Source: Pedobacter sp. SYSU D00535 (GTDB lineage Bacteria > Bacteroidota > Bacteroidia > Sphingobacteriales > Sphingobacteriaceae). From it: a stretch of 64,000 nt of DNA. Numbering within the stretch: position 1 is the stretch's first letter; each line of letters opens with the position of its first letter. Below the pieces are notes generated by a model. It did not search any database. It was not told the DNA's origin and saw only the letters and a list, made by a program, of their open reading frames with translations. Shown piece after piece: positions 1 to 64,000 of this stretch. The stretch is from assembly GCF_017355855.1 (NCBI RefSeq), contig NZ_JAFEWD010000004.1, positions 62,001 to 126,000 of the forward strand. Direction: 5' to 3'. Made by a program: the position numbers and the translations under genes.

Positions 1-26
1 AAATAAGATATGGCGATATGAAATTG

Positions 27-56
27 AAAGCCGGTTGAATCTTCACCGGCTTTTTT
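27..56 (+). terminator. Rho-independent terminator of an upstream gene
   Basis: The arms AAAGCCGGT and ACCGGCTTT pair perfectly around a 9-base loop, and the hairpin runs straight into six T. It would end a plus-strand transcript that starts left of the window, and it insulates guaA. Confidence 0.8.
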
Positions 57-114
57 GCTGTACAGCAGTGCGCAAATCTGTGTCAATTACATTTCGTAAA
101 AGTCGGTAAATTCC

Positions 115-122
115 TATCTTTG
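115..122 (+). promoter_or_regulatory. guaA promoter, -7 box TATCTTTG
   Basis: This is an exact match to the Bacteroidota primary-sigma box TAnnTTTG, with a TTTCG at 92-96 about 18 bases upstream in the -33 position. The box ends three bases before the ATG at 126, so transcription would begin at or next to the start codon and the mRNA would be leaderless or nearly so. Confidence 0.6.
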
Positions 123-125
123 CCC

Positions 126-1655
126 ATGCAAGAAAAAATCATCATTCTTGACTTCGGCTCACAATATACTCAGCTGATTGCGCGAAGGGTAAGAGAACTA
201 AACGTATACTGCGAAATCCATCCTTACAACAAGCTCCCGGAATTTGACGAAACAGTTAAGGGAGTTATTTTCTCTGGTAGTCCTTACTCTGTTAGACAAG
301 AGGATGCGCCTCAAATTGACTACAATTTATTCCATAATAAACTGCCTTTGCTGGGCGTATGTTACGGAGCTCAGTATTTAGCTCATCAATCTGGTGGAGA
401 AGTGGTACCATCTACTATCCGTGAGTATGGAAGAGCGAACTTGCACTACATCAATACTGATCATCCCCTTTTCAAAAATATTCCAACCGATTCTCAGGTG
501 TGGATGTCACACGGTGATACCATTGCCGAAATCCCTGGCGAATTTGAAGTGATAGCTAGCACTGATTCAGTTCGTGTGGCGGCATATCATATCAATGGTA
601 CCCAAACTTATGGCATTCAGTTTCACCCCGAGGTGACGCACAGTACCGACGGTAAGCAATTGTTGGAAAACTTCTTAGTCGATATCTGCGGCTGCTCTCA
701 GGACTGGACCCCTGATTCATTTGTAGAGACTACCATTGCTGCTTTAAAAGAAAAATTAGGCAATGATAAGGTAGTACTGGGACTGTCGGGCGGTGTAGAT
801 TCTTCTGTTGCGGCGGTGTTGCTTCACCGGGCAATCGGCGAAAATCTTCATTGTATTTTTGTGGATAACGGATTGCTGAGGAAAGATGAGTACGCTCAGG
901 TGCTGGATTCTTATCAGCATATGGGTTTGAACGTTCGTGGTATTGATGCTAAAGATCGTTTTATCGGCCAATTAACCGGTGTAAAAGATCCCGAGCAGAA
1001 AAGGAAAATCATCGGTCGCGTCTTTATTGAAGTGTTTGATGATGCAGCCCATGAAGTGCAGGATGTAAAATGGCTCGGTCAGGGAACCATTTATCCTGAT
1101 GTCATTGAATCAATCTCCGTAAAAGGGCCCTCAGCTACAATAAAATCTCACCATAATGTTGGTGGGTTGCCTGACTTTATGAAGTTACAGGTGGTAGAGC
1201 CCCTGAACACTCTATTTAAAGACGAGGTTCGGAAAGTGGGGAAAAGTTTAGGTATTGATGATATTATCCTTCAGCGTCATCCGTTCCCTGGTCCGGGACT
1301 AGCGATAAGAATCCTTGGTGAAATCACTCCTGAAAAAGTGGCGATCCTTCAGGAAGCCGACGCAATCTATATCAACAATTTGAAAAGCTCTGGTTGGTAC
1401 GATAAAGTATGGCAGGCAGGCGCTATCTTCCTTCCCGTGCAATCGGTCGGAGTGATGGGTGATGAGCGGACCTACGAAAATGTAATTTGCTTAAGAGCAG
1501 TAGGCTCTGTAGACGGAATGACAGCCGATTGGAGTCATCTACCTTACGAGCTACTGGCTAAAATATCCAACGAAATTATCAACAACGTGAAAGGTATCAA
1601 CCGCGTTGTTTACGATATCAGTTCGAAACCTCCCGCAACTATTGAATGGGAATAG
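126..1655 (+). CDS. guaA: GMP synthase (glutamine-hydrolysing)
   Basis: Converts XMP to GMP with ATP and glutamine in the cytoplasm, the last step of de novo GMP synthesis. The N-terminal class I glutamine amidotransferase domain (about residues 1-190) shows the nucleophile motif GVCYGAQ and the partner motif FHPEVTHS. The synthetase half has the PP-loop [10 protein letters not shown] and the C-terminal dimerisation domain ending in KPPATIEWE. At 509 residues it is close to the usual 510-525. A TTG lies two codons upstream, but it falls inside the promoter box, so ATG at 126 is chosen. It stands alone, about 80 bases before the methyltransferase gene. Identification is secure. Confidence 0.97.
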
Positions 1656-1735
1656 TTTTTTTCTCTTTATCTCATCGCAATGCTCTTTCTTATTTGGGAT
1701 AAACAAAAGTCGGTATTGCTTATTCTTAGAGGGTA

Positions 1736-2896
1736 ATGCGATTCGAACAACAACTTAAAACATTCCTGCGGATACTCGATGAGTATTCGCAGGATATGCC
1801 TTTAACGAAATTTCTTCCCGTCTTTTTTCGGGCAAACAGGCAGATGGGGTCCAACGACCGGCGCACTGCGAGCCGATTGCTGTATAACTATTTCAGGCTT
1901 GGAAAGGCAGTAGCAAATCATCCGTCTGAGGAGCGGTTGTTCCTCGCCGAGTTTCTCTGCAGCTCAGGGCCGTCTCCCTTTCTTGCACATTTTAAACCAG
2001 AACTTCACTCGAAGATTGAACTTCCACTTTTCGAAAAAGTCGCGATTCTTGAAGGAGAAATTCCCGATTTTCAGCTAAAGGACGTTTATCCGCTTCATGC
2101 CCATCTTTCTGGATCTATAGATAAGGAAGCTTTTCTGCACTCTTTGTTCATCCAACCCGATCTCTTTATCCGGATACATCCCGGCAAGGAAAACCTGGTA
2201 AAGGCAAAATTGGAAGGGGAGGGTGTGTTATACCAGGAGGAACGCCCCTTGACGTTGCGGATGCCTAACGGCACCAAGCTGGATCAGCTTTTCCCTGAAG
2301 CAAGGGATTTTGAAGTTCAGGATTTGTCTTCACAACAGGCAGGAGACTACTTTCGGCCTCAGAAGCATGAGGCTTGGTGGGATTGTTGTGCCGCCTCCGG
2401 TGGAAAATCTTTGCTTTTATTCCAGCAAGAGCCGAGCGTAAAACTGGTTGTTTCGGATGTTCGGGAAAGCGTGTTGGAGAATTTGGATGAGCGCTTTAGA
2501 AATGCAGGTTTAGTCAAATACCAGAAAAAAGCCATGGACCTGACGAAAGATCCGGCGCCCTATATATCCAATTATGAGTTCGACGGAATTATCCTGGACG
2601 CTCCTTGCAGTGGATCAGGAACCTGGGGACGAAGTCCGGAGATGATCAGCCAGTTTCGGGAGGCGAGGATAAAATCGTTTCAGCACCTTCAGCAATCTAT
2701 TGCTAAGAATGTAGTGAAGTATTTGAAGACAGGTCAGCCGCTGATCTATATCACCTGCTCTGCTTTCAAAGAAGAAAATGAGGAAGTGGTTAACTATCTG
2801 GTAAGCGAGTTGGGATTAACGCTGGAGCATCAGCAAGTGCTTAAGGGATACGAAAGAAAAGCAGATACCATGTTTGTGGCCCGCCTGATTAAATAG
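1736..2896 (+). CDS. RsmB/NOP-family RNA 5-methylcytosine methyltransferase
   Basis: A SAM-dependent enzyme that probably makes a 5-methylcytosine in rRNA. The first 140 or so residues are a family-typical helical and PUA-like region. The Rossmann core follows, with the SAM loop CCAASGGKS, the catalytic motif IV DAPCSGSGTWGR and motif VI ITCSAFKEENEE, so both family cysteines are kept. Its 386 residues suit the shorter Bacteroidota branch rather than E. coli RsmB (about 430). The motif I Pro found in most relatives (CAAPGGK) is Ser here. It converges on marC with a 2-base gap. Which rRNA position it modifies cannot be told from sequence. Confidence 0.85.
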   Translation: MRFEQQLKTFLRILDEYSQDMPLTKFLPVFFRANRQMGSNDRRTASRLLYNYFRLGKAVANHPSEERLFLAEFLCSSGPSPFLAHFKPELHSKIELPLFEKVAILEGEIPDFQLKDVYPLHAHLSGSIDKEAFLHSLFIQPDLFIRIHPGKENLVKAKLEGEGVLYQEERPLTLRMPNGTKLDQLFPEARDFEVQDLSSQQAGDYFRPQKHEAWWDCCAASGGKSLLLFQQEPSVKLVVSDVRESVLENLDERFRNAGLVKYQKKAMDLTKDPAPYISNYEFDGIILDAPCSGSGTWGRSPEMISQFREARIKSFQHLQQSIAKNVVKYLKTGQPLIYITCSAFKEENEEVVNYLVSELGLTLEHQQVLKGYERKADTMFVARLIK

Positions 2897-2898
2897 CT

Positions 2899-3468
2899 TT
2901 ACAGACCGGTATTCGCCCTAAAGAGCTTTATAGCAATAGCAAGTAAGATAATCCCAAAAGCTTTCCGTAAAACATTCAATCCGGCATTTCCTAACAGTCG
3001 TTCTATCCGAAGAGTGTTTTTCAGGACGATAAAGACGAAGATCATGTTCAGAATAATTCCTACCAGGATATTTTGGGTGGCATATTCGGTTTTTAGTGAA
3101 AGCAGCGTTGTCATGGTACCTGCCCCGGCAATCAGCGGGAAGGCGAGAGGTACGATGGAAACACTTTCAGGAACTTCCTCCTTAAAAAAATTAACTCCAA
3201 GGATCATCTCCATGGCAATGAAAAAGATCACGAAAGAACCAGCAATGGCAAAAGAGGGTACATCCAGTCCGATCAGTTTCAGCAACTCATCTCCCAAGTA
3301 AAGAAAAAGAATCATTAGCAGGAGTGATACCAAGGTCGCCTTTCCCGATTCGATGTGTCCCGCCTTCTGTCTAAGCGCAATTACAACAGGAATGGAGCCA
3401 ATGATATCGATGATTGCGAAGAGAATCATCGATACGGAAATAATTTGCTTCAAATTGAGATCTAACAT
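2899..3468 (-). CDS. MarC-family integral membrane protein
   Basis: A 189-residue, very hydrophobic inner-membrane protein with about six membrane segments of the MarC / UPF0056 family. Recognisable family stretches are FAIIDIIGSIPV near the N-terminus, the central FFIAMEMILGVNFF and PLAFPLIAGAGTM. MarC proteins were once linked to multiple antibiotic resistance, but that role was later withdrawn and their substrate is unknown. The gene is monocistronic, converges on the methyltransferase gene, and its ATG follows a 160-base gap that also holds the terminator of the pectin operon. Confidence 0.88.
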   Translation of the reverse strand: MLDLNLKQIISVSMILFAIIDIIGSIPVVIALRQKAGHIESGKATLVSLLLMILFLYLGDELLKLIGLDVPSFAIAGSFVIFFIAMEMILGVNFFKEEVPESVSIVPLAFPLIAGAGTMTTLLSLKTEYATQNILVGIILNMIFVFIVLKNTLRIERLLGNAGLNVLRKAFGIILLAIAIKLFRANTGL

Positions 3469-3580
3469 CAGGGCAATATAGATTTTGCTAAATATAATTA
3501 GAAAAGCCTTGTCCTTGTTTTATTGCGACCAGATTTTGGAGTAAGCTTGAGTCAAAGGGCTAACCGGAACATAAAAGGGA

Positions 3581-3617
3581 CAAGAGCAAAAGGAAGATAG
3601 GAGGCCTTCTGCTCTTG
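3581..3617 (-). terminator. Hairpin ending the PL9-side pectin operon
   Basis: The arms CAAGAGCA and TGCTCTTG pair, followed by one mismatch and AAGG/CCTT. On the minus strand the hairpin lies 11 bases after the lyase stop codon and is followed by TCCCTTTTATG, only a moderate U tract. It fits as the 3' end of the four-gene operon. Confidence 0.55.
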
Positions 3618-3628
3618 TTAATACTTTC

Positions 3629-4810
3629 CTACTGGTTCGATTCAAAGGGCGCAATATCTGGCGCGGTGCCACTGAATGGAAGGGCTAGCTTTGTACCCTT
3701 ATCAATAAGTATGCTGCCTGCAGCAGGACGCAGATAGCTTATTTCTGGTAAAGTACCGTCTGCTTTTCGGGGCTGCAGCAGTTGTTTAACATCTACACTT
3801 TGTACGTCGGCATCTGCAACTGCGCGTTGTAATTGCCAGCTGTTGTCGGTGATATCAGTAACATCAGCAACGAGACTCCCAGTTGGACCTATAACCAGGG
3901 TGTTTTTGATAGTTAACTTAGATAGGGGACTGGCTTTCAAAAACGCCAGGTTACGTTTATTGCTATGGGCGGCACAATTGTAAAGGCTAACTTCGCCACG
4001 GTTGCTGTTATGGTCAAATCCATCGGCGACATTAGCAGCGGCGATACAGTTTTTGTAGACAGCATTATGCTTCAGCGTTTTATCGTCGCTTCCACCTGTT
4101 TTGAAGCCATTTCCATCACCTCCGCTTACTACTCCATCTTTTGATACACCATTCATGAAAGCCCAGCAGTTTTCGTAGCTGGTATTAACATTATCCACAC
4201 CACGGAGATAACCATCCCATCCGTCATCCATATTGTTCCAGGCACGGCAACCGATAAATTTGTTGCCTGTCCCTACATCCATTTTACATGAAAAGCCATC
4301 CGCGTTCTCCTTCTTAGAGTCCGCATTTTCGTACGAGTCGCAATTTAGAACGGTGTTATAGGCAGCTCCATCACTTAGTTGCAAGCCGGTGTCGAAGTTT
4401 TGGAAAAAAGTGCAGTTTTCGATCAGGTTATGAAGACCTCCCTGAACTTTCAGTCCGTTGTGCCCTGCCTTATAAACATCAATTCCCTTCAGGTGCCAAT
4501 AGCTAGTCCTCAGCACAATGCCGTTGTTTGCCGACGCCTCGGGAAGAGCGGAGAAATCAAATCTCGGTCTTCCTTTGTCTGCCGGATCATCCATTAACTT
4601 TATGGGTGTTTGCTCCGTTCCTGGTCGGCGGATAGTGAGGGGCGCATTAAATATATAGGTTCCCTCCTTTAACAGAATATTATCACCAGCGTTTGCTTTT
4701 CCAACAGCTTCCACTACTTCCTGCGCATTGCCTACCCGGATATCCTTCGCCATTAGCGAGCTGCTTAAAAACAGTAAAAGAGTAGATGTTATAATCGAAT
4801 TTTGTTTCAT
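3629..4810 (-). CDS. Secreted pectate lyase, PL9-type right-handed beta-helix
   Basis: A predicted endo-pectate lyase that would cut de-esterified polygalacturonan by beta-elimination outside the cytoplasm. A signal peptide of about 21 residues ends at SSSLMA. The rest is a parallel beta-helix with repeated Asn/Cys turns. PL9 hallmarks are visible: ADGFSCKMDVG, RAWNNMDDGWDGYL with its run of calcium-type Asp residues, and GDGNGFKTGG, where the Lys corresponds to the proposed catalytic base of PL9 enzymes. It is 393 residues long, last in the CE8-GH43-esterase-PL9 operon and 4 bases after the esterase gene. The fold and family are clear. Rhamnogalacturonan lyase activity within PL9 is an alternative. 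Confidence 0.85.
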   Translation of the reverse strand: MKQNSIITSTLLLFLSSSLMAKDIRVGNAQEVVEAVGKANAGDNILLKEGTYIFNAPLTIRRPGTEQTPIKLMDDPADKGRPRFDFSALPEASANNGIVLRTSYWHLKGIDVYKAGHNGLKVQGGLHNLIENCTFFQNFDTGLQLSDGAAYNTVLNCDSYENADSKKENADGFSCKMDVGTGNKFIGCRAWNNMDDGWDGYLRGVDNVNTSYENCWAFMNGVSKDGVVSGGDGNGFKTGGSDDKTLKHNAVYKNCIAAANVADGFDHNSNRGEVSLYNCAAHSNKRNLAFLKASPLSKLTIKNTLVIGPTGSLVADVTDITDNSWQLQRAVADADVQSVDVKQLLQPRKADGTLPEISYLRPAAGSILIDKGTKLALPFSGTAPDIAPFESNQ

Positions 4811-4814
4811 ATAA

Positions 4815-5738
4815 TTATTTAGTAACAGCTATAAATCCCGTTTCTTTCAGCCAACTTTCGCACAGCGCCGTCCACAAATTAGCTGATCCTGGATTGTTCC
4901 TTAAGGCGATGGCATGACCGCCCTGCGGAAATGCATGCAAGCTGGAAGAAATATTATTATCCACCAATGCCTGATAGAACAGCAAGCTATTTCTAACACT
5001 TACCGACTTGTCATTAAAAGCGTGCACAATAAAAGCCGGTGGGGTTGCTTGACTAACGTTTAAGTGAGGTGAATATTTCTTTAGCAAGTTGATGGAAGGC
5101 TTTTCTCCCAGCAGATTCCGCTTGCTGCCTGTATGGGCCCAATCTCCCATGTCTATAACAGGTGAGACGAGAATACTGAAAGCAGGATTGTAGGAGAATT
5201 GGCTTAGACTGTCTTTTACATTAGAAACGTCTTCGCTGAAAGTACCCAGGAGAGCCGCCAGGTGTCCACCCGCTGAGGAGCCTTGAACTCCAATTTTCTT
5301 CGGATCAATTCCCCACCGTTGCGCATTTGCCCTTATGATCCTCATTGCTCGCTGGGCATCTTGCAGTGGCGCAAGTTCTCGCTGCTTTAGATCGGTACCA
5401 TTCGGCAATCGGTAGTTTAACACAAACGCAGTGAGGCCAATGGTATTAAACCATTTGGCGAGCTGTGTGCCACTGATTACATAGGCTAAACGCTCATACC
5501 CCCCGCCTGGACAAATAAGTACTGCCGCGCCTTTGTTTTCGGAAGCGGAAGGGAAGTAGGCAAACATTCCCGGATTGCCTACTTTAAATACTCGCTCGTT
5601 TGCACTGCTATCCTTTCCGGGCATTCCCTTGGAATTAGGCATCTTGCCTAGCTCCCAGAGGGGAATGAAGTCCTGCGCCTTCGAAGGCCACGCACATGCG
5701 ATCAGGAATGTTAAAAAGGCGAGCGTTAGCTTATGCAT
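4815..5738 (-). CDS. Secreted alpha/beta-hydrolase, probable pectin/xylan acyl esterase
   Basis: A 307-residue exported esterase with a signal peptide ending near WPSKAQ. The alpha/beta-hydrolase core shows an oxyanion-loop motif CPGGGYERLA, a nucleophile elbow GVQGSSAGGHLA, an Asp in HAFNDKSV and a His in FPQGGHAIAL, which together make a Ser-Asp-His triad. This is the pattern of the acetyl-xylan-esterase-like hydrolases common in Bacteroidota polysaccharide loci. Its position between GH43 and the pectate lyase suggests removal of acetyl groups from pectin or its side chains. The exact substrate is inferred from context only. Confidence 0.8.
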   Translation of the reverse strand: MHKLTLAFLTFLIACAWPSKAQDFIPLWELGKMPNSKGMPGKDSSANERVFKVGNPGMFAYFPSASENKGAAVLICPGGGYERLAYVISGTQLAKWFNTIGLTAFVLNYRLPNGTDLKQRELAPLQDAQRAMRIIRANAQRWGIDPKKIGVQGSSAGGHLAALLGTFSEDVSNVKDSLSQFSYNPAFSILVSPVIDMGDWAHTGSKRNLLGEKPSINLLKKYSPHLNVSQATPPAFIVHAFNDKSVSVRNSLLFYQALVDNNISSSLHAFPQGGHAIALRNNPGSANLWTALCESWLKETGFIAVTK

Positions 5739-5764
5739 TTCTCATGAGTCAAAAATCGGATATC

Positions 5765-7441
5765 TTATTTCGCCGTCACTGGCTCCACTCTAAACCAGTC
5801 GAAGTCTGCATAGCCCGAGTCGTTGGTTGTCGTTTCCCGGGTAGCGAACAGCCCGACTTTAGATCCCTTCCATCTGGCTACTTCAGCCTGGAAAACCTCT
5901 CCCACATCTTTGTAGGTCAAACCGTCGAGGCTATAGCTAAACTGGCATTTTGCTCCAGGTCTAACTTTTACCCTTAAGAAAGCTGTGGGGGTGGCAAGTT
6001 TAGTAATTACTTCTTCTTTTTCCGGGTTGCCTTTTACAGCATCTTTTCCTACTGTATAAACAAGGTAGTTCCCGTCCTTTTTACTCTTTATCGCAACGTT
6101 GGCATAGCTAAAGCCCATTACTGTTAAGCCTGCCTTCTCATTCTCCAATTTCGGACTGTTGGGAGTGAAGGTCATTTTGGTAGTTACCATAAAGCTGTCG
6201 GCAGGAAACTTTTGCAATAACACATTAGGAGCCTCCCACAAATTTTTGGCATCTTCGGGCTTGTCTGTGAACAGCCGCAGCGAGCCTTTCGATGGATTCA
6301 TGAAATACCAGGTCGGTTTGGGATTAGATTGCCATTGCCACTGCAGCCCTAGACGGGTGGTATTAAACTCGTCTGAATCAGGAGGGGTGGCCAGGGCATA
6401 GGTCTTGCCAACATTAGGTTTCTTGTACACCAGCACCGGGTCTCCGGTTCCGTCTCCATCTTTATCAATACCAATTACCGGCCAGTCATTTACCCATTTC
6501 ATCGGGTTTAGGTGTACCACACGGCCGTATTGCTCCTTATCTTGAAAATGGAGGAACCAGTCTTCGCCGGAAGGGGTTGTAACCCATCCGCCCTGATGCG
6601 GCCCGTTTACAGAAGTTGCCCCTTGTGCCATCACTATCTTTCGTTCATAAGGGCCATACACGTTCTTTGATCGCAACACCAACTGCCAGCCAGTTGCTAC
6701 ACCGCCGGCAGGAGCAAAAATGTAGTAGTAACCATTGCGCTTGTAGAACTTCGGTCCCTCTACCGTTTGATCAATTTCGTGACCGTCATATACCAGTACG
6801 CCATGATCAATCGTCTTTGTTCCTTCCGCGTTCATTTGCTTTACGGCGAGGATGCTTTTTATACCCGCCCGACTTCCCGCGTAAGCGTAAACCAGGTATA
6901 CCTTTCCATCATCGTCAAAGAGAGGGCAAGGATCAATCAAGCCTTTTCCGCCTTCAACCAAAATAGGTTCAGACCAGGGACCTGCTGGATTTTTTGCTTT
7001 TGTCAGGTAAATTCCGAAATCAGGATCCGGGAAGTAGATAAGGTACTCACCGTTTCTATATCTGATGGATGGAGCCCAGACACCTTCACCGTGACGAGGC
7101 TTAGAAAAATGCTCCTGCGGGGAAAGTTTTGGAAGCGCGTGGCCAATCAGCGACCAGTTTACTAAATCCTTCGAGTGCAACACAGGCAAACCAGGGATAT
7201 CTTCAAACGATGAGGAGATCATGTAATAATCGTCGCCAACGCGAATAGCGTCGGGATCAGAATAATCCGCATTCAGAACCGGGTTTTTGTACGTACCATT
7301 GCCCAGGTCAGAAACCCAAACTTTTGAAACAAACTTTTGAGAAGAACCAGATGCTGCACCAGCAGGTTTTTGCTGTGCTAACACAGCGATGGTTAATAAG
7401 GTACAGGCGGCGGTACCGCATAAATATTTCATCATAGCCAT
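5765..7441 (-). CDS. Secreted GH43 glycosidase (beta-xylosidase / alpha-L-arabinofuranosidase type)
   Basis: A 558-residue exported enzyme: a signal peptide to about residue 22, a five-bladed GH43 propeller (about 50-340) and a C-terminal beta-sandwich (about 360-550). The catalytic residues are readable: the base Asp in YSDPDAIRVGDDYYM (residue 62), the modulating Asp in LIDPCPLFDDDG and the acid Glu in TVEGPKFYKRNGYYY. It likely removes arabinose or xylose from side chains of rhamnogalacturonan or xylan. It lies 3 bases after the pectinesterase gene and 26 bases before the esterase gene. A second in-frame ATG two codons in cannot be excluded as the start. The exact substrate is not readable. 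Confidence 0.87.
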   Translation of the reverse strand: MAMMKYLCGTAACTLLTIAVLAQQKPAGAASGSSQKFVSKVWVSDLGNGTYKNPVLNADYSDPDAIRVGDDYYMISSSFEDIPGLPVLHSKDLVNWSLIGHALPKLSPQEHFSKPRHGEGVWAPSIRYRNGEYLIYFPDPDFGIYLTKAKNPAGPWSEPILVEGGKGLIDPCPLFDDDGKVYLVYAYAGSRAGIKSILAVKQMNAEGTKTIDHGVLVYDGHEIDQTVEGPKFYKRNGYYYIFAPAGGVATGWQLVLRSKNVYGPYERKIVMAQGATSVNGPHQGGWVTTPSGEDWFLHFQDKEQYGRVVHLNPMKWVNDWPVIGIDKDGDGTGDPVLVYKKPNVGKTYALATPPDSDEFNTTRLGLQWQWQSNPKPTWYFMNPSKGSLRLFTDKPEDAKNLWEAPNVLLQKFPADSFMVTTKMTFTPNSPKLENEKAGLTVMGFSYANVAIKSKKDGNYLVYTVGKDAVKGNPEKEEVITKLATPTAFLRVKVRPGAKCQFSYSLDGLTYKDVGEVFQAEVARWKGSKVGLFATRETTTNDSGYADFDWFRVEPVTAK

Positions 7442-7444
7442 TTG

Positions 7445-8467
7445 TTATTTTACTTCTGCAGAAGGATCCCAGGGGGAGGTGCCTGCAAAAATGTTCTTGA
7501 GTGTGTATTTTTTAGCTTCCTTTTTCTTTAGCTGATGTGACCAGGCCACTCGGGAACCTGAGTTTGCTCCTGGGCCAGAACTTTGGAACTCGGCGTAGAA
7601 GGTTGTTTTCTCCTTGTCGGGAAACATCTTGTCACCTGGCCAGTGATGCCATCCCTTGGGTACAATATGAGCTCCCATCTCGGTAGATATGAAAACAGTT
7701 TTGGCGTAAGGGCGCCACGGCCTGCCCAGATATACCTCCGATGCCTCCGGAGCTGTTATCAATTTGCAATTGATAAAAACGTAGCCGAACTGCTGGTTTG
7801 CGGTCGTTGCTGCAGCCGTGATGTACGAGTTGCTCAGGCTTTTAATCGTGCAGTTTTCAAATACAGCAGTCGCTTCTCCAAAAATAAAATCGGTGGTTCC
7901 TTCAATAAAGCAGTCTACATAATACTGACGACTGCTTCCGGTAGCTGTATAAAGCGTGTCCTGGTTGCCTAGGATGTTGCAGTTTTTAATAATTGCCCGG
8001 TCGCCTTCCACGTGTAATGCTACGGCTTGCCCTACTCTGCCAGCTGTATTTTGGATGGTTAAGTTTTCTGCTCTAAAATCATCGCCCTGCACCAGAACAG
8101 TATAAGTGGTAAAAGTCATATACTCCGTCTTACCTGAAGGATCTTTGCCTCCCGGAAAGGCTTTTCCCGTATGGTCGTTTCCGGTAATAATCGTATTTTC
8201 CTTGCTTTCCCCAATTAACGTAATCCCGGTTTTCCACGATGGGATTACCAATTTCTCGTTGTAAACGCCCTTTTTGATAAAAATCTTTACCTCCCGCTGG
8301 GCCAAATCCCTCACCGAGTTAATTGCTTCCTGAATTGTTTTGAAGTTCCCGCTTCCGTCCTGGGCAACCGTTATAGGTCCGATCGTGGGCATTTGCGCAA
8401 TCGCCTGTCCCATAACAAAAAGAAGGAGAAAAGTAAAAATCGTTTTTGCTCGTAAGTGTGTTTTCAT
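7445..8467 (-). CDS. Secreted pectin methylesterase (CE8)
   Basis: Hydrolyses methyl esters of homogalacturonan, giving a substrate that pectate lyases can cut. After a signal peptide ending near GQAIAQ, a right-handed beta-helix carries the CE8 signatures: GQAVALHVEGDRA, LGNQDTLYTA with the first catalytic Asp, GTTDFIFGEATA with the second, and VYLGRPWRPYA with the substrate-binding Arg and Trp. Its 340 residues are normal for bacterial CE8. It is the first gene of the four-gene operon. The 318 bases upstream hold no clear TAnnTTTG box, so its promoter is unlocated. Confidence 0.93.
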   Translation of the reverse strand: MKTHLRAKTIFTFLLLFVMGQAIAQMPTIGPITVAQDGSGNFKTIQEAINSVRDLAQREVKIFIKKGVYNEKLVIPSWKTGITLIGESKENTIITGNDHTGKAFPGGKDPSGKTEYMTFTTYTVLVQGDDFRAENLTIQNTAGRVGQAVALHVEGDRAIIKNCNILGNQDTLYTATGSSRQYYVDCFIEGTTDFIFGEATAVFENCTIKSLSNSYITAAATTANQQFGYVFINCKLITAPEASEVYLGRPWRPYAKTVFISTEMGAHIVPKGWHHWPGDKMFPDKEKTTFYAEFQSSGPGANSGSRVAWSHQLKKKEAKKYTLKNIFAGTSPWDPSAEVK

Positions 8468-8618
8468 TAGAAGTAAAATTGGTTACTTGTTCACCCCAAA
8501 AGCTGTGGGTGAAAAGAGCGTGTTCTGCAAGATTAAGAAGATTTGCACTTTTAAACGGTGTAATCCTCATAAATTTTTGTGCAAACGTTCCCGAAAAAGT
8601 GTGAATCTCAGGATGTTT

Positions 8619-8777
8619 TTAGAAAACGAGCCGTCTGCCATTGGTCGTCTGCAGTCCTGCTGTCCACTGTAGTTTTTTGCCCCTTACCGCATAGGCCGCT
8701 GTAACCAAAAAGCTGCCGTTTCCATCAGGTTTATTTTACAGCGCAGGTTTTTCAAATACCAGTCTAAAAAGCGGTTG
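8619..8777 (-). pseudogene. Possible C-terminal relic of a carbohydrate-active gene
   Basis: On the minus strand, 8777-8619 has an open frame broken only by TAA at 8736-8738. The part before it encodes QPLFRLVFEKPAL. The 38 codons after it include KPDGNGSFLVTAAYAVRGKK and end LQTTNGRRLVF with a natural stop. There is no start codon. The composition looks like the end of a secreted sugar-active enzyme, but I cannot name the family. The rest of the 8468-8785 gap holds only the CE8 upstream region. A chance open frame is a real alternative. Confidence 0.3.
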
Positions 8778-8785
8778 AAAAGAGA

Positions 8786-8809
8786 AGCAGGAGGCCTCTG
8801 CCTCCTGCT
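8786..8809 (-). terminator. Terminator of the OmpA-like gene
   Basis: A perfect 10-bp stem (AGCAGGAGGC with GCCTCCTGCT) closes a 4-base loop just after the OmpA-like stop codon. On the minus strand it is followed by TCTCTTTTC. Confidence 0.7.
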
Positions 8810-8815
8810 GGTATT

Positions 8816-9370
8816 TTAAGGGTTTACCTTTATTTCTACCCGGCGGTTTACAGCTCTGCTCGCTTCGCTGGTGTTGGCACTGATTGGCTGTCTCTCACCA
8901 AAGCCAACAGTTGCAAGGTTAGTGTCTTTTACTCCTGCGTTTACCAAGAAAGTTTTAACAGCATTTGCACGGTCAACTGACAATGACTCGTTATGCTCAG
9001 TACTTCCCTCAGCGGAGGAATGACCAGCAATGATGAATTTCGCGTTAGGGTAACTTTTCATCGTCGCTGCAATTTGTTCTAAGCTTTCATAAGAGGAGGT
9101 TTTCAATACCGCAGAATTAAACTCAAATTGAATGTTTTTAAAATTCTTACCAGCTAATTCCCGGTTTTTCTCTTCTTCTGAGGGTTCTTGTTTTGGTGCT
9201 TCTGCTACTGGTGCTGGCGCAACCGGCTTAGGCTCTTCTACCTTTTTTTCGACAACTTCTACAGGTGCAGGCGCCTTTTTAGCCGCCAACTTTTTGCTTT
9301 TGCAGGATGCGAATGATACCGCTGCTACAGCAATAATCATTACAATGGTTCTAGCTCTAAATCTGTTCAT
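8816..9370 (-). CDS. OmpA/Pal-like peptidoglycan-binding lipoprotein
   Basis: A 184-residue outer-membrane lipoprotein. A signal peptide ends in the lipobox SFASC, so the lipidated Cys is residue 23. An Ala/Pro/Lys/Glu-rich linker (about 24-68) follows, then an OmpA-C domain with IQFEFNSAVL, the peptidoglycan-binding stretch IAGHSSAEG and the closing ASRAVNRRVEIKV. It would tie the outer membrane to the wall. It has its own promoter and terminator and so is transcribed separately from the flanking pectin genes. A direct role in pectin use is not indicated. Confidence 0.9.
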   Translation of the reverse strand: MNRFRARTIVMIIAVAAVSFASCKSKKLAAKKAPAPVEVVEKKVEEPKPVAPAPVAEAPKQEPSEEEKNRELAGKNFKNIQFEFNSAVLKTSSYESLEQIAATMKSYPNAKFIIAGHSSAEGSTEHNESLSVDRANAVKTFLVNAGVKDTNLATVGFGERQPISANTSEASRAVNRRVEIKVNP

Positions 9371-9389
9371 ATCTAAGAAATGTGATTTT

Positions 9390-9420
9390 TAAAGCTAGTA
9401 TTTTCCAAAAATGAAACAAA
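9390..9420 (-). promoter_or_regulatory. Promoter of the OmpA-like gene
   Basis: On the minus strand, TTTG (9417-9420) and TAGCTTTA (9390-9397) are 19 bases apart. This is a full -33/-7 arrangement with one mismatch in the last base of the -7 box. The start codon is 19 bases downstream. Confidence 0.55.
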
Positions 9421-9449
9421 GTCTTTCGGTCATTTTGAACAAATGCTCT

Positions 9450-11225
9450 CTAGTTTTTAATAACCTTAATCCCTTGAGGTGCTTTAATTTCTGATTTAAT
9501 AGAGCCATCCTTCAATCTCGTGTGCCGTACCGAGATCAGTCCCGATGGGGTAGGGTAGGTACCTTCGACCCATTCCAAATCACCCAGGTTGGGTTGGATT
9601 TTTACAGTTTTGCATCCGGGCTCCATTATTTTTATACCAAGTACATGTTCAGTAAGCCAGGGAGTAGGGCCGGCTGCCCATCCATGGCACAAGCTCCGTC
9701 TTAGGCCGATATAGCAATAGGCTCCCGTATTGCGGTGGTAATCCAGTTTGCCTTCAGGTACAAGCTGATCAATAGGAGCAGCGTTTGCCGCTTCTTGCAG
9801 GTCGAAATCTTCCCAGAAGGTCGTAGCTCCCAAATCCAGCATTCCACCCCAATATTTTCGGATATTTTCAAGAGCTGCCTGATATGCTTCAGCCTGTGCC
9901 TGGGCCTGTAGCATATAATAGCCGTAAAAAGTCGAAAAGTTTTTTACCCCGCCCACTGCAATTACCTCATTATTTGCTTTCCTGGCCTCGAGTATTCCAG
10001 CCATCGACATTAGCGAGGCGGCCTGTTTTGATCCGTTGGCGTCGGGAACATACTTTCTCATGCGTTCGGCAAGTTTTGTATAAGCTTGGGCTTTTTTCTC
10101 TTCACCCAAGGTCCTCGCTAGGCGGGCGCCTTTTTCAAACGTGAGGACCATCAGGGCCTGCAGTCCGGCATGTACTCCTTGTTTGTTCTCGCTGGATGGC
10201 CAGTCCAAAAATCGCATACCCGGCCCGTCGAGCTTTTCTCTGCCAGCCTCGTCCACTTTCGTAGTAAAAAGATCCAGAAGGGGAATAAGGTAGGACTTCT
10301 GTTCTTTCAGGTAGTCCAGCTTCCCGTGCTGCATATACCAGTCGTGATGCATAATCACCCACCACATAGAATAGGCGCTGATCCCATTCATCCATTTAGG
10401 CAAAGGCGTATTGTCCCGTACAAAATCGAGGCTTTTCGGAACCACTTCGTTATATCCAAAAACGCTGCTGATCGTCATCAATTCCGGGTGCATGTCGCCT
10501 GCCCACACCATACGGTCTCTTTTGATGCCATCCCACAGATAATCCTGCATATTTACATGAACAGTATACGCTCCCGTTTCCCAAATTTTGTTTAGCCGGG
10601 TGTCGTTAGACTTGAAAGAACCGAGGTAGGGGATGTCGCGGTAATACGCCACCGCTCTCACTTCCTTTAAGGCCACAAAGGTGTCGGTATCTATCAGGTC
10701 GATCCTCGCAAAGCGAAAACCGGATTTCCCAACTTCCAGTGTTCCATATCCTGGCAGTTCCACCACAAAATCTCTCATAGCATGATGATTGGTAGCCCCT
10801 CCTTCTTTTCCGGTAGTACCATCGCCTATCACGTCGCTCATCGTTTCACTAACCGACTCGCCAAAACGAATCCTAACCTTTCTTGTTACCCTGTTGCTTT
10901 GTGACGTCGTTATCTGGATGCCACCGTGTATCTCTTTTCCAAAATCCAGCACTAGTCCGTTTCGTTCATTTCCTTTGTTCACAATTCTGCAAACATTCCG
11001 GTTCTCAAAAAACGCCTGGCTGTTGCCCTGTTCAAGTAGGACCTTTGGATTGGTAATGGAAGCTGTGTCTGTACTCCAAATGATGCGTTTTGGCTTGAGA
11101 TACGCACGAGCTATTACATCCTTTTGGTCTGCCTGGTAGGGGTGGTAGCTTTGAGCCTTCAGGGCCTGCAAGGGAAGTCCCCAACCAAGAATAAGGGTAA
11201 AAAAGAGTAGAAAACGGTTTTTCAT
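9450..11225 (-). CDS. Secreted alpha-L-rhamnosidase-like protein (GH78)
   Basis: Predicted to release rhamnose from rhamnogalacturonan-derived oligosaccharides. A signal peptide ends near LQALKAQ. A beta-sandwich region (about 60-200) precedes an (alpha/alpha)6 barrel. The barrel carries DGIKRDRMVWAGDMHPE, the GH78 acidic motif normally written D-x-x-x-R-D/E-x-x-x-W-x-GD, and LGATTFWEDF, which holds the Glu matching the family's base. A C-terminal beta-domain closes it. At 591 residues it is shorter than many GH78 proteins, which reach 700-1100, and it lacks the extra N-terminal sandwich domains. Its ATG lies one base after the GH105 stop, so the two are co-transcribed. Confidence 0.85.
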   Translation of the reverse strand: MKNRFLLFFTLILGWGLPLQALKAQSYHPYQADQKDVIARAYLKPKRIIWSTDTASITNPKVLLEQGNSQAFFENRNVCRIVNKGNERNGLVLDFGKEIHGGIQITTSQSNRVTRKVRIRFGESVSETMSDVIGDGTTGKEGGATNHHAMRDFVVELPGYGTLEVGKSGFRFARIDLIDTDTFVALKEVRAVAYYRDIPYLGSFKSNDTRLNKIWETGAYTVHVNMQDYLWDGIKRDRMVWAGDMHPELMTISSVFGYNEVVPKSLDFVRDNTPLPKWMNGISAYSMWWVIMHHDWYMQHGKLDYLKEQKSYLIPLLDLFTTKVDEAGREKLDGPGMRFLDWPSSENKQGVHAGLQALMVLTFEKGARLARTLGEEKKAQAYTKLAERMRKYVPDANGSKQAASLMSMAGILEARKANNEVIAVGGVKNFSTFYGYYMLQAQAQAEAYQAALENIRKYWGGMLDLGATTFWEDFDLQEAANAAPIDQLVPEGKLDYHRNTGAYCYIGLRRSLCHGWAAGPTPWLTEHVLGIKIMEPGCKTVKIQPNLGDLEWVEGTYPTPSGLISVRHTRLKDGSIKSEIKAPQGIKVIKN

Positions 11226-11226
11226 C

Positions 11227-12456
11227 TTATTTTGCTCCTTTCTCCAGTTTCAGGATTTCAACTCCAGCATCAATCAGAGGTCCTGTACCATGTTTTTCGT
11301 TTGTGCCTACCGGGCGATTGTAGTAAAAGGGCAGGTTGTCCTGAATCCCTGTGCCTACACAGATATCTTTCAACTGTCCCAGTTCATTAATCTTATGCTT
11401 TTTCAAGCCTTCCCAGCCCGTTCTGGCGATGGAAGCGTATCGTTTATCCAGCCATCCCTCGTTCACCGCATGGGCAGTACCATAAACAAACATGGCAGAA
11501 CAGGATGACTCGACGTAAGAGTCATTTTTATCGAGAATCTGATGCCACAGACCATCGCCATTCTGATACTGCGCCAGCCCCAAAATTTGCCGCTCCAGTA
11601 GCTTGATCAGGTTTTGTTTTTCAGGATGTTTAGCCGGAAGATTATCAATTAGGTGAATAGTAGCCAGCATAATCCATCCATTACAGCGCCCCCAGTGCGC
11701 TACTCCATTTCTCTTAACGTCACTATAATAGGTATGCCAATAGATGTTTTTATCTTCATCCCAAAGGTACTTGTTGAAGTTCTTTACCTGTTTTATGGCG
11801 TCGTCCGTGTACTTCTTTTCGCCGGTCAGTGCACCCATTCTTGCCAGAAAGGGAACACTCATGTAAAGGTCATCCGCCCATAGAGTCATTTTGTGTGGGA
11901 AAGCACGCACATAAGTGCCGTCTTCCAATCGCACTCGATCTTCCATCAGATGCTTGGCAGCCTTCTCCAGGTAGGCTTTGTACTCGGGTTTCGGATTCTT
12001 TTTATAGACTTCGATCATACTGGCACTCATTGCTCCGAAGTCGTCCAGCTCTTCCATCGTAAAAAGCTCACCATAGGGATAAGTGTAGTGTTTTACATCC
12101 CCCTTGAACCGCTGTTCAAAAACTTTGTAGTTGTTCAAACCGAAATCGATATGCCGCCCAGCATAATTCCAATAACCTGAATCATTTAGATAGGTTCCGA
12201 GGTTCATCATCGCAATGTTAAGCACGCCGTGGGTATAATGCCAGCCAGTGTATGGACTTGCATATTTAACCTTGGTTCCTTCCGGAATTTCTGACGAAGC
12301 TTTGTAAAACCGCTTATCGTTGGTGCCTTCAAAGCCCAGCACCGTTTCTTTCAAGATTTGGTTAGCTATTTTTCGCACGACCTCTTCATTATTTTGCGCT
12401 TGAGATTGTAAAGAAGTCAGGGTTAGGAAAATCAGAAAAAGATGTTTAATCTTCAT
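11227..12456 (-). CDS. Secreted unsaturated rhamnogalacturonyl hydrolase (GH105)
   Basis: Hydrolyses the unsaturated galacturonic acid left at the non-reducing end after rhamnogalacturonan or pectate lyase action. A signal peptide ends at LQSQAQ. The (alpha/alpha)6 barrel has FPHKMTLWADDLYMS, matching the catalytic Asp region of YteR-type enzymes, HWGRCNGWIMLA, and the closing YVESSCSAMFVYG. Its 409 residues are usual for exported GH105. It is the first gene of a two-gene operon with GH78. Upstream sequence holds repeated TGTAA/TTACA half-sites. Confidence 0.9.
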   Translation of the reverse strand: MKIKHLFLIFLTLTSLQSQAQNNEEVVRKIANQILKETVLGFEGTNDKRFYKASSEIPEGTKVKYASPYTGWHYTHGVLNIAMMNLGTYLNDSGYWNYAGRHIDFGLNNYKVFEQRFKGDVKHYTYPYGELFTMEELDDFGAMSASMIEVYKKNPKPEYKAYLEKAAKHLMEDRVRLEDGTYVRAFPHKMTLWADDLYMSVPFLARMGALTGEKKYTDDAIKQVKNFNKYLWDEDKNIYWHTYYSDVKRNGVAHWGRCNGWIMLATIHLIDNLPAKHPEKQNLIKLLERQILGLAQYQNGDGLWHQILDKNDSYVESSCSAMFVYGTAHAVNEGWLDKRYASIARTGWEGLKKHKINELGQLKDICVGTGIQDNLPFYYNRPVGTNEKHGTGPLIDAGVEILKLEKGAK

Positions 12457-12720
12457 GGTTTATAATGTTAGCCTTTAAATAAAGCGATTCCTTTTAAAAT
12501 CATCATCCTGCTCCGTCGTGTAATCATTAAAATGTTACAAAGGTGTAATGGGCGCCGCTAAAAGTAGATGTAGGCGGGCTGAGAGATAAATTTTTATTTT
12601 GTTTTAAAAATTACACCACTTCAGGTTTCGGCATGACCAAATTCATTATGGGTTAGATAAGTGAGCGTTTTCAGTCTTGTCACTTCTTTATGATTATCAG
12701 TCAGTTATAGTGGTGCTGCT
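12457..12720 (-). promoter_or_regulatory. Upstream region of the GH105-GH78 operon with TGTAA/TTACA repeats
   Basis: No gene is visible here. TGTAAT (12519-12524), TTACA (12535-12539), GGTGTAAT (12542-12549) and ATTACACC (12610-12617) form two inverted pairs. On the minus strand the element overlaps CACCTTTG (12538-12545), one mismatch from TAnnTTTG, about 80 bases before the GH105 start. This looks like a promoter with operator half-sites. No regulator is identified. Confidence 0.35.
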
Positions 12721-12731
12721 GGTGGTAGCCC

Positions 12732-12760
12732 TTGGAAGATCCAGGTCTTTTGTATCTTTG
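12732..12760 (+). promoter_or_regulatory. Strong -33/-7 promoter for the candidate RNA
   Basis: TTG (12732-12734) and a perfect TATCTTTG (12753-12760) lie 18 bases apart, the best -33/-7 match in the accessory part of the window. The next plus-strand protein-coding gene of any size is over 1.3 kb away, so the promoter likely drives a non-coding transcript starting near 12765. Confidence 0.6.
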
Positions 12761-12764
12761 CACA

Positions 12765-12968
12765 GCAAGCAGATCAAGATCTGCAACCTGGACCTTATCA
12801 CAATCTATCATCTATCTATGCACTAAATCAGATGTGGTGTTGTACAGGTTCTGCCTGTACACAGTCCCATCTGAGTCTCCAACAAAAAGTAAAAATCATT
12901 AATTTTCAGGAAGGGAAGGAAGTGGCGCTATCGGCTTTAATTAAATAAGGGCCGGTAAAACCGGCCCT
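12765..12968 (+). ncRNA. Candidate structured RNA of about 200 nt
   Basis: Three hairpins follow the promoter. The first is GCAGATC/GATCTGC at 12769-12784. The second is an imperfect long stem in which TCAGATG (12828-12834) pairs with CATCTGA (12868-12874) and encloses TGTACAGG/CCTGTACA (12841-12861). The third is a GC-rich hairpin at 12948-12968. No start codon opens a plausible frame. Size and rod-like shape recall 6S RNA, but I could not establish 6S features and claim no family. The final hairpin may instead terminate the regulator gene on the other strand. Confidence 0.45.
12948..12968. terminator. Hairpin between the candidate RNA and the LytTR gene
   Basis: A perfect 8-bp stem, AGGGCCGG with CCGGCCCT, has a 5-base loop. 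On the minus strand it is followed by TTATTTAATT, which suits termination of the response-regulator transcript. On the plus strand the following bases are not T-rich. Confidence 0.55.
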
Positions 12969-13108
12969 ACATCTACCTATGAAAAACATGTCCTTTGGGA
13001 GGACGCGTAAATATATACAAACAATTAATTATTTTACAAATTTATTAATGTCGGTTTAGAGTGATTTGATAAATCGTAGCGCTTCAACGTAGGTTGATGA
13101 AATGTATT

Positions 13109-13840
13109 TTAGCGGTTGCTACGGATAAGACGACTTGTGGCTTCCTGAAGAAAGGTCTCTTTATAAACTCCTCCAAGCGGTAAAACAATATTGTTAAGAA
13201 GGACGATTTTAGACCCATCTATCATGCTTATTTTGCTGGTATTCACAATGTATGTTTTATGAATCCTAACAAAGGTAGAGGGGACGAAGTCCTCAATATC
13301 TTTCATTCTAAGGTAAGTAATGTGCTTACTGTCCTCTGTATGGAGGACAATATGATTTTTGAGACCTTCGATATAGAAGATTTTTGAAAATTGGAGTCGC
13401 ACCATTTTTCCTTTAACACCTGGATTAATGAAAAACTCGTCTTGTTCGTTTAGGTTTTCCTGGTGAGCACGGAGTTTTAACGCATTTGTAACTTTGTTGA
13501 CACATTTAACAAAGCGCTCGAATGAGATAGGTTTTAAAAGGAAATCCGTAATGTTTTTATCAAATCCTTCTACCGCATAATCGGCAAAGGCTGTAGTGAA
13601 GATAATTTCTGTTTTATCCTTGATGATGTCAGCTACCTCCAGTCCAGACAGCTGGGGCATGTCGATATCCAAAAAAGTTATATCCGGCTTTAATCCGTTC
13701 TGGAATTCTTTTAAAGCTTCCAGTGGATTTTCAGCGGTGCCAATCAGTTCGAGTCCGGGGCATTTTTCAATGTGACGTACGAGAAGTTCAATTGCATGCC
13801 TTTCATCATCTATAGCATAACATTTCAAATTGTGCTGCAT
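13109..13840 (-). CDS. LytTR-family response regulator
   Basis: A two-component regulator of 243 residues. The receiver domain (about 5-120) has the acidic pair DDE at 11-13, the phospho-acceptor Asp in TFLDIDMPQ (residue 58), the switch Thr in IIFTTAFADYA and the Lys in FLLKPIS. A LytTR DNA-binding domain (about 140-240) follows, with the typical KHITYLRMKDIEDF and FVRIHKTYIVN. No sensor kinase is adjacent, so it is an orphan in this window. It sits between the candidate RNA and the small membrane peptide, but regulation of either is conjecture. Confidence 0.92.
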   Translation of the reverse strand: MQHNLKCYAIDDERHAIELLVRHIEKCPGLELIGTAENPLEALKEFQNGLKPDITFLDIDMPQLSGLEVADIIKDKTEIIFTTAFADYAVEGFDKNITDFLLKPISFERFVKCVNKVTNALKLRAHQENLNEQDEFFINPGVKGKMVRLQFSKIFYIEGLKNHIVLHTEDSKHITYLRMKDIEDFVPSTFVRIHKTYIVNTSKISMIDGSKIVLLNNIVLPLGGVYKETFLQEATSRLIRSNR

Positions 13841-14014
13841 TTCTAATTGGTTTATCTTTCCGTTTTCAGCTCCTATTCTACCGGGAGGTTTACATTGCTA
13901 ATGTATTAAAAATTGAAATACGAAGGGAAGAAAAGATGCCGTATTCGTCGTGAAACTAAGATTAAAAAGTAATGTACCGGGGCGAAAAACTTAGTCTTTT
14001 TGTCAGCAGATTAT

Positions 14015-14064
14015 CAATTATTTCTTTTATTTGTAATACAATTACTGAAGAAAAGAAATAATTG
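14015..14064. repeat. 14-bp perfect inverted repeat upstream of a small membrane peptide
   Basis: CAATTATTTCTTTT (14015-14028) pairs perfectly with AAAAGAAATAATTG (14051-14064). The 22-base loop itself contains GTAAT/ATTAC. The repeat ends 33 bases before the ATG at 14098. It could be an attenuator, an operator or the terminator of something unseen. Confidence 0.6.
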
Positions 14065-14097
14065 AACCTTAACATATTTAAACCTTTAATAGTGACC

Positions 14098-14202
14098 ATG
14101 AATAAAAAGTTTGGCTTTTGGGATCGCCTTTTACTTGTTTTTACATTTCTGATTTCCCTTGCATACCTTTTAATCACCTGTTTGATCTACCTTAAACCTT
14201 AA
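14098..14202 (+). CDS. Small single-pass membrane peptide (34 residues)
   Basis: ATG at 14098 opens 34 codons ending in TAA. The N-terminus MNKKFGFWDR is charged, a continuous hydrophobic helix of about 20 residues follows (LLLVFTFLISLAYLL and onward), and the C-terminus is short and polar (YLKP). That layout is typical of real small membrane proteins, including type I toxin-like peptides. No Shine-Dalgarno sequence or exact TAnnTTTG box is seen; AACCTTTA lies about 12 bases upstream. I do not recognise a family. The neighbouring 14203-14448 holds nothing I can identify. Confidence 0.5.
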   Translation: MNKKFGFWDRLLLVFTFLISLAYLLITCLIYLKP

Positions 14203-14448
14203 ACCAAATAAAAGCACAGTGTCGAAGAGTTTTTAAGAGTACGGGTAGCAGAGAAAGGATTAGATTTTTATCCTCAAAAACGAAGTGTTGGGATTTTCAC
14301 TTAGGTCAATTGCTTTTCCAAAAGATTTTTATACTGATTTCTTGGTAATGAAAATGGTTGCGCATTAACTTCTTCTATCAGTTCTTGCTAAGCAACGAGA
14401 AGACTCAGTGGCATGTTTAGGACTAGACGGAGTGTGTCAGGTAAAAAG

Positions 14449-14520
14449 TGTTCCCGAAGGGATTCGAACCCCTATCAGTTGAACCGGAATCAACTATTCT
14501 ATCCATTGAACTACGGGAAC
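14449..14520 (-). tRNA. tRNA-Arg (anticodon CCG)
   Basis: Reading the minus strand, the acceptor arms GTTCCCG and CGGGAAC pair, a 4-bp D arm follows, and the anticodon stem GTTGA/TCAAC closes the loop TTCCGGT with anticodon CCG. The T arm carries TTCGAAT. The total is 72 bases without CCA, which is not encoded: the discriminator A is followed by CTTTTT, which probably also serves as terminator. It decodes CGG. Confidence 0.95.
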
Positions 14521-14526
14521 ATGCGG

Positions 14527-14534
14527 CAAAGATA
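14527..14534 (-). promoter_or_regulatory. tRNA-Arg promoter, -7 box TATCTTTG
   Basis: On the minus strand TATCTTTG ends seven bases before the mature tRNA 5' end. TTTAG lies about 18 bases upstream, so transcription would start only a few bases before the tRNA. Confidence 0.6.
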
Positions 14535-14704
14535 TAATATTCAACCGTTATTCTAAACTTAAATGTAATCATTATTCTCAGCGCCACGGGCGTTAGAAAC
14601 TTGCTACTTTTCAAGCCGCGCTCCAGCTCGGTTGCTTGAAGTCTTGTATCCGAATCTGAATATAAGACCAAAATGAAGGGCAGCCTGTGGGATGAAAAGA
14701 GGCA

Positions 14705-14737
14705 AACAAAGCAGCTGCTAATCGCAACTGCTTTGTT
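14705..14737 (-). terminator. ychF terminator
   Basis: A 10-bp stem, AACAAAGCAG with CTGCTTTGTT, plus an inner TGC/GCA, lies about 18 bases after the ychF stop on the minus strand. Beyond it comes TGCCTCTTTTC. Confidence 0.7.
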
Positions 14738-14754
14738 CGTTGGAATTTTTACTG

Positions 14755-15855
14755 TTATACGTTGAATCTAAAGTGCATAATATCACCGTCTTCCACTACG
14801 TAGGTTTTACCCTCAACGCTTAGTTTTCCGGCTTCTTTGCATGCTGCTTCTGATCCGTAGTTAATAAAGTCATCGTACTTAATCACCTCGGCACGGATAA
14901 ATCCTTTCTCAAAATCCGTGTGAATAACGCCGGCTGCCTGAGGGGCAGTAAAGCCTTTAGTGATTGTCCAGGCACGGACTTCCTGCACGCCGGCTGTAAA
15001 ATAAGTGTAAAGATCCAGTAGCCTGTAAGCCGCCCTGATAAGCTTTGCGACTCCAGACTCATCTAAGCCTAGGTCAGCCAGGAACATTTGACGTTCTTCG
15101 TAACTCTCGAGCTCGGCGATTTCTGATTCTATTTTTGCAGAGATCACAAGCACTTCCGCGCTTTCGTCTTTCACTGCTTCTCTTACCTGATCTACGTACG
15201 CATTGCCTGTGTTCACCGAAGCTTCGTCTACGTTGCAAACATAAAGAACCGGCTTGGAGGTTAGCAAACTTAGTTCTGCAATAAATTCCTGATCTTCCTG
15301 GCTAATAGGGGCTGTGCGGACAGACCTTCCAGATTCCAAATGACTCTTAACCACGCTTAATATCTCGAAGGTTTTTTTCGCGTTTTTGTCACCACCCGTT
15401 TTTGCCATCTTTTCGACCTTCTGGATACGCTTGTCGACAGTATCAAGGTCCTTTAGCTGAAGCTCTGTATCGATAATTTCTTTATCACGGATAGGATCCA
15501 CAGAACCATCAACGTGTACCACATTTCCGTCATCAAAGCAACGCAGAACATGGATAATTGCATTGGTAGCACGGATGTTGCCTAAGAATTGGTTACCTAG
15601 TCCTTCGCCTTTACTAGCGCCCTTCACCAGCCCGGCTATATCAACAATTTCAATTGTATTTGGAACTATTTTTTGAGGTTTAACAAGCTCGGCGAGCTTG
15701 TTTAAACGTTCATCCGGAACTGTGATTACTCCAACATTAGGTTCAATAGTACAGAACGGAAAGTTCGCCGCCTGTGCTTTTGCATTTGATAAACAGTTAA
15801 AAAGTGTTGATTTACCTACGTTCGGTAATCCAACAATTCCACATTGTAAAGCCAT
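14755..15855 (-). CDS. ychF: Redox-regulated ATPase YchF (Obg family)
   Basis: A 366-residue P-loop protein of the Obg/YchF group that binds ATP in preference to GTP and associates with ribosomes. The Walker A is GLPNVGKSTLFN, the switch region has VDIAGLVKGASKGEGLGNQFL, and a C-terminal TGS-like domain carries TITKGFTAPQAAGVIHTDFE. Length is normal (363-367). It lies 44 bases after the agmatinase-family gene on the same strand with no promoter box between, so the two are probably co-transcribed and end at the hairpin at 14705-14737. Confidence 0.96.
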   Translation of the reverse strand: MALQCGIVGLPNVGKSTLFNCLSNAKAQAANFPFCTIEPNVGVITVPDERLNKLAELVKPQKIVPNTIEIVDIAGLVKGASKGEGLGNQFLGNIRATNAIIHVLRCFDDGNVVHVDGSVDPIRDKEIIDTELQLKDLDTVDKRIQKVEKMAKTGGDKNAKKTFEILSVVKSHLESGRSVRTAPISQEDQEFIAELSLLTSKPVLYVCNVDEASVNTGNAYVDQVREAVKDESAEVLVISAKIESEIAELESYEERQMFLADLGLDESGVAKLIRAAYRLLDLYTYFTAGVQEVRAWTITKGFTAPQAAGVIHTDFEKGFIRAEVIKYDDFINYGSEAACKEAGKLSVEGKTYVVEDGDIMHFRFNV

Positions 15856-15899
15856 CTATTTTTTACGATTTTCGAATTTGAATTTTCTTGAAGGACATA

Positions 15900-16787
15900 T
15901 TACTGCCCACTAAACTTGTAGCCAATTAGCTTGTACACTAGTTTTGCCAGCGTATATTCAGACAGGATGCTACCCTCTATCGGTGCGCATTCAACCACAT
16001 CAAAACCTACTACATTCCTTTCTTTGCAGACTCTTTTCAAAAGCTCCAGTGTTTCTGTCCAGAACAAGCCGTTCGGCTCAGCAGTTCCTACTGCCGGTAT
16101 AATAGAAGGGTCAAAGCCATCAGCATCAATGGTAATATAAACATCGTTACTCATGGGCGCGATAATTTCATCCATCCAGAGTGGGTTGCGCCGAATTTGA
16201 TGAGCGTAGAATGTGTGAATGTTTTCCGACTCTTTTATTAATTGTGCTTCTTCTTTGCATTGGGCACGAATACCGGCCTGACATATTGTAACACCAAGTT
16301 CGTGGACCCTTGCCATTACTGAAGCATGCGAATAAATATTGTCATGATAGCTGTATCGAAGATCTGAGTGGGCATCGATCTGCAGTACAGTTAATTTGGG
16401 GTATTTCTTTATAAAAGCTTTTACGAAGCCAAGAGTGACGGTGTGTTCAGCACCTAGGGATATCACAAACTTATCGTCGTTCAAGAGCCGTTCTGTGTTT
16501 TCTTCGATGAGCGCGACTGCCTCTGCATCCACCTTTCCTTCAAAGCTGATAGGAGGAAGGGTGGATATTCCTACTTTTTCTACCACCTCTGCGTCCAACT
16601 CCTCATCGTAGCACTCTACGAAAGCAGATGCTTTTACGATAGCTTCTGGTCCTTTTGCTGATCCCTGCAAGTAAGAAGAAGTATGCTCGTATGGTACTTG
16701 CTGAATTACAACTTTGCTTTTGTCATAGGCATAAATTGATTCATCAGGCAAGCCAAGGAAATTTTCATCTTGAGATAAAGCTTCCAT
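15900..16787 (-). CDS. Agmatinase / arginase-family ureohydrolase
   Basis: A binuclear manganese hydrolase of 295 residues, predicted to release urea from agmatine or a related guanidino compound. Metal-ligand motifs are complete: SLGAEHTVTLG, QIDAHSDLRYSY and TIDADGFDPSIIP. The closing GFDVVECAPIEGS is of the agmatinase (SpeB) type. Agmatinase in polyamine synthesis is the best reading; formiminoglutamase or arginase cannot be ruled out. A TATCTTTG box 18 bases before the ATG gives it its own promoter, shared with ychF. Confidence 0.8.
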   Translation of the reverse strand: MEALSQDENFLGLPDESIYAYDKSKVVIQQVPYEHTSSYLQGSAKGPEAIVKASAFVECYDEELDAEVVEKVGISTLPPISFEGKVDAEAVALIEENTERLLNDDKFVISLGAEHTVTLGFVKAFIKKYPKLTVLQIDAHSDLRYSYHDNIYSHASVMARVHELGVTICQAGIRAQCKEEAQLIKESENIHTFYAHQIRRNPLWMDEIIAPMSNDVYITIDADGFDPSIIPAVGTAEPNGLFWTETLELLKRVCKERNVVGFDVVECAPIEGSILSEYTLAKLVYKLIGYKFSGQ

Positions 16788-16804
16788 AGTTTGAAAATTT
16801 TTGG

Positions 16805-16812
16805 CAAAGATA
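16805..16812 (-). promoter_or_regulatory. Promoter of the agmatinase-family gene
   Basis: TATCTTTG on the minus strand matches TAnnTTTG exactly and lies 17 bases upstream of the ATG. No clear TTG is seen at -33. Confidence 0.5.
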
Positions 16813-16837
16813 TGAAAATAGTGACTGCGGCTGGCGT

Positions 16838-16874
16838 ATAAAAAACAAAACCATCCCGGGAAGCCGGAATGGTT
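16838..16874 (-). terminator. Terminator of the DUF3276 gene
   Basis: AACCATTCCGG and its partner CCGGGATGGTT form a strong hairpin at 16849-16874 on the minus strand. It is followed by TTGTTTTTTAT, a classic intrinsic terminator 28 bases past the stop codon. Confidence 0.8.
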
Positions 16875-16902
16875 GAAAATCTTTATTTCAGGTTATATAG
16901 AG

Positions 16903-17232
16903 TTATATATCGAATGAAAAGTCGTCTTCAGCTTTTGCCGTCTCAATGCCGTTTTCGCTGAATTCATATCTCTTTTCTACAACATCCTGATGAGCTTTGA
17001 TATAATCTACAGTGTCTTTCAATCCTTCAGAGAATTTTTCGAAATCCTCTTTGTATAAGAAAATCTTATGTTTTACAAAAACGCCGTCTTCTAAACGCTT
17101 TTTGCTCTCTGTTACGGTAATGTAGTAGTCATTTGAACGTGTTGACTTTACATCGAAAAAATAGGTGCGCTTTCCGGCTCTTACCTTTTTTGAAAAAACC
17201 TCTTCTCTCTCTTTGTTTTCAAAATCTCCCAT
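16903..17232 (-). CDS. DUF3276 PUR-alpha-like nucleic-acid-binding protein
   Basis: A 109-residue cytoplasmic protein of the Bacteroidota-typical PUR family. The single PUR repeat pattern is visible: AGKRTYFFDVKSTRSNDYYITVTE (in two halves) followed by FVKHKIFLYKEDFEKFSEGL. PUR domains bind single-stranded DNA or RNA rich in G. The bacterial function is not settled. The gene is monocistronic, with its own terminator, and its ATG follows an AT-rich leader. Confidence 0.85.
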   Translation of the reverse strand: MGDFENKEREEVFSKKVRAGKRTYFFDVKSTRSNDYYITVTESKKRLEDGVFVKHKIFLYKEDFEKFSEGLKDTVDYIKAHQDVVEKRYEFSENGIETAKAEDDFSFDI

Positions 17233-17311
17233 GTTATAGTTAAAGTTTGCTTGCGGTAAATATAAAGTAATAATTTTTAAACTTCAAAAAACAATTTTCT
17301 TGTTGCAACAT

Positions 17312-19105
17312 CTATATACTCTCCAATTGTTGCTCCTCAAGTAATTGTTTTTCATACAATTTCATATAAGCCGCTTTTTTTGACATCAGCTCCTCGTGAT
17401 TCCCTTCTTCTATGATCTTACCCTCCTCCAGAACCAATATATTATCTGCATTTTTTATTGTGGAAACCCGGTGCGCAATCAGAATACTTGTTTTATCATG
17501 CATGTTTCTACCCAAGTTGGATAATATTTCTTCTTCTGTTTTTGTATCAATGGCAGAGAGGCAGTCATCCAGGATAAGCAGCTGTGGTTTTTTTATTAAT
17601 GCCCGGGCGATAGAAATCCGTTGCTTCTGTCCTCCGGAAAGCGTAATTCCTCGTTCGCCGATTAGCGTTTCAAACCCCTTATCAAATTCGACGATGTTGC
17701 TGTATACCGCTGCATCTTTAGCTGCCTGTTCAACTTCAGCACGGTCAATCTTCGCCTGGCTGAAAGCAATGTTATTTGCGATCGTATCGGAGAACAGAAA
17801 TACTTCCTGAGGCACAAAGCCAGTCTGACTTCTATAGCTGTTCAGGTTCAGGTCCTTAATAGGCTTACCATCTATCAGGATTTGTCCTTCTGTTACATCA
17901 TACATCCGTAATAGCAAGTTCGCGATGGTAGATTTTCCAGATCCCGTGCGGCCAATTATTGCCAGAAATTCTCCGGGATTTACTTTAAAAGAGACATTAT
18001 CGAGGGCTTTAATTCCGGTATCAGGATAAATGAAGGTTACATTCCGAAATTCGATGGATCCTCTGAGTTGAAGCTCCTCAGTATCTGGAGAAATAATGTC
18101 GGGCTGCGTGTGTAGAAATTCGTTTATGCGCTTTTGCGAGGCTGCAGCTCTTTGCACCAGGGAAGTTACCCAACCTAAAGACATCACCGGGAAGGTAAGT
18201 TGCGTTACATACACAATAAATTCAGCAATATTTCCCGCAGTAATAGTTCCGCGAATTACTTCGAGCCCGCCTACATAAACGGTTAATATAGTACTGACAC
18301 CAATAAGCAAGAGCATTAGTGGGTAGAACAAGGCCTGGACCTGGACAAGCGACAGCGAACTTTTCTTATACTCCTCGCTTTCCGCAGCAAACTTTTCCCG
18401 CACATCTTCCTCTCGTCCGTATGATTTTATGACCCTTATGCCTGAAAAATTTTCTTGTACAAAGTTTGATAGAGCGGACAGCCGTTCCTGAATTCGCTCA
18501 CTTCGATCACTGATAAGGTTATGTACGTAATAGATAGTGAAGGCTAGTATGGGCAGCGGCAATACGCTGTAGATCGTAAGTCTGACATTGACATTCAGCA
18601 TCACGATAATTACCAATAAGAAAAGTACCAGCGTGTTGATAGCGTACATGATAGCCGGACCAACATACATTCTAACGCGACTTACATCTTCAGTTGCACG
18701 ATTCATGAGATCGCCCGTATTGTTCCGCCGGTAAAAACTCATGGAAAGTTCCTGGTAGTGCTGGTAGATTTCATTCTTCAGGTCGTATTCGATATGCCGG
18801 GACATCAGGATGATGGTCTGCCGCATGAAAAAAAGAAAAATCCCCCGGAGGAGGGAAAGTATCAAAACGGTCAGGCCGAAAAATAGGAGACTTTGACTAA
18901 GCAAGTCGTATACGATAGCCTGACGATCGAAACCAGCAAATAACAGATAGACACTAATATTTTCACTTACCAGGTTGAACGCTAGAGCGATAACCCGGCC
19001 GGGAAGCACACCAAACACGTTCGAAATGATAACGAAAAGGATCCCCGGTAGCAATCGCCAGCGATATTTGTAGAAGAATTTATTGAGGTAAGCCAGATGC
19101 TTCAT
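17312..19105 (-). CDS. ABC exporter half-transporter (fused TMD-NBD)
   Basis: A 597-residue inner-membrane exporter protomer. The N-terminal six-helix transmembrane domain (about 1-320) is followed by an ATPase domain with Walker A IIGRTGSGKST, the Q-loop FVPQEVFLFSD, signature LSGGQKQRISIARAL and the switch His in LIAHRVSTI. The Walker B reads LLILDDCLSAID: the usual catalytic Glu after the first Asp is Asp here (codon 17564-17566). That substitution is common in the degenerate half of heterodimeric exporters, but no second half gene is adjacent. The substrate is unknown; lipid or drug export are family possibilities. Confidence 0.88.
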   Translation of the reverse strand: MKHLAYLNKFFYKYRWRLLPGILFVIISNVFGVLPGRVIALAFNLVSENISVYLLFAGFDRQAIVYDLLSQSLLFFGLTVLILSLLRGIFLFFMRQTIILMSRHIEYDLKNEIYQHYQELSMSFYRRNNTGDLMNRATEDVSRVRMYVGPAIMYAINTLVLFLLVIIVMLNVNVRLTIYSVLPLPILAFTIYYVHNLISDRSERIQERLSALSNFVQENFSGIRVIKSYGREEDVREKFAAESEEYKKSSLSLVQVQALFYPLMLLLIGVSTILTVYVGGLEVIRGTITAGNIAEFIVYVTQLTFPVMSLGWVTSLVQRAAASQKRINEFLHTQPDIISPDTEELQLRGSIEFRNVTFIYPDTGIKALDNVSFKVNPGEFLAIIGRTGSGKSTIANLLLRMYDVTEGQILIDGKPIKDLNLNSYRSQTGFVPQEVFLFSDTIANNIAFSQAKIDRAEVEQAAKDAAVYSNIVEFDKGFETLIGERGITLSGGQKQRISIARALIKKPQLLILDDCLSAIDTKTEEEILSNLGRNMHDKTSILIAHRVSTIKNADNILVLEEGKIIEEGNHEELMSKKAAYMKLYEKQLLEEQQLESI

Positions 19106-19122
19106 TTTGAACCTGATTGTCG

Positions 19123-19130
19123 CAAAGCTA
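19123..19130 (-). promoter_or_regulatory. Promoter of the ABC exporter
   Basis: TAGCTTTG on the minus strand matches TAnnTTTG exactly and lies 17 bases before the ATG. It is divergent from the dehydrogenase promoter. Confidence 0.5.
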
Positions 19131-19184
19131 AAGATTTATGTTTAGATACCTTTGGCGGCCTGTCTTTGTTCTATAGAATTTTAG

Positions 19185-19192
19185 TACTTTTG
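19185..19192 (+). promoter_or_regulatory. Promoter of the amino-acid dehydrogenase gene
   Basis: TACTTTTG matches TAnnTTTG, with TTTG at 19165-19168 sixteen bases upstream. A second exact box, TACCTTTG, lies at 19147-19154. Either could drive the operon beginning at 19215. Confidence 0.5.
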
Positions 19193-19214
19193 CCCGCACA
19201 AGTCCTGTCGAAAT

Positions 19215-20303
19215 ATGTCGTCAAAGGTTTTTGAAGAAGGTTCTGTTTTTTATGAACTTAGTAAGTGCAGCCACCAGAAAGTTCTTTTCTGCAGTGACGA
19301 AGATACCGGATTAAAAGCAATTATTGCCGTTCATGACACCACACTGGGCCCCGCCCTGGGTGGAACAAGGATGTGGAAGTACAGAAGCGAGGCAGAGGCT
19401 TTAAAAGACGTGCTTAGACTTTCAAGAACGATGACCTACAAGGCTGCTATCAGCGGCTTAAATTTGGGCGGAGGACAGGCAGTCATTATAGGCGACAGCC
19501 GTACTGATAAAACAGAGGCGCTGATGCGCCGCTATGGTCGATTCATCAAAAACCTCAACGGCTCATTCATTACGGCAGAAGATCTAGGAACGAGCACCCG
19601 CGATATGGAGTACATCCGTATGGAGACGGAATATGTAACTGGCGTGCCAGTTTCTTTGGGAGGAAGCGGTGATCCGTCGCCGATAGCAGCCAAAGGCGTA
19701 TTGATGGGAATAAAAGCATGTGTAAAAGAACTTTATGGAACTGATACACTTGCCGGACGGTCGGTAGCTGTGCAGGGAATCGGCCATGTGGGAGAAAACC
19801 TGGTGCATCTGCTCAGAGATGAAAATGCAAAAGTTTACGTAAGCGACATCAATGAAGAAAGGGTAGCACAGATCGCTAAAAAATACGGAGCACAAGCTAT
19901 CGCAAACAATAGTATTTTCGATCTGGAGTTTGATATTTATGCGCCATGTGCTTTGGGAGCAACCGTAAATTCGGAGACGATACCAAAAATGAAATGTGCG
20001 ATCATCGCTGGATCTGCGAACAATCAATTGGCTGATGAGGATGAACATGGTCGCCTTTTGCTGGAAAAAGGGATTCTGTACGCTCCGGATTACCTGATTA
20101 ACGCAGGGGGGATGATCAATTGCTACTCAGAGCTATCAGGTTACAGTAAAAAACGGACATTGCAGCTCGCCGAAAACATTTATCAGGCTACCCGCGTAGT
20201 GTTGAAGAAGTCTAAGGAGGAGAACATTCCGACAAATAAAGCAGCTGATATGATTGCTGAGAAGCGCATATCGGACATTAAAAAGATTAAAGGATCCTAT
20301 TAA
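19215..20303 (+). CDS. Leu/Glu/Phe/Val dehydrogenase-family protein with altered active site
   Basis: A 362-residue NAD-dependent amino-acid dehydrogenase homologue. The substrate domain has LGGTRMWKYRSEAEAL, the substrate-binding Lys in RTMTYKAA (residue 76) and the Asp in TAEDLGTSTRDME. The Rossmann domain has VAVQGIGHVGENL. The glycine-rich motif GLNLGGGK, whose Lys is catalytic in leucine dehydrogenase, reads GLNLGGGQ here (Gln88, codon CAG at 19476-19478). Everything else looks intact, so this is not simple decay. It may have altered chemistry or be inactive, or the base may be a sequencing error. It is followed 33 bases later by nusB. Confidence 0.82.
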   Translation: MSSKVFEEGSVFYELSKCSHQKVLFCSDEDTGLKAIIAVHDTTLGPALGGTRMWKYRSEAEALKDVLRLSRTMTYKAAISGLNLGGGQAVIIGDSRTDKTEALMRRYGRFIKNLNGSFITAEDLGTSTRDMEYIRMETEYVTGVPVSLGGSGDPSPIAAKGVLMGIKACVKELYGTDTLAGRSVAVQGIGHVGENLVHLLRDENAKVYVSDINEERVAQIAKKYGAQAIANNSIFDLEFDIYAPCALGATVNSETIPKMKCAIIAGSANNQLADEDEHGRLLLEKGILYAPDYLINAGGMINCYSELSGYSKKRTLQLAENIYQATRVVLKKSKEENIPTNKAADMIAEKRISDIKKIKGSY

Positions 20304-20336
20304 AGGGATAAAGTATATATAAATCGTTCTTATAAC

Positions 20337-21284
20337 ATGTTAAACAGAAGGCAGCTGAGGGTAAAAGTATTGCAGTCATTATACGCTTATAATGTATCTC
20401 ACAACAGAGAAGTGAGAGGTTTTGAAAAGAAGCTGCTGGATAGTGTCGATGACGTATATGAAATGTATGTCTGGCTGCTGGCTTTGCTTGTCGAAACTGC
20501 TGATTATGTGCTAATCGATGCAGATGAGCGGGCAAATAAGTACTTACCTACTGAGGAAGATCTCAACACTAATCTAAAGCTCAATACTAATAAGTTTATT
20601 GTTGCTTTGCGCGATAATGCGGAGTATCAGACGGCAGTTAAGAAGTACAAAACGTCCTGGAGCTTCGATCCTGAGGTTGGAAAAACGATTTTTAATCTGT
20701 TGAAAGAGGCGCCCGAGTATCAGGCATATCTATCTAATCAGGATGAGTCCATGAGGGCAGAAAAGGATATCATTAAATACATCTTCAAGAAGATTATTCG
20801 CGTAACGCCTTCCATAGAGCAGCTATTTGAAGAGAAGTTTATCAACTGGCCTGTGGACAAAGAGGTGCTTGAAGCGATGTTGGCCAAAACGTTCAGCAAT
20901 TTCCAAAGCGAAGTTCCCAACGATAATAAACTTGCACAAATAAGTCCAGCCTGGGTGGAGGATCGCGACTTCATTGTTAATCTGTTTCATAAAACAATTG
21001 CATTTGATGAGGAGTACCAGGGCTTAATTTCAGAAAAAACAAAGAACTGGGAGGCTGAGCGGATTGCATTGATCGATATCCTTCTTATGAAAATGGCAAT
21101 TACTGAATTGGTCCATTTTCCATCGATCCCTGTAAAGGTTACCATGAATGAATACATCGAAATTGCCAAGGAGTTCAGTACCCCCAAAAGTAATTTCTTT
21201 ATCAACGGTATTTTAGATAAGATCCTGTCTGAGTTAAAGGCAGCAGGAAAAGTTCGGAAGACAGGAAGAGGTTTAATTGAATAA
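20337..21284 (+). CDS. nusB: Transcription antitermination factor NusB, long form
   Basis: NusB acts with NusE at boxA to support antitermination of rRNA transcripts. The conserved N-terminal helix NRRQLRVKVLQSLYAY is followed by about 150 residues that E. coli NusB lacks. The core returns in the C-terminal part with ERIALIDILLMKMAITEL, PVKVTMNEYIEIAKEFS and KSNFFINGILDKIL. At 315 residues it is about twice the 140-residue proteobacterial form, a length usual in Bacteroidota. The DUF1573 gene begins 6 bases later, so they share a transcript with yajC. Confidence 0.92.
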   Translation: MLNRRQLRVKVLQSLYAYNVSHNREVRGFEKKLLDSVDDVYEMYVWLLALLVETADYVLIDADERANKYLPTEEDLNTNLKLNTNKFIVALRDNAEYQTAVKKYKTSWSFDPEVGKTIFNLLKEAPEYQAYLSNQDESMRAEKDIIKYIFKKIIRVTPSIEQLFEEKFINWPVDKEVLEAMLAKTFSNFQSEVPNDNKLAQISPAWVEDRDFIVNLFHKTIAFDEEYQGLISEKTKNWEAERIALIDILLMKMAITELVHFPSIPVKVTMNEYIEIAKEFSTPKSNFFINGILDKILSELKAAGKVRKTGRGLIE

Positions 21285-21289
21285 ATAAT

Positions 21290-21748
21290 ATGAGGAAAGT
21301 AATTATAGCAGGATTCGCTGCAGTTTCTTTTTTTCTTAATGCTTGTTCTAACAACAATCAGGAGCAGGCTAAACAGTCAGATAGTAGCAGCGTTTCTACT
21401 ACAGACGGAGAGCAGAGTGCTGAGAACGCTCCGGTAATTAAATATGAGAACGACACCTATGACTTCGGCAAGGCGACTGATGGTGAGAAGGTGGCGTACG
21501 ATTTTAAATTCACCAACACAGGCAAAACGCCGCTAATCATTTCTAATGCTAGTGCGACTTGCGGTTGTACCGTCCCTGACTACCCACGTGAACCTATCCC
21601 ACCCGGTGCATCTGCAGCAATTAAAGTAGTTTTTGATACTGCTAACAAAACTGGTATGCAAAGAAAGGTAGTCACTATAACAAGTAATGCAAATCCTTCA
21701 ACTTCCGAAGTTTACCTTGTAGGAGAAGTTGAAGCAAAGAGTAAATAA
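21290..21748 (+). CDS. DUF1573 lipoprotein
   Basis: A 152-residue exported lipoprotein with a lipobox ending FFLNAC (Cys19), a Ser/Asn/Gln-rich spacer, and one DUF1573 immunoglobulin-like domain (about 48-145). Typical features are TYDFGKATDGEKVAYDFKFT, the SATCGCTVPDYP turn with two Cys, and IKVVFDTANKTG. The family is abundant in Bacteroidota and its role is unknown. It lies between nusB and yajC in one operon. Confidence 0.87.
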   Translation: MRKVIIAGFAAVSFFLNACSNNNQEQAKQSDSSSVSTTDGEQSAENAPVIKYENDTYDFGKATDGEKVAYDFKFTNTGKTPLIISNASATCGCTVPDYPREPIPPGASAAIKVVFDTANKTGMQRKVVTITSNANPSTSEVYLVGEVEAKSK

Positions 21749-21760
21749 TAACGAACAAAC

Positions 21761-22072
21761 ATGACAGCAACAATTTTATTGCAGGCAGCGGGTGGCGGAC
21801 TAATGAGTTTCTTACCTATGGTATTAATTATCATAGTGTTTTACTTTTTCATGATCCGGCCTCAGATGAATAAGGCGAAGGAACATAAGAAGTATATTGA
21901 AACTCTTAAAAAAGGTGATAAAGTGGTAACTACTGCGGGTATCCATGGTCGGATTGTAGATCTGAACGAAACCACGCTTGTTCTGGAAGTGGAAAGCGGA
22001 ACAAAAATCCGTTTCGACAAATCAGCCGTTTCACTAGAAGCTTCTAAAGCAGCGAACGGTACCAAAGCCTAG
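21761..22072 (+). CDS. yajC: Preprotein translocase subunit YajC
   Basis: A 103-residue inner-membrane protein associated with the SecDF complex. One N-terminal membrane helix (about 15-32, ending in YFFMIRPQMNKAKEHKKYIE) is followed by a cytosolic domain with LKKGDKVVTTAGIHGRIVD. Length is normal. It is last in the nusB-DUF1573-yajC run, 12 bases after DUF1573. The partner secDF is far away at 38.3-41.3 kb. Confidence 0.93.
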   Translation: MTATILLQAAGGGLMSFLPMVLIIIVFYFFMIRPQMNKAKEHKKYIETLKKGDKVVTTAGIHGRIVDLNETTLVLEVESGTKIRFDKSAVSLEASKAANGTKA

Positions 22073-22193
22073 TCTCCGGACCTGAGAGGCCGAACCTCAG
22101 ATTTAAATGAACCATTTTCTTCCAAGCAGTTGCTATGAAGTTGGTTGACAAAAATCGCAGGTTCCGCCTCTTTTTCGTTATAAATATCTGAAG

Positions 22194-22201
22194 TACCTTT
22201 G
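22194..22201 (+). promoter_or_regulatory. ybbR-coaE operon promoter
   Basis: TACCTTTG is an exact -7 box ending five bases before the ATG at 22207, so the expected mRNA has practically no leader. Confidence 0.55.
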
Positions 22202-22206
22202 ATCGT

Positions 22207-23154
22207 ATGCCAGTATTGACTTTAAGTAGGATAGAACGAAGGAGGCTCACGGTCTTTTTTACCAGTCTTATGATAGCGGTGATGGCTTGGTTAGCCTTTG
22301 CACTGTCCGGTAGGTATGAGTATACAATCGACACTAAAATTAACTTCATCAACCCACCTTTACATCGCGCATACCAGCCCCTACACGAGGATACGGTTAG
22401 CTTTAAGGTGGAAGGATCTGGATGGCAACTGCTTTTTTCAAGATTTCAACACCCGCCAGCGGTTGACGTAAGCCTTAGAAGCTTAAACAGTAGAAACTAC
22501 ATCACCTTTTCCGAGCAAATCCGGGATATCAACCGGCAGTTTCATGGAAAACAAAAGGTTGTATCAGTAATGCCTGACACCTTGTTTTTTGATTTCTCAA
22601 CAAGAGTTACGAAAAAAGTTCCGGTGAGATTGTTATACCAGCTTGCTTTTAGAAAAAATTACGGAGTTTCGGGGCCAATTGTCGTAACGCCAGATTCTGT
22701 TATTGTAACCGGGGCAGCAACAGATGTGGCTGGCATCACTTTTTGGATTACAGATACCCTGCGGCTGCAAAATCTAGCCTCTAGTATTAACATGAAGCTT
22801 GGGTTTCTTTCTTCCCCCAAAAACAATATCGATATTTTCCCGCAGAAGGTGAAGGTGGAAGTCCCCGTTGACAGGTTTACTGAAAAGGTAGTAGATGTAC
22901 CTTTAAAGGTGATTAATAACAGAGGGGCAGATGTTAAGCTACTTCCCGAAAGAGTAAAGCTAACGCTGCTTACTGCACTCCGGAACTTTTCAAAAGTTGA
23001 GCGCGATTCTATCACTGCAGTTGTAAATTTAGACGGCTGGTTTAATCATCGATATTCGCAGCTTCCTGTGCATCTTACCACATTTCCGGCTCATTCAAAA
23101 CTTGTGAAAATAGAACCGCAAACTGTAGATTTTCTAATTTACCCGAATGATTAA
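22207..23154 (+). CDS. YbbR-domain membrane-anchored protein
   Basis: A 315-residue protein with one N-terminal membrane helix (about 17-35) and a periplasmic part made of YbbR-like beta-domains. Examples are FKVEGSGWQLLFSRF, VTPDSVIVTGAATDV and PQKVKVEVPVDRFTEK. Other bacteria use YbbR proteins with the diadenylate cyclase CdaA; no such gene is adjacent here, and in Bacteroidota ybbR commonly precedes coaE. It overlaps coaE by 8 bases. Its own promoter separates it from yajC. Confidence 0.85.
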   Translation: MPVLTLSRIERRRLTVFFTSLMIAVMAWLAFALSGRYEYTIDTKINFINPPLHRAYQPLHEDTVSFKVEGSGWQLLFSRFQHPPAVDVSLRSLNSRNYITFSEQIRDINRQFHGKQKVVSVMPDTLFFDFSTRVTKKVPVRLLYQLAFRKNYGVSGPIVVTPDSVIVTGAATDVAGITFWITDTLRLQNLASSINMKLGFLSSPKNNIDIFPQKVKVEVPVDRFTEKVVDVPLKVINNRGADVKLLPERVKLTLLTALRNFSKVERDSITAVVNLDGWFNHRYSQLPVHLTTFPAHSKLVKIEPQTVDFLIYPND

Positions 23155-23737
23155 AATTGGGATAACGGGCGGAATAGGCACAGGAAAGACCACTATCTGC
23201 AGGGTTTTCGAGTTGCTTGGTGTTCCTGTATTTTATGCAGACGCTGCCGCTAAGCAGGCAATGCAGACCGATACGATGTTGATTGAGAACCTCAAAGCAG
23301 TTTTCGGAAGTAAAAGTTACACAACAGACGGTGTACTGGACAGAAGGTACCTTGCTGGGATTGTTTTTGGGAACGAAGAGCAGTTGCAGAAGCTGAATGC
23401 CTTAGTTCATCCCGCAGTATTCAGAGCTTTTGATGCCTGGGTAGAAAAACAGGACTCTGTTTATGTGATTAAAGAGGCCGCTCTGCTGTTTGAAAGCCAA
23501 TCATATAAAGATTGTCATGCAACTATTCTCGTAAAATCTCCGGAAGCACTTCGCATTCACCGGGTCGCTACGCGCGATCACATTACCAAGGATGAAGTGC
23601 GGGCGAGAATGTCGAGACAATGGACTGATGAGGAAAAGGCCCGGCTAGCTGATTTCATTCTGAATAACGATGAACGACAGCTGCTGATCCCACAATTGCT
23701 AACACTTCACCAGCGCTTTCTTTCCGGAACTATTTAA
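23147..23737 (+). CDS. coaE: Dephospho-CoA kinase
   Basis: Last enzyme of coenzyme A synthesis, phosphorylating the ribose 3'-OH of dephospho-CoA. The P-loop ITGGIGTGKTTICRVF is at the N-terminus, followed by the lid region FYADAAAKQAM, LNALVHPAVFRAF and the C-terminal MSRQWTDEEKARLADFILNN. At 196 residues it has normal length. Start ATG at 23147 lies inside the end of ybbR. The next gene begins one base after its stop codon. Confidence 0.95.
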   Translation: MIKIGITGGIGTGKTTICRVFELLGVPVFYADAAAKQAMQTDTMLIENLKAVFGSKSYTTDGVLDRRYLAGIVFGNEEQLQKLNALVHPAVFRAFDAWVEKQDSVYVIKEAALLFESQSYKDCHATILVKSPEALRIHRVATRDHITKDEVRARMSRQWTDEEKARLADFILNNDERQLLIPQLLTLHQRFLSGTI

Positions 23738-23738
23738 C

Positions 23739-24680
23739 ATGATTCTACCTGATTTTATCATAAAGAGTGATAAAGGACTCTATTGCAAGTATGGCGATTT
23801 CTATTTGGATCCTCAGCTACCCGTAAGCAATGCCGTCGTTTCTCACTCTCACGGCGACCATGCCGTTGCTGGCCATCGCACTGTATTGTGTACCTCGGCA
23901 ACTGCTGCGATTATGCAGCTACGCCTAAAGAAGACATGCGCAAAAGAGTTCATTGTCCATGGATTTGGAGAGGGATTCAATATGGATGAAGTGCGTTTGC
24001 ATTTTTTTTCAGCGGGCCATATTCTTGGGTCTGCGATGGTCCTGATGGAATACAGGGATGTGAAGTACTTGTACACCGGCGACTTTAAACTGCAGGAAGA
24101 TGAAACGTGCGAGCCTCCTGAAATGGTTACGGCAGATGTTCTGATCACTGAAACTACCTTCGCCAATCCCGCAGTTGTGCATCCCGATCCGAGGCAGGAA
24201 ATAGAGAAGTTAAACCAATCTAATCACAACGTGCTGCTGGGCGCCTATTCACTAGGCAAAGCTCAGAGGTTGGTAAATCTCATCAATCGCTACTGCCCTC
24301 AGCGAAAAGTGCTGCTGCATCATTCAATGCTAGCTATTACCAAGCTGTATGAAGACTTTTCGTATCCTCCCGGAAAATATGAACCTTATAACAGGAAGTT
24401 GATGAAGTTTCCTGATCAAGGCTTTGTTTATATCGTTCCTCCGCTTACATTTGAGAGTTATTTCAGAGCTAAAGGAGTTTTGCGGGCATTTGCCTCCGGA
24501 TGGAAGAGACTTCAAAGTCGGAATGACATGGAGTTATACATTTCGGACCATGCCGATTGGAATGACATTTTGAAAGCAGTAGAAACGATAAAACCTAAAG
24601 AAATCTGGACTTTACATGGTGACGGAACGTTTCTGCAAGAATATTTTTTAGGAACATTGCCTGTGAAAATTTTAAACTAA
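23739..24680 (+). CDS. Metallo-beta-lactamase-fold DNA exonuclease-like protein (SNM1/Pso2 type)
   Basis: A 313-residue cytosolic nuclease of the family often annotated as ligase-associated DNA exonuclease. Metal-binding motifs are VVSHSHGDHAVAG, SAGHILGSAM and YTGDFKLQEDET; an ETTFANP stretch and a late His in WTLHGDG complete the fold. A 5'-to-3' exonuclease role in repair or recombination is expected from the family. The usual partners (ATP-dependent ligase and Lhr-like helicase) are absent here. It sits in the ybbR-coaE transcript and its stop codon overlaps the next start (TAATG). Confidence 0.8.
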   Translation: MILPDFIIKSDKGLYCKYGDFYLDPQLPVSNAVVSHSHGDHAVAGHRTVLCTSATAAIMQLRLKKTCAKEFIVHGFGEGFNMDEVRLHFFSAGHILGSAMVLMEYRDVKYLYTGDFKLQEDETCEPPEMVTADVLITETTFANPAVVHPDPRQEIEKLNQSNHNVLLGAYSLGKAQRLVNLINRYCPQRKVLLHHSMLAITKLYEDFSYPPGKYEPYNRKLMKFPDQGFVYIVPPLTFESYFRAKGVLRAFASGWKRLQSRNDMELYISDHADWNDILKAVETIKPKEIWTLHGDGTFLQEYFLGTLPVKILN

Positions 24681-24907
24681 TGCTTCAGGAGGGTATTGAT
24701 TACTATTTTAATGGAGATGGACTGATGGTGTTTACATCAGAATATCATCTTAAAAGAGGAACCTGTTGTAAAAATGAATGTAAACATTGTCCCTGGAGCT
24801 ACAAGAAGAGAAATAGACTAACCACAAGCAGCTTATCAATTAAAACCTCATCCAAAACGATTATTAATGGAATTAGAGAAGGAGATACAGTCGAAATTCG
24901 AGAATGA
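24680..24907 (+). CDS. Small cysteine-rich protein (DUF5522-like)
   Basis: A 75-residue cytosolic protein. Its centre reads KRGTCCKNECKHCPWSYKKR, with four Cys in a CC-x3-C-x2-C layout that could bind zinc or an Fe-S cluster. The N-terminus DYYFNGDGLMVFTSEYHL is also family-like. The last 41 bases overlap marR in another frame, so the C-terminal tail is constrained by both genes. Function unknown. Its linkage to the nuclease gene suggests a shared pathway. Confidence 0.75.
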   Translation: MLQEGIDYYFNGDGLMVFTSEYHLKRGTCCKNECKHCPWSYKKRNRLTTSSLSIKTSSKTIINGIREGDTVEIRE

Positions 24908-25313
24908 ATATCATAAGGCATTAGTCAATGTGATTTATACTCACTCCTGGGTAACAGCCCTTTTAAAGCAGAATCTAGAGAAGTATGACTTGACGGTGCA
25001 GCAATTCAACATTTTGCGCATTTTAAGAGGACAGCATCCTAATCCGGCTACAGTAAATTTGCTTAAAGAACGTATGCTTGATAAGATGTCTGATGCATCG
25101 CGAATTGTTGACCGGCTGGTGCAAAAAGGTTTTGTGGAGCGAAATGTAAATCAGAGGGATAGAAGAGCAGTAGACATTTTCATCTCCCGGAAAGGGCTGG
25201 AAGTGCTCGAAAAGCTCGATCCGATAATTACCCCCGCTGATTTCCTAAAGCAAAACCTCGACCAGGAGGAAGCAAAGCAATTGAACTACTTGCTCGACAA
25301 GTTCAGAGGCTAG
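24867..25313 (+). CDS. MarR-family transcriptional regulator
   Basis: A 148-residue winged-helix dimeric regulator. Key parts are the recognition helix region DKMSDASRIVDRLVQKGFVER and the wing NQRDRRAVDIFIS. The start ATG lies 41 bases inside the preceding small gene, and the gene has no promoter of its own that I can see. It converges on the ZIP gene with a 4-base overlap, where the palindrome CTAG supplies the TAG stop of both. Its ligand and targets are unknown. Confidence 0.9.
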   Translation: MELEKEIQSKFENEYHKALVNVIYTHSWVTALLKQNLEKYDLTVQQFNILRILRGQHPNPATVNLLKERMLDKMSDASRIVDRLVQKGFVERNVNQRDRRAVDIFISRKGLEVLEKLDPIITPADFLKQNLDQEEAKQLNYLLDKFRG

Positions 25314-26029
25314 TGCAGGTGCATCGAGAAATTTAATAGCGCTATAGCTACACCCGACAGTACTGCAATCAATTTTTTGAGGTTGTAGTGGTGATCTACA
25401 CTGGATTCGAAAAGAATGGTTGTTGAAATATGAAGGAAAATTCCGATCACCACGCCCATTATCCGGTCGAAATAGTCATCGATACTTCCAATAGAACCTT
25501 TGCCAATTGCATCACTAAGAAGGTAGCCCAGCGGTGACATTAATGAGAAAACGACCAGGAGCACCAGAATACTGGTCTTCTTGATGTGATTTTGGACCAA
25601 AACGGTTCCTAATGCAAAAGCTGCGGGAATATGGTGAAGAGCGATCCCGAACAACAGTTCATTTTGCGGACCTCTAGCCAGCGGCATCCCCTCGAGGAAC
25701 GCATGCAGGCATAAGCTGATCATGATTCCATAAGGGAATGCGTGATGGTGATGAGCATGCTTGTGCATGTGACCGTGTTCGATCCCGTCCGAAAATTGTT
25801 CAAGCAGAATCTGGAATAGAAATCCGCCAAGTACATACAAGCCTATCTCGTGATCTCCGTCATGATACACTTCTGGGATGAGGTGCAGAATGGTGATGGC
25901 AAAGAGAAAAGCGCCGCTGAATGACAAGATGAGTTTTAGCCGCTGGGTGTTCTCTTTTCGAAAAAAGAAGACGGCAACTCCTCCGACAAGACAACTGCCA
26001 AATAGTATAATCAGTTTCCAGAATTCCAT
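25310..26029 (-). CDS. ZIP-family metal transporter
   Basis: A 239-residue inner-membrane protein with about eight membrane helices and a His-rich loop (DGIEHGHMHKHAHHHHAF) between helices 3 and 4, typical of zinc/iron ZIP carriers. The conserved metal motifs are changed: helix 4 has LHAFLEGM, where HNxxEG is usual, and helix 5 has HHIPAAFALG, where HxxPEG is usual, so one Asn and one Glu are Ala. The change may alter selectivity. The gene overlaps PAP2 by 19 bases and is last in the methyltransferase-PAP2-ZIP operon. Confidence 0.82.
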   Translation of the reverse strand: MEFWKLIILFGSCLVGGVAVFFFRKENTQRLKLILSFSGAFLFAITILHLIPEVYHDGDHEIGLYVLGGFLFQILLEQFSDGIEHGHMHKHAHHHHAFPYGIMISLCLHAFLEGMPLARGPQNELLFGIALHHIPAAFALGTVLVQNHIKKTSILVLLVVFSLMSPLGYLLSDAIGKGSIGSIDDYFDRIMGVVIGIFLHISTTILFESSVDHHYNLKKLIAVLSGVAIALLNFSMHLH

Positions 26030-26592
26030 TTAGTTGCAGGCTGAAAGTTGAGAAAAAGAGTAGCAACGATATAACCGATCATACTGCCCAGAAGTGCGCC
26101 GATGGTAACGTCAGCCGGAAAGTGAACGCCGACATAGACTTGTGCAAATGCAATGCTAAAAGCCCAAAGAATTCCAATAGGAAGTACCCATTTGAATTTT
26201 TCCTGAAAGATTACAATCAGGAAAACCGCGATTGCAAAATGGTTGGTTGCATGAGTGGAGGGGAAACTGAAACCAGTACCGCAGGCAACTCTGGTGATGA
26301 TATCATCATAAAACCCGGGCTCATTGCAAGGTCTCAGGCGCTGTACAGCAGGTTTTATAAGCGAAGAGCTCATAAAGTCGCTGATTGCAAAAGTGACAAG
26401 CAGGAAGAGGGTGCACATCCATCCAGTTTTCTTGTAATTCCTGACAAGGAATACGACAATGAAAAGATACAGCGGTGACCATAAGAACCTATTTCGCAGC
26501 AGTGGCATTAGCCAGTCGAAAAATGGGTTTGCCAAGCCACGGTTAATGGCTAGGAAGTATTCATGGTCTAACTGAACGATCTGCTCAAGCAT
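26011..26592 (-). CDS. PAP2-family membrane phosphatase
   Basis: A 193-residue integral membrane acid phosphatase homologue. All three PAP2 motifs are present: KPAVQRLRP, FPSTHATNHF (the His form of PSGH) and QVYVGVHFPADV with the catalytic His. Likely substrates are undecaprenyl pyrophosphate, lipid A or phosphatidic acid; the sequence does not choose. It overlaps the methyltransferase stop by 8 bases and ZIP by 19 bases. Confidence 0.87.
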   Translation of the reverse strand: MLEQIVQLDHEYFLAINRGLANPFFDWLMPLLRNRFLWSPLYLFIVVFLVRNYKKTGWMCTLFLLVTFAISDFMSSSLIKPAVQRLRPCNEPGFYDDIITRVACGTGFSFPSTHATNHFAIAVFLIVIFQEKFKWVLPIGILWAFSIAFAQVYVGVHFPADVTIGALLGSMIGYIVATLFLNFQPATKWNSGN

Positions 26593-27322
26593 CTGATTTC
26601 TTGCAAATAAAAATTAAACGATCGGATTTAACGGGATCAAAAGCGTTGAGTGAATAATCACCAAAATGGTTCTCTACTTCAAAGCCACTTAATTTAAACA
26701 ACTTTTCGAAGTCTGAGAAGGAAAACGCTTTGACCTCTTCCTTGAAATTGTAACCCCTGCTTCTATGCTCAAAAGATATGCTTTTAATGATCTTTCCATT
26801 CTCCACCTTTTTAGCAATGCTGAAATCGATTCCATCAATCAGCTTAAGCTCTTGACGGGTGAGATTTCTTACAATTTTCTCTGTATTGAAGTAATCCAGA
26901 ACTAATCTTCCCTCCGGTTTTAATGCTTTTCGAAAAGTCTTTAGCGCCTTGACGTGATCTCGTTCTGTTTCGAAGTAACCGAAACTAGTAAAGAGATTCA
27001 AAGCCAAATCGAAGTAGTTGATGTACAGCAAATGTCGCATGTCATGCTCATGGAAGTGAAGTTTCTCATTCTCAAACTGTTTGGAGAATTTGATGTTAGA
27101 GTGAGAAAGGTCAATTCCGGTAACATCGTATCCCTTCTTATTCAAATAAACAGAATGCCTTCCCCGACCGCAGGCAATATCCAGAATTCTTGACTGTGGG
27201 TTGGGCTGAAGAAAGGAGCACAAGTTATCAATCAAAAATTCAGCCTCTTCATCATTCCTCTGATGATAGAGGATATGATAGTACGGAGAGTTGAACCAGT
27301 TTTGATACCATTTGCGCGACAT
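26585..27322 (-). CDS. Class I SAM-dependent methyltransferase
   Basis: A 245-residue Rossmann-fold methyltransferase. SAM-binding motif I is RILDIACGRGRHSVYLNKKG, followed by VTGIDLSHSNI and FDLALNLFTSFGYF. The N-terminus KWYQNWFNSPYYHILYHQRN is seen in a Bacteroidota group of unknown substrate. It is first in the operon with PAP2 and ZIP, with its own TATATTTG box 19 bases upstream. Confidence 0.83.
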   Translation of the reverse strand: MSRKWYQNWFNSPYYHILYHQRNDEEAEFLIDNLCSFLQPNPQSRILDIACGRGRHSVYLNKKGYDVTGIDLSHSNIKFSKQFENEKLHFHEHDMRHLLYINYFDLALNLFTSFGYFETERDHVKALKTFRKALKPEGRLVLDYFNTEKIVRNLTRQELKLIDGIDFSIAKKVENGKIIKSISFEHRSRGYNFKEEVKAFSFSDFEKLFKLSGFEVENHFGDYSLNAFDPVKSDRLIFICKKSDA

Positions 27323-27340
27323 AGAATTTTAAATTGGCTG

Positions 27341-27348
27341 CAAATATA
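27341..27348 (-). promoter_or_regulatory. Promoter of the methyltransferase-PAP2-ZIP operon
   Basis: TATATTTG on the minus strand is an exact TAnnTTTG box, 18 bases before the ATG and divergent from the glmM-like gene promoter. Confidence 0.5.
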
Positions 27349-27378
27349 TACAAATAAGCTTTTCTGGTTGGTTTCCGG

Positions 27379-27408
27379 TTTGCCGTTCTGCTTTTATTCT
27401 TATTTTTG
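27379..27408 (+). promoter_or_regulatory. Promoter of the phosphoglucosamine mutase gene
   Basis: TTTG (27379-27382) and TATTTTTG (27401-27408) are 18 bases apart, a complete -33/-7 pair. The GTG start at 27428 follows 20 bases later. Confidence 0.6.
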
Positions 27409-27427
27409 AACTCCTAAAAAATTCAAA

Positions 27428-28819
27428 GTGACGCTTATTAAATCAATTTCAGGTATCAGGGGAATTATTGGCGGAAAGCCAGGAAACGGCCTAACTCCTG
27501 TAGATATTCTAAAATTCACTGCCGCTTTCGGAAAGTGGACGGTTCAAAACAGTGGCAAAAGTAAAATTGTGATAGGTCGGGACGCTCGTATTTCGGGTGA
27601 GATGGTTAGGAATTTGGTAGCTGGTACACTCCAAAGCCTTGGAATTGATGTGGTTGATCTCGGTTTATCTACTACCCCCACAGTGGAAGTGGCAGTGCCG
27701 GATGAAAACGCAGGCGGCGGAATTATCATTACAGCCAGCCATAACCCTAAGCAGTGGAATGCGCTGAAGCTGTTGAATCACAAAGGCGAATTTATTAGTG
27801 ATCAGGATGGGAAGGAAGTGCTTGAGCTGGCGGAAAATCTGGATCTTGAGTTTTCAGATGTGAACCAGCTTGGTAAAATATACTTCAACGATACGTATCT
27901 CGACAAACATATAAACAAGATTCTGGCTTTGCCTTTGGTTGATGTGGACGCGGTGAGAAAGGCGAAGTTTAAAGTTGCAATTGACTGTGTAAATTCAACC
28001 GGCGGAATATTTGTGCCAGCTTTATTGAAGGCCCTTGGTGTAGAAACGATCCACGAGCTTTATTGCCAGCCAGACGGTCATTTCCCTCACAACCCGGAAC
28101 CGTTGCCGGAAAATCTAATAGCGCTTTCGCAGGAGGTAGTTGCTAAAAAAGCCCATCTTGGAATAGCTGTGGATCCGGATGTCGACCGGTTGTGCTTTGT
28201 ATGTGAAGATGGCTCTATGTTTGGCGAAGAATATACCCTTGTTGCCGTAGCTGACTACGTTTTAAGCAATACTCCGGGCAATACTGTATCCAACTTGTCG
28301 TCTACCCGCGCTTTACGCGATGTAACCGAAAAGACTGGCAACGCTTACAATGCCGCGGCGGTAGGAGAGGTGAATGTGGTAAATAAAATGAAGGAAACAA
28401 ATGCTGTAATTGGCGGAGAAGGAAATGGAGGAGTAATTTATCCTGAATCGCATTATGGAAGAGATGCTTTGGTTGGGATTGCACTTTTCCTTACTCACCT
28501 TGCTAAATTTGGAAAATCTATATCCGCTTTGAGAGCATCCTATCCTAACTATTTTATTTCTAAAAATAAGATTACTCTTACCCCTGAGATGGATATCGAC
28601 GGACTGTTGCTGAAAGTGCAGGAGAAGTATAAAAATCAGCCTCATTCTACTATTGACGGCCTAAAAATAGAGTTCGATAAAGAGTGGGTGCACCTGCGTA
28701 AGTCCAACACAGAACCGATCATCAGGATTTATTCTGAAGGTAACTCTGAAACGGTTGCTAATAACCTGGCAAATAAAATTATCTCAGATATTAAAGAGAT
28801 TCTTCAGTTAACTGAATAA
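27428..28819 (+). CDS. glmM: Phosphoglucosamine mutase / phosphomannomutase
   Basis: Interconverts hexosamine (or hexose) 6- and 1-phosphates; the GlmM reaction feeds UDP-GlcNAc and the cell wall. The four alpha-D-phosphohexomutase motifs are present: the phosphoserine loop TASHNPKQWNALK, the magnesium loop DPDVDRLCFV, the sugar loop GGEGNGGVIYP and the phosphate loop RKSNTEPIIRIYSEG. Length 463 is normal. The start is GTG, supported by the promoter 20 bases upstream. Glucosamine versus mannose specificity is assigned by lineage habit, so the symbol is tentative. Confidence 0.88.
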   Translation: MTLIKSISGIRGIIGGKPGNGLTPVDILKFTAAFGKWTVQNSGKSKIVIGRDARISGEMVRNLVAGTLQSLGIDVVDLGLSTTPTVEVAVPDENAGGGIIITASHNPKQWNALKLLNHKGEFISDQDGKEVLELAENLDLEFSDVNQLGKIYFNDTYLDKHINKILALPLVDVDAVRKAKFKVAIDCVNSTGGIFVPALLKALGVETIHELYCQPDGHFPHNPEPLPENLIALSQEVVAKKAHLGIAVDPDVDRLCFVCEDGSMFGEEYTLVAVADYVLSNTPGNTVSNLSSTRALRDVTEKTGNAYNAAAVGEVNVVNKMKETNAVIGGEGNGGVIYPESHYGRDALVGIALFLTHLAKFGKSISALRASYPNYFISKNKITLTPEMDIDGLLLKVQEKYKNQPHSTIDGLKIEFDKEWVHLRKSNTEPIIRIYSEGNSETVANNLANKIISDIKEILQLTE

Positions 28820-28902
28820 TATCTGAGACAGAAAAAGCGCTGCAGTAAGTTGTACAAACTTGTGGTGCGGATTCGTTGGTATTATTGTAATTACAAGATT
28901 TC

Positions 28903-30042
28903 ATGTCGCGCATTTATCTCGATAACGCCGCAACTACTCCCCTGGATCCTGATGTCCTCAAAGAGATGTACAGGGTAATGGAGACTAGCTTTGGCAACCC
29001 TTCATCAATTCACGCTCACGGGCGGGAGGTGCGTACTATTGTTGAAAAGGCGCGAAAGACAGTTGCGGGGCTTCTACATGCCTCTCCTGCAGAAATATTT
29101 TTTACTTCAGGCGGGACTGAAGCCGACAATACGGCAATTAGGTCTGCTATTAACGATCATAAAATCACTCATGCAATCACTTCAGTAATTGAGCATCATG
29201 CGGTTTTGCATACGCTACAGGCGTTGGAGAAAAACGGCTTAATTAAACTGAGTTATGTAAGCACCGACAGCAGAGGAAACATTGACCTTAGTCATCTGGA
29301 CGAGCTTTTAAGCAAAAATGAACGGTCTTTCGTTTCCCTCATGGAAGCGAACAACGAAATTGGCACTTTAACCGATTTACAGGCGGTAGGGGAGGTGTGT
29401 GAAAAGCATTCCGCAATTTTCCACTCAGACACAGTGCAAACTATGGCTCATTACGCTCATGATTTGCGGAAATTAAAAGTCCATTTTCTGACCTGCGCTG
29501 CTCACAAATTTCACGGGCCGAAAGGAGTAGGGTTCCTGTATGTGAATCCTTCAATCAAGATAAATCCGATGATCTCGGGAGGGTCTCAGGAACGGAATAT
29601 GCGAGGGGGAACGGAAAATGTATATGGTATCGCCGGCTTGGCAAAAGCGCTTGAACTGTCCTATCGTGACATGGATATTCATAGGGCTCATATTCAAGGC
29701 CTGAAATCGTACATGATAGAACAATTGCAGCGGGAGGTGGAAGGAATTAGTTTCAATGGTGAAATTGATGCTGATAAAAGCCTATATACTGTATTGAATG
29801 TCTCTTTTCCCGAAATGGAAATGTCCGACATGCTCTTGTTCAATCTAGACATTGCAGGAATTTCCTGTTCTGGCGGAAGTGCCTGTAGTTCAGGTACTAA
29901 TATTGGTTCTCACGTTTTGGAAGGAATCGGTGCATCTCCGAACCGACCTGCCGTGCGCTTTTCCTTTAGTAAGTATAACACGAAAGAGGAAATCGCCTTT
30001 ACAGTAGCTAAGCTGAAAGAGATTTGCTCTTCTTTACTTTAG
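28903..30042 (+). CDS. Cysteine desulfurase (NifS/IscS class)
   Basis: A PLP enzyme that moves sulfur from cysteine to a protein persulfide for Fe-S, thiouridine or cofactor synthesis. It opens with IYLDNAATTPLDPDV, has SGGTEADNTAIR and the cofactor Lys in TCAAHKFHGPKGVGF. The active-site Cys lies in the loop SCSGGSACSSGTNIG. At 379 residues it is normal. No iscU or other Fe-S gene is adjacent, so the sulfur acceptor is not evident. Confidence 0.92.
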   Translation: MSRIYLDNAATTPLDPDVLKEMYRVMETSFGNPSSIHAHGREVRTIVEKARKTVAGLLHASPAEIFFTSGGTEADNTAIRSAINDHKITHAITSVIEHHAVLHTLQALEKNGLIKLSYVSTDSRGNIDLSHLDELLSKNERSFVSLMEANNEIGTLTDLQAVGEVCEKHSAIFHSDTVQTMAHYAHDLRKLKVHFLTCAAHKFHGPKGVGFLYVNPSIKINPMISGGSQERNMRGGTENVYGIAGLAKALELSYRDMDIHRAHIQGLKSYMIEQLQREVEGISFNGEIDADKSLYTVLNVSFPEMEMSDMLLFNLDIAGISCSGGSACSSGTNIGSHVLEGIGASPNRPAVRFSFSKYNTKEEIAFTVAKLKEICSSLL

Positions 30043-30131
30043 CTCTCCCACCTTATTTATTTTCTCTTTACTGAAACAAACAGGGTAAGCCCGGGTGTTT
30101 ATTTGATAAAACAACCTTAAGCTAGATACCT

Positions 30132-30746
30132 ATGAAATTATTTAAAGAAGAGCTTTTAATTCCTCAAGATGAAGATTTAAGAGTGGATACATTTACAGTG
30201 GACCCTGAGGATGACGAAGATGTTGACTCCAGCAATGACGATTTGGGGGAAAACACTGAAGTTACCCCTCTCGGGGATGAAGTTGATGAAGAAGACATGA
30301 ACTCCTACCGCGCACCAGGTGAAGAAGACGATGATTTGCTGGACGATGATGAAGATGATCTTTTGCTCGACGATGACGACCAGTTTCTGGAAGATGACGA
30401 CGACGTAGTTGATATTTACACAGCGGATAGTTCACCAATAGACGATGATGATTACGTGGATGAAGATGATGACTTCATGGAAGACGATGATGAAATAGCT
30501 AACCCGGATGTAATACCTGTTGTTCCTGATACAGATGATGATGAAGATCAGGGAACCTGGGCCGATGATGACGATGATCTGTTAAGTGTTGATGATGACG
30601 AAGATGATGACTCAGCCACTGGCGATGGTACAGGATCGAGCACCGCGAATTTGAATACCGATTTTTCTACCCGGCACCCAGAGAGGAAGACGGGACGGAT
30701 GTATGGTCACGAGCCGGGTGTTCAGGGTTTTGATGGAGATTTTTAG
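30132..30746 (+). CDS. Hyperacidic low-complexity protein
   Basis: I do not recognise a domain in this 204-residue protein. About 63 Asp and 21 Glu (41%) lie in runs such as DDLLDDDEDDLLLDDDDQF, interrupted by Leu, Val and Pro patches. There is no signal peptide or membrane helix, so it is cytosolic. Two less acidic ends frame the acidic middle: KLFKEELLIPQDEDL and a C-terminal RHPERKTGRMYGHEPGVQGF. The strongly basic 58-residue gene follows after one base. DNA mimicry, cation binding or acting as a charged partner are possibilities. The gene model is supported by an open frame with no other credible frame. Confidence 0.72.
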   Translation: MKLFKEELLIPQDEDLRVDTFTVDPEDDEDVDSSNDDLGENTEVTPLGDEVDEEDMNSYRAPGEEDDDLLDDDEDDLLLDDDDQFLEDDDDVVDIYTADSSPIDDDDYVDEDDDFMEDDDEIANPDVIPVVPDTDDDEDQGTWADDDDDLLSVDDDEDDDSATGDGTGSSTANLNTDFSTRHPERKTGRMYGHEPGVQGFDGDF

Positions 30747-30747
30747 T

Positions 30748-30924
30748 ATGAGCGACGATAAGCCAAAACATAATCATACTGGTCAGACACCTACTGACAT
30801 TCCTTCCGAGGAGTTGATAAATCCGCCGAAGAAGAAACGCGAGAAAAAGGTTGACAGACGAAGTGATTTCAATTCAACAGCTAAAGATCCGAACTTGGGT
30901 AGCAGAAATAACACAGGAAGATAA
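30748..30924 (+). CDS. Small basic protein, partner of the acidic protein
   Basis: ATG at 30748 begins one base after the acidic gene's TAG and encodes 58 residues. An upstream in-frame start at 30703 would lie inside the acidic gene and is not preferred. The middle is strongly basic (NPPKKKREKKVDRRSDF) and both ends are polar and disordered-looking, with SDDKPKHNHTGQTP near the start and NLGSRNNTGR at the end. A strong terminator follows 6 bases after the stop, which supports the two genes forming a complete operon. Function unknown. Confidence 0.68.
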   Translation: MSDDKPKHNHTGQTPTDIPSEELINPPKKKREKKVDRRSDFNSTAKDPNLGSRNNTGR

Positions 30925-30929
30925 AGAAG

Positions 30930-30951
30930 CCCCGATAATATCGGGGTTTTT
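30930..30951 (+). terminator. Terminator of the acidic/basic gene pair
   Basis: CCCCGA and TCGGGG pair around a 5-base loop and are followed by five T. The T run merges with the promoter of the next gene. Confidence 0.8.
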
Positions 30952-30958
30952 ACTTTTG
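30951..30958 (+). promoter_or_regulatory. Promoter of the metallo-beta-lactamase gene
   Basis: TACTTTTG is an exact -7 box 13 bases before the ATG. It overlaps the T tract of the preceding terminator. No TTG stands at -33. Confidence 0.45.
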
Positions 30959-30971
30959 TAAATTAAAACTA

Positions 30972-31865
30972 ATGGAAAGACGTGAATTTTTGAAAGCTTC
31001 AGGCATTTCGCTGGGCTTATTAGCCTCTTTAAACTACGCTGCTTTTGCTGATTTTTTTAGCCGTGCCTATGTATTTAAGCCCCTTCGTAATAACGTCGGT
31101 ATATTTACTGAACAGGGTGGAACAATAGCATGGCTTGCAAATAAGGATGGAATCGTCGTGGTCGACTCGCAGTTTCCTGACCCGGTTGCTCATCTTATTA
31201 CTGAATTGAAACAAACTTCAGGCTCGCCTTTCAGATATCTCATCAATACCCATCATCACGGCGATCATACTTCCGGTAATTCGGCTTTTAAAGGAATGGT
31301 AGATCAGGTCGTTTCTCATCAAAATGCATTGGATCATTTAAAAAAGGCTGCCAGCGCCGGTTCTGGAACCCAGCAGTTTCTACCCAATAAGACCTTTAAA
31401 GATGATATGGATTTTCGGGTGGGGGATGAAAATATAAAGCTCTATTATTTCGGAGCAGGGCATACGAATGGAGACGCTATCATTCATTTCAGCCGCGCTA
31501 ATATTGTTCACATGGGAGATCTTGTCTTCAATCGTCGCTTTCCCTTCATCGATAAACCTGGAGGAGCTAATATAGGAAGCTGGATCAAAGTCCTCGACAA
31601 AACAATCAAAAAGTTTGACAAGGACACCCTTTTTGTCTTTGGGCATGCTCTGGATCCCGAAAAAGTAACCGGAACGGCGGAGGATCTTAAGGCATTCCAG
31701 AACTACCTGGAGAAATTATTGGAGTTTGTTGGGGCAGCAATTAAGGCTGGACAATCCAAGGAAAGTATTTTGAAAGCCACCTCCATTCCCGGCGCTCCCG
31801 AATGGAAAGGGCAGGGAATCGAGAGAAGTCTCAATGCTGCCTACCAAGAGCTAACTAATAGCTAG
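30972..31865 (+). CDS. Exported metallo-beta-lactamase-fold hydrolase
   Basis: A 297-residue MBL-fold protein with an apparent twin-arginine signal (MERREFLKASG followed by a hydrophobic stretch to about residue 28). Zinc motifs are complete: INTHHHGDHTSGN, FGAGHTNGDAI, VHMGDLVFNR and VFGHALDP. This layout resembles quinoprotein-relay or SoxH-like enzymes, not a proven beta-lactamase. The Tat signal suggests it is exported folded. It converges on accD with an inverted repeat spanning both stop codons. Confidence 0.82.
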   Translation: MERREFLKASGISLGLLASLNYAAFADFFSRAYVFKPLRNNVGIFTEQGGTIAWLANKDGIVVVDSQFPDPVAHLITELKQTSGSPFRYLINTHHHGDHTSGNSAFKGMVDQVVSHQNALDHLKKAASAGSGTQQFLPNKTFKDDMDFRVGDENIKLYYFGAGHTNGDAIIHFSRANIVHMGDLVFNRRFPFIDKPGGANIGSWIKVLDKTIKKFDKDTLFVFGHALDPEKVTGTAEDLKAFQNYLEKLLEFVGAAIKAGQSKESILKATSIPGAPEWKGQGIERSLNAAYQELTNS

Positions 31866-31885
31866 AAACGCTCGAGCTATTAGTT
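31853..31885. terminator. Hairpin spanning both stop codons of the MBL gene and accD
   Basis: AACTAATAGCT (31853-31863) pairs perfectly with AGCTATTAGTT (31875-31885). The MBL stop TAG (31863-31865) and the accD stop (31880-31882) both lie in the element. On the plus strand five T follow, so termination of the MBL transcript is likely; minus-strand termination is less clear. Confidence 0.7.
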
Positions 31886-32725
31886 TTTCATCATACGCAG
31901 AAAAGTAGAAAGCTTTTCTTTCATTTCTCTTCTGTCTACAATGAAGTCAAGAAACCCATGCTCCAAAACAAATTCTGAAGTTTGAAATCCTTTGGGTAAG
32001 TCTTTTTTAATGGTCTCTTTAATAACCCGCGGCCCGGCAAACCCTATCAGCGCCCCAGGCTCTGCAATATTTATATCGCCTAACATGGCGTAAGATGCGG
32101 TCACTCCACCAGTGGTCGGATCCGTCATCAAAGAAATATAAGGAATTTTAGCTTTTGCAAGCAGGGCCAATTTGGCTGACGTTTTAGCCATTTGCATGAG
32201 AGAAAATGCCGCTTCCATCATTCTGGCGCCACCAGATTTAGAAATGAGTAGGAACGGAAGTTTGTGTTCAAGGCAGTAATCTATCGAGCGAGCGATTTTT
32301 TCTCCCACCACCGAGCCCATCGATCCTCCGATAAAGGAGAAGTCCATACATGCAACCACTAAATCCTGATCGTTTATTTTTCCATGCGCTGATCGTATGG
32401 CGTCGTTCAGTCCCGTTTTTGCATAGCTTTCCTGAAGTCTCTCTGTGTATTTTTTTGAATCCGTAAATGACAGGGGATCACCGGATTTTAGATTGGCAAA
32501 AAGTTCATTGAACTCGTTGTGGTCAAAAAGGATGGAGAAATATTCTTTGGAACCAACTCTGAGATGATAGCTGCAATAATGACAAACGTACTTGTGTTCG
32601 ACCTGTTCTGCATAGTGTAAGGGCTTCTTACACTGCGGACATTTATTCCAGATGCCGTCTGGTGCTTCTTTTTTTTCTTCAGTAGAAGTTATAATTCCTT
32701 TTTTCTGTCTTTTGAACCACGCCAT
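31880..32725 (-). CDS. accD: Acetyl-CoA carboxylase carboxyltransferase beta subunit
   Basis: Transfers the carboxyl group from biotin to acetyl-CoA, making malonyl-CoA for fatty-acid synthesis, together with AccA. The N-terminal zinc finger is complete ([10 protein letters not shown] and [12 protein letters not shown]). The carboxyltransferase core has [20 protein letters not shown] and [18 protein letters not shown]. Its 281 residues match the usual length. The gene is alone on the minus strand, ending in the shared hairpin. Confidence 0.95.
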
Positions 32726-32871
32726 ATCTTTGGAAATAAGCGGTACAAATAAACGAATTTTTTAAGAAACCCCTTCCTTTATTATTGATCTCTTTTATTT
32801 TTATGACTATTGTCACTTATACTAAAACTAAAATTTATAATTTCGGGTTTTTCTAACGGAAAATATTATAT

Positions 32872-33951
32872 ATGAACTTAAAAAATTACAAAGGAGTTTT
32901 ATACGGAGACGCTGTTCAGGAATTATTTGAACAAGCGAAGAAACATCAGTTTGCGCTACCTGCCGTAAACGTTATCGGTACGAATTCGATAAACGCTGTT
33001 ATGGAGACTGCCAAGGCTGTAAATTCACCTGTAATTGTGCAATTATCTAACGGAGGAGCACAGTTTTATGCAGGAAAGTCTCTAAATAATGAGAAACTTG
33101 AGGCTTGTATTTTAGGAGCTGTATCTGCTGCTCGCCACGTTCACTTACTTGCTGAACATTACGGTGTGGCAGTAATACTTCATACCGACCATGCGGCCAA
33201 GAAGCTTCTGCCCTGGATTGACGGCATGCTTTCTCATGGAGAGCGCTTTCATCAGCAAACCGGCAAACCCCTGTTTTCTTCACACATGCTTGATCTTTCT
33301 GAAGAGCCGATTGAAGAGAACCTGGAGATTAGTAAGAAATACCTTGAGCGGATGAAGCCGTTGGGGATGACCATCGAAATTGAGTTGGGAGTAACCGGAG
33401 GGGAAGAAGATGGCGTAGATAATTCTGATGTAGACAGCTCAAAATTATATACACAGCCAGAGGAAGTAGCTTATGCTTACAAAGAATTAAGCTCTGTTAG
33501 TCACAGATTTACAGTTGCAGCAGCATTCGGAAACGTGCATGGCGTGTACAAACCTGGTAATGTTAAATTACAGCCAGTAATTCTGAAAAACTCTCAGGAT
33601 TACATTAAAAAAGAACTTGGTTTAGAGGCAGAAAAGCCGATCAACTTTGTCTTCCACGGTGGTTCCGGATCATCTCAGGAAGAAATCAGAGAAGCCATTT
33701 CCTACGGAGCAATTAAGATGAATATTGACACAGATATGCAGTGGGCATTCTGGGAAGGTATTAAGGATTATTACCAATCCAAAGAGGGGTACCTTCAAAG
33801 TCAGATTGGTAACCCTGAAGGTGAAGATTCTCCAAATAAAAAATACTATGATCCCCGCGTATGGCTACGGAAAGGGGAGGAGCGTTTTGTTCAACGATTG
33901 AAACAAGCATTTGAAGATCTAAACTGCCTCGATGTAAATTCAAAACTTTAA
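32872..33951 (+). CDS. fbaA: Class II fructose-bisphosphate aldolase
   Basis: Splits fructose 1,6-bisphosphate in glycolysis. The zinc ligands are in VILHTDHAAKKLLPW, IEIELGVTGGEEDGVD and AFGNVHGVYKPGNVKL, and the substrate loop is VFHGGSGSSQEE, with KMNIDTDMQW near the C-terminus. Length 359 is that of the E. coli-type class IIA enzyme. Upstream, TAATTTCG resembles a -7 box with one mismatch. A terminator lies 22 bases after the stop codon. Confidence 0.96.
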   Translation: MNLKNYKGVLYGDAVQELFEQAKKHQFALPAVNVIGTNSINAVMETAKAVNSPVIVQLSNGGAQFYAGKSLNNEKLEACILGAVSAARHVHLLAEHYGVAVILHTDHAAKKLLPWIDGMLSHGERFHQQTGKPLFSSHMLDLSEEPIEENLEISKKYLERMKPLGMTIEIELGVTGGEEDGVDNSDVDSSKLYTQPEEVAYAYKELSSVSHRFTVAAAFGNVHGVYKPGNVKLQPVILKNSQDYIKKELGLEAEKPINFVFHGGSGSSQEEIREAISYGAIKMNIDTDMQWAFWEGIKDYYQSKEGYLQSQIGNPEGEDSPNKKYYDPRVWLRKGEERFVQRLKQAFEDLNCLDVNSKL

Positions 33952-33972
33952 ACTTATAGATTTAAATTTCGT

Positions 33973-34005
33973 AAACCCATTGACATATGTCTTTGGGTTT
34001 TTTTT
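33973..34005 (+). terminator. fbaA terminator
   Basis: AAACCCA and TGGGTTT pair around a 14-base loop and run into eight T in all. It is a standard intrinsic terminator. Confidence 0.75.
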
Positions 34006-34070
34006 GTACATTTAGTTTTTGATTCGTACTCCTTTTTAAGTTAATATATTCTCTTGGTGAGTTTCTTAGT

Positions 34071-35060
34071 ATGTTGAGGTCTCTTATTTTTAAATTGCTC
34101 AGCCTTATTGTACACGTACGGCACAGGAAATTCGATCGCGGTTTACGGTATTTCTGCCGGGATACCTATTACTGTCGGCTTATCCAGCTCAAATATATAT
34201 TTCGCGATTATGTTTTAAGAAATAAGTATAAGGAGATCACTTATGAGGGCGAGTTTGCTGCTGAGTTGATTTTTGTTCTTCCCTTTGCTTACTGGCACCA
34301 TAAAAACGGAACGCTTAAGAAGACCACCTCTTCCAAATATACTCGTGAATTGTATTTTTTCTCGCCCGACCATGAGGAGAAGTTTGAGACGAGGACCCAC
34401 GAGGGCAACTATAATTATGAGATCCCCAGGGTATTATATAGTCATGATTACAACATAAGTAAGTGGGCTCAGGTACCCTATAAAGAGTATTATCAAAACG
34501 ATGTTTACGTTTTTGAAAAGCCAACTCTTATCATTGGTAACCGATATAATAGTGAGTGGGGAGGCCCTCCAATAAGCTATTATGATATCCCTATGCTGGA
34601 TTATATCATCAATAACTTAAAAAACGATTATACCATCTTGTATAACCGCCCCCGGCCTCAGCACATTACTGTTGATAACAGCGCAATTTATAACCTAAAC
34701 GATTATGAGTGGCTTCAGGAGACTCATCCTGAGGTAATTCTGATGGAAGATCTTTATTTGGAGAATAAGGGCAATGCTAAAAACTACAATCATTTCCAAT
34801 TGATGGTTTACGCTAATTGTCAGCATTTTCTGTCCACTCATGGAGGGTCGTCAGCCCTAGCGAGTTGCTTTGGAGGGGTGAATATAATCCTCTCGAAAAA
34901 GGGGCCAGAGGCTACGTTCGAATGTTTTACGAAGCTATACCCAAAGCTGTCTAACGTGAGGAACTTTCATGCGAAGACAGACGATGAGGTGAAAGAGTAC
35001 CTAAACAAATATTTTATAAAATCACAAAGCATTCAAGGTGAAGAACAAATACTGGCTTAA
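34071..35060 (+). CDS. Uncharacterised glycosyltransferase-like protein
   Basis: A 329-residue protein that I cannot place firmly. The C-terminal half (about 180-310) looks like a GT-B nucleotide-sugar domain of the GT61 / DUF563 sort, with YTILYNRPRPQHITVD, a His-Gly stretch FLSTHGGSSALASCFGG (compare the HGAGL-type motif of GT61) and VNIILSKKGPEAT. The N-terminal part is rich in Tyr and basic residues and carries no signal peptide. The ATG at 34071 follows a 65-base gap after the fbaA terminator. It overlaps the flippase gene by 23 bases, which links it to surface-glycan assembly. Confidence 0.6.
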   Translation: MLRSLIFKLLSLIVHVRHRKFDRGLRYFCRDTYYCRLIQLKYIFRDYVLRNKYKEITYEGEFAAELIFVLPFAYWHHKNGTLKKTTSSKYTRELYFFSPDHEEKFETRTHEGNYNYEIPRVLYSHDYNISKWAQVPYKEYYQNDVYVFEKPTLIIGNRYNSEWGGPPISYYDIPMLDYIINNLKNDYTILYNRPRPQHITVDNSAIYNLNDYEWLQETHPEVILMEDLYLENKGNAKNYNHFQLMVYANCQHFLSTHGGSSALASCFGGVNIILSKKGPEATFECFTKLYPKLSNVRNFHAKTDDEVKEYLNKYFIKSQSIQGEEQILA

Positions 35061-36372
35061 ATCAGGCTTTTTTTCGTTTCTACAACAGTTTCTTGTAGTT
35101 CTACTCGGTTTCGGGACTTTTTATATCCTTGTTAGGATACTGGATAAAAATGAATTCGGAGCATGGTCTCTTTTTATTGCCGTTACTGCTTTTTTGGAAG
35201 CAGCGAGAAATGGACTGGTTCAAAATGCATTGGTAAAGTTCCTTGCTTCTCACCAGGAAGAGAAAAAGGACATCATTACAGCTTCTTTCGCAATTACGGG
35301 TGTCCTTACATTGATCTGCATTCTTTTAAACTTCGGATTCGCTAATTACCTGAGTCTGCTCTGGAAAACGCCTCAGTTATTACCAATGTTCTATTGGTAT
35401 AATATCATTTTTGTTTTTTCGGGATTGATCACGCAGTTTCAGTGTATTCAACAGGCAAACTTTCGCTTCGATGGACTTTTCTATACATCCATTGCCCGGC
35501 AGTTAATACTCTTTGGCTACGTACTGTCTTCTGCCATCTTTGGTTTTTCTATTTCTCTTATAGCCCTGGTATTTGTGCAGATTGTTTCGTCACTTGTTGG
35601 AGCTATCATTGCTTACTTCTTTACCCGGCAATACTTCGCGCTAGGCTGGAAGGTAAATTTTGAATGGGTTTCCCGGCTGTTTCATTACGGCAAGTACGTG
35701 CTTGGTACGGCTTTAAGTTCTATCCTATTCAATAGTATTGACCAGTTTATGCTTGGAACTTATCTTTCTACCGCTGCGGCAGGAACCTATAATATCGCAA
35801 TAAGAATCACTAATCTGGTAGAAATCCCGACAACTTCAGTTTCGAACATTGTATTTCCGCAAAGCGCAAGAAGAGTAGAAAACGAGGGACTTGAGGCGGT
35901 AAAGCATCTTTATGAAAAGTCAGTGGCGGTAATCCTCGCAATACTTATTCCCGGACTAATTTTTTGCTTTCTATTTTCAGGACTCATAGTAGACCTTGTA
36001 GCGGGTGAAAAGTATGAGGATACAATTCCTCTCCTGCGTGTTACGCTTATTTATTGCTTATTCATACCCTATGGACGCCAGTTCGGAACGTTATTGGATT
36101 CGATAGGCAAGACGAAACTGACGTTTAGTATCGTAGTTCTGTCAGCCCTGATAAATATTGCATCTAACTATGTCTTCATACATCAATATGGTGTAATGGG
36201 AGCAGCCTACGGGACTCTTTTTGCTAACATTATCGGCTTTATCATCGGTCAAATTATCCTTAAACGCGAGTTGAACGTAGAGTTTTTGAATACTATCATC
36301 TACGCCAAAGACTTCTATGTAGAAATGTTTTCAAAATATCTTAAACCAGCTATGGTTCGCGTGCGTTCCTAG
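35038..36372 (+). CDS. Wzx/MOP-family polysaccharide flippase
   Basis: A 444-residue membrane protein with about 12-14 helices, of the polysaccharide/oligosaccharide exporter group. It would flip lipid-linked sugar units across the inner membrane. Family features are the N-terminal LVRILDKNEFGAWSLFIAV, the middle SIDQFMLGTYLSTAAAGTYN and NYVFIHQYGVMGAAYGTLFA. It starts with GTG at 35038 inside the preceding gene. No polymerase or wider glycan cluster is present, so the module may make a short glycan or work with genes elsewhere. Confidence 0.85.
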   Translation: MKNKYWLKSGFFSFLQQFLVVLLGFGTFYILVRILDKNEFGAWSLFIAVTAFLEAARNGLVQNALVKFLASHQEEKKDIITASFAITGVLTLICILLNFGFANYLSLLWKTPQLLPMFYWYNIIFVFSGLITQFQCIQQANFRFDGLFYTSIARQLILFGYVLSSAIFGFSISLIALVFVQIVSSLVGAIIAYFFTRQYFALGWKVNFEWVSRLFHYGKYVLGTALSSILFNSIDQFMLGTYLSTAAAGTYNIAIRITNLVEIPTTSVSNIVFPQSARRVENEGLEAVKHLYEKSVAVILAILIPGLIFCFLFSGLIVDLVAGEKYEDTIPLLRVTLIYCLFIPYGRQFGTLLDSIGKTKLTFSIVVLSALINIASNYVFIHQYGVMGAAYGTLFANIIGFIIGQIILKRELNVEFLNTIIYAKDFYVEMFSKYLKPAMVRVRS

Positions 36373-36387
36373 GAACAGGTTATTCTG

Positions 36388-36819
36388 ATGATTAAAGTAA
36401 CTAAAGTAGAAGATCCGCTCATCTTGGAAACCGTTTTTGCCATCCGGCGGGAAGTTTTTGTAGTTGAACAGAATTGCCCTCCAGAATTGGAGTGGGAGTT
36501 TGAAGATGAGTCCACTCATTTTCTTGCCACGGTTGATGATTCTCCTGCAGGAGCAGCAAGGTGGAGGAGAACAGACAAAGGTTTTAAGTTAGAAAGATTT
36601 GCTGTTTTGAAACCATTTAGGGGGAAGGGTGTAGGCCAGGCGTTGGTTAAAGCGGTTCTAGGCGACCTTCCTCGGAGTGCGGATTATATTTATCTCAATG
36701 CACAGGTTCAAGCGATGGGAATGTATGCTAAGCTAGGTTTTGTGGCGGAGGGAGAGCAGTTTGAAGAGGCAGGTATTCAACATTATAAAATGGTATTTAA
36801 AGTTAGTTCTTCATTATGA
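36388..36819 (+). CDS. GNAT-family N-acetyltransferase (ElaA/YjcF-like)
   Basis: A 143-residue acetyl-CoA-dependent acyltransferase. It opens with VFAIRREVFVVEQNCPPELE, typical of the YjcF/ElaA group, and has the acetyl-CoA loop LKPFRGKGVGQALVKAV and the C-terminal MYAKLGFVAEGEQFEEAGI. It lies 15 bases after the flippase on the same strand, though this family occurs in many contexts and its substrate is unknown. Confidence 0.88.
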   Translation: MIKVTKVEDPLILETVFAIRREVFVVEQNCPPELEWEFEDESTHFLATVDDSPAGAARWRRTDKGFKLERFAVLKPFRGKGVGQALVKAVLGDLPRSADYIYLNAQVQAMGMYAKLGFVAEGEQFEEAGIQHYKMVFKVSSSL

Positions 36820-36898
36820 AGAATCGACAAAGCTTTTGGTAGCAGGAGAGAACATTCATCCTCTCCTTAACTGATCCGCATTTCTAAAGATCCGGCAT

Positions 36899-38203
36899 TT
36901 ATTTTCCCGAAGTATCTTCAGTCATTGAATTTCTGTTAAATCTTCTGATAATTAATCTCGTGCCCCTGTCGTAACTAAAATAACTCCAAATCCAATTCAC
37001 AAGTACTACCAACTTATTTCTAAAGCCTACCAGGCTCATTAGGTGTACAAACATCCACACAAACCATGCGAATATGCCGTGAAAATGAATTTTGCCAATA
37101 TCTACAACAGCCCTGTTTCTTCCAACGGTGGCCATCGATCCTTTATCTCGATATTTAAACGGCTCCATCTTTTCTCCATTGATCAGGCGTATAAGGTTTT
37201 TTGCCAGGTTTTTGCCTTGTTGGATAGCTGCTGGCGCAACACCTGGATGGCCGTTCGGATATTCTTCTGTCATCATTGCAGCAACGTCTCCAATGGCGAA
37301 GATGTCCTGAAATCCCACGATCCTATTAAATTCATCTACTTTTATCCGTCCTCCGCGGACGATCCGATCTTGTGGAATACCTGCCGGTACTTCTCCTTTA
37401 ACCCCCGCAGACCAAAGCACGTTTTTTGTCACAATTTCCTCGCCGCTTGATAGCTTAATCACCTCTCCGTCATAGGAAGAAACCCGTACATCAGTTAATA
37501 CCTGTACTCCCATCTCCTCCAGGAAGTCTTTCGCGCTCCTTCTGGACTTTGCTGACATCGGCCCTAAAAGTTCGGTAGAACCCTCAATGAGGTAGATGTT
37601 GACTTCCGACAGGTCGAGTTCCGGGTAGTCAGTCTTCAGTACATGTCGCTTCAGTTCTGATAAGGCTCCCGAAAGCTCAACCCCCGTCGGCCCGCCTCCC
37701 ACTACAACGAAGTTCAGCAGGCCGGCTTTCTTTATTGGATCATGTTCTATCAACGCTTCTTCGAGGTTTTGGAGGATCATGCTCCGAAGATTTAATGACT
37801 CGGGAATCGTCTTCATAGGCATGGTGTAATGCTCTAATTCTTTTGAACCAAAAAAATTAGAGTCAGAACCAGTAGCAAGTACAAGATAGTCGTAAAAGAA
37901 CTCGCCTATATTTGTTTCAATCGCTTTTCTCTCGGGATGAATAGCTGAAACCTCTGCATTTCTAAATATGAAATTTTTTTGTCCTTTAAATATTTTACGA
38001 AGTGGAAAAGCGATAGAGTCTGCTTCAAGTCCTCCTGTTGCCACTTGGTACAAGAGCGGCTGGAAAGTGTGATAGTTGTGCCGATCGAGCATAAGCACCT
38101 GTACTTCTTTTTCTCTCAGGTGTTTTGCCAATTGTATTCCTCCAAATCCGCCACCAACTATAACTACTTTCGGGAAATTTACAGCTCTATTTTTTTCTTC
38201 CAT
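36899..38203 (-). CDS. ndh: Type II NADH:quinone oxidoreductase
   Basis: A non-proton-pumping NADH dehydrogenase (434 residues) that passes electrons to quinone at the inner membrane. The FAD-binding Rossmann motif is KVVIVGGGFGGIQLAKHL, the NADH one is FVVVGGGPTGVELSGAL, and the quinone-site stretch QPLLYQVATGGLEADSI is present. The C-terminus has the hydrophobic FAWFVWMFVHLMSLVGF membrane anchor. A TTG two codons upstream is possible, but ATG at 38203 is preferred. The gene is alone on its strand. Confidence 0.93.
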   Translation of the reverse strand: MEEKNRAVNFPKVVIVGGGFGGIQLAKHLREKEVQVLMLDRHNYHTFQPLLYQVATGGLEADSIAFPLRKIFKGQKNFIFRNAEVSAIHPERKAIETNIGEFFYDYLVLATGSDSNFFGSKELEHYTMPMKTIPESLNLRSMILQNLEEALIEHDPIKKAGLLNFVVVGGGPTGVELSGALSELKRHVLKTDYPELDLSEVNIYLIEGSTELLGPMSAKSRRSAKDFLEEMGVQVLTDVRVSSYDGEVIKLSSGEEIVTKNVLWSAGVKGEVPAGIPQDRIVRGGRIKVDEFNRIVGFQDIFAIGDVAAMMTEEYPNGHPGVAPAAIQQGKNLAKNLIRLINGEKMEPFKYRDKGSMATVGRNRAVVDIGKIHFHGIFAWFVWMFVHLMSLVGFRNKLVVLVNWIWSYFSYDRGTRLIIRRFNRNSMTEDTSGK

Positions 38204-38293
38204 GTTCAAAATTTAGTATACTTTATATAACCTGAAACTTAATTAAATGTTGACGATATCCGTAAAGTAGCAAAGTAGGTTAAAGTTCTCTAA

Positions 38294-38323
38294 TAAAAAA
38301 AGCCCCTGTAATGAACAAGGGCT
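38294..38323 (-). terminator. secDF terminator
   Basis: On the minus strand AGCCCTTGT pairs with ACAGGGGCT (9 bp with one G-T pair) and is followed by seven T. It lies 22 bases after the secDF stop codon. Confidence 0.85.
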
Positions 38324-38345
38324 CTACAATTAGTAATTACTGATC

Positions 38346-41336
38346 TTATTTTACTTCTCTGGTTACCAGAGACTCTCCTTTTTTTCTGATGAACTCCACC
38401 ACGAATGGTGTCGCAACGAAAAGAGAAGAGTAAGTTCCAAAAACCACCCCGATTAACATCGCGAAAGAGAAACCTCTTAAAATCTCACCTCCAAAAATGA
38501 AGATGATAATCAGAACAGCTATTACGCAGACCCCGGTGATAACCGTACGGCTTAGCGTACTATTTAACGCGTTGTTTATAACAGTAGGCATATCCTCGTC
38601 TTTCGAATGATGCTGGTTGATGTATTCCCGAACCCGGTCAAATACAACCACCGTATCGTTAATAGAATATCCCATTACGGTTAAAATTGCGGCGATAAAT
38701 GCTTGATCGATATCCAGGGAAAACGGAACAAAACCGTTTAGTAAAGAGAAGATGGACAACAGGACTAAAACGTCGTGGGCCAGTGCAACAATGGCTGAAA
38801 TACCAAACTGCCATCTGCGGAAACGTACTAAAATGTACAGGAAGATGACCAGGATTGAGAAAACAACTGCCCAAACTGCAGATACCTTGATATCGTTGGC
38901 CATAGTAGGACCAACTTTTTGAGCATCTTTGATTTCGTAGTTAGGACTAATTTTCTTTAATCCCGCGTTCAACTTGTCAGACACTTGCTGTTCTGCCTGT
39001 TCGGAAGTTTCCTCGACCATGTAAGAGGTGGTGATCTTCACTTCGTTCGCCGATCCATATGTTTTTACTTCTGTAGATGCGTCTTGAAATTCTGCTGAAA
39101 CAGCTTCTCTTACATCATTGGTGCTTACACTTTTATCAAACTCTACAAAATAGGAGCGGCCTCCCTGGAAATCGACACCAAGACTAAAACCTCTCGTAAA
39201 CATAGAGATCAAGCCAGCAACAATGATGATTCCGGAGAACAAATAGAACTTCCTTCTGCCGGAGATGAAGTCGAACTTAGAATCTTTAAATAGATTCTGA
39301 GTAGCCTTAATTGAGAAGCTTACGGTTTTTTGTTTTGCTAAAAGCCATTCAAAAACAAGGCGAGTAATGAAAATCGCGGCAAATAGTGAGGTGACGATAC
39401 CAATCATCAGGGTTGTAGCGAAACCTACTATTGGCCCGCTACCAAATATATACAGGATTACGCCTGTCAGGAAGGTGGTGATGTTTGAGTCAAGGATGGA
39501 AGACATCGCTTTGCTATAGCCTTCTGCAATAGCTAGCCTTACGCTCTTCCCTTCTGCAATTTCTTCCCTTACACGTTCATAGATAAGTACGTTCGCGTCC
39601 ACTGACATACCCAGTGATAGGACGATACCTGCAATACCGGGTAATGTTAACACGGCACCTAACGAAGCTAGAACTCCCATAAGGAAGAACAAGTTCACGA
39701 GGAGTGCGATGTTAGCCACCCAACCAGCTGTATTATAGTAAAGCGCCATGAAAAGCAGGATTACCACTAAGCCAGCGACAGAGGAAATTAGCCCGCTATT
39801 GATTGATTCTAAACCTAAAGAAGGGCCTACAACATACTCACTGACTATTTTTGCTGGCGCAGGTAAACGACCTGCTTTAAGGACGTTTGCTAGGTCTTTA
39901 GTATCTTCAGCAGTGAAATTACCACTGATAGAAGAACTTCCGTTTGGAATTTCATTTTGTACCGTTGGTGCCGAGTAAACGTTGCCGTCAAGAACAATTG
40001 CTATGGATTTGTTATCCTCCCGGTTGTTGGGATCACCCGCTGCAGCTGCTGTCAGTTGTCTCCACTGACGAGCTCCTTCCGGATTCATGTACATCAACAC
40101 CTCGTTATTGCCCCGCTCATCTACATCGTTTCGTGCATCTGTAATTACGTCTCCTGCAAGCGCAGCCGAATTGTTGAACCCACTAGCTTTCAGTGCATAT
40201 AATTCGAATATTTTGCTTTCTTCTGTTGCTGGTTTAACTCCCCACATGAAATTCACATTTTGAGGAATTACTGATCTCACTTCAGGAGAACGAAGCAACT
40301 TGTTGACCTTTGCAGTATCTTTTAAAGCTGCGTAACCAACAACAGGTCCAGCACCAAGGGCTTGTTGACCACCTTGCCCCTGAGAAAGGTTTGGCGCTAA
40401 AATCGCAAACAAAGGATTTTGTTTTGCTTGTTCAGCCTGCGCCCCCAATGCAGAAGTGTCTTTACCAGCTGTACCTTGTTTTGCTCCCAGGTTTGCTAGT
40501 TTACCTCCAGTTGTATCTGCCTTAGCAGTTGCACCTTTAGTAGTTGTATCCGCAGTGGCTTTTTGACTTGCGGCTACTACGCTATTAATGCTTTCCAGGA
40601 TAGGGAACACCTCGCGGTTATCGTAGGTTTCCCAAAACTCCAGCTGTGCTGAACCTTGCAGAAGTTTGCGTACCCGTTGTTGATCTGTAACACCAGGAAG
40701 TTCTACCAGGATGCGGTTAGTACCTTGCTGAAGCTGAATATTTGGAGAAGCAACGCCGAACTTATCAATACGTGTACGAAGGATATTGAAAGAACGATCG
40801 ATAGCATCCTGAGCTTGATTGCTAAGGAACGTGGCTACATCTGCGTCGCTTGTATTAGGTTTAATAAAAGCGGCGTTTTCTTTGGTAGCGAAAATTTTCG
40901 CAAGGTTTCCGTTTCCGGCAAGCTTTTGATACTCGTCAACAAAAAGGTTGATGAAATTATCTTCCCCACGATTTAAACGGGTTTGAGCATTCTGCAACGC
41001 TGTGTTGAATGCCGGAGAAGGATTGTCGTTCGCAAGATTCTTGATTAGCTCGGTAAGCGAGATCTCCATTGTTACGTTCATCCCGCCCGCCAGGTCAAGT
41101 CCAAGAGGGATTTCGTTTTCTTTTACCTGTTGGTAGTTGAATTTTGTGAATCCCAAATTATAGACCGGCTGAGTGGCCATCGAATCGAGATATGCTCTTT
41201 CTTTAGCAGGATCACCCTTTGCATATTCCTTTGCATCTTTTTCAACCCTGTTTGCCACCCACGTAAACGACAGAGAATATAAACATCCGATCGTTAATGC
41301 TATAGCGGCGAATTTAATCAATCCTTTACCTTGCAT
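38346..41336 (-). CDS. secDF: Fused protein translocase SecD-SecF
   Basis: A 996-residue inner-membrane motor that uses the proton gradient to pull exported proteins through SecYEG. The SecD half (about 1-640) has the opening LGLDLAGGMNVTMEISLTEL, the P1 head and the membrane motif LSLGMSVDANVLIYERVREE. The SecF half has FSLGVDFQGGRSYFVEF and MGYSINDTVVVFDRVREYI. Fusion is usual in Bacteroidota. Between about residues 250 and 340 an Ala/Thr/Lys/Gly/Gln-rich insertion interrupts P1. The start is ATG at 41336, 56-60 bases after a TAGATTTG box. Confidence 0.96.
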   Translation of the reverse strand: MQGKGLIKFAAIALTIGCLYSLSFTWVANRVEKDAKEYAKGDPAKERAYLDSMATQPVYNLGFTKFNYQQVKENEIPLGLDLAGGMNVTMEISLTELIKNLANDNPSPAFNTALQNAQTRLNRGEDNFINLFVDEYQKLAGNGNLAKIFATKENAAFIKPNTSDADVATFLSNQAQDAIDRSFNILRTRIDKFGVASPNIQLQQGTNRILVELPGVTDQQRVRKLLQGSAQLEFWETYDNREVFPILESINSVVAASQKATADTTTKGATAKADTTGGKLANLGAKQGTAGKDTSALGAQAEQAKQNPLFAILAPNLSQGQGGQQALGAGPVVGYAALKDTAKVNKLLRSPEVRSVIPQNVNFMWGVKPATEESKIFELYALKASGFNNSAALAGDVITDARNDVDERGNNEVLMYMNPEGARQWRQLTAAAAGDPNNREDNKSIAIVLDGNVYSAPTVQNEIPNGSSSISGNFTAEDTKDLANVLKAGRLPAPAKIVSEYVVGPSLGLESINSGLISSVAGLVVILLFMALYYNTAGWVANIALLVNLFFLMGVLASLGAVLTLPGIAGIVLSLGMSVDANVLIYERVREEIAEGKSVRLAIAEGYSKAMSSILDSNITTFLTGVILYIFGSGPIVGFATTLMIGIVTSLFAAIFITRLVFEWLLAKQKTVSFSIKATQNLFKDSKFDFISGRRKFYLFSGIIIVAGLISMFTRGFSLGVDFQGGRSYFVEFDKSVSTNDVREAVSAEFQDASTEVKTYGSANEVKITTSYMVEETSEQAEQQVSDKLNAGLKKISPNYEIKDAQKVGPTMANDIKVSAVWAVVFSILVIFLYILVRFRRWQFGISAIVALAHDVLVLLSIFSLLNGFVPFSLDIDQAFIAAILTVMGYSINDTVVVFDRVREYINQHHSKDEDMPTVINNALNSTLSRTVITGVCVIAVLIIIFIFGGEILRGFSFAMLIGVVFGTYSSLFVATPFVVEFIRKKGESLVTREVK

Positions 41337-41398
41337 TTTTGTTTAGTATATATATAAATCAGTTTTAATCTTAATTAAGCCCTTTTCTGATAAGACGG

Positions 41399-41406
41399 CA
41401 AATCTA
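41399..41406 (-). promoter_or_regulatory. secDF promoter
   Basis: TAGATTTG on the minus strand is an exact TAnnTTTG match in the gap after folA. It would give secDF a leader of about 57 bases. Confidence 0.4.
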
Positions 41407-41460
41407 AGTAAATTTTTAATTTATGAAATTCTTTTAGTACAGAAAATCACGTAGCCAGAA

Positions 41461-41973
41461 TCAGGCACGCTGATAGGTTATATAAGAGTAATGAAATGGG
41501 TTCTTCTCATCTGGTTCGTGCTCTTCCACCTCTGTTTCAACCCATTCAGTAGTGGCGAGTTTTGGGAAAAAAGTATCTGCATCAAAAGTTTCATGGATCC
41601 TTGTAAGATAGACCCGATCTGTTATTTCAATCGCTTGCCTAAAAATCTCTGCTCCCCCTATAATGAAGACTTCAGCCTCTCCCTGACATGCTTTCAGTGC
41701 TTCATCCAGCGAGTCAAACACTTCGGCGCCCTCCAGCTTGAGGTCCTTTTGTCTGGAAACAACAACGTTTCTTCTATTTGGTAGTGCTCTACCCATGCTG
41801 TCGAAGGTTTTCCTACCCATGATGATCGTATGCCCGGTGGTAATACTTTTAAATCTTTTTAAGTCGGCCGGGAAGTGCACCAGTAACTGGTTGTTTTTGC
41901 CTATTCCCCACTGTTCGTCAACTACAACTACGTTGGAGATTACCGGCGAACCGTTTTGTTTAATGGAAGTCAT
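41461..41973 (-). CDS. folA: Dihydrofolate reductase
   Basis: Reduces dihydrofolate with NADPH, regenerating the cofactor consumed by thymidylate synthase. The active-site region reads WGIGKNNQLLVHFPADLKRF, with the catalytic Asp in PADLK, then IIMGRKTFDSMG, LPNRRNVVVSR and EVFIIGGAEIFRQAI. At 170 residues it is normal. It lies 51 bases after thyA on the same strand, the usual thyA-folA pairing. Confidence 0.95.
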   Translation of the reverse strand: MTSIKQNGSPVISNVVVVDEQWGIGKNNQLLVHFPADLKRFKSITTGHTIIMGRKTFDSMGRALPNRRNVVVSRQKDLKLEGAEVFDSLDEALKACQGEAEVFIIGGAEIFRQAIEITDRVYLTRIHETFDADTFFPKLATTEWVETEVEEHEPDEKNPFHYSYITYQRA

Positions 41974-42024
41974 GCTGCTGGATAATAATCTGTCTATACG
42001 AGCGGGAAGGAAATGTGTTTCTAA

Positions 42025-42819
42025 TTAAACAGCAACTGGTGCTTTTATATGCGGATGCGGATCGTAATTCTCCAGGCTAAAATCTTCAAACTTGAAGTCG
42101 AAAATATTTTTTATGTCCGGATTCAGCTTCATCTTGGGCAGTGGTCGCGGTTCCCTGCTTAGCTGAAGCCTGGTTTGTTCCAAATGGTTATTGTACAGGT
42201 GTGCATCACCTAAGGTATGAACAAAATCTCCTGGCTTCAGGTCACATACTTGTGCAACCATCAGGGTGAGTAATGCATAAGAGGCAATGTTGAATGGAAC
42301 GCCAAGGAAGATATCGGCGCTGCGCTGATATAGCTGACAACTTAGCTTCCCGTCTGCTACATAAAATTGGAAAAAGCTGTGGCAAGGTGGCAAAGCCATG
42401 TTCTCGATCTCAGCAACATTCCAAGCAGATACAATTAACCTCCTCGAGTCTGGCGTGTTTTTAATCTGATTAATCACTTGGGAGATTTGATCAATATGTC
42501 GGCCGTCGGGAGTTGGCCAGGAGCGCCACTGATATCCGTACACCGGACCCAGTTCGCCATTTTCGTCCGCCCACTCATCCCAAATGCTCACGCCGTTATC
42601 TTTAAGGTACTTGATATTTGTATCTCCCTTCAGAAACCAGATCAGTTCGTGAATGATGGATCGTAAATGTAGTTTCTTGGTGGTAACAAGTGGAAATCCG
42701 TCTTCCAGGTTAAAGCGCATCTGATATCCAAATACACTAATTGTTCCTGTCCCAGTACGGTCGTGTTTCTGAGTGCCCGTGTCGAGCACATGCTGCATCA
42801 AATCGAGATATTGTTTCAT
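42025..42819 (-). CDS. thyA: Thymidylate synthase
   Basis: Methylates dUMP to dTMP using methylene-tetrahydrofolate. Motifs: [36 protein letters not shown], the active-site Cys in [32 protein letters not shown] and the closing HIKAPVAV. The start chosen is ATG at 42819 (264 residues, the E. coli length). A TTG at 42849 lies inside the -7 box TATGTTTG and would not be transcribed. Co-transcribed with folA and divergent from ispE. Confidence 0.96.
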
Positions 42820-42846
42820 TTTATTCGCCGAGCAAAAGCTATCATC

Positions 42847-42854
42847 CAAACATA
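42847..42854 (-). promoter_or_regulatory. thyA-folA promoter
   Basis: TATGTTTG on the minus strand is an exact -7 box. Transcription would start near 42841, giving a leader of about 22 bases to the ATG at 42819. Confidence 0.55.
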
Positions 42855-42915
42855 GGAAATAAATGTATTTTTACCGTCCTACGAATGTGAAAAAACTCCT
42901 TAAGCGATAGAACTG

Positions 42916-43722
42916 ATGATCGTATTTCCAAATGCAAAAATAAACATAGGTTTAAATATTGTTAGCCGCAGGACTGATGGCTATCATAATCTGGAAACTG
43001 TTTTTTATCCTATTGCCATAAAAGACGCGCTTGAGGTAGTAGAAAGCGAAAGCCTTAGTTTCGAATCATCTGGTATCAATATTCCCGGACACGCTAACGA
43101 GAACCTTTGCTTAAAGGCGTTTGAAATGCTTCGCAAAGACCATAACATCCCCCTGGTTGCTATTCATTTAATGAAACACATACCTATTGGTGCTGGTTTG
43201 GGGGGAGGATCTGCAGATGCGGCTTTTTTTATTAAGCTGATGAATGAAAAGTTTGGCTTGGGATTATCGGTATATCAAATGGAAGAGTACTGTCGAGAAT
43301 TAGGAGCTGATTGCGCTTTTTTTGTACGGGATGAACCCGTGTTCGCTTTCGGGAAGGGAGATCAATTTGAACAAATCAACCTCGACCTTTCGGACTATTT
43401 CCTGGTTCTGGTGATGCCACCTGTGCATGTGTCAACGGGAGAAGCCTACCGGGGCGTGAGGCAAAGTGTGCCTGCAGAAAGTTTAAAAGAGCTTATAGCA
43501 CTTCCAGTTGAGGAGTGGAAAGGACGAGTTAAGAATGATTTTGAGGAGTCTGTTTTTAAGAACCATCCTTCGATACGAGGTGTCAAATCTGCTCTATATG
43601 AAGCCGGAGCAGCATATGCGTCAATGAGTGGAAGTGGGGCCTCTGTGTACGGAATCTTTAAAGAAAAAGTAGATCTGAAGGAACTGGAACGCGGGAATGC
43701 GGTTTTCTACGGTATTCAGTAG
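42916..43722 (+). CDS. ispE: 4-diphosphocytidyl-2-C-methyl-D-erythritol kinase
   Basis: A GHMP-family kinase of the MEP isoprenoid pathway, 268 residues. Recognised by the N-terminal FPNAKINIGLNIVSRRTDGYH, the ATP loop IPIGAGLGGGSADAAFF and the C-terminal ASMSGSGASVYGIF. The start is ATG at 42916. It has no neighbours from its pathway and is divergent from thyA. Upstream, TATTTTTA is one mismatch from a -7 box. The 135 bases after it hold nothing identifiable. Confidence 0.94.
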   Translation: MIVFPNAKINIGLNIVSRRTDGYHNLETVFYPIAIKDALEVVESESLSFESSGINIPGHANENLCLKAFEMLRKDHNIPLVAIHLMKHIPIGAGLGGGSADAAFFIKLMNEKFGLGLSVYQMEEYCRELGADCAFFVRDEPVFAFGKGDQFEQINLDLSDYFLVLVMPPVHVSTGEAYRGVRQSVPAESLKELIALPVEEWKGRVKNDFEESVFKNHPSIRGVKSALYEAGAAYASMSGSGASVYGIFKEKVDLKELERGNAVFYGIQ

Positions 43723-43857
43723 GTAGTTAATTGGAATGCTACCGTGGTAAGCTAAACCTGGGTGGAGTGGATACCGGCCCGTGACTAAGGCCTGCAGGCG
43801 TATGAACGGAACACAGGGCTGCAGGAGATCAGGGAACACCGTTGTTTTTCAAAAATC

Positions 43858-44151
43858 TTAACTGATATATTCCCGGTCTTCGTCGCTCAGTTTGTCGGTT
43901 CTCGGCTGGGTAATAAACTCGAGGTCGTCATGATCTTCGAAATCATCATCTCGTTTATTCTCTTTCGGACGAGACGGCCGGCCGGCCAGGAAACCCAAAA
44001 CAAAACCCAGAGCGAGCATAGCGCCTAAAGCCGCAAGCTTAGGTATTCGGGCGCTTCCAAAGAGCCAGAAATCGATTTCCTCAGTGTTGTTCATTAGTAT
44101 CACTGTCGCAAGCACTGAGGCGATGATAATGAAAAGACTTTTAGCACTCAT
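43858..44151 (-). CDS. LapA-domain (DUF1049-like) small membrane protein
   Basis: A 97-residue inner-membrane protein with two helices: KSLFIIIASVLATVILM and LAALGAMLALGFVLGFLAG. Between them is the family stretch NNTEEIDFWLFG, and the cytosolic tail is acidic and charged (KRDDDFEDHDDLEFI). Related LapA/YciS proteins assist LPS assembly in E. coli. It lies 5 bases after the 943-residue gene and is its likely co-transcribed partner. Confidence 0.72.
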   Translation of the reverse strand: MSAKSLFIIIASVLATVILMNNTEEIDFWLFGSARIPKLAALGAMLALGFVLGFLAGRPSRPKENKRDDDFEDHDDLEFITQPRTDKLSDEDREYIS

Positions 44152-44156
44152 AAAAA

Positions 44157-46988
44157 TCAGAAATTATAGGTTGCCAGAAACTCGAATATAGGTTTTTGTA
44201 TTGATTTTTCATTTAGGAAAATAATTCTTCCTCCGATGTCGAAGTTGGGAAGGTAAAAGCGCAACAGGTTCATGTCCGCTCGCAGCTCTGCTCCAAAGGA
44301 CCTGATGTAATTGCTTTGATTGAACTCGATATTCTCGAAGTCGGCGAAGAATCCTCCCTTGAAGCGTTTAATGTAGGCGAGGGGGCCTAGTTCCCAATCG
44401 GGATAGAGTATGGGAAATCGATAATCGAGCAGGAAGGTGTTAAATGCTTTTTCTCGCGTTGTCAGGAAGCTGTACCCGGTTACCTGCGGAATGTCGGTGA
44501 TGCGATAAGCCCTGTTGCCCGTGCGCCAGTTGAAGGAAGCCTGAAGTGAATGGTTTCTGAAGGGGGCAGGGAAGAAAAAATTAGATTGTAGCGCCAGCAT
44601 TTCGCCGGGGATGCGATCTTCAAATGGAAGGTGACGGTAGGTTAGTGAGATACTTTGACCCCAGCGAGGGGCCAGGTCTTGAGCAGCGCGTCTGTTGTTC
44701 CGGCTAGCATTGATTTGGTAGAAGACCGGGAACTCAACGGAGCCAGGAAGATTGGGAAATGGTTTGTCGATATTATACTTGTTACTGTAGCTGGTGCCAG
44801 TACGGAAGCGAACCGTATAGGTGTTATTGAATTTGTTGAAAACAAGGGGAACGGAAACCTCGGCGGTGTACTCGTTTTCCCGCCACGTGACAGGCTGCGG
44901 GATCCCAGTTCTGTAGATGAGATTGGGCCGGTTGACGTAGCTCAAGGAGAAGATAGGGAGATACCGCTTGAAGTCGAAGCCGGCAAAATATTCACTCTTT
45001 TTTAAACTATTGTTGAACTGATACCCGGCGTAAAAGCTAAGCGTGTTTAGCAGATTGTCTGACTGGAGTTGAACCCCATATTTGTAATCGTCCCGCTCCT
45101 GTTCAATTAAAGGAATTGCACTGTGAAAATAAAATAGATTGTTGATGTCGCGAAAAGGCTTCGACGCATATTTTTTGTTGGGAACGTTTTCAAAAATATT
45201 CCCGTGCCCCTCCTGTTCTACTAACGGCTCTGCGTAATTCACAAACGTATTCTCAATCCTGTCGGCGCTCACGCCAGCGTCAGGGCTCCACTTAATGGCA
45301 GAGATATCGTAGCCCTCGGGGGCATAGTAGTTGAACAGAAGCCGATTGGAGCCGCTATCGAAGGAAGGGTTTACAGCTGCTGTTTTTGCAGAGGTAATTT
45401 GAAAGACTTTCCGGGTAGCTGGCTCTAGGCGATACAAGTTGTCGATCCCATTATAATGTCCCTTAAAAACTATCTGATCTCCGGCATATATCGGCTTATT
45501 GATCTCCTGGAGCTGAAGGGGAGTTAGTTGTTTAAACCCGCCGTTTTTCTGATCTAATTCGTAGAGCATCTTTCCGGTGTTGGCAATGGCTACAAAGACA
45601 ATTTTGTTGCCTTCGGGATTATAGCTCGGCATCTGAGCCATGTAATTGTTAGGACTGCGATATCTGTTAATTTCTCGTCCGTTGACGGCGCTTAATTCTA
45701 CTATAGAAATCTCATTCGCGTACGATACTTCTATCGTTATAATTCTTTCGCCGTCTGGCGAAAGAGCTGGAGCAAAGAGCCGCGTTTTGTGAGTAAGCTG
45801 CCGGGCTCGGCCACTCTCAAAATCATAGACATTAATTACGTTAAAGGATCGCTGTAGATAACGTGCGTCGTAGCGAAACTCATCCCATACAATTTTTCCT
45901 GCCGCATAGTGAAACCACGGATTTTCCTGCAAGCCAACGTCTATAATTTTCCTCGTTCTTCCTGACGAAGACAGCAGGTTAATCGAAGGAGTTTGGGCTT
46001 TGCTGCTTAGTAGGTAAAGGACGCCTTCGGCTGAAAATGCTTGGGGATGGTTTAGACTTTCAGGAGTGTTGTCTGCCCTTTTATTTAGCGGAGTGTAATT
46101 TGTCTCATCAACTCTTTCCAACTGATCAGTCCATAGTTGTTTTAATTCGGATACCGTGGAGTCATGGAGCTGTTCAGAATTAACTCCACTTACTAATTTG
46201 ATGGAGTTGCTGAGGTTGTATGGTCGAAAGGGGAGGCGTGCTACTCGGGACAAGATACTGTCCATTACGTGCGCACCGTGATCTCTTTTTAGTTTCGATG
46301 TCATAAAGAATCCAAGCTGATAATAGCCCGGAGTAAAGTCTTTAAGAGAGCCTAAAAAATTCTTGGAGTAGCTAAAATTTCGGTCGAATAAAGTATTTGT
46401 TCTAAATGTAATAAACCATTCAGGAATACGTCCTCTTCCGCCTTTTGTAAGAGCCGTTTCAATGCCTACTGCGTCACCTTCAAAAAACCAGGGTGGCAGG
46501 TTAATTCCGAAGATTGATAACGCTAACGATTCGAAAAAAGGCCTGCTTAACTTGCCTGACAATTTGTCGAATTGAACTACGTGTCGGAGTTCATGTACGG
46601 CCAGACTGTTGAGCCAATTTTGGTAATCAAAGTTCTGAGATGGTGTGGTAAAAAACTCAGACCGTCGAGGAGCAAGCTGAACAAAACCGTTAGAAGTAAT
46701 TCCTTGATTTTGCAATATGATTGATATTTTTTTCGGTTGTATTTTCAGCGACGAAGCTACTTTTTTAATTATGTCATCAAGAACATTGGCCATTCTATTT
46801 GCTTCATTTTCAAACTGAGTAGGATAGATGATTTGAAAATTTTCGGTGTTGATTTGCCGAAATTTTATTGTTGATGGGTTTTGATTAGCAGAGAATACTT
46901 GTCCAAGTGCTGATCCGGAAGTTTTAATTAATATTATCGCTAGTACAACGCTTATAATTAGTTGTTTATTTACTTTTATCTTGCACAT
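44157..46988 (-). CDS. Large exported protein: gluzincin peptidase-like, beta-propeller and C-terminal beta-barrel
   Basis: Three parts can be seen in 943 residues. First, after a signal peptide ending near SGSALGQ, a peptidase-like region carries NSLAVHELRHVVQFDKL (HExxH at 132-136) and a downstream PPWFFEGDAVGIETAL that could supply the third zinc ligand, as in the M1-like superfamily. Second, a PD40/TolB-like propeller (about 310-600) has repeats such as FAPALSPDGERIITIE. Third, about 610-943 alternates hydrophobic and polar residues and ends in LATYNF, a terminal Phe typical of outer-membrane barrels. Likely a cell-surface or periplasm-facing peptidase. Exact substrate and topology are unknown. 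Confidence 0.72.
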   Translation of the reverse strand: MCKIKVNKQLIISVVLAIILIKTSGSALGQVFSANQNPSTIKFRQINTENFQIIYPTQFENEANRMANVLDDIIKKVASSLKIQPKKISIILQNQGITSNGFVQLAPRRSEFFTTPSQNFDYQNWLNSLAVHELRHVVQFDKLSGKLSRPFFESLALSIFGINLPPWFFEGDAVGIETALTKGGRGRIPEWFITFRTNTLFDRNFSYSKNFLGSLKDFTPGYYQLGFFMTSKLKRDHGAHVMDSILSRVARLPFRPYNLSNSIKLVSGVNSEQLHDSTVSELKQLWTDQLERVDETNYTPLNKRADNTPESLNHPQAFSAEGVLYLLSSKAQTPSINLLSSSGRTRKIIDVGLQENPWFHYAAGKIVWDEFRYDARYLQRSFNVINVYDFESGRARQLTHKTRLFAPALSPDGERIITIEVSYANEISIVELSAVNGREINRYRSPNNYMAQMPSYNPEGNKIVFVAIANTGKMLYELDQKNGGFKQLTPLQLQEINKPIYAGDQIVFKGHYNGIDNLYRLEPATRKVFQITSAKTAAVNPSFDSGSNRLLFNYYAPEGYDISAIKWSPDAGVSADRIENTFVNYAEPLVEQEGHGNIFENVPNKKYASKPFRDINNLFYFHSAIPLIEQERDDYKYGVQLQSDNLLNTLSFYAGYQFNNSLKKSEYFAGFDFKRYLPIFSLSYVNRPNLIYRTGIPQPVTWRENEYTAEVSVPLVFNKFNNTYTVRFRTGTSYSNKYNIDKPFPNLPGSVEFPVFYQINASRNNRRAAQDLAPRWGQSISLTYRHLPFEDRIPGEMLALQSNFFFPAPFRNHSLQASFNWRTGNRAYRITDIPQVTGYSFLTTREKAFNTFLLDYRFPILYPDWELGPLAYIKRFKGGFFADFENIEFNQSNYIRSFGAELRADMNLLRFYLPNFDIGGRIIFLNEKSIQKPIFEFLATYNF

Positions 46989-47727
46989 TTTCTGTGTATG
47001 CTAATTATTTTAGTAAGATTCGGGTTTGTTAAGTATATTTATGTGAATTTGCACTTTTGTTATTTTACTTAAAGTCTTGATATTTCGAATTTTATGAATT
47101 TAGTTTTTATTTGGGATTCTTTCTTTTGTCTTATTCAATTTACGATTATTTCCGTAAAACTTATAACTTTTTGTGTTATTAATCTTTAATGAAATCTTCC
47201 AGATTCATCACCCGCAATATTCTCTTTTTTTAGTTTTAAAATGGTGTGTTATTCCGGATAATAGTAGAATAGATGAAGTGATTAACGGGGTGGTTATTTT
47301 CGGTCGTTTGACAGATTATAGTGTATTATTTATATTTCTGTACCGCTTTGGTGTTCCATTTTCATTTGCTTGTTTTTTTCGATTATCGGCTTCAATCTGG
47401 GCCAATTTGAGATGGACATGTCTCTGGTATTTTTACTAGATTATTTGGTTTTCATCGGTTATTTTTAGATGTCATAATGGCATTTTCTATATGGTATGGG
47501 TGCTTGTGTTTTCCTTAAAACACTTCGATCTAAAGCGGTTAACCTGATTGAATTTCTAGGTCTATTAATTGCTGTTTCGGCTATTTTTTGGACTGCTTAG
47601 GTTTGGCTAGAATTAGGAGTTGTGATGGTATGTATACTAGTATTTAGGTTCGTATTAAGGCCGTTTGTTGATTGCTAAATTGTTCTATTTAGTATATGTT
47701 TTTACATCATATCTTAACAATATCGCT
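46989..47727 (+). pseudogene. Low-GC region with decayed membrane-protein-like coding
   Basis: These 740 bases are markedly richer in A+T than both neighbours and hold no intact gene. Plus-strand frames read as broken hydrophobic protein: IIGFNLGQFEMDMSLVFLLD ends at a stop near 47458, and 47496-47600 encodes 34 residues (MGACVFLKTLRSKAVNLIEF and a hydrophobic end). A further open stretch lies at 47173-47439. Several frameshifts would be needed to join them. A dead membrane-protein gene is the best reading, but low-GC noise is possible. Confidence 0.3.
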
Positions 47728-48642
47728 TTATTTATCTGCAGTTTGTTTTTCCCTTTTTCGGCTTTCTACTTTGGCTTTCGCAAAGGGATATAGGAAAATT
47801 GCGACTAGTATAATCAATGAACCGAGGTAGAAGCCTCCACTCATATGTTCACTTTTTCTGAAGAACAGGAAGGCCAGGACAATGCCATACAAGGGCTCGA
47901 GATTGGTGATTAAAGCTACTCTAAAAGCCGATAGTTCTTTCATCACCGATACCCCTGCAACATAGGCAACGGAAGTGCATATTGTTCCAAGAATTAAAAG
48001 GTAGGTTAGGTCGCTTGTATTCAGATTCATGTCGCTATTAAATCCGTTGGTAGAAATGAGATAAAGCGATATCCATACCCAGGCTCCAAGTAGTTCATAG
48101 AAGCTGATAAGTGGAGCGGGGCGGTTCTTTATTTGCTTTGAATTGATAATCGAAAATATGCTTGCACAAAGCGCGCTTACCAGACCAGTAACAATCCCTT
48201 CAGTATATTGACTCTCGAATTCGAAGATAAGGTAGATGCCACTGATGATCATAACTCCTACCAAAATCTCCACAGCTGATATGCGTTTCCGATAAAAGAT
48301 CGGCTCTAGGATTGCGGTAAAAAGCGTAAGAGAGGAAAGGCAAATAAGCGTGACGGAAACGGTCGAAACTTTAATAGAATAGAAAAATAGGATCCAGTGT
48401 GCTCCAACGATTGCACCGGTGAAAAATAGCTTGAGGAATGCCTCGGTGCTTACCGTTATTCTCGTTTTCGTATAGCGAAAGTATAGATACAGCGTAATGA
48501 ACGCAATCAGAACCCGGTACCAAACCAGATGAATTGCGGAGACCGAAATAAGTGCACCCAGGATGCCCGTGAATCCCCAAACGAAAACTGTTACATGAAG
48601 GATAAGTGTGTTTCTGTTAACTTGCTTTAAGCTTTTTTTCAT
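47728..48642 (-). CDS. EamA/DMT-superfamily transporter
   Basis: A 304-residue inner-membrane protein with ten helices in two EamA repeats (about 10-140 and 155-290). The N-terminal LHVTVFVWGFTGILGAL and the second-repeat LGTICTSVAYVAGVSVMKEL are typical. Metabolite export is expected and the substrate is unknown. Its start lies 4 bases after the lptG stop, so it is third in the tgt-lptG-eamA operon. Confidence 0.88.
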   Translation of the reverse strand: MKKSLKQVNRNTLILHVTVFVWGFTGILGALISVSAIHLVWYRVLIAFITLYLYFRYTKTRITVSTEAFLKLFFTGAIVGAHWILFFYSIKVSTVSVTLICLSSLTLFTAILEPIFYRKRISAVEILVGVMIISGIYLIFEFESQYTEGIVTGLVSALCASIFSIINSKQIKNRPAPLISFYELLGAWVWISLYLISTNGFNSDMNLNTSDLTYLLILGTICTSVAYVAGVSVMKELSAFRVALITNLEPLYGIVLAFLFFRKSEHMSGGFYLGSLIILVAIFLYPFAKAKVESRKREKQTADK

Positions 48643-48646
48643 TATG

Positions 48647-49738
48647 CTACTTTGGTGCTTTTACCACGAGGTAAACACCTAAAGCGCCAAAAATGATGTT
48701 TGGAATAAACACCGCAACAAGAGGGGGAAGTCCTCCTTTCAAGGAGAACATATTGGAAAATTGAATGAGAAGAATGTAGGCAAAGCTTAGGAATATTCCT
48801 ATTCCTAAGGGAAGTCCGATACCTCCACGTACCTTGCGAGAGGATAAAGAAACGCCCATCAACGTGAGTACAAATGCTGAGAGCGGGTAAACATATCGCT
48901 TGTATTTTTCTAGTAAGAGGCGTTCTAATTCGCCCGTCCCGCGGATTTTTTCTTTCTCAATTCGGGTATTCAGTTCGCGCATGTTCATCGCTTCCTGGTT
49001 GTTGTCGTAGATTTCGAAATCCGACGGTTTTAAGTCCAGAGGAAGAACTTTCTTGGTTCCGTAGTCCATCGACTCCTTCAAGCCGTTTACTCTCCTTACA
49101 GAGTAATTTTCGATGTTCCACTTTCTTTTAACAGAGTCCCAGGCAAGTCTTTCAGCCATGGTTTTCTCAACCAGCTCATCTCCGTTAAACTTTTCCAGAG
49201 AGAACTTATATCCTACCTTCTGATTGTTGTCAAAATTCTCAACGTACACATAGCTGCCTTTGTCCAACTGCATGTGTGTATACATTTTGGTGTTGTCCGC
49301 TTTAGGGTTTATGTAGGTGTTTTCGAAATTAATTTTAAGCTCGTTTGTCTCGGGAATGATAAACAGATTAAATATGAGCGTGATCAAAAAAATGATGAAG
49401 GAGGCCACAAAGTAGGGTCGGAGGAACCTAGTGAAGCTCACGCCGCCGCTCAAAATCGGTACTATTTCCGTCTGATCCGCCATCTTAGCTGTAAAAAAGA
49501 TCACCGCAATAAAGTTGATTAATGGGGAAAGAAAGTTGAGGTAAAATGGCAGGAATCCGGCATAGTATTGAAACACAATCTTCGACAGAGGAGCGTTGTG
49601 TTTCAAAAAGTCGTCCAGCTTCTCAGAAACGTCGAAAATGATGATGATCACCGAGAATATTACAATGGTAAACAAAAAAGTACCAAGGTATTTTCGGATG
49701 ATGTACCAGTCAATGAGTTTTATGAAGCCGCCAAACAT
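48647..49738 (-). CDS. lptG: LPS export permease LptF/LptG family
   Basis: A 363-residue inner-membrane permease of the YjgP/YjgQ family, part of the LptBFG complex that extracts LPS from the membrane. The N-terminal LIDWYIIRKYLGTFLFTIVI, a helix cluster to about residue 125, a long periplasmic beta-domain and C-terminal helices with VYPLSAFVLTLMGVSLSSRK define the family. LptF and LptG are hard to tell apart by sequence alone. It follows tgt by 3 bases, a common arrangement in Bacteroidota. Confidence 0.85.
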   Translation of the reverse strand: MFGGFIKLIDWYIIRKYLGTFLFTIVIFSVIIIIFDVSEKLDDFLKHNAPLSKIVFQYYAGFLPFYLNFLSPLINFIAVIFFTAKMADQTEIVPILSGGVSFTRFLRPYFVASFIIFLITLIFNLFIIPETNELKINFENTYINPKADNTKMYTHMQLDKGSYVYVENFDNNQKVGYKFSLEKFNGDELVEKTMAERLAWDSVKRKWNIENYSVRRVNGLKESMDYGTKKVLPLDLKPSDFEIYDNNQEAMNMRELNTRIEKEKIRGTGELERLLLEKYKRYVYPLSAFVLTLMGVSLSSRKVRGGIGLPLGIGIFLSFAYILLIQFSNMFSLKGGLPPLVAVFIPNIIFGALGVYLVVKAPK

Positions 49739-49741
49739 ATT

Positions 49742-50872
<1,131 letters not shown>

Positions 50873-50882
50873 TCTAAGTGTG

Positions 50883-50890
50883 CAAAAGTA
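50883..50890 (-). promoter_or_regulatory. tgt-lptG-eamA promoter
   Basis: TACTTTTG on the minus strand, with a second box TATTTTTG at 50892-50899. The first would give a leader of only a few bases before the ATG at 50872. Confidence 0.5.
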
Positions 50891-50962
50891 GCAAAAATAA
50901 GACGCCCTTTCCCCTTAAAATATTGCCGTACTGTTAAAAAATGTTCTTTAAAAATCAGACCT

Positions 50963-52102
50963 TTGCAGCTCCTAAAAGCTAAAGACTTGACCGACTATTT
51001 TTTTGTAGCTGCCTTTGTGCTGTTCCAGGTGGCCTTTTTAGTGCAGTTATACTATATTCTTGTCATTCAAAGAGGCTTGAGAAGCTATAAAGGCAAAACT
51101 GAAAACACCCTCTGTCATCCTGTTTCTGTGATTATCTGCGCAAGGAATGAGGAACGGAACCTTCAGGAGAACTTACCCATGATTCTTGAGCAGGACTATC
51201 CTGAATTCGAAGTCGTGGTGGTTAACGATTGTTCTCTGGACGAGTCCGACCAGGTGCTGCGAGCGTTTGCTCAAAAGTATCCGCATTTAAAAGTGGTGAC
51301 GCTCACCGAACATAGCCGATTTAAGCATGGGAAGAAATTTGCCGTAACAATTGGCATCAAGGCAGCTAAACACGAGCAATTGCTTTTTACTGATGCTGAC
51401 TGTAAACCTGCCAGCAAGAGTTGGATTAACAGGATGCAGCAAAACTTCAGCGGAGGTATTGAAATTGTGCTGGGGTATTCGCCTTACCAAAAAGAAGCTG
51501 GCTTTTTAAACGCGTTGATTCGTTTCGAAACTTTCTATACTGCGTTAAACTATCTCTCCTTCGCATTGGCTGGCAGACCTTACATGGGTGTAGGGCGAAA
51601 TATGGCCTACAAAAAGTCGCTGTTTTTTAAGGGGAAGGGTTTTGCTTCTCACATGCATATCCCTTCCGGGGATGACGACCTCTTTGTCAATCAGAACGCT
51701 ACAGCAACAAACACCGCCATTGAAATTCATCCCGAAACTCACGTCTGGACTGAGCCTAAACGAAGTTTCTCATCGTACTTCCGCCAAAAAGTGAGGCATA
51801 TGGGAGCAGGCAAGGCCTATAAAACTTCGGATAAGTATTCCCTTAGCGTTCAAACAGCCTCCGCCCTGCTGTTTTATCTCATGTTGATGCTCCTTGTAGT
51901 GTTAAATGCACAGTGGTGGCTGCTGGTATCTATTTATCTAATCAGACTCTCTGTGCAGGCAATTATTTATTATCCTGTATTCAAGAAACTTAGTTACAAA
52001 GATTTAATTTGGCTGCTTCCGGCATTGGATTTGATTTATAATTTTTATATACTCGTCCTAAGCATAATTTCTTTATTTAAGAAAAAAGTTGAATGGAAGT
52101 AA
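50963..52102 (+). CDS. Membrane-anchored family 2 glycosyltransferase
   Basis: A 379-residue GT2 enzyme. After an N-terminal membrane helix comes PVSVIICARNEERNLQENL, the acidic LLFTDADCKPASKSWI, a GDDDLFVNQNA motif and QKVRHMGAGKA (a QxxRW-like site), then three C-terminal helices. A processive or lipid-linked sugar transferase at the inner membrane is likely. No ATG is available: TTG at 50963 falls in a near -7 box (GACCTTTG), so TTG at 50987 is a good alternative start. It overlaps the sigma factor gene by 10 bases. Confidence 0.82.
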   Translation: MQLLKAKDLTDYFFVAAFVLFQVAFLVQLYYILVIQRGLRSYKGKTENTLCHPVSVIICARNEERNLQENLPMILEQDYPEFEVVVVNDCSLDESDQVLRAFAQKYPHLKVVTLTEHSRFKHGKKFAVTIGIKAAKHEQLLFTDADCKPASKSWINRMQQNFSGGIEIVLGYSPYQKEAGFLNALIRFETFYTALNYLSFALAGRPYMGVGRNMAYKKSLFFKGKGFASHMHIPSGDDDLFVNQNATATNTAIEIHPETHVWTEPKRSFSSYFRQKVRHMGAGKAYKTSDKYSLSVQTASALLFYLMLMLLVVLNAQWWLLVSIYLIRLSVQAIIYYPVFKKLSYKDLIWLLPALDLIYNFYILVLSIISLFKKKVEWK

Positions 52103-52707
52103 ATCCCAATTTTTCAGCAAATGCATTAAATGACTTCAACCTTGTAGGGAAAGCCAAAGAGGGAGACCAGAAGGCATACGCCGAGTTGATGCAGCGATAC
52201 AAGGACTCGATCTATTTTATGGCTTTGAAGATGGTGAACAATAAGGATGATGCCATGGACCTTACTGTTGAGACTTTCGGAAAAGCTTTTGAAAACATAG
52301 AAAAATATAAGCCGGATTTTGCTTTTAGCACCTGGCTGTTTCGGATTGCAACCAACAATTGCATCGATTTCATCAGAAAGAAAAGGGTGAGTATGGTATC
52401 TATCAATTCAATGGTAGATGAGGAAGGAGACGATCGCCCGCTGCAGATTAAATCGGATACTTTAAATCCTGAGGAAACGTCTATTAAAAAGCAACAGCAG
52501 GAACAGTTGAAAATTATTGTAGATAAGTTGCCTCTCCGCTATAAAACTCTGATAATTCTGCGTTACTTTGAGGAGCAATCGTATGAGGAGATTGCTCAGC
52601 AGCTTGACCTGCCCTTGGGAACAGTGAAAGCACAGTTGTTTCGGGCTAGAGATCTGCTGTCAAACATTCTAAATAGAAGGAAGAAAATCCCAGGAAGTGA
52701 CTTCTGA
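52093..52707 (+). CDS. ECF-type RNA polymerase sigma factor
   Basis: A 204-residue sigma factor with regions 2 and 4. Region 2 shows AYAELMQRYKDSIYFMALKM and FAFSTWLFRIATNNCIDFIR; region 4 shows LPLRYKTLIILRYFEEQSYE and LPLGTVKAQLFRARDLL. No anti-sigma gene is next to it, unlike many ECF factors; it lies between a GT2 gene and rsmG, overlapping both by about 10 bases. It could be a constitutive or envelope-related sigma factor; target promoters are unknown. Confidence 0.9.
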   Translation: MEVNPNFSANALNDFNLVGKAKEGDQKAYAELMQRYKDSIYFMALKMVNNKDDAMDLTVETFGKAFENIEKYKPDFAFSTWLFRIATNNCIDFIRKKRVSMVSINSMVDEEGDDRPLQIKSDTLNPEETSIKKQQQEQLKIIVDKLPLRYKTLIILRYFEEQSYEEIAQQLDLPLGTVKAQLFRARDLLSNILNRRKKIPGSDF

Positions 52708-53329
52708 TATCATCTTTAAATATTTTCCCAATCTTACAGATTCTCAGAAAGAGCAGTTCAATCAGCTCGAGGAGCTATACAAATTTTGGAACGCGCAAAT
52801 CAATGTCATTTCCCGCAAGGATATAGACAGTCTTTACCTGCGCCACATTCTTCACTCGCTGGGTATAGCAAAAGTGCTAGAATTCGTTCCCGGGGAAAAA
52901 GTAATGGATGTGGGTACAGGAGGAGGCTTTCCGGGTATCCCTTTAGCTATTTTATTTCCCGAAACGGATTTTCATTTGGTTGACTCGATTGGGAAAAAGA
53001 TAAAAGTAGTGAGTGAGGTTTCTTCTGCCATTGGTCTCAAAAATCTTCGGGCTTCTCACGCCCGCGCAGAGCAGATTGATGAAAAATTCAACTTTATCAT
53101 TTCAAGAGCAGTTACCCAACTCAAAGATTTCTATCCATGGGTAAGAGGCAAGTTTGAGAAAAAGCCATTGAACAAGCTGCCCAACGGTGTTCTATATCTT
53201 AAAGGGGGAGATTTGGAACAAGAGTTAAAGGACTCAAAGCTGAAGGATATCGAACTGTACAATCTCTCTTCCTATTTCGAAGAAGAGTTTTTTGACACAA
53301 AATACGTCGTGTACTTTCCCGCCCAATAA
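52697..53329 (+). CDS. rsmG: 16S rRNA (guanine-527-N7)-methyltransferase
   Basis: Methylates G527 of 16S rRNA. A class I methyltransferase of 210 residues with the opening LTDSQKEQFNQLEELYKFWN, the family motif IDSLYLRHILHSLGI, the SAM loop VMDVGTGGGFPGIPLAILFP and FIISRAVTQLKDFYPW. The start is GTG at 52697 within the sigma gene, which suggests translational coupling. The 125 bases after it to dprA show no clear element. Confidence 0.94.
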   Translation: MTSDIIFKYFPNLTDSQKEQFNQLEELYKFWNAQINVISRKDIDSLYLRHILHSLGIAKVLEFVPGEKVMDVGTGGGFPGIPLAILFPETDFHLVDSIGKKIKVVSEVSSAIGLKNLRASHARAEQIDEKFNFIISRAVTQLKDFYPWVRGKFEKKPLNKLPNGVLYLKGGDLEQELKDSKLKDIELYNLSSYFEEEFFDTKYVVYFPAQ

Positions 53330-53454
53330 GAGGTCATTTTTAATATTTCCTTGTCCTCTAAATTTGGACTTCGTTCCTGCCGTCTTAACAGAACTACTGT
53401 AAAAGCGTGCATAAAGTTTTTAATCTACTGTCGTTTTTCGATATTTAGATTTCT

Positions 53455-54546
53455 ATGTCGCTACTACATAAAATAGCCCTAACCTTAATTCCTGGCGTCG
53501 GTTCGATAAACTCCCGATTACTTTTGAAGCATTTTGGCACACCTGAAGATGTGTTTTCTGCTAGTATAGCTCAGTTAACCGCCATTCCTTGTATAGGAGA
53601 AAAAACAGCGAGGAGTATTCAACAAAAGGATTTTTTCGCTCGTGCAGAAAAAGAACTTGATTTTATAGATAGATATAAGATTAACGTTTTCTATTATGAT
53701 GATGAGGAATATCCCAAACGTTTACGGAACTGCAGCGATGCGCCGCTACTGCTCTATTACAAGGGGAGTACAGAATTGAACAAGCAAAAAGTGGTAAGTA
53801 TCGTAGGTACACGAAATGCGACATCTTACGGAAAAGAACTTACGCAGCAACTGGTGGAAGATTTAAAATCGCAGAACGTGCTCGTTGTTAGCGGTCTGGC
53901 TCATGGCATCGACGGTATCGCCCACAAAGCTTGTTTGAAGAATGAGGTGAGCACCATCGGGGTCGTCGGACACGGACTGGATCGAATTTACCCGGCCCAA
54001 CACCGGAGCCTGGCTGAAAAAATGCTTGCCAACGGAGGTTTACTTACGGAGTTTCCTTCAGAAACGGTACCGGATCGGGAGAATTTTCCAAAAAGGAATC
54101 GAATCGTAGCCGGCATGTCTGATGCCACCATCATTGTTGAGGCAAGTATAACGGGCGGAGCTTTGATAACAGCGGAACTGGCCAACTCCTACAATCGAGA
54201 TGTTTTTGCCTATCCGGGAAGAATTAATGATGAGTATTCAGCAGGCTGTAATCATCTAATCAAAACAAACAGGGCTAATTTAATCACGGGGATCAAAGAT
54301 CTGGGGTATCTTCTTGGCTGGGATTTAAACAGATCAGATCAGCCGAAGCAAGCTACTTTAAGTCTAAATCTTACGGATGACGAACGTGTAGTGGTTGATG
54401 TGCTCTCGGATCAGAGAGTCTTAGCCATTGACGACCTTATGCTGGCAACAGGCTGGCCGCAGAGTAGACTCGCGGTGACTATTCTTGCCCTGGAAATGCA
54501 AGGGATAATACTAAGCTTGCCTGGAAAGACTTACAAGCTTGCCTGA
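53455..54546 (+). CDS. dprA: DNA-processing protein DprA
   Basis: Loads RecA on incoming single-stranded DNA in transformation. 363 residues: helix-hairpin-helix-like N-terminus (IPCIGEKTARSI), a Rossmann core with VGTRNATSYGKEL, VSGLAHGIDGIAHKACL and PDRENFPKRNRIVAGMSDAT, and a C-terminal winged helix (about 295-363). Length is normal. It ends with a 16-base convergent overlap with the SixA-like gene. Confidence 0.95.
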   Translation: MSLLHKIALTLIPGVGSINSRLLLKHFGTPEDVFSASIAQLTAIPCIGEKTARSIQQKDFFARAEKELDFIDRYKINVFYYDDEEYPKRLRNCSDAPLLLYYKGSTELNKQKVVSIVGTRNATSYGKELTQQLVEDLKSQNVLVVSGLAHGIDGIAHKACLKNEVSTIGVVGHGLDRIYPAQHRSLAEKMLANGGLLTEFPSETVPDRENFPKRNRIVAGMSDATIIVEASITGGALITAELANSYNRDVFAYPGRINDEYSAGCNHLIKTNRANLITGIKDLGYLLGWDLNRSDQPKQATLSLNLTDDERVVVDVLSDQRVLAIDDLMLATGWPQSRLAVTILALEMQGIILSLPGKTYKLA

Positions 54547-55043
54547 TTTTCTTCCGGGTTTTTAGGGAAATCATACATTTTTTTAACTCCGGTGCCGTAG
54601 CTGATCAGGCTCCAATCGTCAAACGGAAATTCGATAAGCAACATGCCGCAAGTCGGAATGTTATAAATGTCACTATCACTTAGGCTGACAGCAAGCGTAG
54701 TTAGCCCAGGGTTGTGGCCGAACAAAGCGACAAAGTCGTGTTTGTTATCCAGTTTGTTTAGTACCTCCAGCAGGTCTGAAGCCGAAGCCTCATATATTTT
54801 TTGCTCTCTCTGAATTTCTTTTTCGCTGAAACCAAGGATGTCAGCAAAGTACTTAGCTGTGGTAATGGCCCTCACTGCGGGACTGCTCACCAGGTGCTGT
54901 GGGATGAGGTGTTTTTTTAGCAGTCGTTTTGCCATCTCAGGTGCATTCGCCTGTCCCCGCTTATTCAGAGGTCGTTCAAAATCAGGCTGCTGAGGGTTCT
55001 CCCAATCGGATTTTGCGTGGCGGACAAGTAGAATTTGTTTCAT
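54531..55043 (-). CDS. SixA-like histidine phosphatase
   Basis: A 170-residue phosphatase of the histidine (phosphoglycerate-mutase-like) superfamily. The catalytic RHG motif appears as LLVRHAKSDWENPQ and the second His is in ALFGHNPGLTTLA. The conserved ERPLNKRGQANAP is present. The start chosen is ATG at 55043, directly before KQILLVRHAK; a start 13 codons upstream would add an unrelated tail. SixA removes phosphate from Hpt domains in E. coli, and an Hpt protein lies at 61.3 kb, but a link is speculative. Confidence 0.85.
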   Translation of the reverse strand: MKQILLVRHAKSDWENPQQPDFERPLNKRGQANAPEMAKRLLKKHLIPQHLVSSPAVRAITTAKYFADILGFSEKEIQREQKIYEASASDLLEVLNKLDNKHDFVALFGHNPGLTTLAVSLSDSDIYNIPTCGMLLIEFPFDDWSLISYGTGVKKMYDFPKNPEENQASL

Positions 55044-55130
55044 AAGCAGTAAATTCTTCGACCCTGATCGGCCGTATTTCAAATATAGAATTGTCTTTTG
55101 TTTCTGTTGATAAAATATGAAATGACCTTC

Positions 55131-56096
55131 TTAAATACTTTGCGCTTTTTCAGCTATGTCAACCGCACGGTGTTCATTCATACACTTGAAGTGCCCCAAG
55201 GGACATTTCTTGTACCCAATTTTCGAGCAAGGTCGGCATTTCAAGCCGTTCACTTCAAAAAGGGAATGTCTATCTACTTTGTACGGATACATGCCCAGCT
55301 CAGGCACCGTGTTTCCCCAAACAGACACGATTGGCTTATTGAAAGCGGATGCAATGTGCATGAGGCCGGTATCATGAGTGATTACACTATCGGCCATTTT
55401 TACAATATAAGAGGACTCTTCTAATGAAAACTTTCCGCAGCCATTAAATACATGGCTGCCGACCAGTTTTGCTATTTCTTCTCCATTTATATGGTCGTCT
55501 TTCCCTCCTAAAAGCACTATCGGCCGGGTCATCGCCTTGCAAATTTCCACAAGCTTTGGCAAGGGAAGACGCTTAGTTGCGTGCTGTGCGCCAATGACCA
55601 ATGCGATATAGTTGTGGTGTGTAGCTGGTAGAAGTTTTTCTAGCTGATGTTCATTCTCAAAGAAGAAATCCAGTCCTTTTCCATCGTTTTTTACTCCAAG
55701 AAAAGCTACAGCCTCCAAGTAACGGTCAACGATGTGCTTCTCCGGCATTCTGTCGATCTTCAAATTAACCAACAACCATTTCTCAATATTCAATTTATTG
55801 AAGGAAGACGACTTTACCCCCAATCTGAACTTAAGTACTTTGGTTCGAACGTTATTGTGGAGGTCGATAACGTAGTCAAATTCTTCTTTCCTTAGCTCTT
55901 CGATGGTAGCTGATAGCGTCTTTTCCAGGACATGAAGCTTGTCGATATACGGATTGGCATTTAAAACCGATTTAAAGGTACTTTTAGTAAGAAAGTGGAC
56001 TTCAGCCTCTGGTATTTGCTGCTTTAGGCATCGAACAACAGGGCTCGTGAGGACGATATCACCAATAGAGCTAAAACGAATAACTAGAATTTTCAA
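55131..56096 (-). CDS. Family 9 glycosyltransferase (heptosyltransferase-like)
   Basis: A 321-residue GT-B enzyme of the heptosyltransferase type, probably adding a sugar to the LPS core. The N-terminal IRFSSIGDIVLTSPVVRCLK and the C-terminal VITHDTGLMHIASAFNKPIV with VWGNTVPEL are the family signatures. A Cys-rich end (LKCRPCSKIGYKKCPLGHF) follows. It lies one base after the polX-like gene and is co-transcribed. The acceptor is unknown. Confidence 0.9.
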   Translation of the reverse strand: MKILVIRFSSIGDIVLTSPVVRCLKQQIPEAEVHFLTKSTFKSVLNANPYIDKLHVLEKTLSATIEELRKEEFDYVIDLHNNVRTKVLKFRLGVKSSSFNKLNIEKWLLVNLKIDRMPEKHIVDRYLEAVAFLGVKNDGKGLDFFFENEHQLEKLLPATHHNYIALVIGAQHATKRLPLPKLVEICKAMTRPIVLLGGKDDHINGEEIAKLVGSHVFNGCGKFSLEESSYIVKMADSVITHDTGLMHIASAFNKPIVSVWGNTVPELGMYPYKVDRHSLFEVNGLKCRPCSKIGYKKCPLGHFKCMNEHRAVDIAEKAQSI

Positions 56097-56097
56097 G

Positions 56098-57774
56098 TTA
56101 GTTGCCGCCTTTCTTTTGTTTAAAACGAGCTTCGATATCCGTAACGTTTAATGCATTGAGACAGTTTGCGGCCGTTAGGCCCCCTTTTCGAGCTACATTC
56201 ACTCCATAGCGGGTATCCAAAAATCCCGGAAGGCTATGTGCATCAGGATTTATTGATAACATAACTCCTTTTTCCTGGGCGTATTGATGCCAACGCCAAT
56301 CCAAATCCAAACGAAGAGGATTGGAGTTTATTTCAATAACGACCTGGTTAGCTGCACAGGCATCTATTACTTTCCTGAAATCCACTGGATAACCGTTTCG
56401 GGTTAAAAGCATACGGCCAGTTGGATGTCCTAGAATAGTGGTGTGCGGATTTTCGATTGCTGAAATTAGTCTGTTTGTTGCCTTTTCTTCAGTCATTTTG
56501 AACATAGAGTGGATAGAGGCGATCACAAAATCAAAAGTAGCAAGGATTTCATCTGGATAGTCAAGTGAGCCGTCGAATAGAATGTCCGATTCAATTCCCT
56601 TAAAAATCCGAAAATTATCCAGCTTCGCGTTGAGTCGATCAATTTCTTCGTGTTGAGCAAGTATCTGTTCTGCTTTTAAACCCTTCGCGTAGAAAGCTGA
56701 CTGTGAGTGGTCGCTAATTCCCATGTATTCGAGTTTAAGCTGATCCCGGCAATAGATCGCCATTTCTTCAAGGGAGTGCATGCCATCACTCCAGGTACTA
56801 TGACAATGCAGCGTTCCTTTCAAATCTCTCCACTCTATCAATTCAGGAAGCTTCCCACTTGCCGCCAATTCAAACTCGTTTAAACCTTCGCGAAGTTCGG
56901 GTTCTATGTATGGGAGGGAGGCTGCCTTATAAATCTCTTCCTCAGTTGCAACAGGAAGGTAAGGAGAGGGTAGTCTTTCCAGTAATTGCGTCCAATGCTT
57001 TTCAGATGCGGTTAGTCTGGCTAAGTGAAAGCCTAACTCCTCCTTTTCGCAGAAGTTAATGATGATTTTTATACCGGTAGTATGTTCCGCTTGTATGCAA
57101 TCGTCGTCTTGAGATGTTATATTGATGGAAGAAATAGCCTTTAGTTTGGATATCGCTTCCGATAAACGTCCTACCACCAGAAGATCCAGTCCGTCAATTA
57201 TTTCGCACTTCCGTCTAAAATCTCCTGTAAAGGAAACTGAAGTTTCGGGTAGGGCCTGAGTCAGCTCCTCATACACTGATTGCGCTACCTCCTGCACCTG
57301 CGCATACAGAAATCTTCCATTACTTGCTATCTTAAACTCAATAGCTTTTTTTATTTCCTCCTGGGTTTTCAGTCCAAACCCCTTCGCCTCAATCAAACGA
57401 TTTTCATTGCATGCATAGAAAAGTTCTCCGACGCTGTTGATGCCCAGATCCTTCCATATAACGTTCACCTTTTTAGGCCCTACACCTTTTATTCCGAGTA
57501 TTTCAACCACTCCTTCTGGTGTTTCAGCCATCAGCTCTTCTAGTTCTTGCATGGTGCCAGTTTCTAAAAGCTCAGCGATCTTCGCAGCAGTGCTTTTTCC
57601 AATACTATCGATCTGCTCAATTTCCTTGATCTGTTTTTTGGCTATGGGATAGGGCAGTTTTCCAATTTTATAGGCAGCTGCTGCTAGCGACTTTGCCTTG
57701 AACTGGTTGATTTCGTGCAACTCAATAAGCTGACTGAGCAAATTTAGCTTTTTGGAGACGGCTTTATTATCCAT
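56098..57774 (-). CDS. PolX-family DNA polymerase / PHP-domain protein with degenerate polymerase site
   Basis: A 558-residue protein with an N-terminal helix-hairpin-helix, a polymerase X region (about 150-310) and a C-terminal PHP phosphoesterase. The polymerase signature is damaged: GDFRRKCEIIDGLDLL replaces the usual GS-x-RR...GDID, so the first catalytic Asp is Gly195 (57190-57192), and the third Asp position reads GIKIIIN instead of VDLRV. The PHP metal sites are intact (LHCHSTWSDG, GISDHSQ, IESDILFDG, ILGHPTGR, INPDAH). It is therefore probably a nuclease rather than a polymerase. The GT9 gene follows one base later. Confidence 0.87.
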   Translation of the reverse strand: MDNKAVSKKLNLLSQLIELHEINQFKAKSLAAAAYKIGKLPYPIAKKQIKEIEQIDSIGKSTAAKIAELLETGTMQELEELMAETPEGVVEILGIKGVGPKKVNVIWKDLGINSVGELFYACNENRLIEAKGFGLKTQEEIKKAIEFKIASNGRFLYAQVQEVAQSVYEELTQALPETSVSFTGDFRRKCEIIDGLDLLVVGRLSEAISKLKAISSINITSQDDDCIQAEHTTGIKIIINFCEKEELGFHLARLTASEKHWTQLLERLPSPYLPVATEEEIYKAASLPYIEPELREGLNEFELAASGKLPELIEWRDLKGTLHCHSTWSDGMHSLEEMAIYCRDQLKLEYMGISDHSQSAFYAKGLKAEQILAQHEEIDRLNAKLDNFRIFKGIESDILFDGSLDYPDEILATFDFVIASIHSMFKMTEEKATNRLISAIENPHTTILGHPTGRMLLTRNGYPVDFRKVIDACAANQVVIEINSNPLRLDLDWRWHQYAQEKGVMLSINPDAHSLPGFLDTRYGVNVARKGGLTAANCLNALNVTDIEARFKQKKGGN

Positions 57775-57861
57775 GTTATTCTTTCAAAAATACGTATCTG
57801 GCATTCCTTAGCCAAAAAACACTACTATTCTTTTACTGTTAGTTCCTATAATTTCATTTCA

Positions 57862-58947
57862 ATGCAGGCAGCCACTATGAACCGATCGGTTCAAATACTA
57901 TTCTTGTTTTTCTTGTTTTTCGGAGGGTTATATTTTGCTCGTGCTTTTCTTATTCCCTTTACCCTTGCAGGTATCATCTCTATGCTTTTGCTTCCGTTGA
58001 GTCAGAAGATAGAAAGTCGCGGAGTTAGTCGTCCTGCTGCTGCATTTATTTCTCTGCTGGTGTTAATTTCGGTTGTAGCCGGATTGATATTCTTATTAGG
58101 CTGGCAGATTTCGGGTCTGGCGAAAGATCTGGATCAAATGAAGCAGCAAATTTCTCAGTTTGTAGATCAGATCAAAGCTTTTTTAAATTATAAACTTGGG
58201 ATTTCGGGGCAGCAGCAGCAAAAATTATTAAATCCGGCCACCGGCTCTACCAGCGGTATGTCTCAGGTGTTAGCCGGCTTGATGAGCTTTACTGTAGATT
58301 TCGTTTTGTGCATTGTATACATCTTCATTTTTTTGTATTTCCGGTCCCACCTAAAAAAGTTCATCTTAAAACTTGTACCTGACGATGAACAGGAGAAGAC
58401 AGAGACAATCATCCGCGATTCGACCAGCGTTGCCCATAAATATCTTTCTGGCCTGGCTATCATGATCGTAATGCTTTGGATTTTGTATGGCATTGGTTTT
58501 TCAATCGTTGGTATCCGGAACGCAGGTTTCTTTGCAGTCCTTTGCGGGATGCTGGAAATAGTGCCTTTTGTGGGCAACCTGCTAGGAACGGGGATAACGG
58601 TGTTGATGGCTCTATCTCAAGGGGGTGGGGGTGGCATGGCGATAGGCGTTTTTTGTACCTATCTCTTTGTTCAGTTTGTCCAAAGCTATATCATTGAACC
58701 AATGGTAGTAGGGTCGGAAGTTAACCTCAACCCCTTGTTTACCATCGTCGCCTTGGTATTGGGTGATGCAGTATGGGGCGTTGCAGGCTTGGTAATGGCT
58801 ATCCCACTACTGGGAATTGCAAAAATTATTTGTGATAATGTCGATTCACTGAAGCCTTTTGGTTTTCTTATCGGGGAGGAGAAAGGGAAAAAGGAAAATA
58901 CCTTTTTTGCCAGAATGAAAAAGATGTTTAAAAAAGATAAGCCGTAG
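57862..58947 (+). CDS. AI-2E-family (UPF0118) membrane transporter
   Basis: A 361-residue inner-membrane protein with about seven helices. N-terminal FGGLYFARAFLIPFTLAGII, a soluble loop (about 80-135), then FFAVLCGMLEIVPFVGNLLG and AVWGVAGLVMAIPLLGIAKI are family hallmarks. Members export AI-2 or act as Na+/H+ antiporters; the substrate here is not readable. The last codons form one arm of a 16-bp inverted repeat. Confidence 0.88.
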   Translation: MQAATMNRSVQILFLFFLFFGGLYFARAFLIPFTLAGIISMLLLPLSQKIESRGVSRPAAAFISLLVLISVVAGLIFLLGWQISGLAKDLDQMKQQISQFVDQIKAFLNYKLGISGQQQQKLLNPATGSTSGMSQVLAGLMSFTVDFVLCIVYIFIFLYFRSHLKKFILKLVPDDEQEKTETIIRDSTSVAHKYLSGLAIMIVMLWILYGIGFSIVGIRNAGFFAVLCGMLEIVPFVGNLLGTGITVLMALSQGGGGGMAIGVFCTYLFVQFVQSYIIEPMVVGSEVNLNPLFTIVALVLGDAVWGVAGLVMAIPLLGIAKIICDNVDSLKPFGFLIGEEKGKKENTFFARMKKMFKKDKP

Positions 58948-58983
58948 CAGCTCCAGAGAGGCTATGGTGCTACGGCTTATCTT
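58934..58983. terminator. Bidirectional hairpin across both stop codons (AI-2E gene and sppA)
   Basis: AAGATAAGCCGTAGCA (58934-58949) pairs perfectly with TGCTACGGCTTATCTT (58968-58983). It contains the AI-2E gene stop (58945-58947) and reaches into the sppA stop (58982-58984). Six T follow on the minus strand, while plus-strand T tracts are weaker. Confidence 0.8.
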
Positions 58984-60748
58984 ACTTTATAATTATTTCG
59001 TAGGGAATTCGTGCTTGCAGTCCGGTAAACTTCAGTGCCGACTTAAGCTTCTGATAGTATTGATATTGTTCTCCTAGTTCCTGCTTAGCAAAATGCTCTT
59101 TCAGTTTGTCGCTCGACTTATCAAAAAGGGATTCGAAGGGGTCTTTTTGTATTGGGTAAGATACAATTTTATAGTCCTTTACTTTTGCCATCTTAGCCGC
59201 CGAAGCGATGGCCTGGTCTATTCCGCCAATCCTGTCCACTAAACCGATCCTGACAGCATCTACTCCGCTCCAAACTCTGCCCTGGCCGATCTGGTCCACA
59301 TAGGTCTGCGTCTTATTTCTGCCGGTTGCAACCTTTTGGGTAAAAGTATTGTAGATCTTATTTACTTCCTTTTGAATGATAAGCTTTTCGTAATCGGTAA
59401 GTGGGCGCGTAACTGTAGCGATATCTGCGTGTTCTCCTGTCTTTACCCTGTCGAAGGTTATCCCCAGCTTCTCGTTGAAGAAGCCTTGCATGTTTGGTAT
59501 AATTCCAAATACTCCTATTGAGCCGGTAATCGTATTGGGTTGGGCAAATATCGAATCGGCAGCACATGCAATATAATAGCCTCCAGAAGCAGCTACATCA
59601 CCCATAGATACAATAACAGGTTTCACTTTTTTTGTAAGTGCAACTTCTCTCCAGATTACATCCGAAGCAAGTGCACTACCTCCCGGCGAATTCACCCGGA
59701 GTACCACCGCCTTGACTTTCTCATCGGTACGAGCTTTTCTTATTGCTCTGGAAATTCGCTCCGACCCAATTGTCTCATCATCGCCTTCGCCACCCGTAAT
59801 TTCCCCCGACGCATAGACTACCGCAATTCGGCTGTTCATGTCTCCTTCTTCTGGCTTGTTGTTTTTGCTATAGTCTTCAATCGTTACCGATTTTACATCT
59901 TTATCTTTCTCAATTCCTGTCTTTGTTCGTAGTTCATCTAGAATTTGATCCTTGTAACGAAGGGCATCAACAAGTTTATAATTTACAGCATCAGTGGCAT
60001 TCTGTACTTTAAGCTGGTTGGCAATAGAATAAAGGGAATCTTGGGGTAACTTTCTGCTAGCTGAAATGCGGGCTAAGTAATGATTGTACATGGAACCAAG
60101 GAAAGTATGTACCTGTTCTCTATTTGCATCGCTCATCTTGTCAAGGATGAACGGTTCCACTGCGCTTTTGTAGGTTCCTACTTTTATAATTTGAGGATCA
60201 ATGTTGAGTTTATCTAACATCCCCTTAAAAAAGATCAGTTCTGAGCTGAATCCTGTAAACTCCACAAGTCCTTCCGGGTTCAAATAGATCTTGTCTGCCG
60301 CAGTGGCGAGGTAGTAAGATGTTTTTGTGTATACTTCGCTATAGGCGATGATAAACTTTCCGGATTTTTTGAAGTCGAGCAAACCATTCCGGATTTCCTC
60401 AATACTCGCTAGTCCTGTCTGCATACTTGAAACATCCAGATAGATACCTTTTATATTGTCATCGGCTTTTGCTCGCTTTAAGCTTAGGAGAATGTCGTTC
60501 AGACCGAGGCTTCTGTCTCCGCCAAGATCCCCGAGTTCTAAATTGGAAAAAGGCGATTTAGAGGTTCTTTCTACTACAGGGTAATCTAGCTTGACATGTA
60601 AGATTGAACCTGGTTTCACCTCCACCTGGTCGTTGCCGGCCTTTGAAACCACAGCCCCTATTATTACTGCGGTTATAACTATCAAAACTAAAAAAGAAAC
60701 AACGATACCTACTACAGATGCAAGTACCATTTTCAAAAATTGCTTCAT
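58982..60748 (-). CDS. sppA: Signal peptide peptidase SppA (long form)
   Basis: Degrades cleaved signal peptides in the inner membrane. 588 residues: an N-terminal membrane helix (about 10-32), then two S49 domains. The catalytic Lys lies in YLATAADKIYLNPEG and the Ser in SMGDVAASGGYYIACAADS, followed by TITGSIGVFG. Two domains and about 590 residues match the E. coli 67-kDa type. The start is ATG at 60748. The gene is alone on its strand. Confidence 0.93.
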   Translation of the reverse strand: MKQFLKMVLASVVGIVVSFLVLIVITAVIIGAVVSKAGNDQVEVKPGSILHVKLDYPVVERTSKSPFSNLELGDLGGDRSLGLNDILLSLKRAKADDNIKGIYLDVSSMQTGLASIEEIRNGLLDFKKSGKFIIAYSEVYTKTSYYLATAADKIYLNPEGLVEFTGFSSELIFFKGMLDKLNIDPQIIKVGTYKSAVEPFILDKMSDANREQVHTFLGSMYNHYLARISASRKLPQDSLYSIANQLKVQNATDAVNYKLVDALRYKDQILDELRTKTGIEKDKDVKSVTIEDYSKNNKPEEGDMNSRIAVVYASGEITGGEGDDETIGSERISRAIRKARTDEKVKAVVLRVNSPGGSALASDVIWREVALTKKVKPVIVSMGDVAASGGYYIACAADSIFAQPNTITGSIGVFGIIPNMQGFFNEKLGITFDRVKTGEHADIATVTRPLTDYEKLIIQKEVNKIYNTFTQKVATGRNKTQTYVDQIGQGRVWSGVDAVRIGLVDRIGGIDQAIASAAKMAKVKDYKIVSYPIQKDPFESLFDKSSDKLKEHFAKQELGEQYQYYQKLKSALKFTGLQARIPYEIIIK

Positions 60749-60792
60749 CTACTCTAAATCTTTTTTGTGTGCAAGTATACGTTAGATATAGA

Positions 60793-60800
60793 TATCTTTG
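60793..60800 (+). promoter_or_regulatory. folK-Hpt promoter
   Basis: TATCTTTG is an exact -7 box. Transcription from about 60805 is downstream of the alternative GTG start at 60767 and so favours ATG at 60827. Confidence 0.5.
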
Positions 60801-60826
60801 AAACGTTACAATTGTTTGCGATAATT

Positions 60827-61306
60827 ATGGAGGATGTTTATTTGTTACTAGGAAGCAACTTAGGCGACCGCGGCCGTTTTTTGCAACGAGCCATAGCAGA
60901 AGTGACAGAGAAGATCGCAAAAGTAGAAAAGGTTTCTTCCGTTTTCGAAACTGCTCCATGGGGTAAAAATGATGAGCCCGCTTACTTAAATCAGGCTGTT
61001 TTTTTTAAATCTCTTAAAACCGCGAAGGAAATATTACGTATAACCCAGGAAATCGAGCTGCACCTGGGGCGACAAAGAGAGGAAAAGTGGGGGTCACGAA
61101 CAATTGATATTGATATTCTATTTTACGGAGATCAAATTATCGAAGAACCGGAATTAATAATTCCTCATTTGCATTTTCACAACCGCCGTTTTGCGGTAGA
61201 ACCAATGCTGGAAATGGCCCCTGACCTTGTTCATCCCCGGCTAAAAAAAACGGTTAGGGTTTTAAGCGAAGAGCTTACAGATAACTTGTCAGTAGAAAAA
61301 ATATAA
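60827..61306 (+). CDS. folK: 2-amino-4-hydroxy-6-hydroxymethyldihydropteridine pyrophosphokinase
   Basis: Transfers pyrophosphate to the pterin in folate synthesis. 159 residues, the usual size. HPPK signatures: VYLLLGSNLGDRGRFLQRAI, the ETAPWGK loop and the stretch RQREEKWGSRTIDIDILFYG, followed by IPHLHFHNRRFAVEPM. The start is set by the promoter box just upstream. The Hpt gene follows after 9 bases. Confidence 0.94.
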   Translation: MEDVYLLLGSNLGDRGRFLQRAIAEVTEKIAKVEKVSSVFETAPWGKNDEPAYLNQAVFFKSLKTAKEILRITQEIELHLGRQREEKWGSRTIDIDILFYGDQIIEEPELIIPHLHFHNRRFAVEPMLEMAPDLVHPRLKKTVRVLSEELTDNLSVEKI

Positions 61307-61315
61307 ATTTGAAAA

Positions 61316-61690
61316 ATGGCAGAAGCAACAAATAATTCAGGAATTGACTTATCTTATTTAAGTGAAATAGCCGGAGGGAGCGCTGAATTCATGATAGAGA
61401 TGATAGATATCTTTATTGAGCAAACCCCTTTGTACATGGAGCAGATGGAGGAAGCTGTAAAGGCATCCGACTGGAAAGGCGTTGGCGATGTGGCTCATAA
61501 AATTAAGCCTACCCTGGCTTTTATGGGATTAGAATCGGCCAAAGAACAAATGGCAGAGATAGAACGTAAGGCACGTACCCAGGATGGTGTAGAAGCCATT
61601 GAAGGTCAATTTTACGACATCAAACAGAAGTGTAACAACCTTTATCAAGATCTTGATAAAGCAAGAGAAGAACTTAAGGCGCAACTTTAA
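61316..61690 (+). CDS. Histidine phosphotransfer (Hpt) domain protein
   Basis: A 124-residue single-domain phosphorelay carrier. The four-helix bundle has the phospho-His in GVGDVAHKIKPTLAFMGL (residue 61, with Lys three positions on as in AHxLK). No kinase or receiver is adjacent, so it is an orphan relay component, probably serving hybrid kinases encoded elsewhere. It is co-transcribed with folK, 9 bases downstream, and its last codons form an arm of an inverted repeat. Confidence 0.88.
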   Translation: MAEATNNSGIDLSYLSEIAGGSAEFMIEMIDIFIEQTPLYMEQMEEAVKASDWKGVGDVAHKIKPTLAFMGLESAKEQMAEIERKARTQDGVEAIEGQFYDIKQKCNNLYQDLDKAREELKAQL

Positions 61691-61705
61691 AAACGCCTTA
61701 AGTTC
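61670..61705 (+). repeat. 12-bp inverted repeat across the Hpt stop codon
   Basis: GAACTTAAGGCG (61670-61681) pairs perfectly with CGCCTTAAGTTC (61694-61705). The stop codon lies in the loop. No T run follows, so it may act as a 3' stabiliser or a weak terminator. The next 214 bases contain no recognisable gene. Confidence 0.6.
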
Positions 61706-61919
61706 AATTCCTAAACTTTCTATTAAACGAGTTGCTTTTCTTTTTCCTGGTCGATCAATCTGATCGCGAGCAATACCTTTTGATTTTACTGAATATTAAG
61801 GCTTCCTATTTCTAATCCTCCTTTTGCAGATCTTTGAGACCTCTCCATTAGCGCTTTTCTTTTAACCCAAGCGTCACAACTTGTACTAGTATTTAGAAGT
61901 TGCAGTCCTCCTCAGATCC

Positions 61920-62645
61920 CTACCTTATAAGTCTGAATTGGGCAATCGAGAGGACGATATAGATAAATATAATTATGGGAACGGCAGCAAATTTGAATAT
62001 TAGAATCAGAACAGCCGATGAAAGCAGTAAAATGTAACGTAACAGATTTTCCTTGATATCTAAATTTCTGAATTTTAGTGAGATTAGCGGAACTTCCATT
62101 ACCAGTAATAGGCTCATTCCCAAACTAAATATAAATAAGAAGAAGGGGTTAAGAAGATAAGCACGCCAGAAAGAACTAGCGTCAGAAATTATTAGAGGAA
62201 GTGAGGCAATCAGCATTGCATTTGCCGGCGTGGGAAGTCCGATAAAATTGTCACTCTGACGAGTGTCGATATTAAACTTTGCCAGTCGCAGGGCGGAAAA
62301 GATAGCTATCAGAAATGCAGCATAGTTTAAATAAGTGCTTAATCCGGCAATTTGGTCTGCCTCAAGAAACAAGTGATAAACAATTACGGCTGGCAGGACA
62401 CCAAAGCTCACCATATCCGCAAGAGAATCTAATTCCTTTCCAATTTCGGAGTAGGCATGCAACAAACGCGCTAATAGACCATCAAAGAAGTCAAGTACTG
62501 CAGCTATGATAATAGCATAGCCCGCATATACTAAATTATCCATTCTTGTGGTGGTAGCTAAAGACGTGTTAAAGGCTAGCACGATACCAATACAGCCGCT
62601 TAATAGGTTTAAGCAGGTAATCGCATTTGGAATGTGTTTTTTCAT
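61920..62645 (-). CDS. pssA: CDP-diacylglycerol-serine O-phosphatidyltransferase
   Basis: Makes phosphatidylserine, the precursor of phosphatidylethanolamine, at the inner membrane. 241 residues with about seven helices. The CDP-alcohol phosphotransferase motif is complete in DGLLARLLHAYSEIGKELDS followed by LADMVSF (D-G-x2-A-R-x8-G-x3-D-x3-D). The start is ATG at 62645, giving KKHIPNAITCLNLLSGC; a start nine codons upstream would lie in the hairpin region and lacks support. It follows rho on the same strand. Confidence 0.92.
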   Translation of the reverse strand: MKKHIPNAITCLNLLSGCIGIVLAFNTSLATTTRMDNLVYAGYAIIIAAVLDFFDGLLARLLHAYSEIGKELDSLADMVSFGVLPAVIVYHLFLEADQIAGLSTYLNYAAFLIAIFSALRLAKFNIDTRQSDNFIGLPTPANAMLIASLPLIISDASSFWRAYLLNPFFLFIFSLGMSLLLVMEVPLISLKFRNLDIKENLLRYILLLSSAVLILIFKFAAVPIIIFIYIVLSIAQFRLIR

Positions 62646-62661
62646 GTTGCAAGTGCATAGT

Positions 62662-62690
62662 GCATAGCGCAACTTGATGTCGCGCTATGC
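62662..62690 (-). repeat. Hairpin between rho and pssA
   Basis: GCATAGCGC and GCGCTATGC form a perfect 9-bp stem with an 11-base loop. On the minus strand it lies 8 bases after the rho stop. It is not followed by T, so it is not a typical terminator. GTGCATA is repeated in tandem next to it (62653-62666). Confidence 0.55.
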
Positions 62691-62698
62691 TCATTGCT

Positions 62699-64000
<1,302 letters not shown>

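Follow-up and report, generated by a model that had tools for sequence, protein, structure and literature searches.

Organization of the locus

The window analysed here, a 64,000-nucleotide stretch of the genome of Pedobacter sp. SYSU D00535, carries on its forward strand two small adjacent genes downstream of a gene for a NifS-like cysteine desulfurase (28903..30042, forward strand). The first gene of the pair (30132..30746) encodes a protein of 204 amino acids with 63 aspartates, 21 glutamates, 3 lysines and 5 arginines, and has a net charge of −76 and a pI of 4.05. The original prediction had put its acidic content at about 41%, with the same residue counts, and these figures proved to be exact (41.2% Asp+Glu). 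Of all 57 non-overlapping ORFs with 100 aa or more in the window, this one has the highest such fraction (mean 12%, standard deviation 5%; runner-up 23%). The protein has a GRAVY value of −1.18, contains 5.9% glycine and lacks cysteine. The AlphaFold2 model had a mean pLDDT of 54 and a pTM of 0.10, a low confidence that the shallow six-sequence alignment may partly explain, and the protein is predicted to be disordered.

Several segments can be distinguished within the acidic protein when it is compared with its homologues, all on the forward strand. The N-terminal cap, MKLFKEELLIPQDEDLRVD (30132..30188), follows the pattern M.LF.E..L..QDE.LR.D, which is common to several of the genera whose N-termini were compared. 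Residues 38–49 form a GENTEVTP-type motif, LGENTEVTPLGD (30243..30278), and are followed by an Asp-rich tract (residues about 50–160; 30279..30611), the length of which is elastic between species. The C-terminal tail module (30624..30737) contains the tail core DFSTRHPERKTGRMYGHEPG (30660-30719). The window protein matches the tail profile A3, in which it is itself one row, with an E-value of 1.5e-17 and a score of 66 bits. In 14 sequences, the arginine and the HEPG are invariant.

The second gene (30748..30924, forward strand) encodes a basic protein of 58 amino acids with a net charge of +4 and a pI of 9.77, which contains 9 acidic residues as well. Its GRAVY value is −1.85; it contains 5.2% glycine and no cysteine. 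AlphaFold2, again with a shallow six-sequence alignment, gave a mean pLDDT of 66 and just two 4-residue helices, and the protein is predicted to be largely disordered. The core KKKREKK (30829..30849, forward strand) is basic yet variable in the homologues, and the best-conserved part in alignment A1 is DFNSTAKDPNLGSRNNTGR (30865..30921, forward strand). N9, G12, P15, P19, L23, N42, T44, K46, D47, G51 and R53 are among the invariant residues.

With the acidic gene's TAG stop codon ending at position 30746 and the basic gene's ATG starting at 30748, one base is left between the two. Directly after the basic gene stands an intrinsic-terminator-like hairpin (30925..30951, forward strand) with 12 pairs, a 3-nt loop and a T run; similar hairpins are visible 3′ of the basic gene in several homologous loci. 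The one-base spacing, the KKKREKK core and the terminator had all been described correctly in the original prediction. An Rfam search returned sub-threshold matches only, mostly to snoRNA models in the repetitive tract.

Upstream of the pair, a conserved element, AAACAAACAGGGTAAGCCCGGGTGTTTA (30074..30101, forward strand), starts 58 nt before the acidic start codon and is present in Desertivirga-type loci at −49 to −64. Of 107 family members, 13 matched the pattern AAACAAA-N14..20-TGTT, whereas shuffled sequences gave an expectation of 0.16, and the window copy is the sole match in the whole genome at up to 3 mismatches. The element looks like a gene-specific promoter or operator. We also considered it as a regulon signal and rejected this, as the remaining matches in the genus fall within coding sequences.

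The gene order is stable: genes for a methyltransferase, a GlmM-like protein and the NifS-like protein precede the acidic and basic genes, and accD (opposite strand) and a class II aldolase gene follow in most loci. In the window and in one relative, a gene for a metallo-beta-lactamase-fold protein lies between the basic gene and accD/aldolase. The product of the window copy (30972-31865) begins with MERREFLKASG, possibly an export signal, and a relative of this protein is also encoded 3′ of the tail gene in most loci of genus g13.

The basic gene is conserved and closely linked to the acidic gene

The original prediction depended on the basic frame being conserved at the protein level, and it is: homologues in other genomes are 44–76% identical and keep the start, the length (55–59 aa) and the frame, with changes clustered at third codon positions. 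The single close pair that we compared gave a dN of 0.094 and a dS of 1.26. These results argue that the basic ORF is no chance frame, that the acidic and basic genes are both real and conserved, and that, by this comparison, the basic gene is under purifying selection. The basic protein was also considered as a paralogue of the tail, which hhalign did not support (E=0.17 over 10 columns).

A profile search located the basic gene in 9 of 401 Sphingobacteriaceae genomes, distributed over 5 of 25 genera. It occurs in genera whose names suggest desert isolates; the genus of the window genome (g1) also includes Desertivirga arenae and D. xinjiangensis. In a separate collection, the contigs carrying it included ones named as Paradesertivirga mongoliensis, Pararcticibacter amylolyticus and a strain labelled Flavihumibacter soli, as well as two metagenome bins. 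Judged by its gene order and its NifS, the contig titled Flavihumibacter soli (L018) falls among the Sphingobacteriaceae, and its name may be wrong.

In all nine genomes carrying it, the basic gene starts 1–10 nt after the stop codon of the acidic gene, and both frames are conserved. Tight spacing is thus a conserved feature of the pair, as the original prediction had proposed. Its expectation that the two genes would co-occur as neighbours was borne out in one direction and failed in the other: the basic gene was never seen without the acidic gene (9/9), but 37 of the 46 acidic homologues examined stand without the basic gene.

This asymmetry bears on the idea that acidic and basic proteins form a charge-driven, largely disordered complex like that of prothymosin alpha with histone H1. 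Such complexes are known elsewhere (PMC7661507), and the opposite charges, the constant close spacing and the dependence of the basic gene on the presence of the acidic one would fit. However, the charges are far from balanced, −76 against +4 here and +4 to +8 among the basic homologues, and the basic protein itself has its acidic residues; moreover, most acidic relatives do without it, and the companion genes found in other clades encode mostly neutral or mildly charged proteins. These findings do not support charge complementarity as the organizing principle of the pair. We regard a pure charge complex as doubtful, with some chance of being right, though binding between the two proteins is possible within the adaptor reading proposed below.

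A small and tightly spaced operon, with the acidic gene before the basic one and no known domain in either product, might also be a toxin–antitoxin or nucleic-acid-mimic module, in which the acidic protein would neutralize its partner or mimic nucleic acid while the basic protein acts on nucleic acid. Against this, the genes are present in single copy at one housekeeping locus, with constant neighbours and no sign of mobility, and the acidic gene usually stands without the basic one. We give this explanation the slimmest of chances.

The acidic protein belongs to a family with a common C-terminal tail

At the same locus in genomes without the basic gene, we found other small proteins sharing the C-terminal end of the acidic protein. 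The core common to the family is F.SR..GR.TGRM.(D/G)HEPG. Tail profile A3 matched 143 of 301 Sphingobacteriaceae genomes, almost always as a single copy per genome, and across 395 genomes of the phylum the convincing matches lay inside Sphingobacteriaceae only. When read, the weak matches from beyond the family (G472, G738) and those within very long ORFs proved to have no HEPG tail, and they were dismissed as chance. A scan with a degenerate DNA motif for tail paralogues in the same genome returned unrelated or chance frames only.

In 89 of 107 distinct members, the nearest recognized gene upstream is NifS-like and shares the strand of the member; for the remaining 18, no nifS was present within the fetched stretch. 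The window protein bears both marks of the family, the R.TGRM.(D/G)HEPG tail and the position 3′ of a NifS-like gene. In other genera, small tail proteins (67-aa forms in g13 and 96-aa forms in g14) likewise follow a NifS-like gene and end in the same motif, but differ from the window protein in that their ORF lacks a long Asp tract, and in their companion genes. In one genome (L033 in G023), the tail gene is seemingly spread over two frames, possibly through a frameshift or a separate start.

Acidic content across the family ranges from under 10% up to 47%. Depending on the genus, the Asp tract either precedes a short SEQTDVTPP motif or follows a GENTEVTPL motif, and in some members the tail follows short non-acidic segments (D+E about 0.18). 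In the NifS tree, acidic and non-acidic forms are interspersed; some of the non-acidic ones have the acidic part as a separate gene.

Neither the acidic nor the basic protein matched Pfam or NCBIfam, the tail and basic profiles found no match in the PDB, and a literature search found nothing on the DHEPG-tail family. As judged from the sequence comparisons, the acidic protein is a member of an apparently undescribed, Sphingobacteriaceae-specific family kept mostly at one locus. The conserved tail is more informative than the charge contrast of the pair.

Their hydrophilicity, the lack of cysteine and the predicted disorder of both proteins, together with the desert-like genus names, raise the idea of protectants of the hydrophilin or LEA type that would guard the cell when it dries out or is osmotically stressed. 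Hydrophilins have been described as high-glycine, highly hydrophilic proteins (PMC4190154), whereas glycine makes up just 5.9% and 5.2% of the two proteins, and the conserved C-terminal motif and the fixed locus suggest specific binding over bulk protection. A protectant role is decidedly unlikely.

Acidic region and tail occur fused and split

In genus g14, the acidic region and the tail are fused in some species and encoded by adjacent separate ORFs in the same interval in others. The split acidic ORF matched the N-terminus of the fused form with an E-value of 2.9e-30, and the tail gene matched its C-terminus with an E-value of 1.0e-43. The split loci (L062, L063, L064, L070, L071, L132, L134 and L148) have a separate acidic ORF of 68–169 aa, with a net charge of −32 to −56, placed 5′ of a short tail gene. 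This fusion and fission, a Rosetta-stone-type line of evidence, suggests joint action of the acidic half and the tail half.

A tail of this kind, FSN.H.ER...FGIDHEPG, is also found at the C-terminus of HMA metal-binding-domain proteins in four Sphingobacteriaceae genomes (L089, L117, L118 and L122, in G124, G129, G113 and G021, respectively), and hence the tail looks portable. These proteins resemble the acidic protein in their C-terminal end, but an N-terminal HMA domain (PF00403) with CxxC replaces the Asp tract; no nifS was recognized beside their genes in the stretches read.

The tailed HMA proteins are one of the points in favour of a cation or metal buffer tied to iron–sulfur or heavy-metal handling, in which the Asp tract would bind ions and the tail would deliver the tract to a partner; the NifS-like gene upstream in most genomes and the preference for Asp over Glu in the acidic members are others. 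The adjacency to nifS may, however, be mere inherited gene order, non-acidic tail proteins sit at the same place, and nifS is separated from the pair by the gene-specific promoter-like element. We consider such a buffer very unlikely.

The locus gathers small hydrophilic companion genes, of which the basic gene is one. Among several g13 loci (L080, L081, L086 and others), another small basic protein, which has a net charge of +2 to +4 and the pattern HF.K.HKR.F.SFG, precedes the tail gene; in two species (L080, L081) it ends in GHEPGTTPG, identifying it as a diverged tail paralogue. Several g14 species have a different, conserved companion of 71–77 aa, bearing the motif KVLH.DGS(L/F)ADLPD, 3′ of the tail gene (L129, L130, L134, L135, L137, L139, L141, L151, L153 and L169).

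The tract keeps its charge and varies in length

To evaluate how the Asp tract evolves, we compared twelve close pairs of acidic homologues. Of 106 Asp changes, 66 (62%) were to or from Glu, synonymous Asp changes were common (121), and the net charge was nearly unchanged in most pairs; the length of the tract, in contrast to its charge, is free to vary. As a control, the folded enzyme NifS gave an Asp–Glu share of 21/38 (0.55). Both values lie above the neutral expectation for the Asp-to-Glu share, which by our own rough reckoning is about a quarter. The similarity to the control points to ordinary constraint on the tract: by these counts, its aspartates evolve like the constrained Asp positions of an enzyme and unlike a neutral spacer. 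Special selection on Asp was rejected for the same reason, the nearly as high share in NifS leaving ordinary charge constraint only.

These data also weigh on the notion that the tract is a neutral GAY-repeat expansion in a tolerant disordered spacer. Its elastic length would be so explained, as would the excess acidity, which comes from Asp more than Glu, and the acidic tract of one relative (L090, 2142-2621) has near-perfect DDDTL/EDDTL repeats suggesting recent repeat expansion. But the predominance of exchanges with Glu and the preserved net charge do not agree with neutrality; in the window copy, the DNA repeats are weak, and acidity persists as a separate ORF where the gene is split. Neutral expansion is a highly improbable account of the tract.

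A motif of the acidic protein tracks the basic gene

The presence of the GENTEVTP-type motif, LGENTEVTPLGD in the window, was compared with that of the basic gene in the 46 acidic homologues. Eight had both the motif and the basic gene, one the motif alone, one the basic gene alone and 36 neither; the association (8/9 versus 1/37) has a Fisher p of 3e-7, with the limit that the counts ignore shared ancestry. In genus g20, the basic gene is missing from the species that do not have the motif. One species of that genus (G100) has the motif, but the expected place of the basic gene is taken by a gap filled with repeats. Because the motif co-occurs with the basic gene, LGENTEVTPLGD, rather than the Asp tract, is the candidate site at which contact with the basic protein should first be sought.

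A proposed adaptor role

We propose that the acidic protein may be a disordered adaptor whose tail serves for docking and whose Asp tract is a polyanionic arm, with the co-translated basic protein as a modulator, and give this reading a probability of roughly 0.35. According to this model, the tail would dock on a partner common to the whole of Sphingobacteriaceae, and the arm would either shield that partner or maintain the solubility of a cationic client. The basic protein, produced in a fixed ratio through the tight spacing, would bind near LGENTEVTPLGD and control the use of the arm. At the centre of the system would stand the tail and not the charge pair. What is shown is that the genes are real and closely spaced, that the family exists, that its motifs are conserved and that fusion and fission have occurred. 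Disorder in the cell, docking, binding between acidic and basic proteins, and any physiological role are steps that we infer.

The proposal draws first on the tail as the common element, matched in 143 of the 301 genomes and not convincingly recovered outside the family among the 395 genomes of the phylum. It also takes up the fusion and fission in g14, the portability of the tail, the maintenance of charge, the adjacent and selected basic gene, the tracking of that gene by LGENTEVTPLGD and the low predicted order. The occurrence of the tail on short non-acidic segments suggests that the polyanionic arm is not always needed. An adaptor role is our interpretation of composition and motif conservation.

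A bolder and unlikely version holds that Sphingobacteriaceae might use the TGRM.(D/G)HEPG tail as a portable and so far undescribed C-terminal docking signal, by which different cargoes, disordered or metal-binding, are brought to a single conserved partner. The Desertivirga-type cargo would then be a polyanion set by a co-translated basic disordered protein contacting LGENTEVTPLGD.

For the Bacteroidota family described here our searches turned up no Pfam or NCBIfam model, and nearly everything in it changes apart from a tail of 20 residues. Should this tail prove to be a docking signal, its partner could give a function to a gene that roughly half of the Sphingobacteriaceae genomes sampled possess. 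Nature has also varied the system, by fusing or splitting the gene and by keeping or omitting the basic gene, which provides a natural experiment on the use of charge in bacterial disordered proteins.

Comparison with known systems

Like the hydrophilins and LEA proteins (PMC4190154), the two proteins are short, highly hydrophilic on average and predicted to be disordered. They differ in that glycine is not clearly high (5.9% and 5.2%), the charge is dominated by Asp, the C-terminal motif is conserved and the locus is fixed.

Prothymosin alpha and histone H1 form a eukaryotic disordered complex (PMC7661507), which resembles the present pair in that a very acidic protein and a basic one, here both predicted to be disordered, are considered as partners. 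No sequence relation was found between the two systems, and ours is bacterial, with a putative interaction. In our pair, −76 faces just +4 (+4 to +8 in the homologues), short of the very high opposite charges expected of both partners in a complex of this type. The acidic protein described here further differs from prothymosin alpha in having conserved linear motifs at both of its ends.
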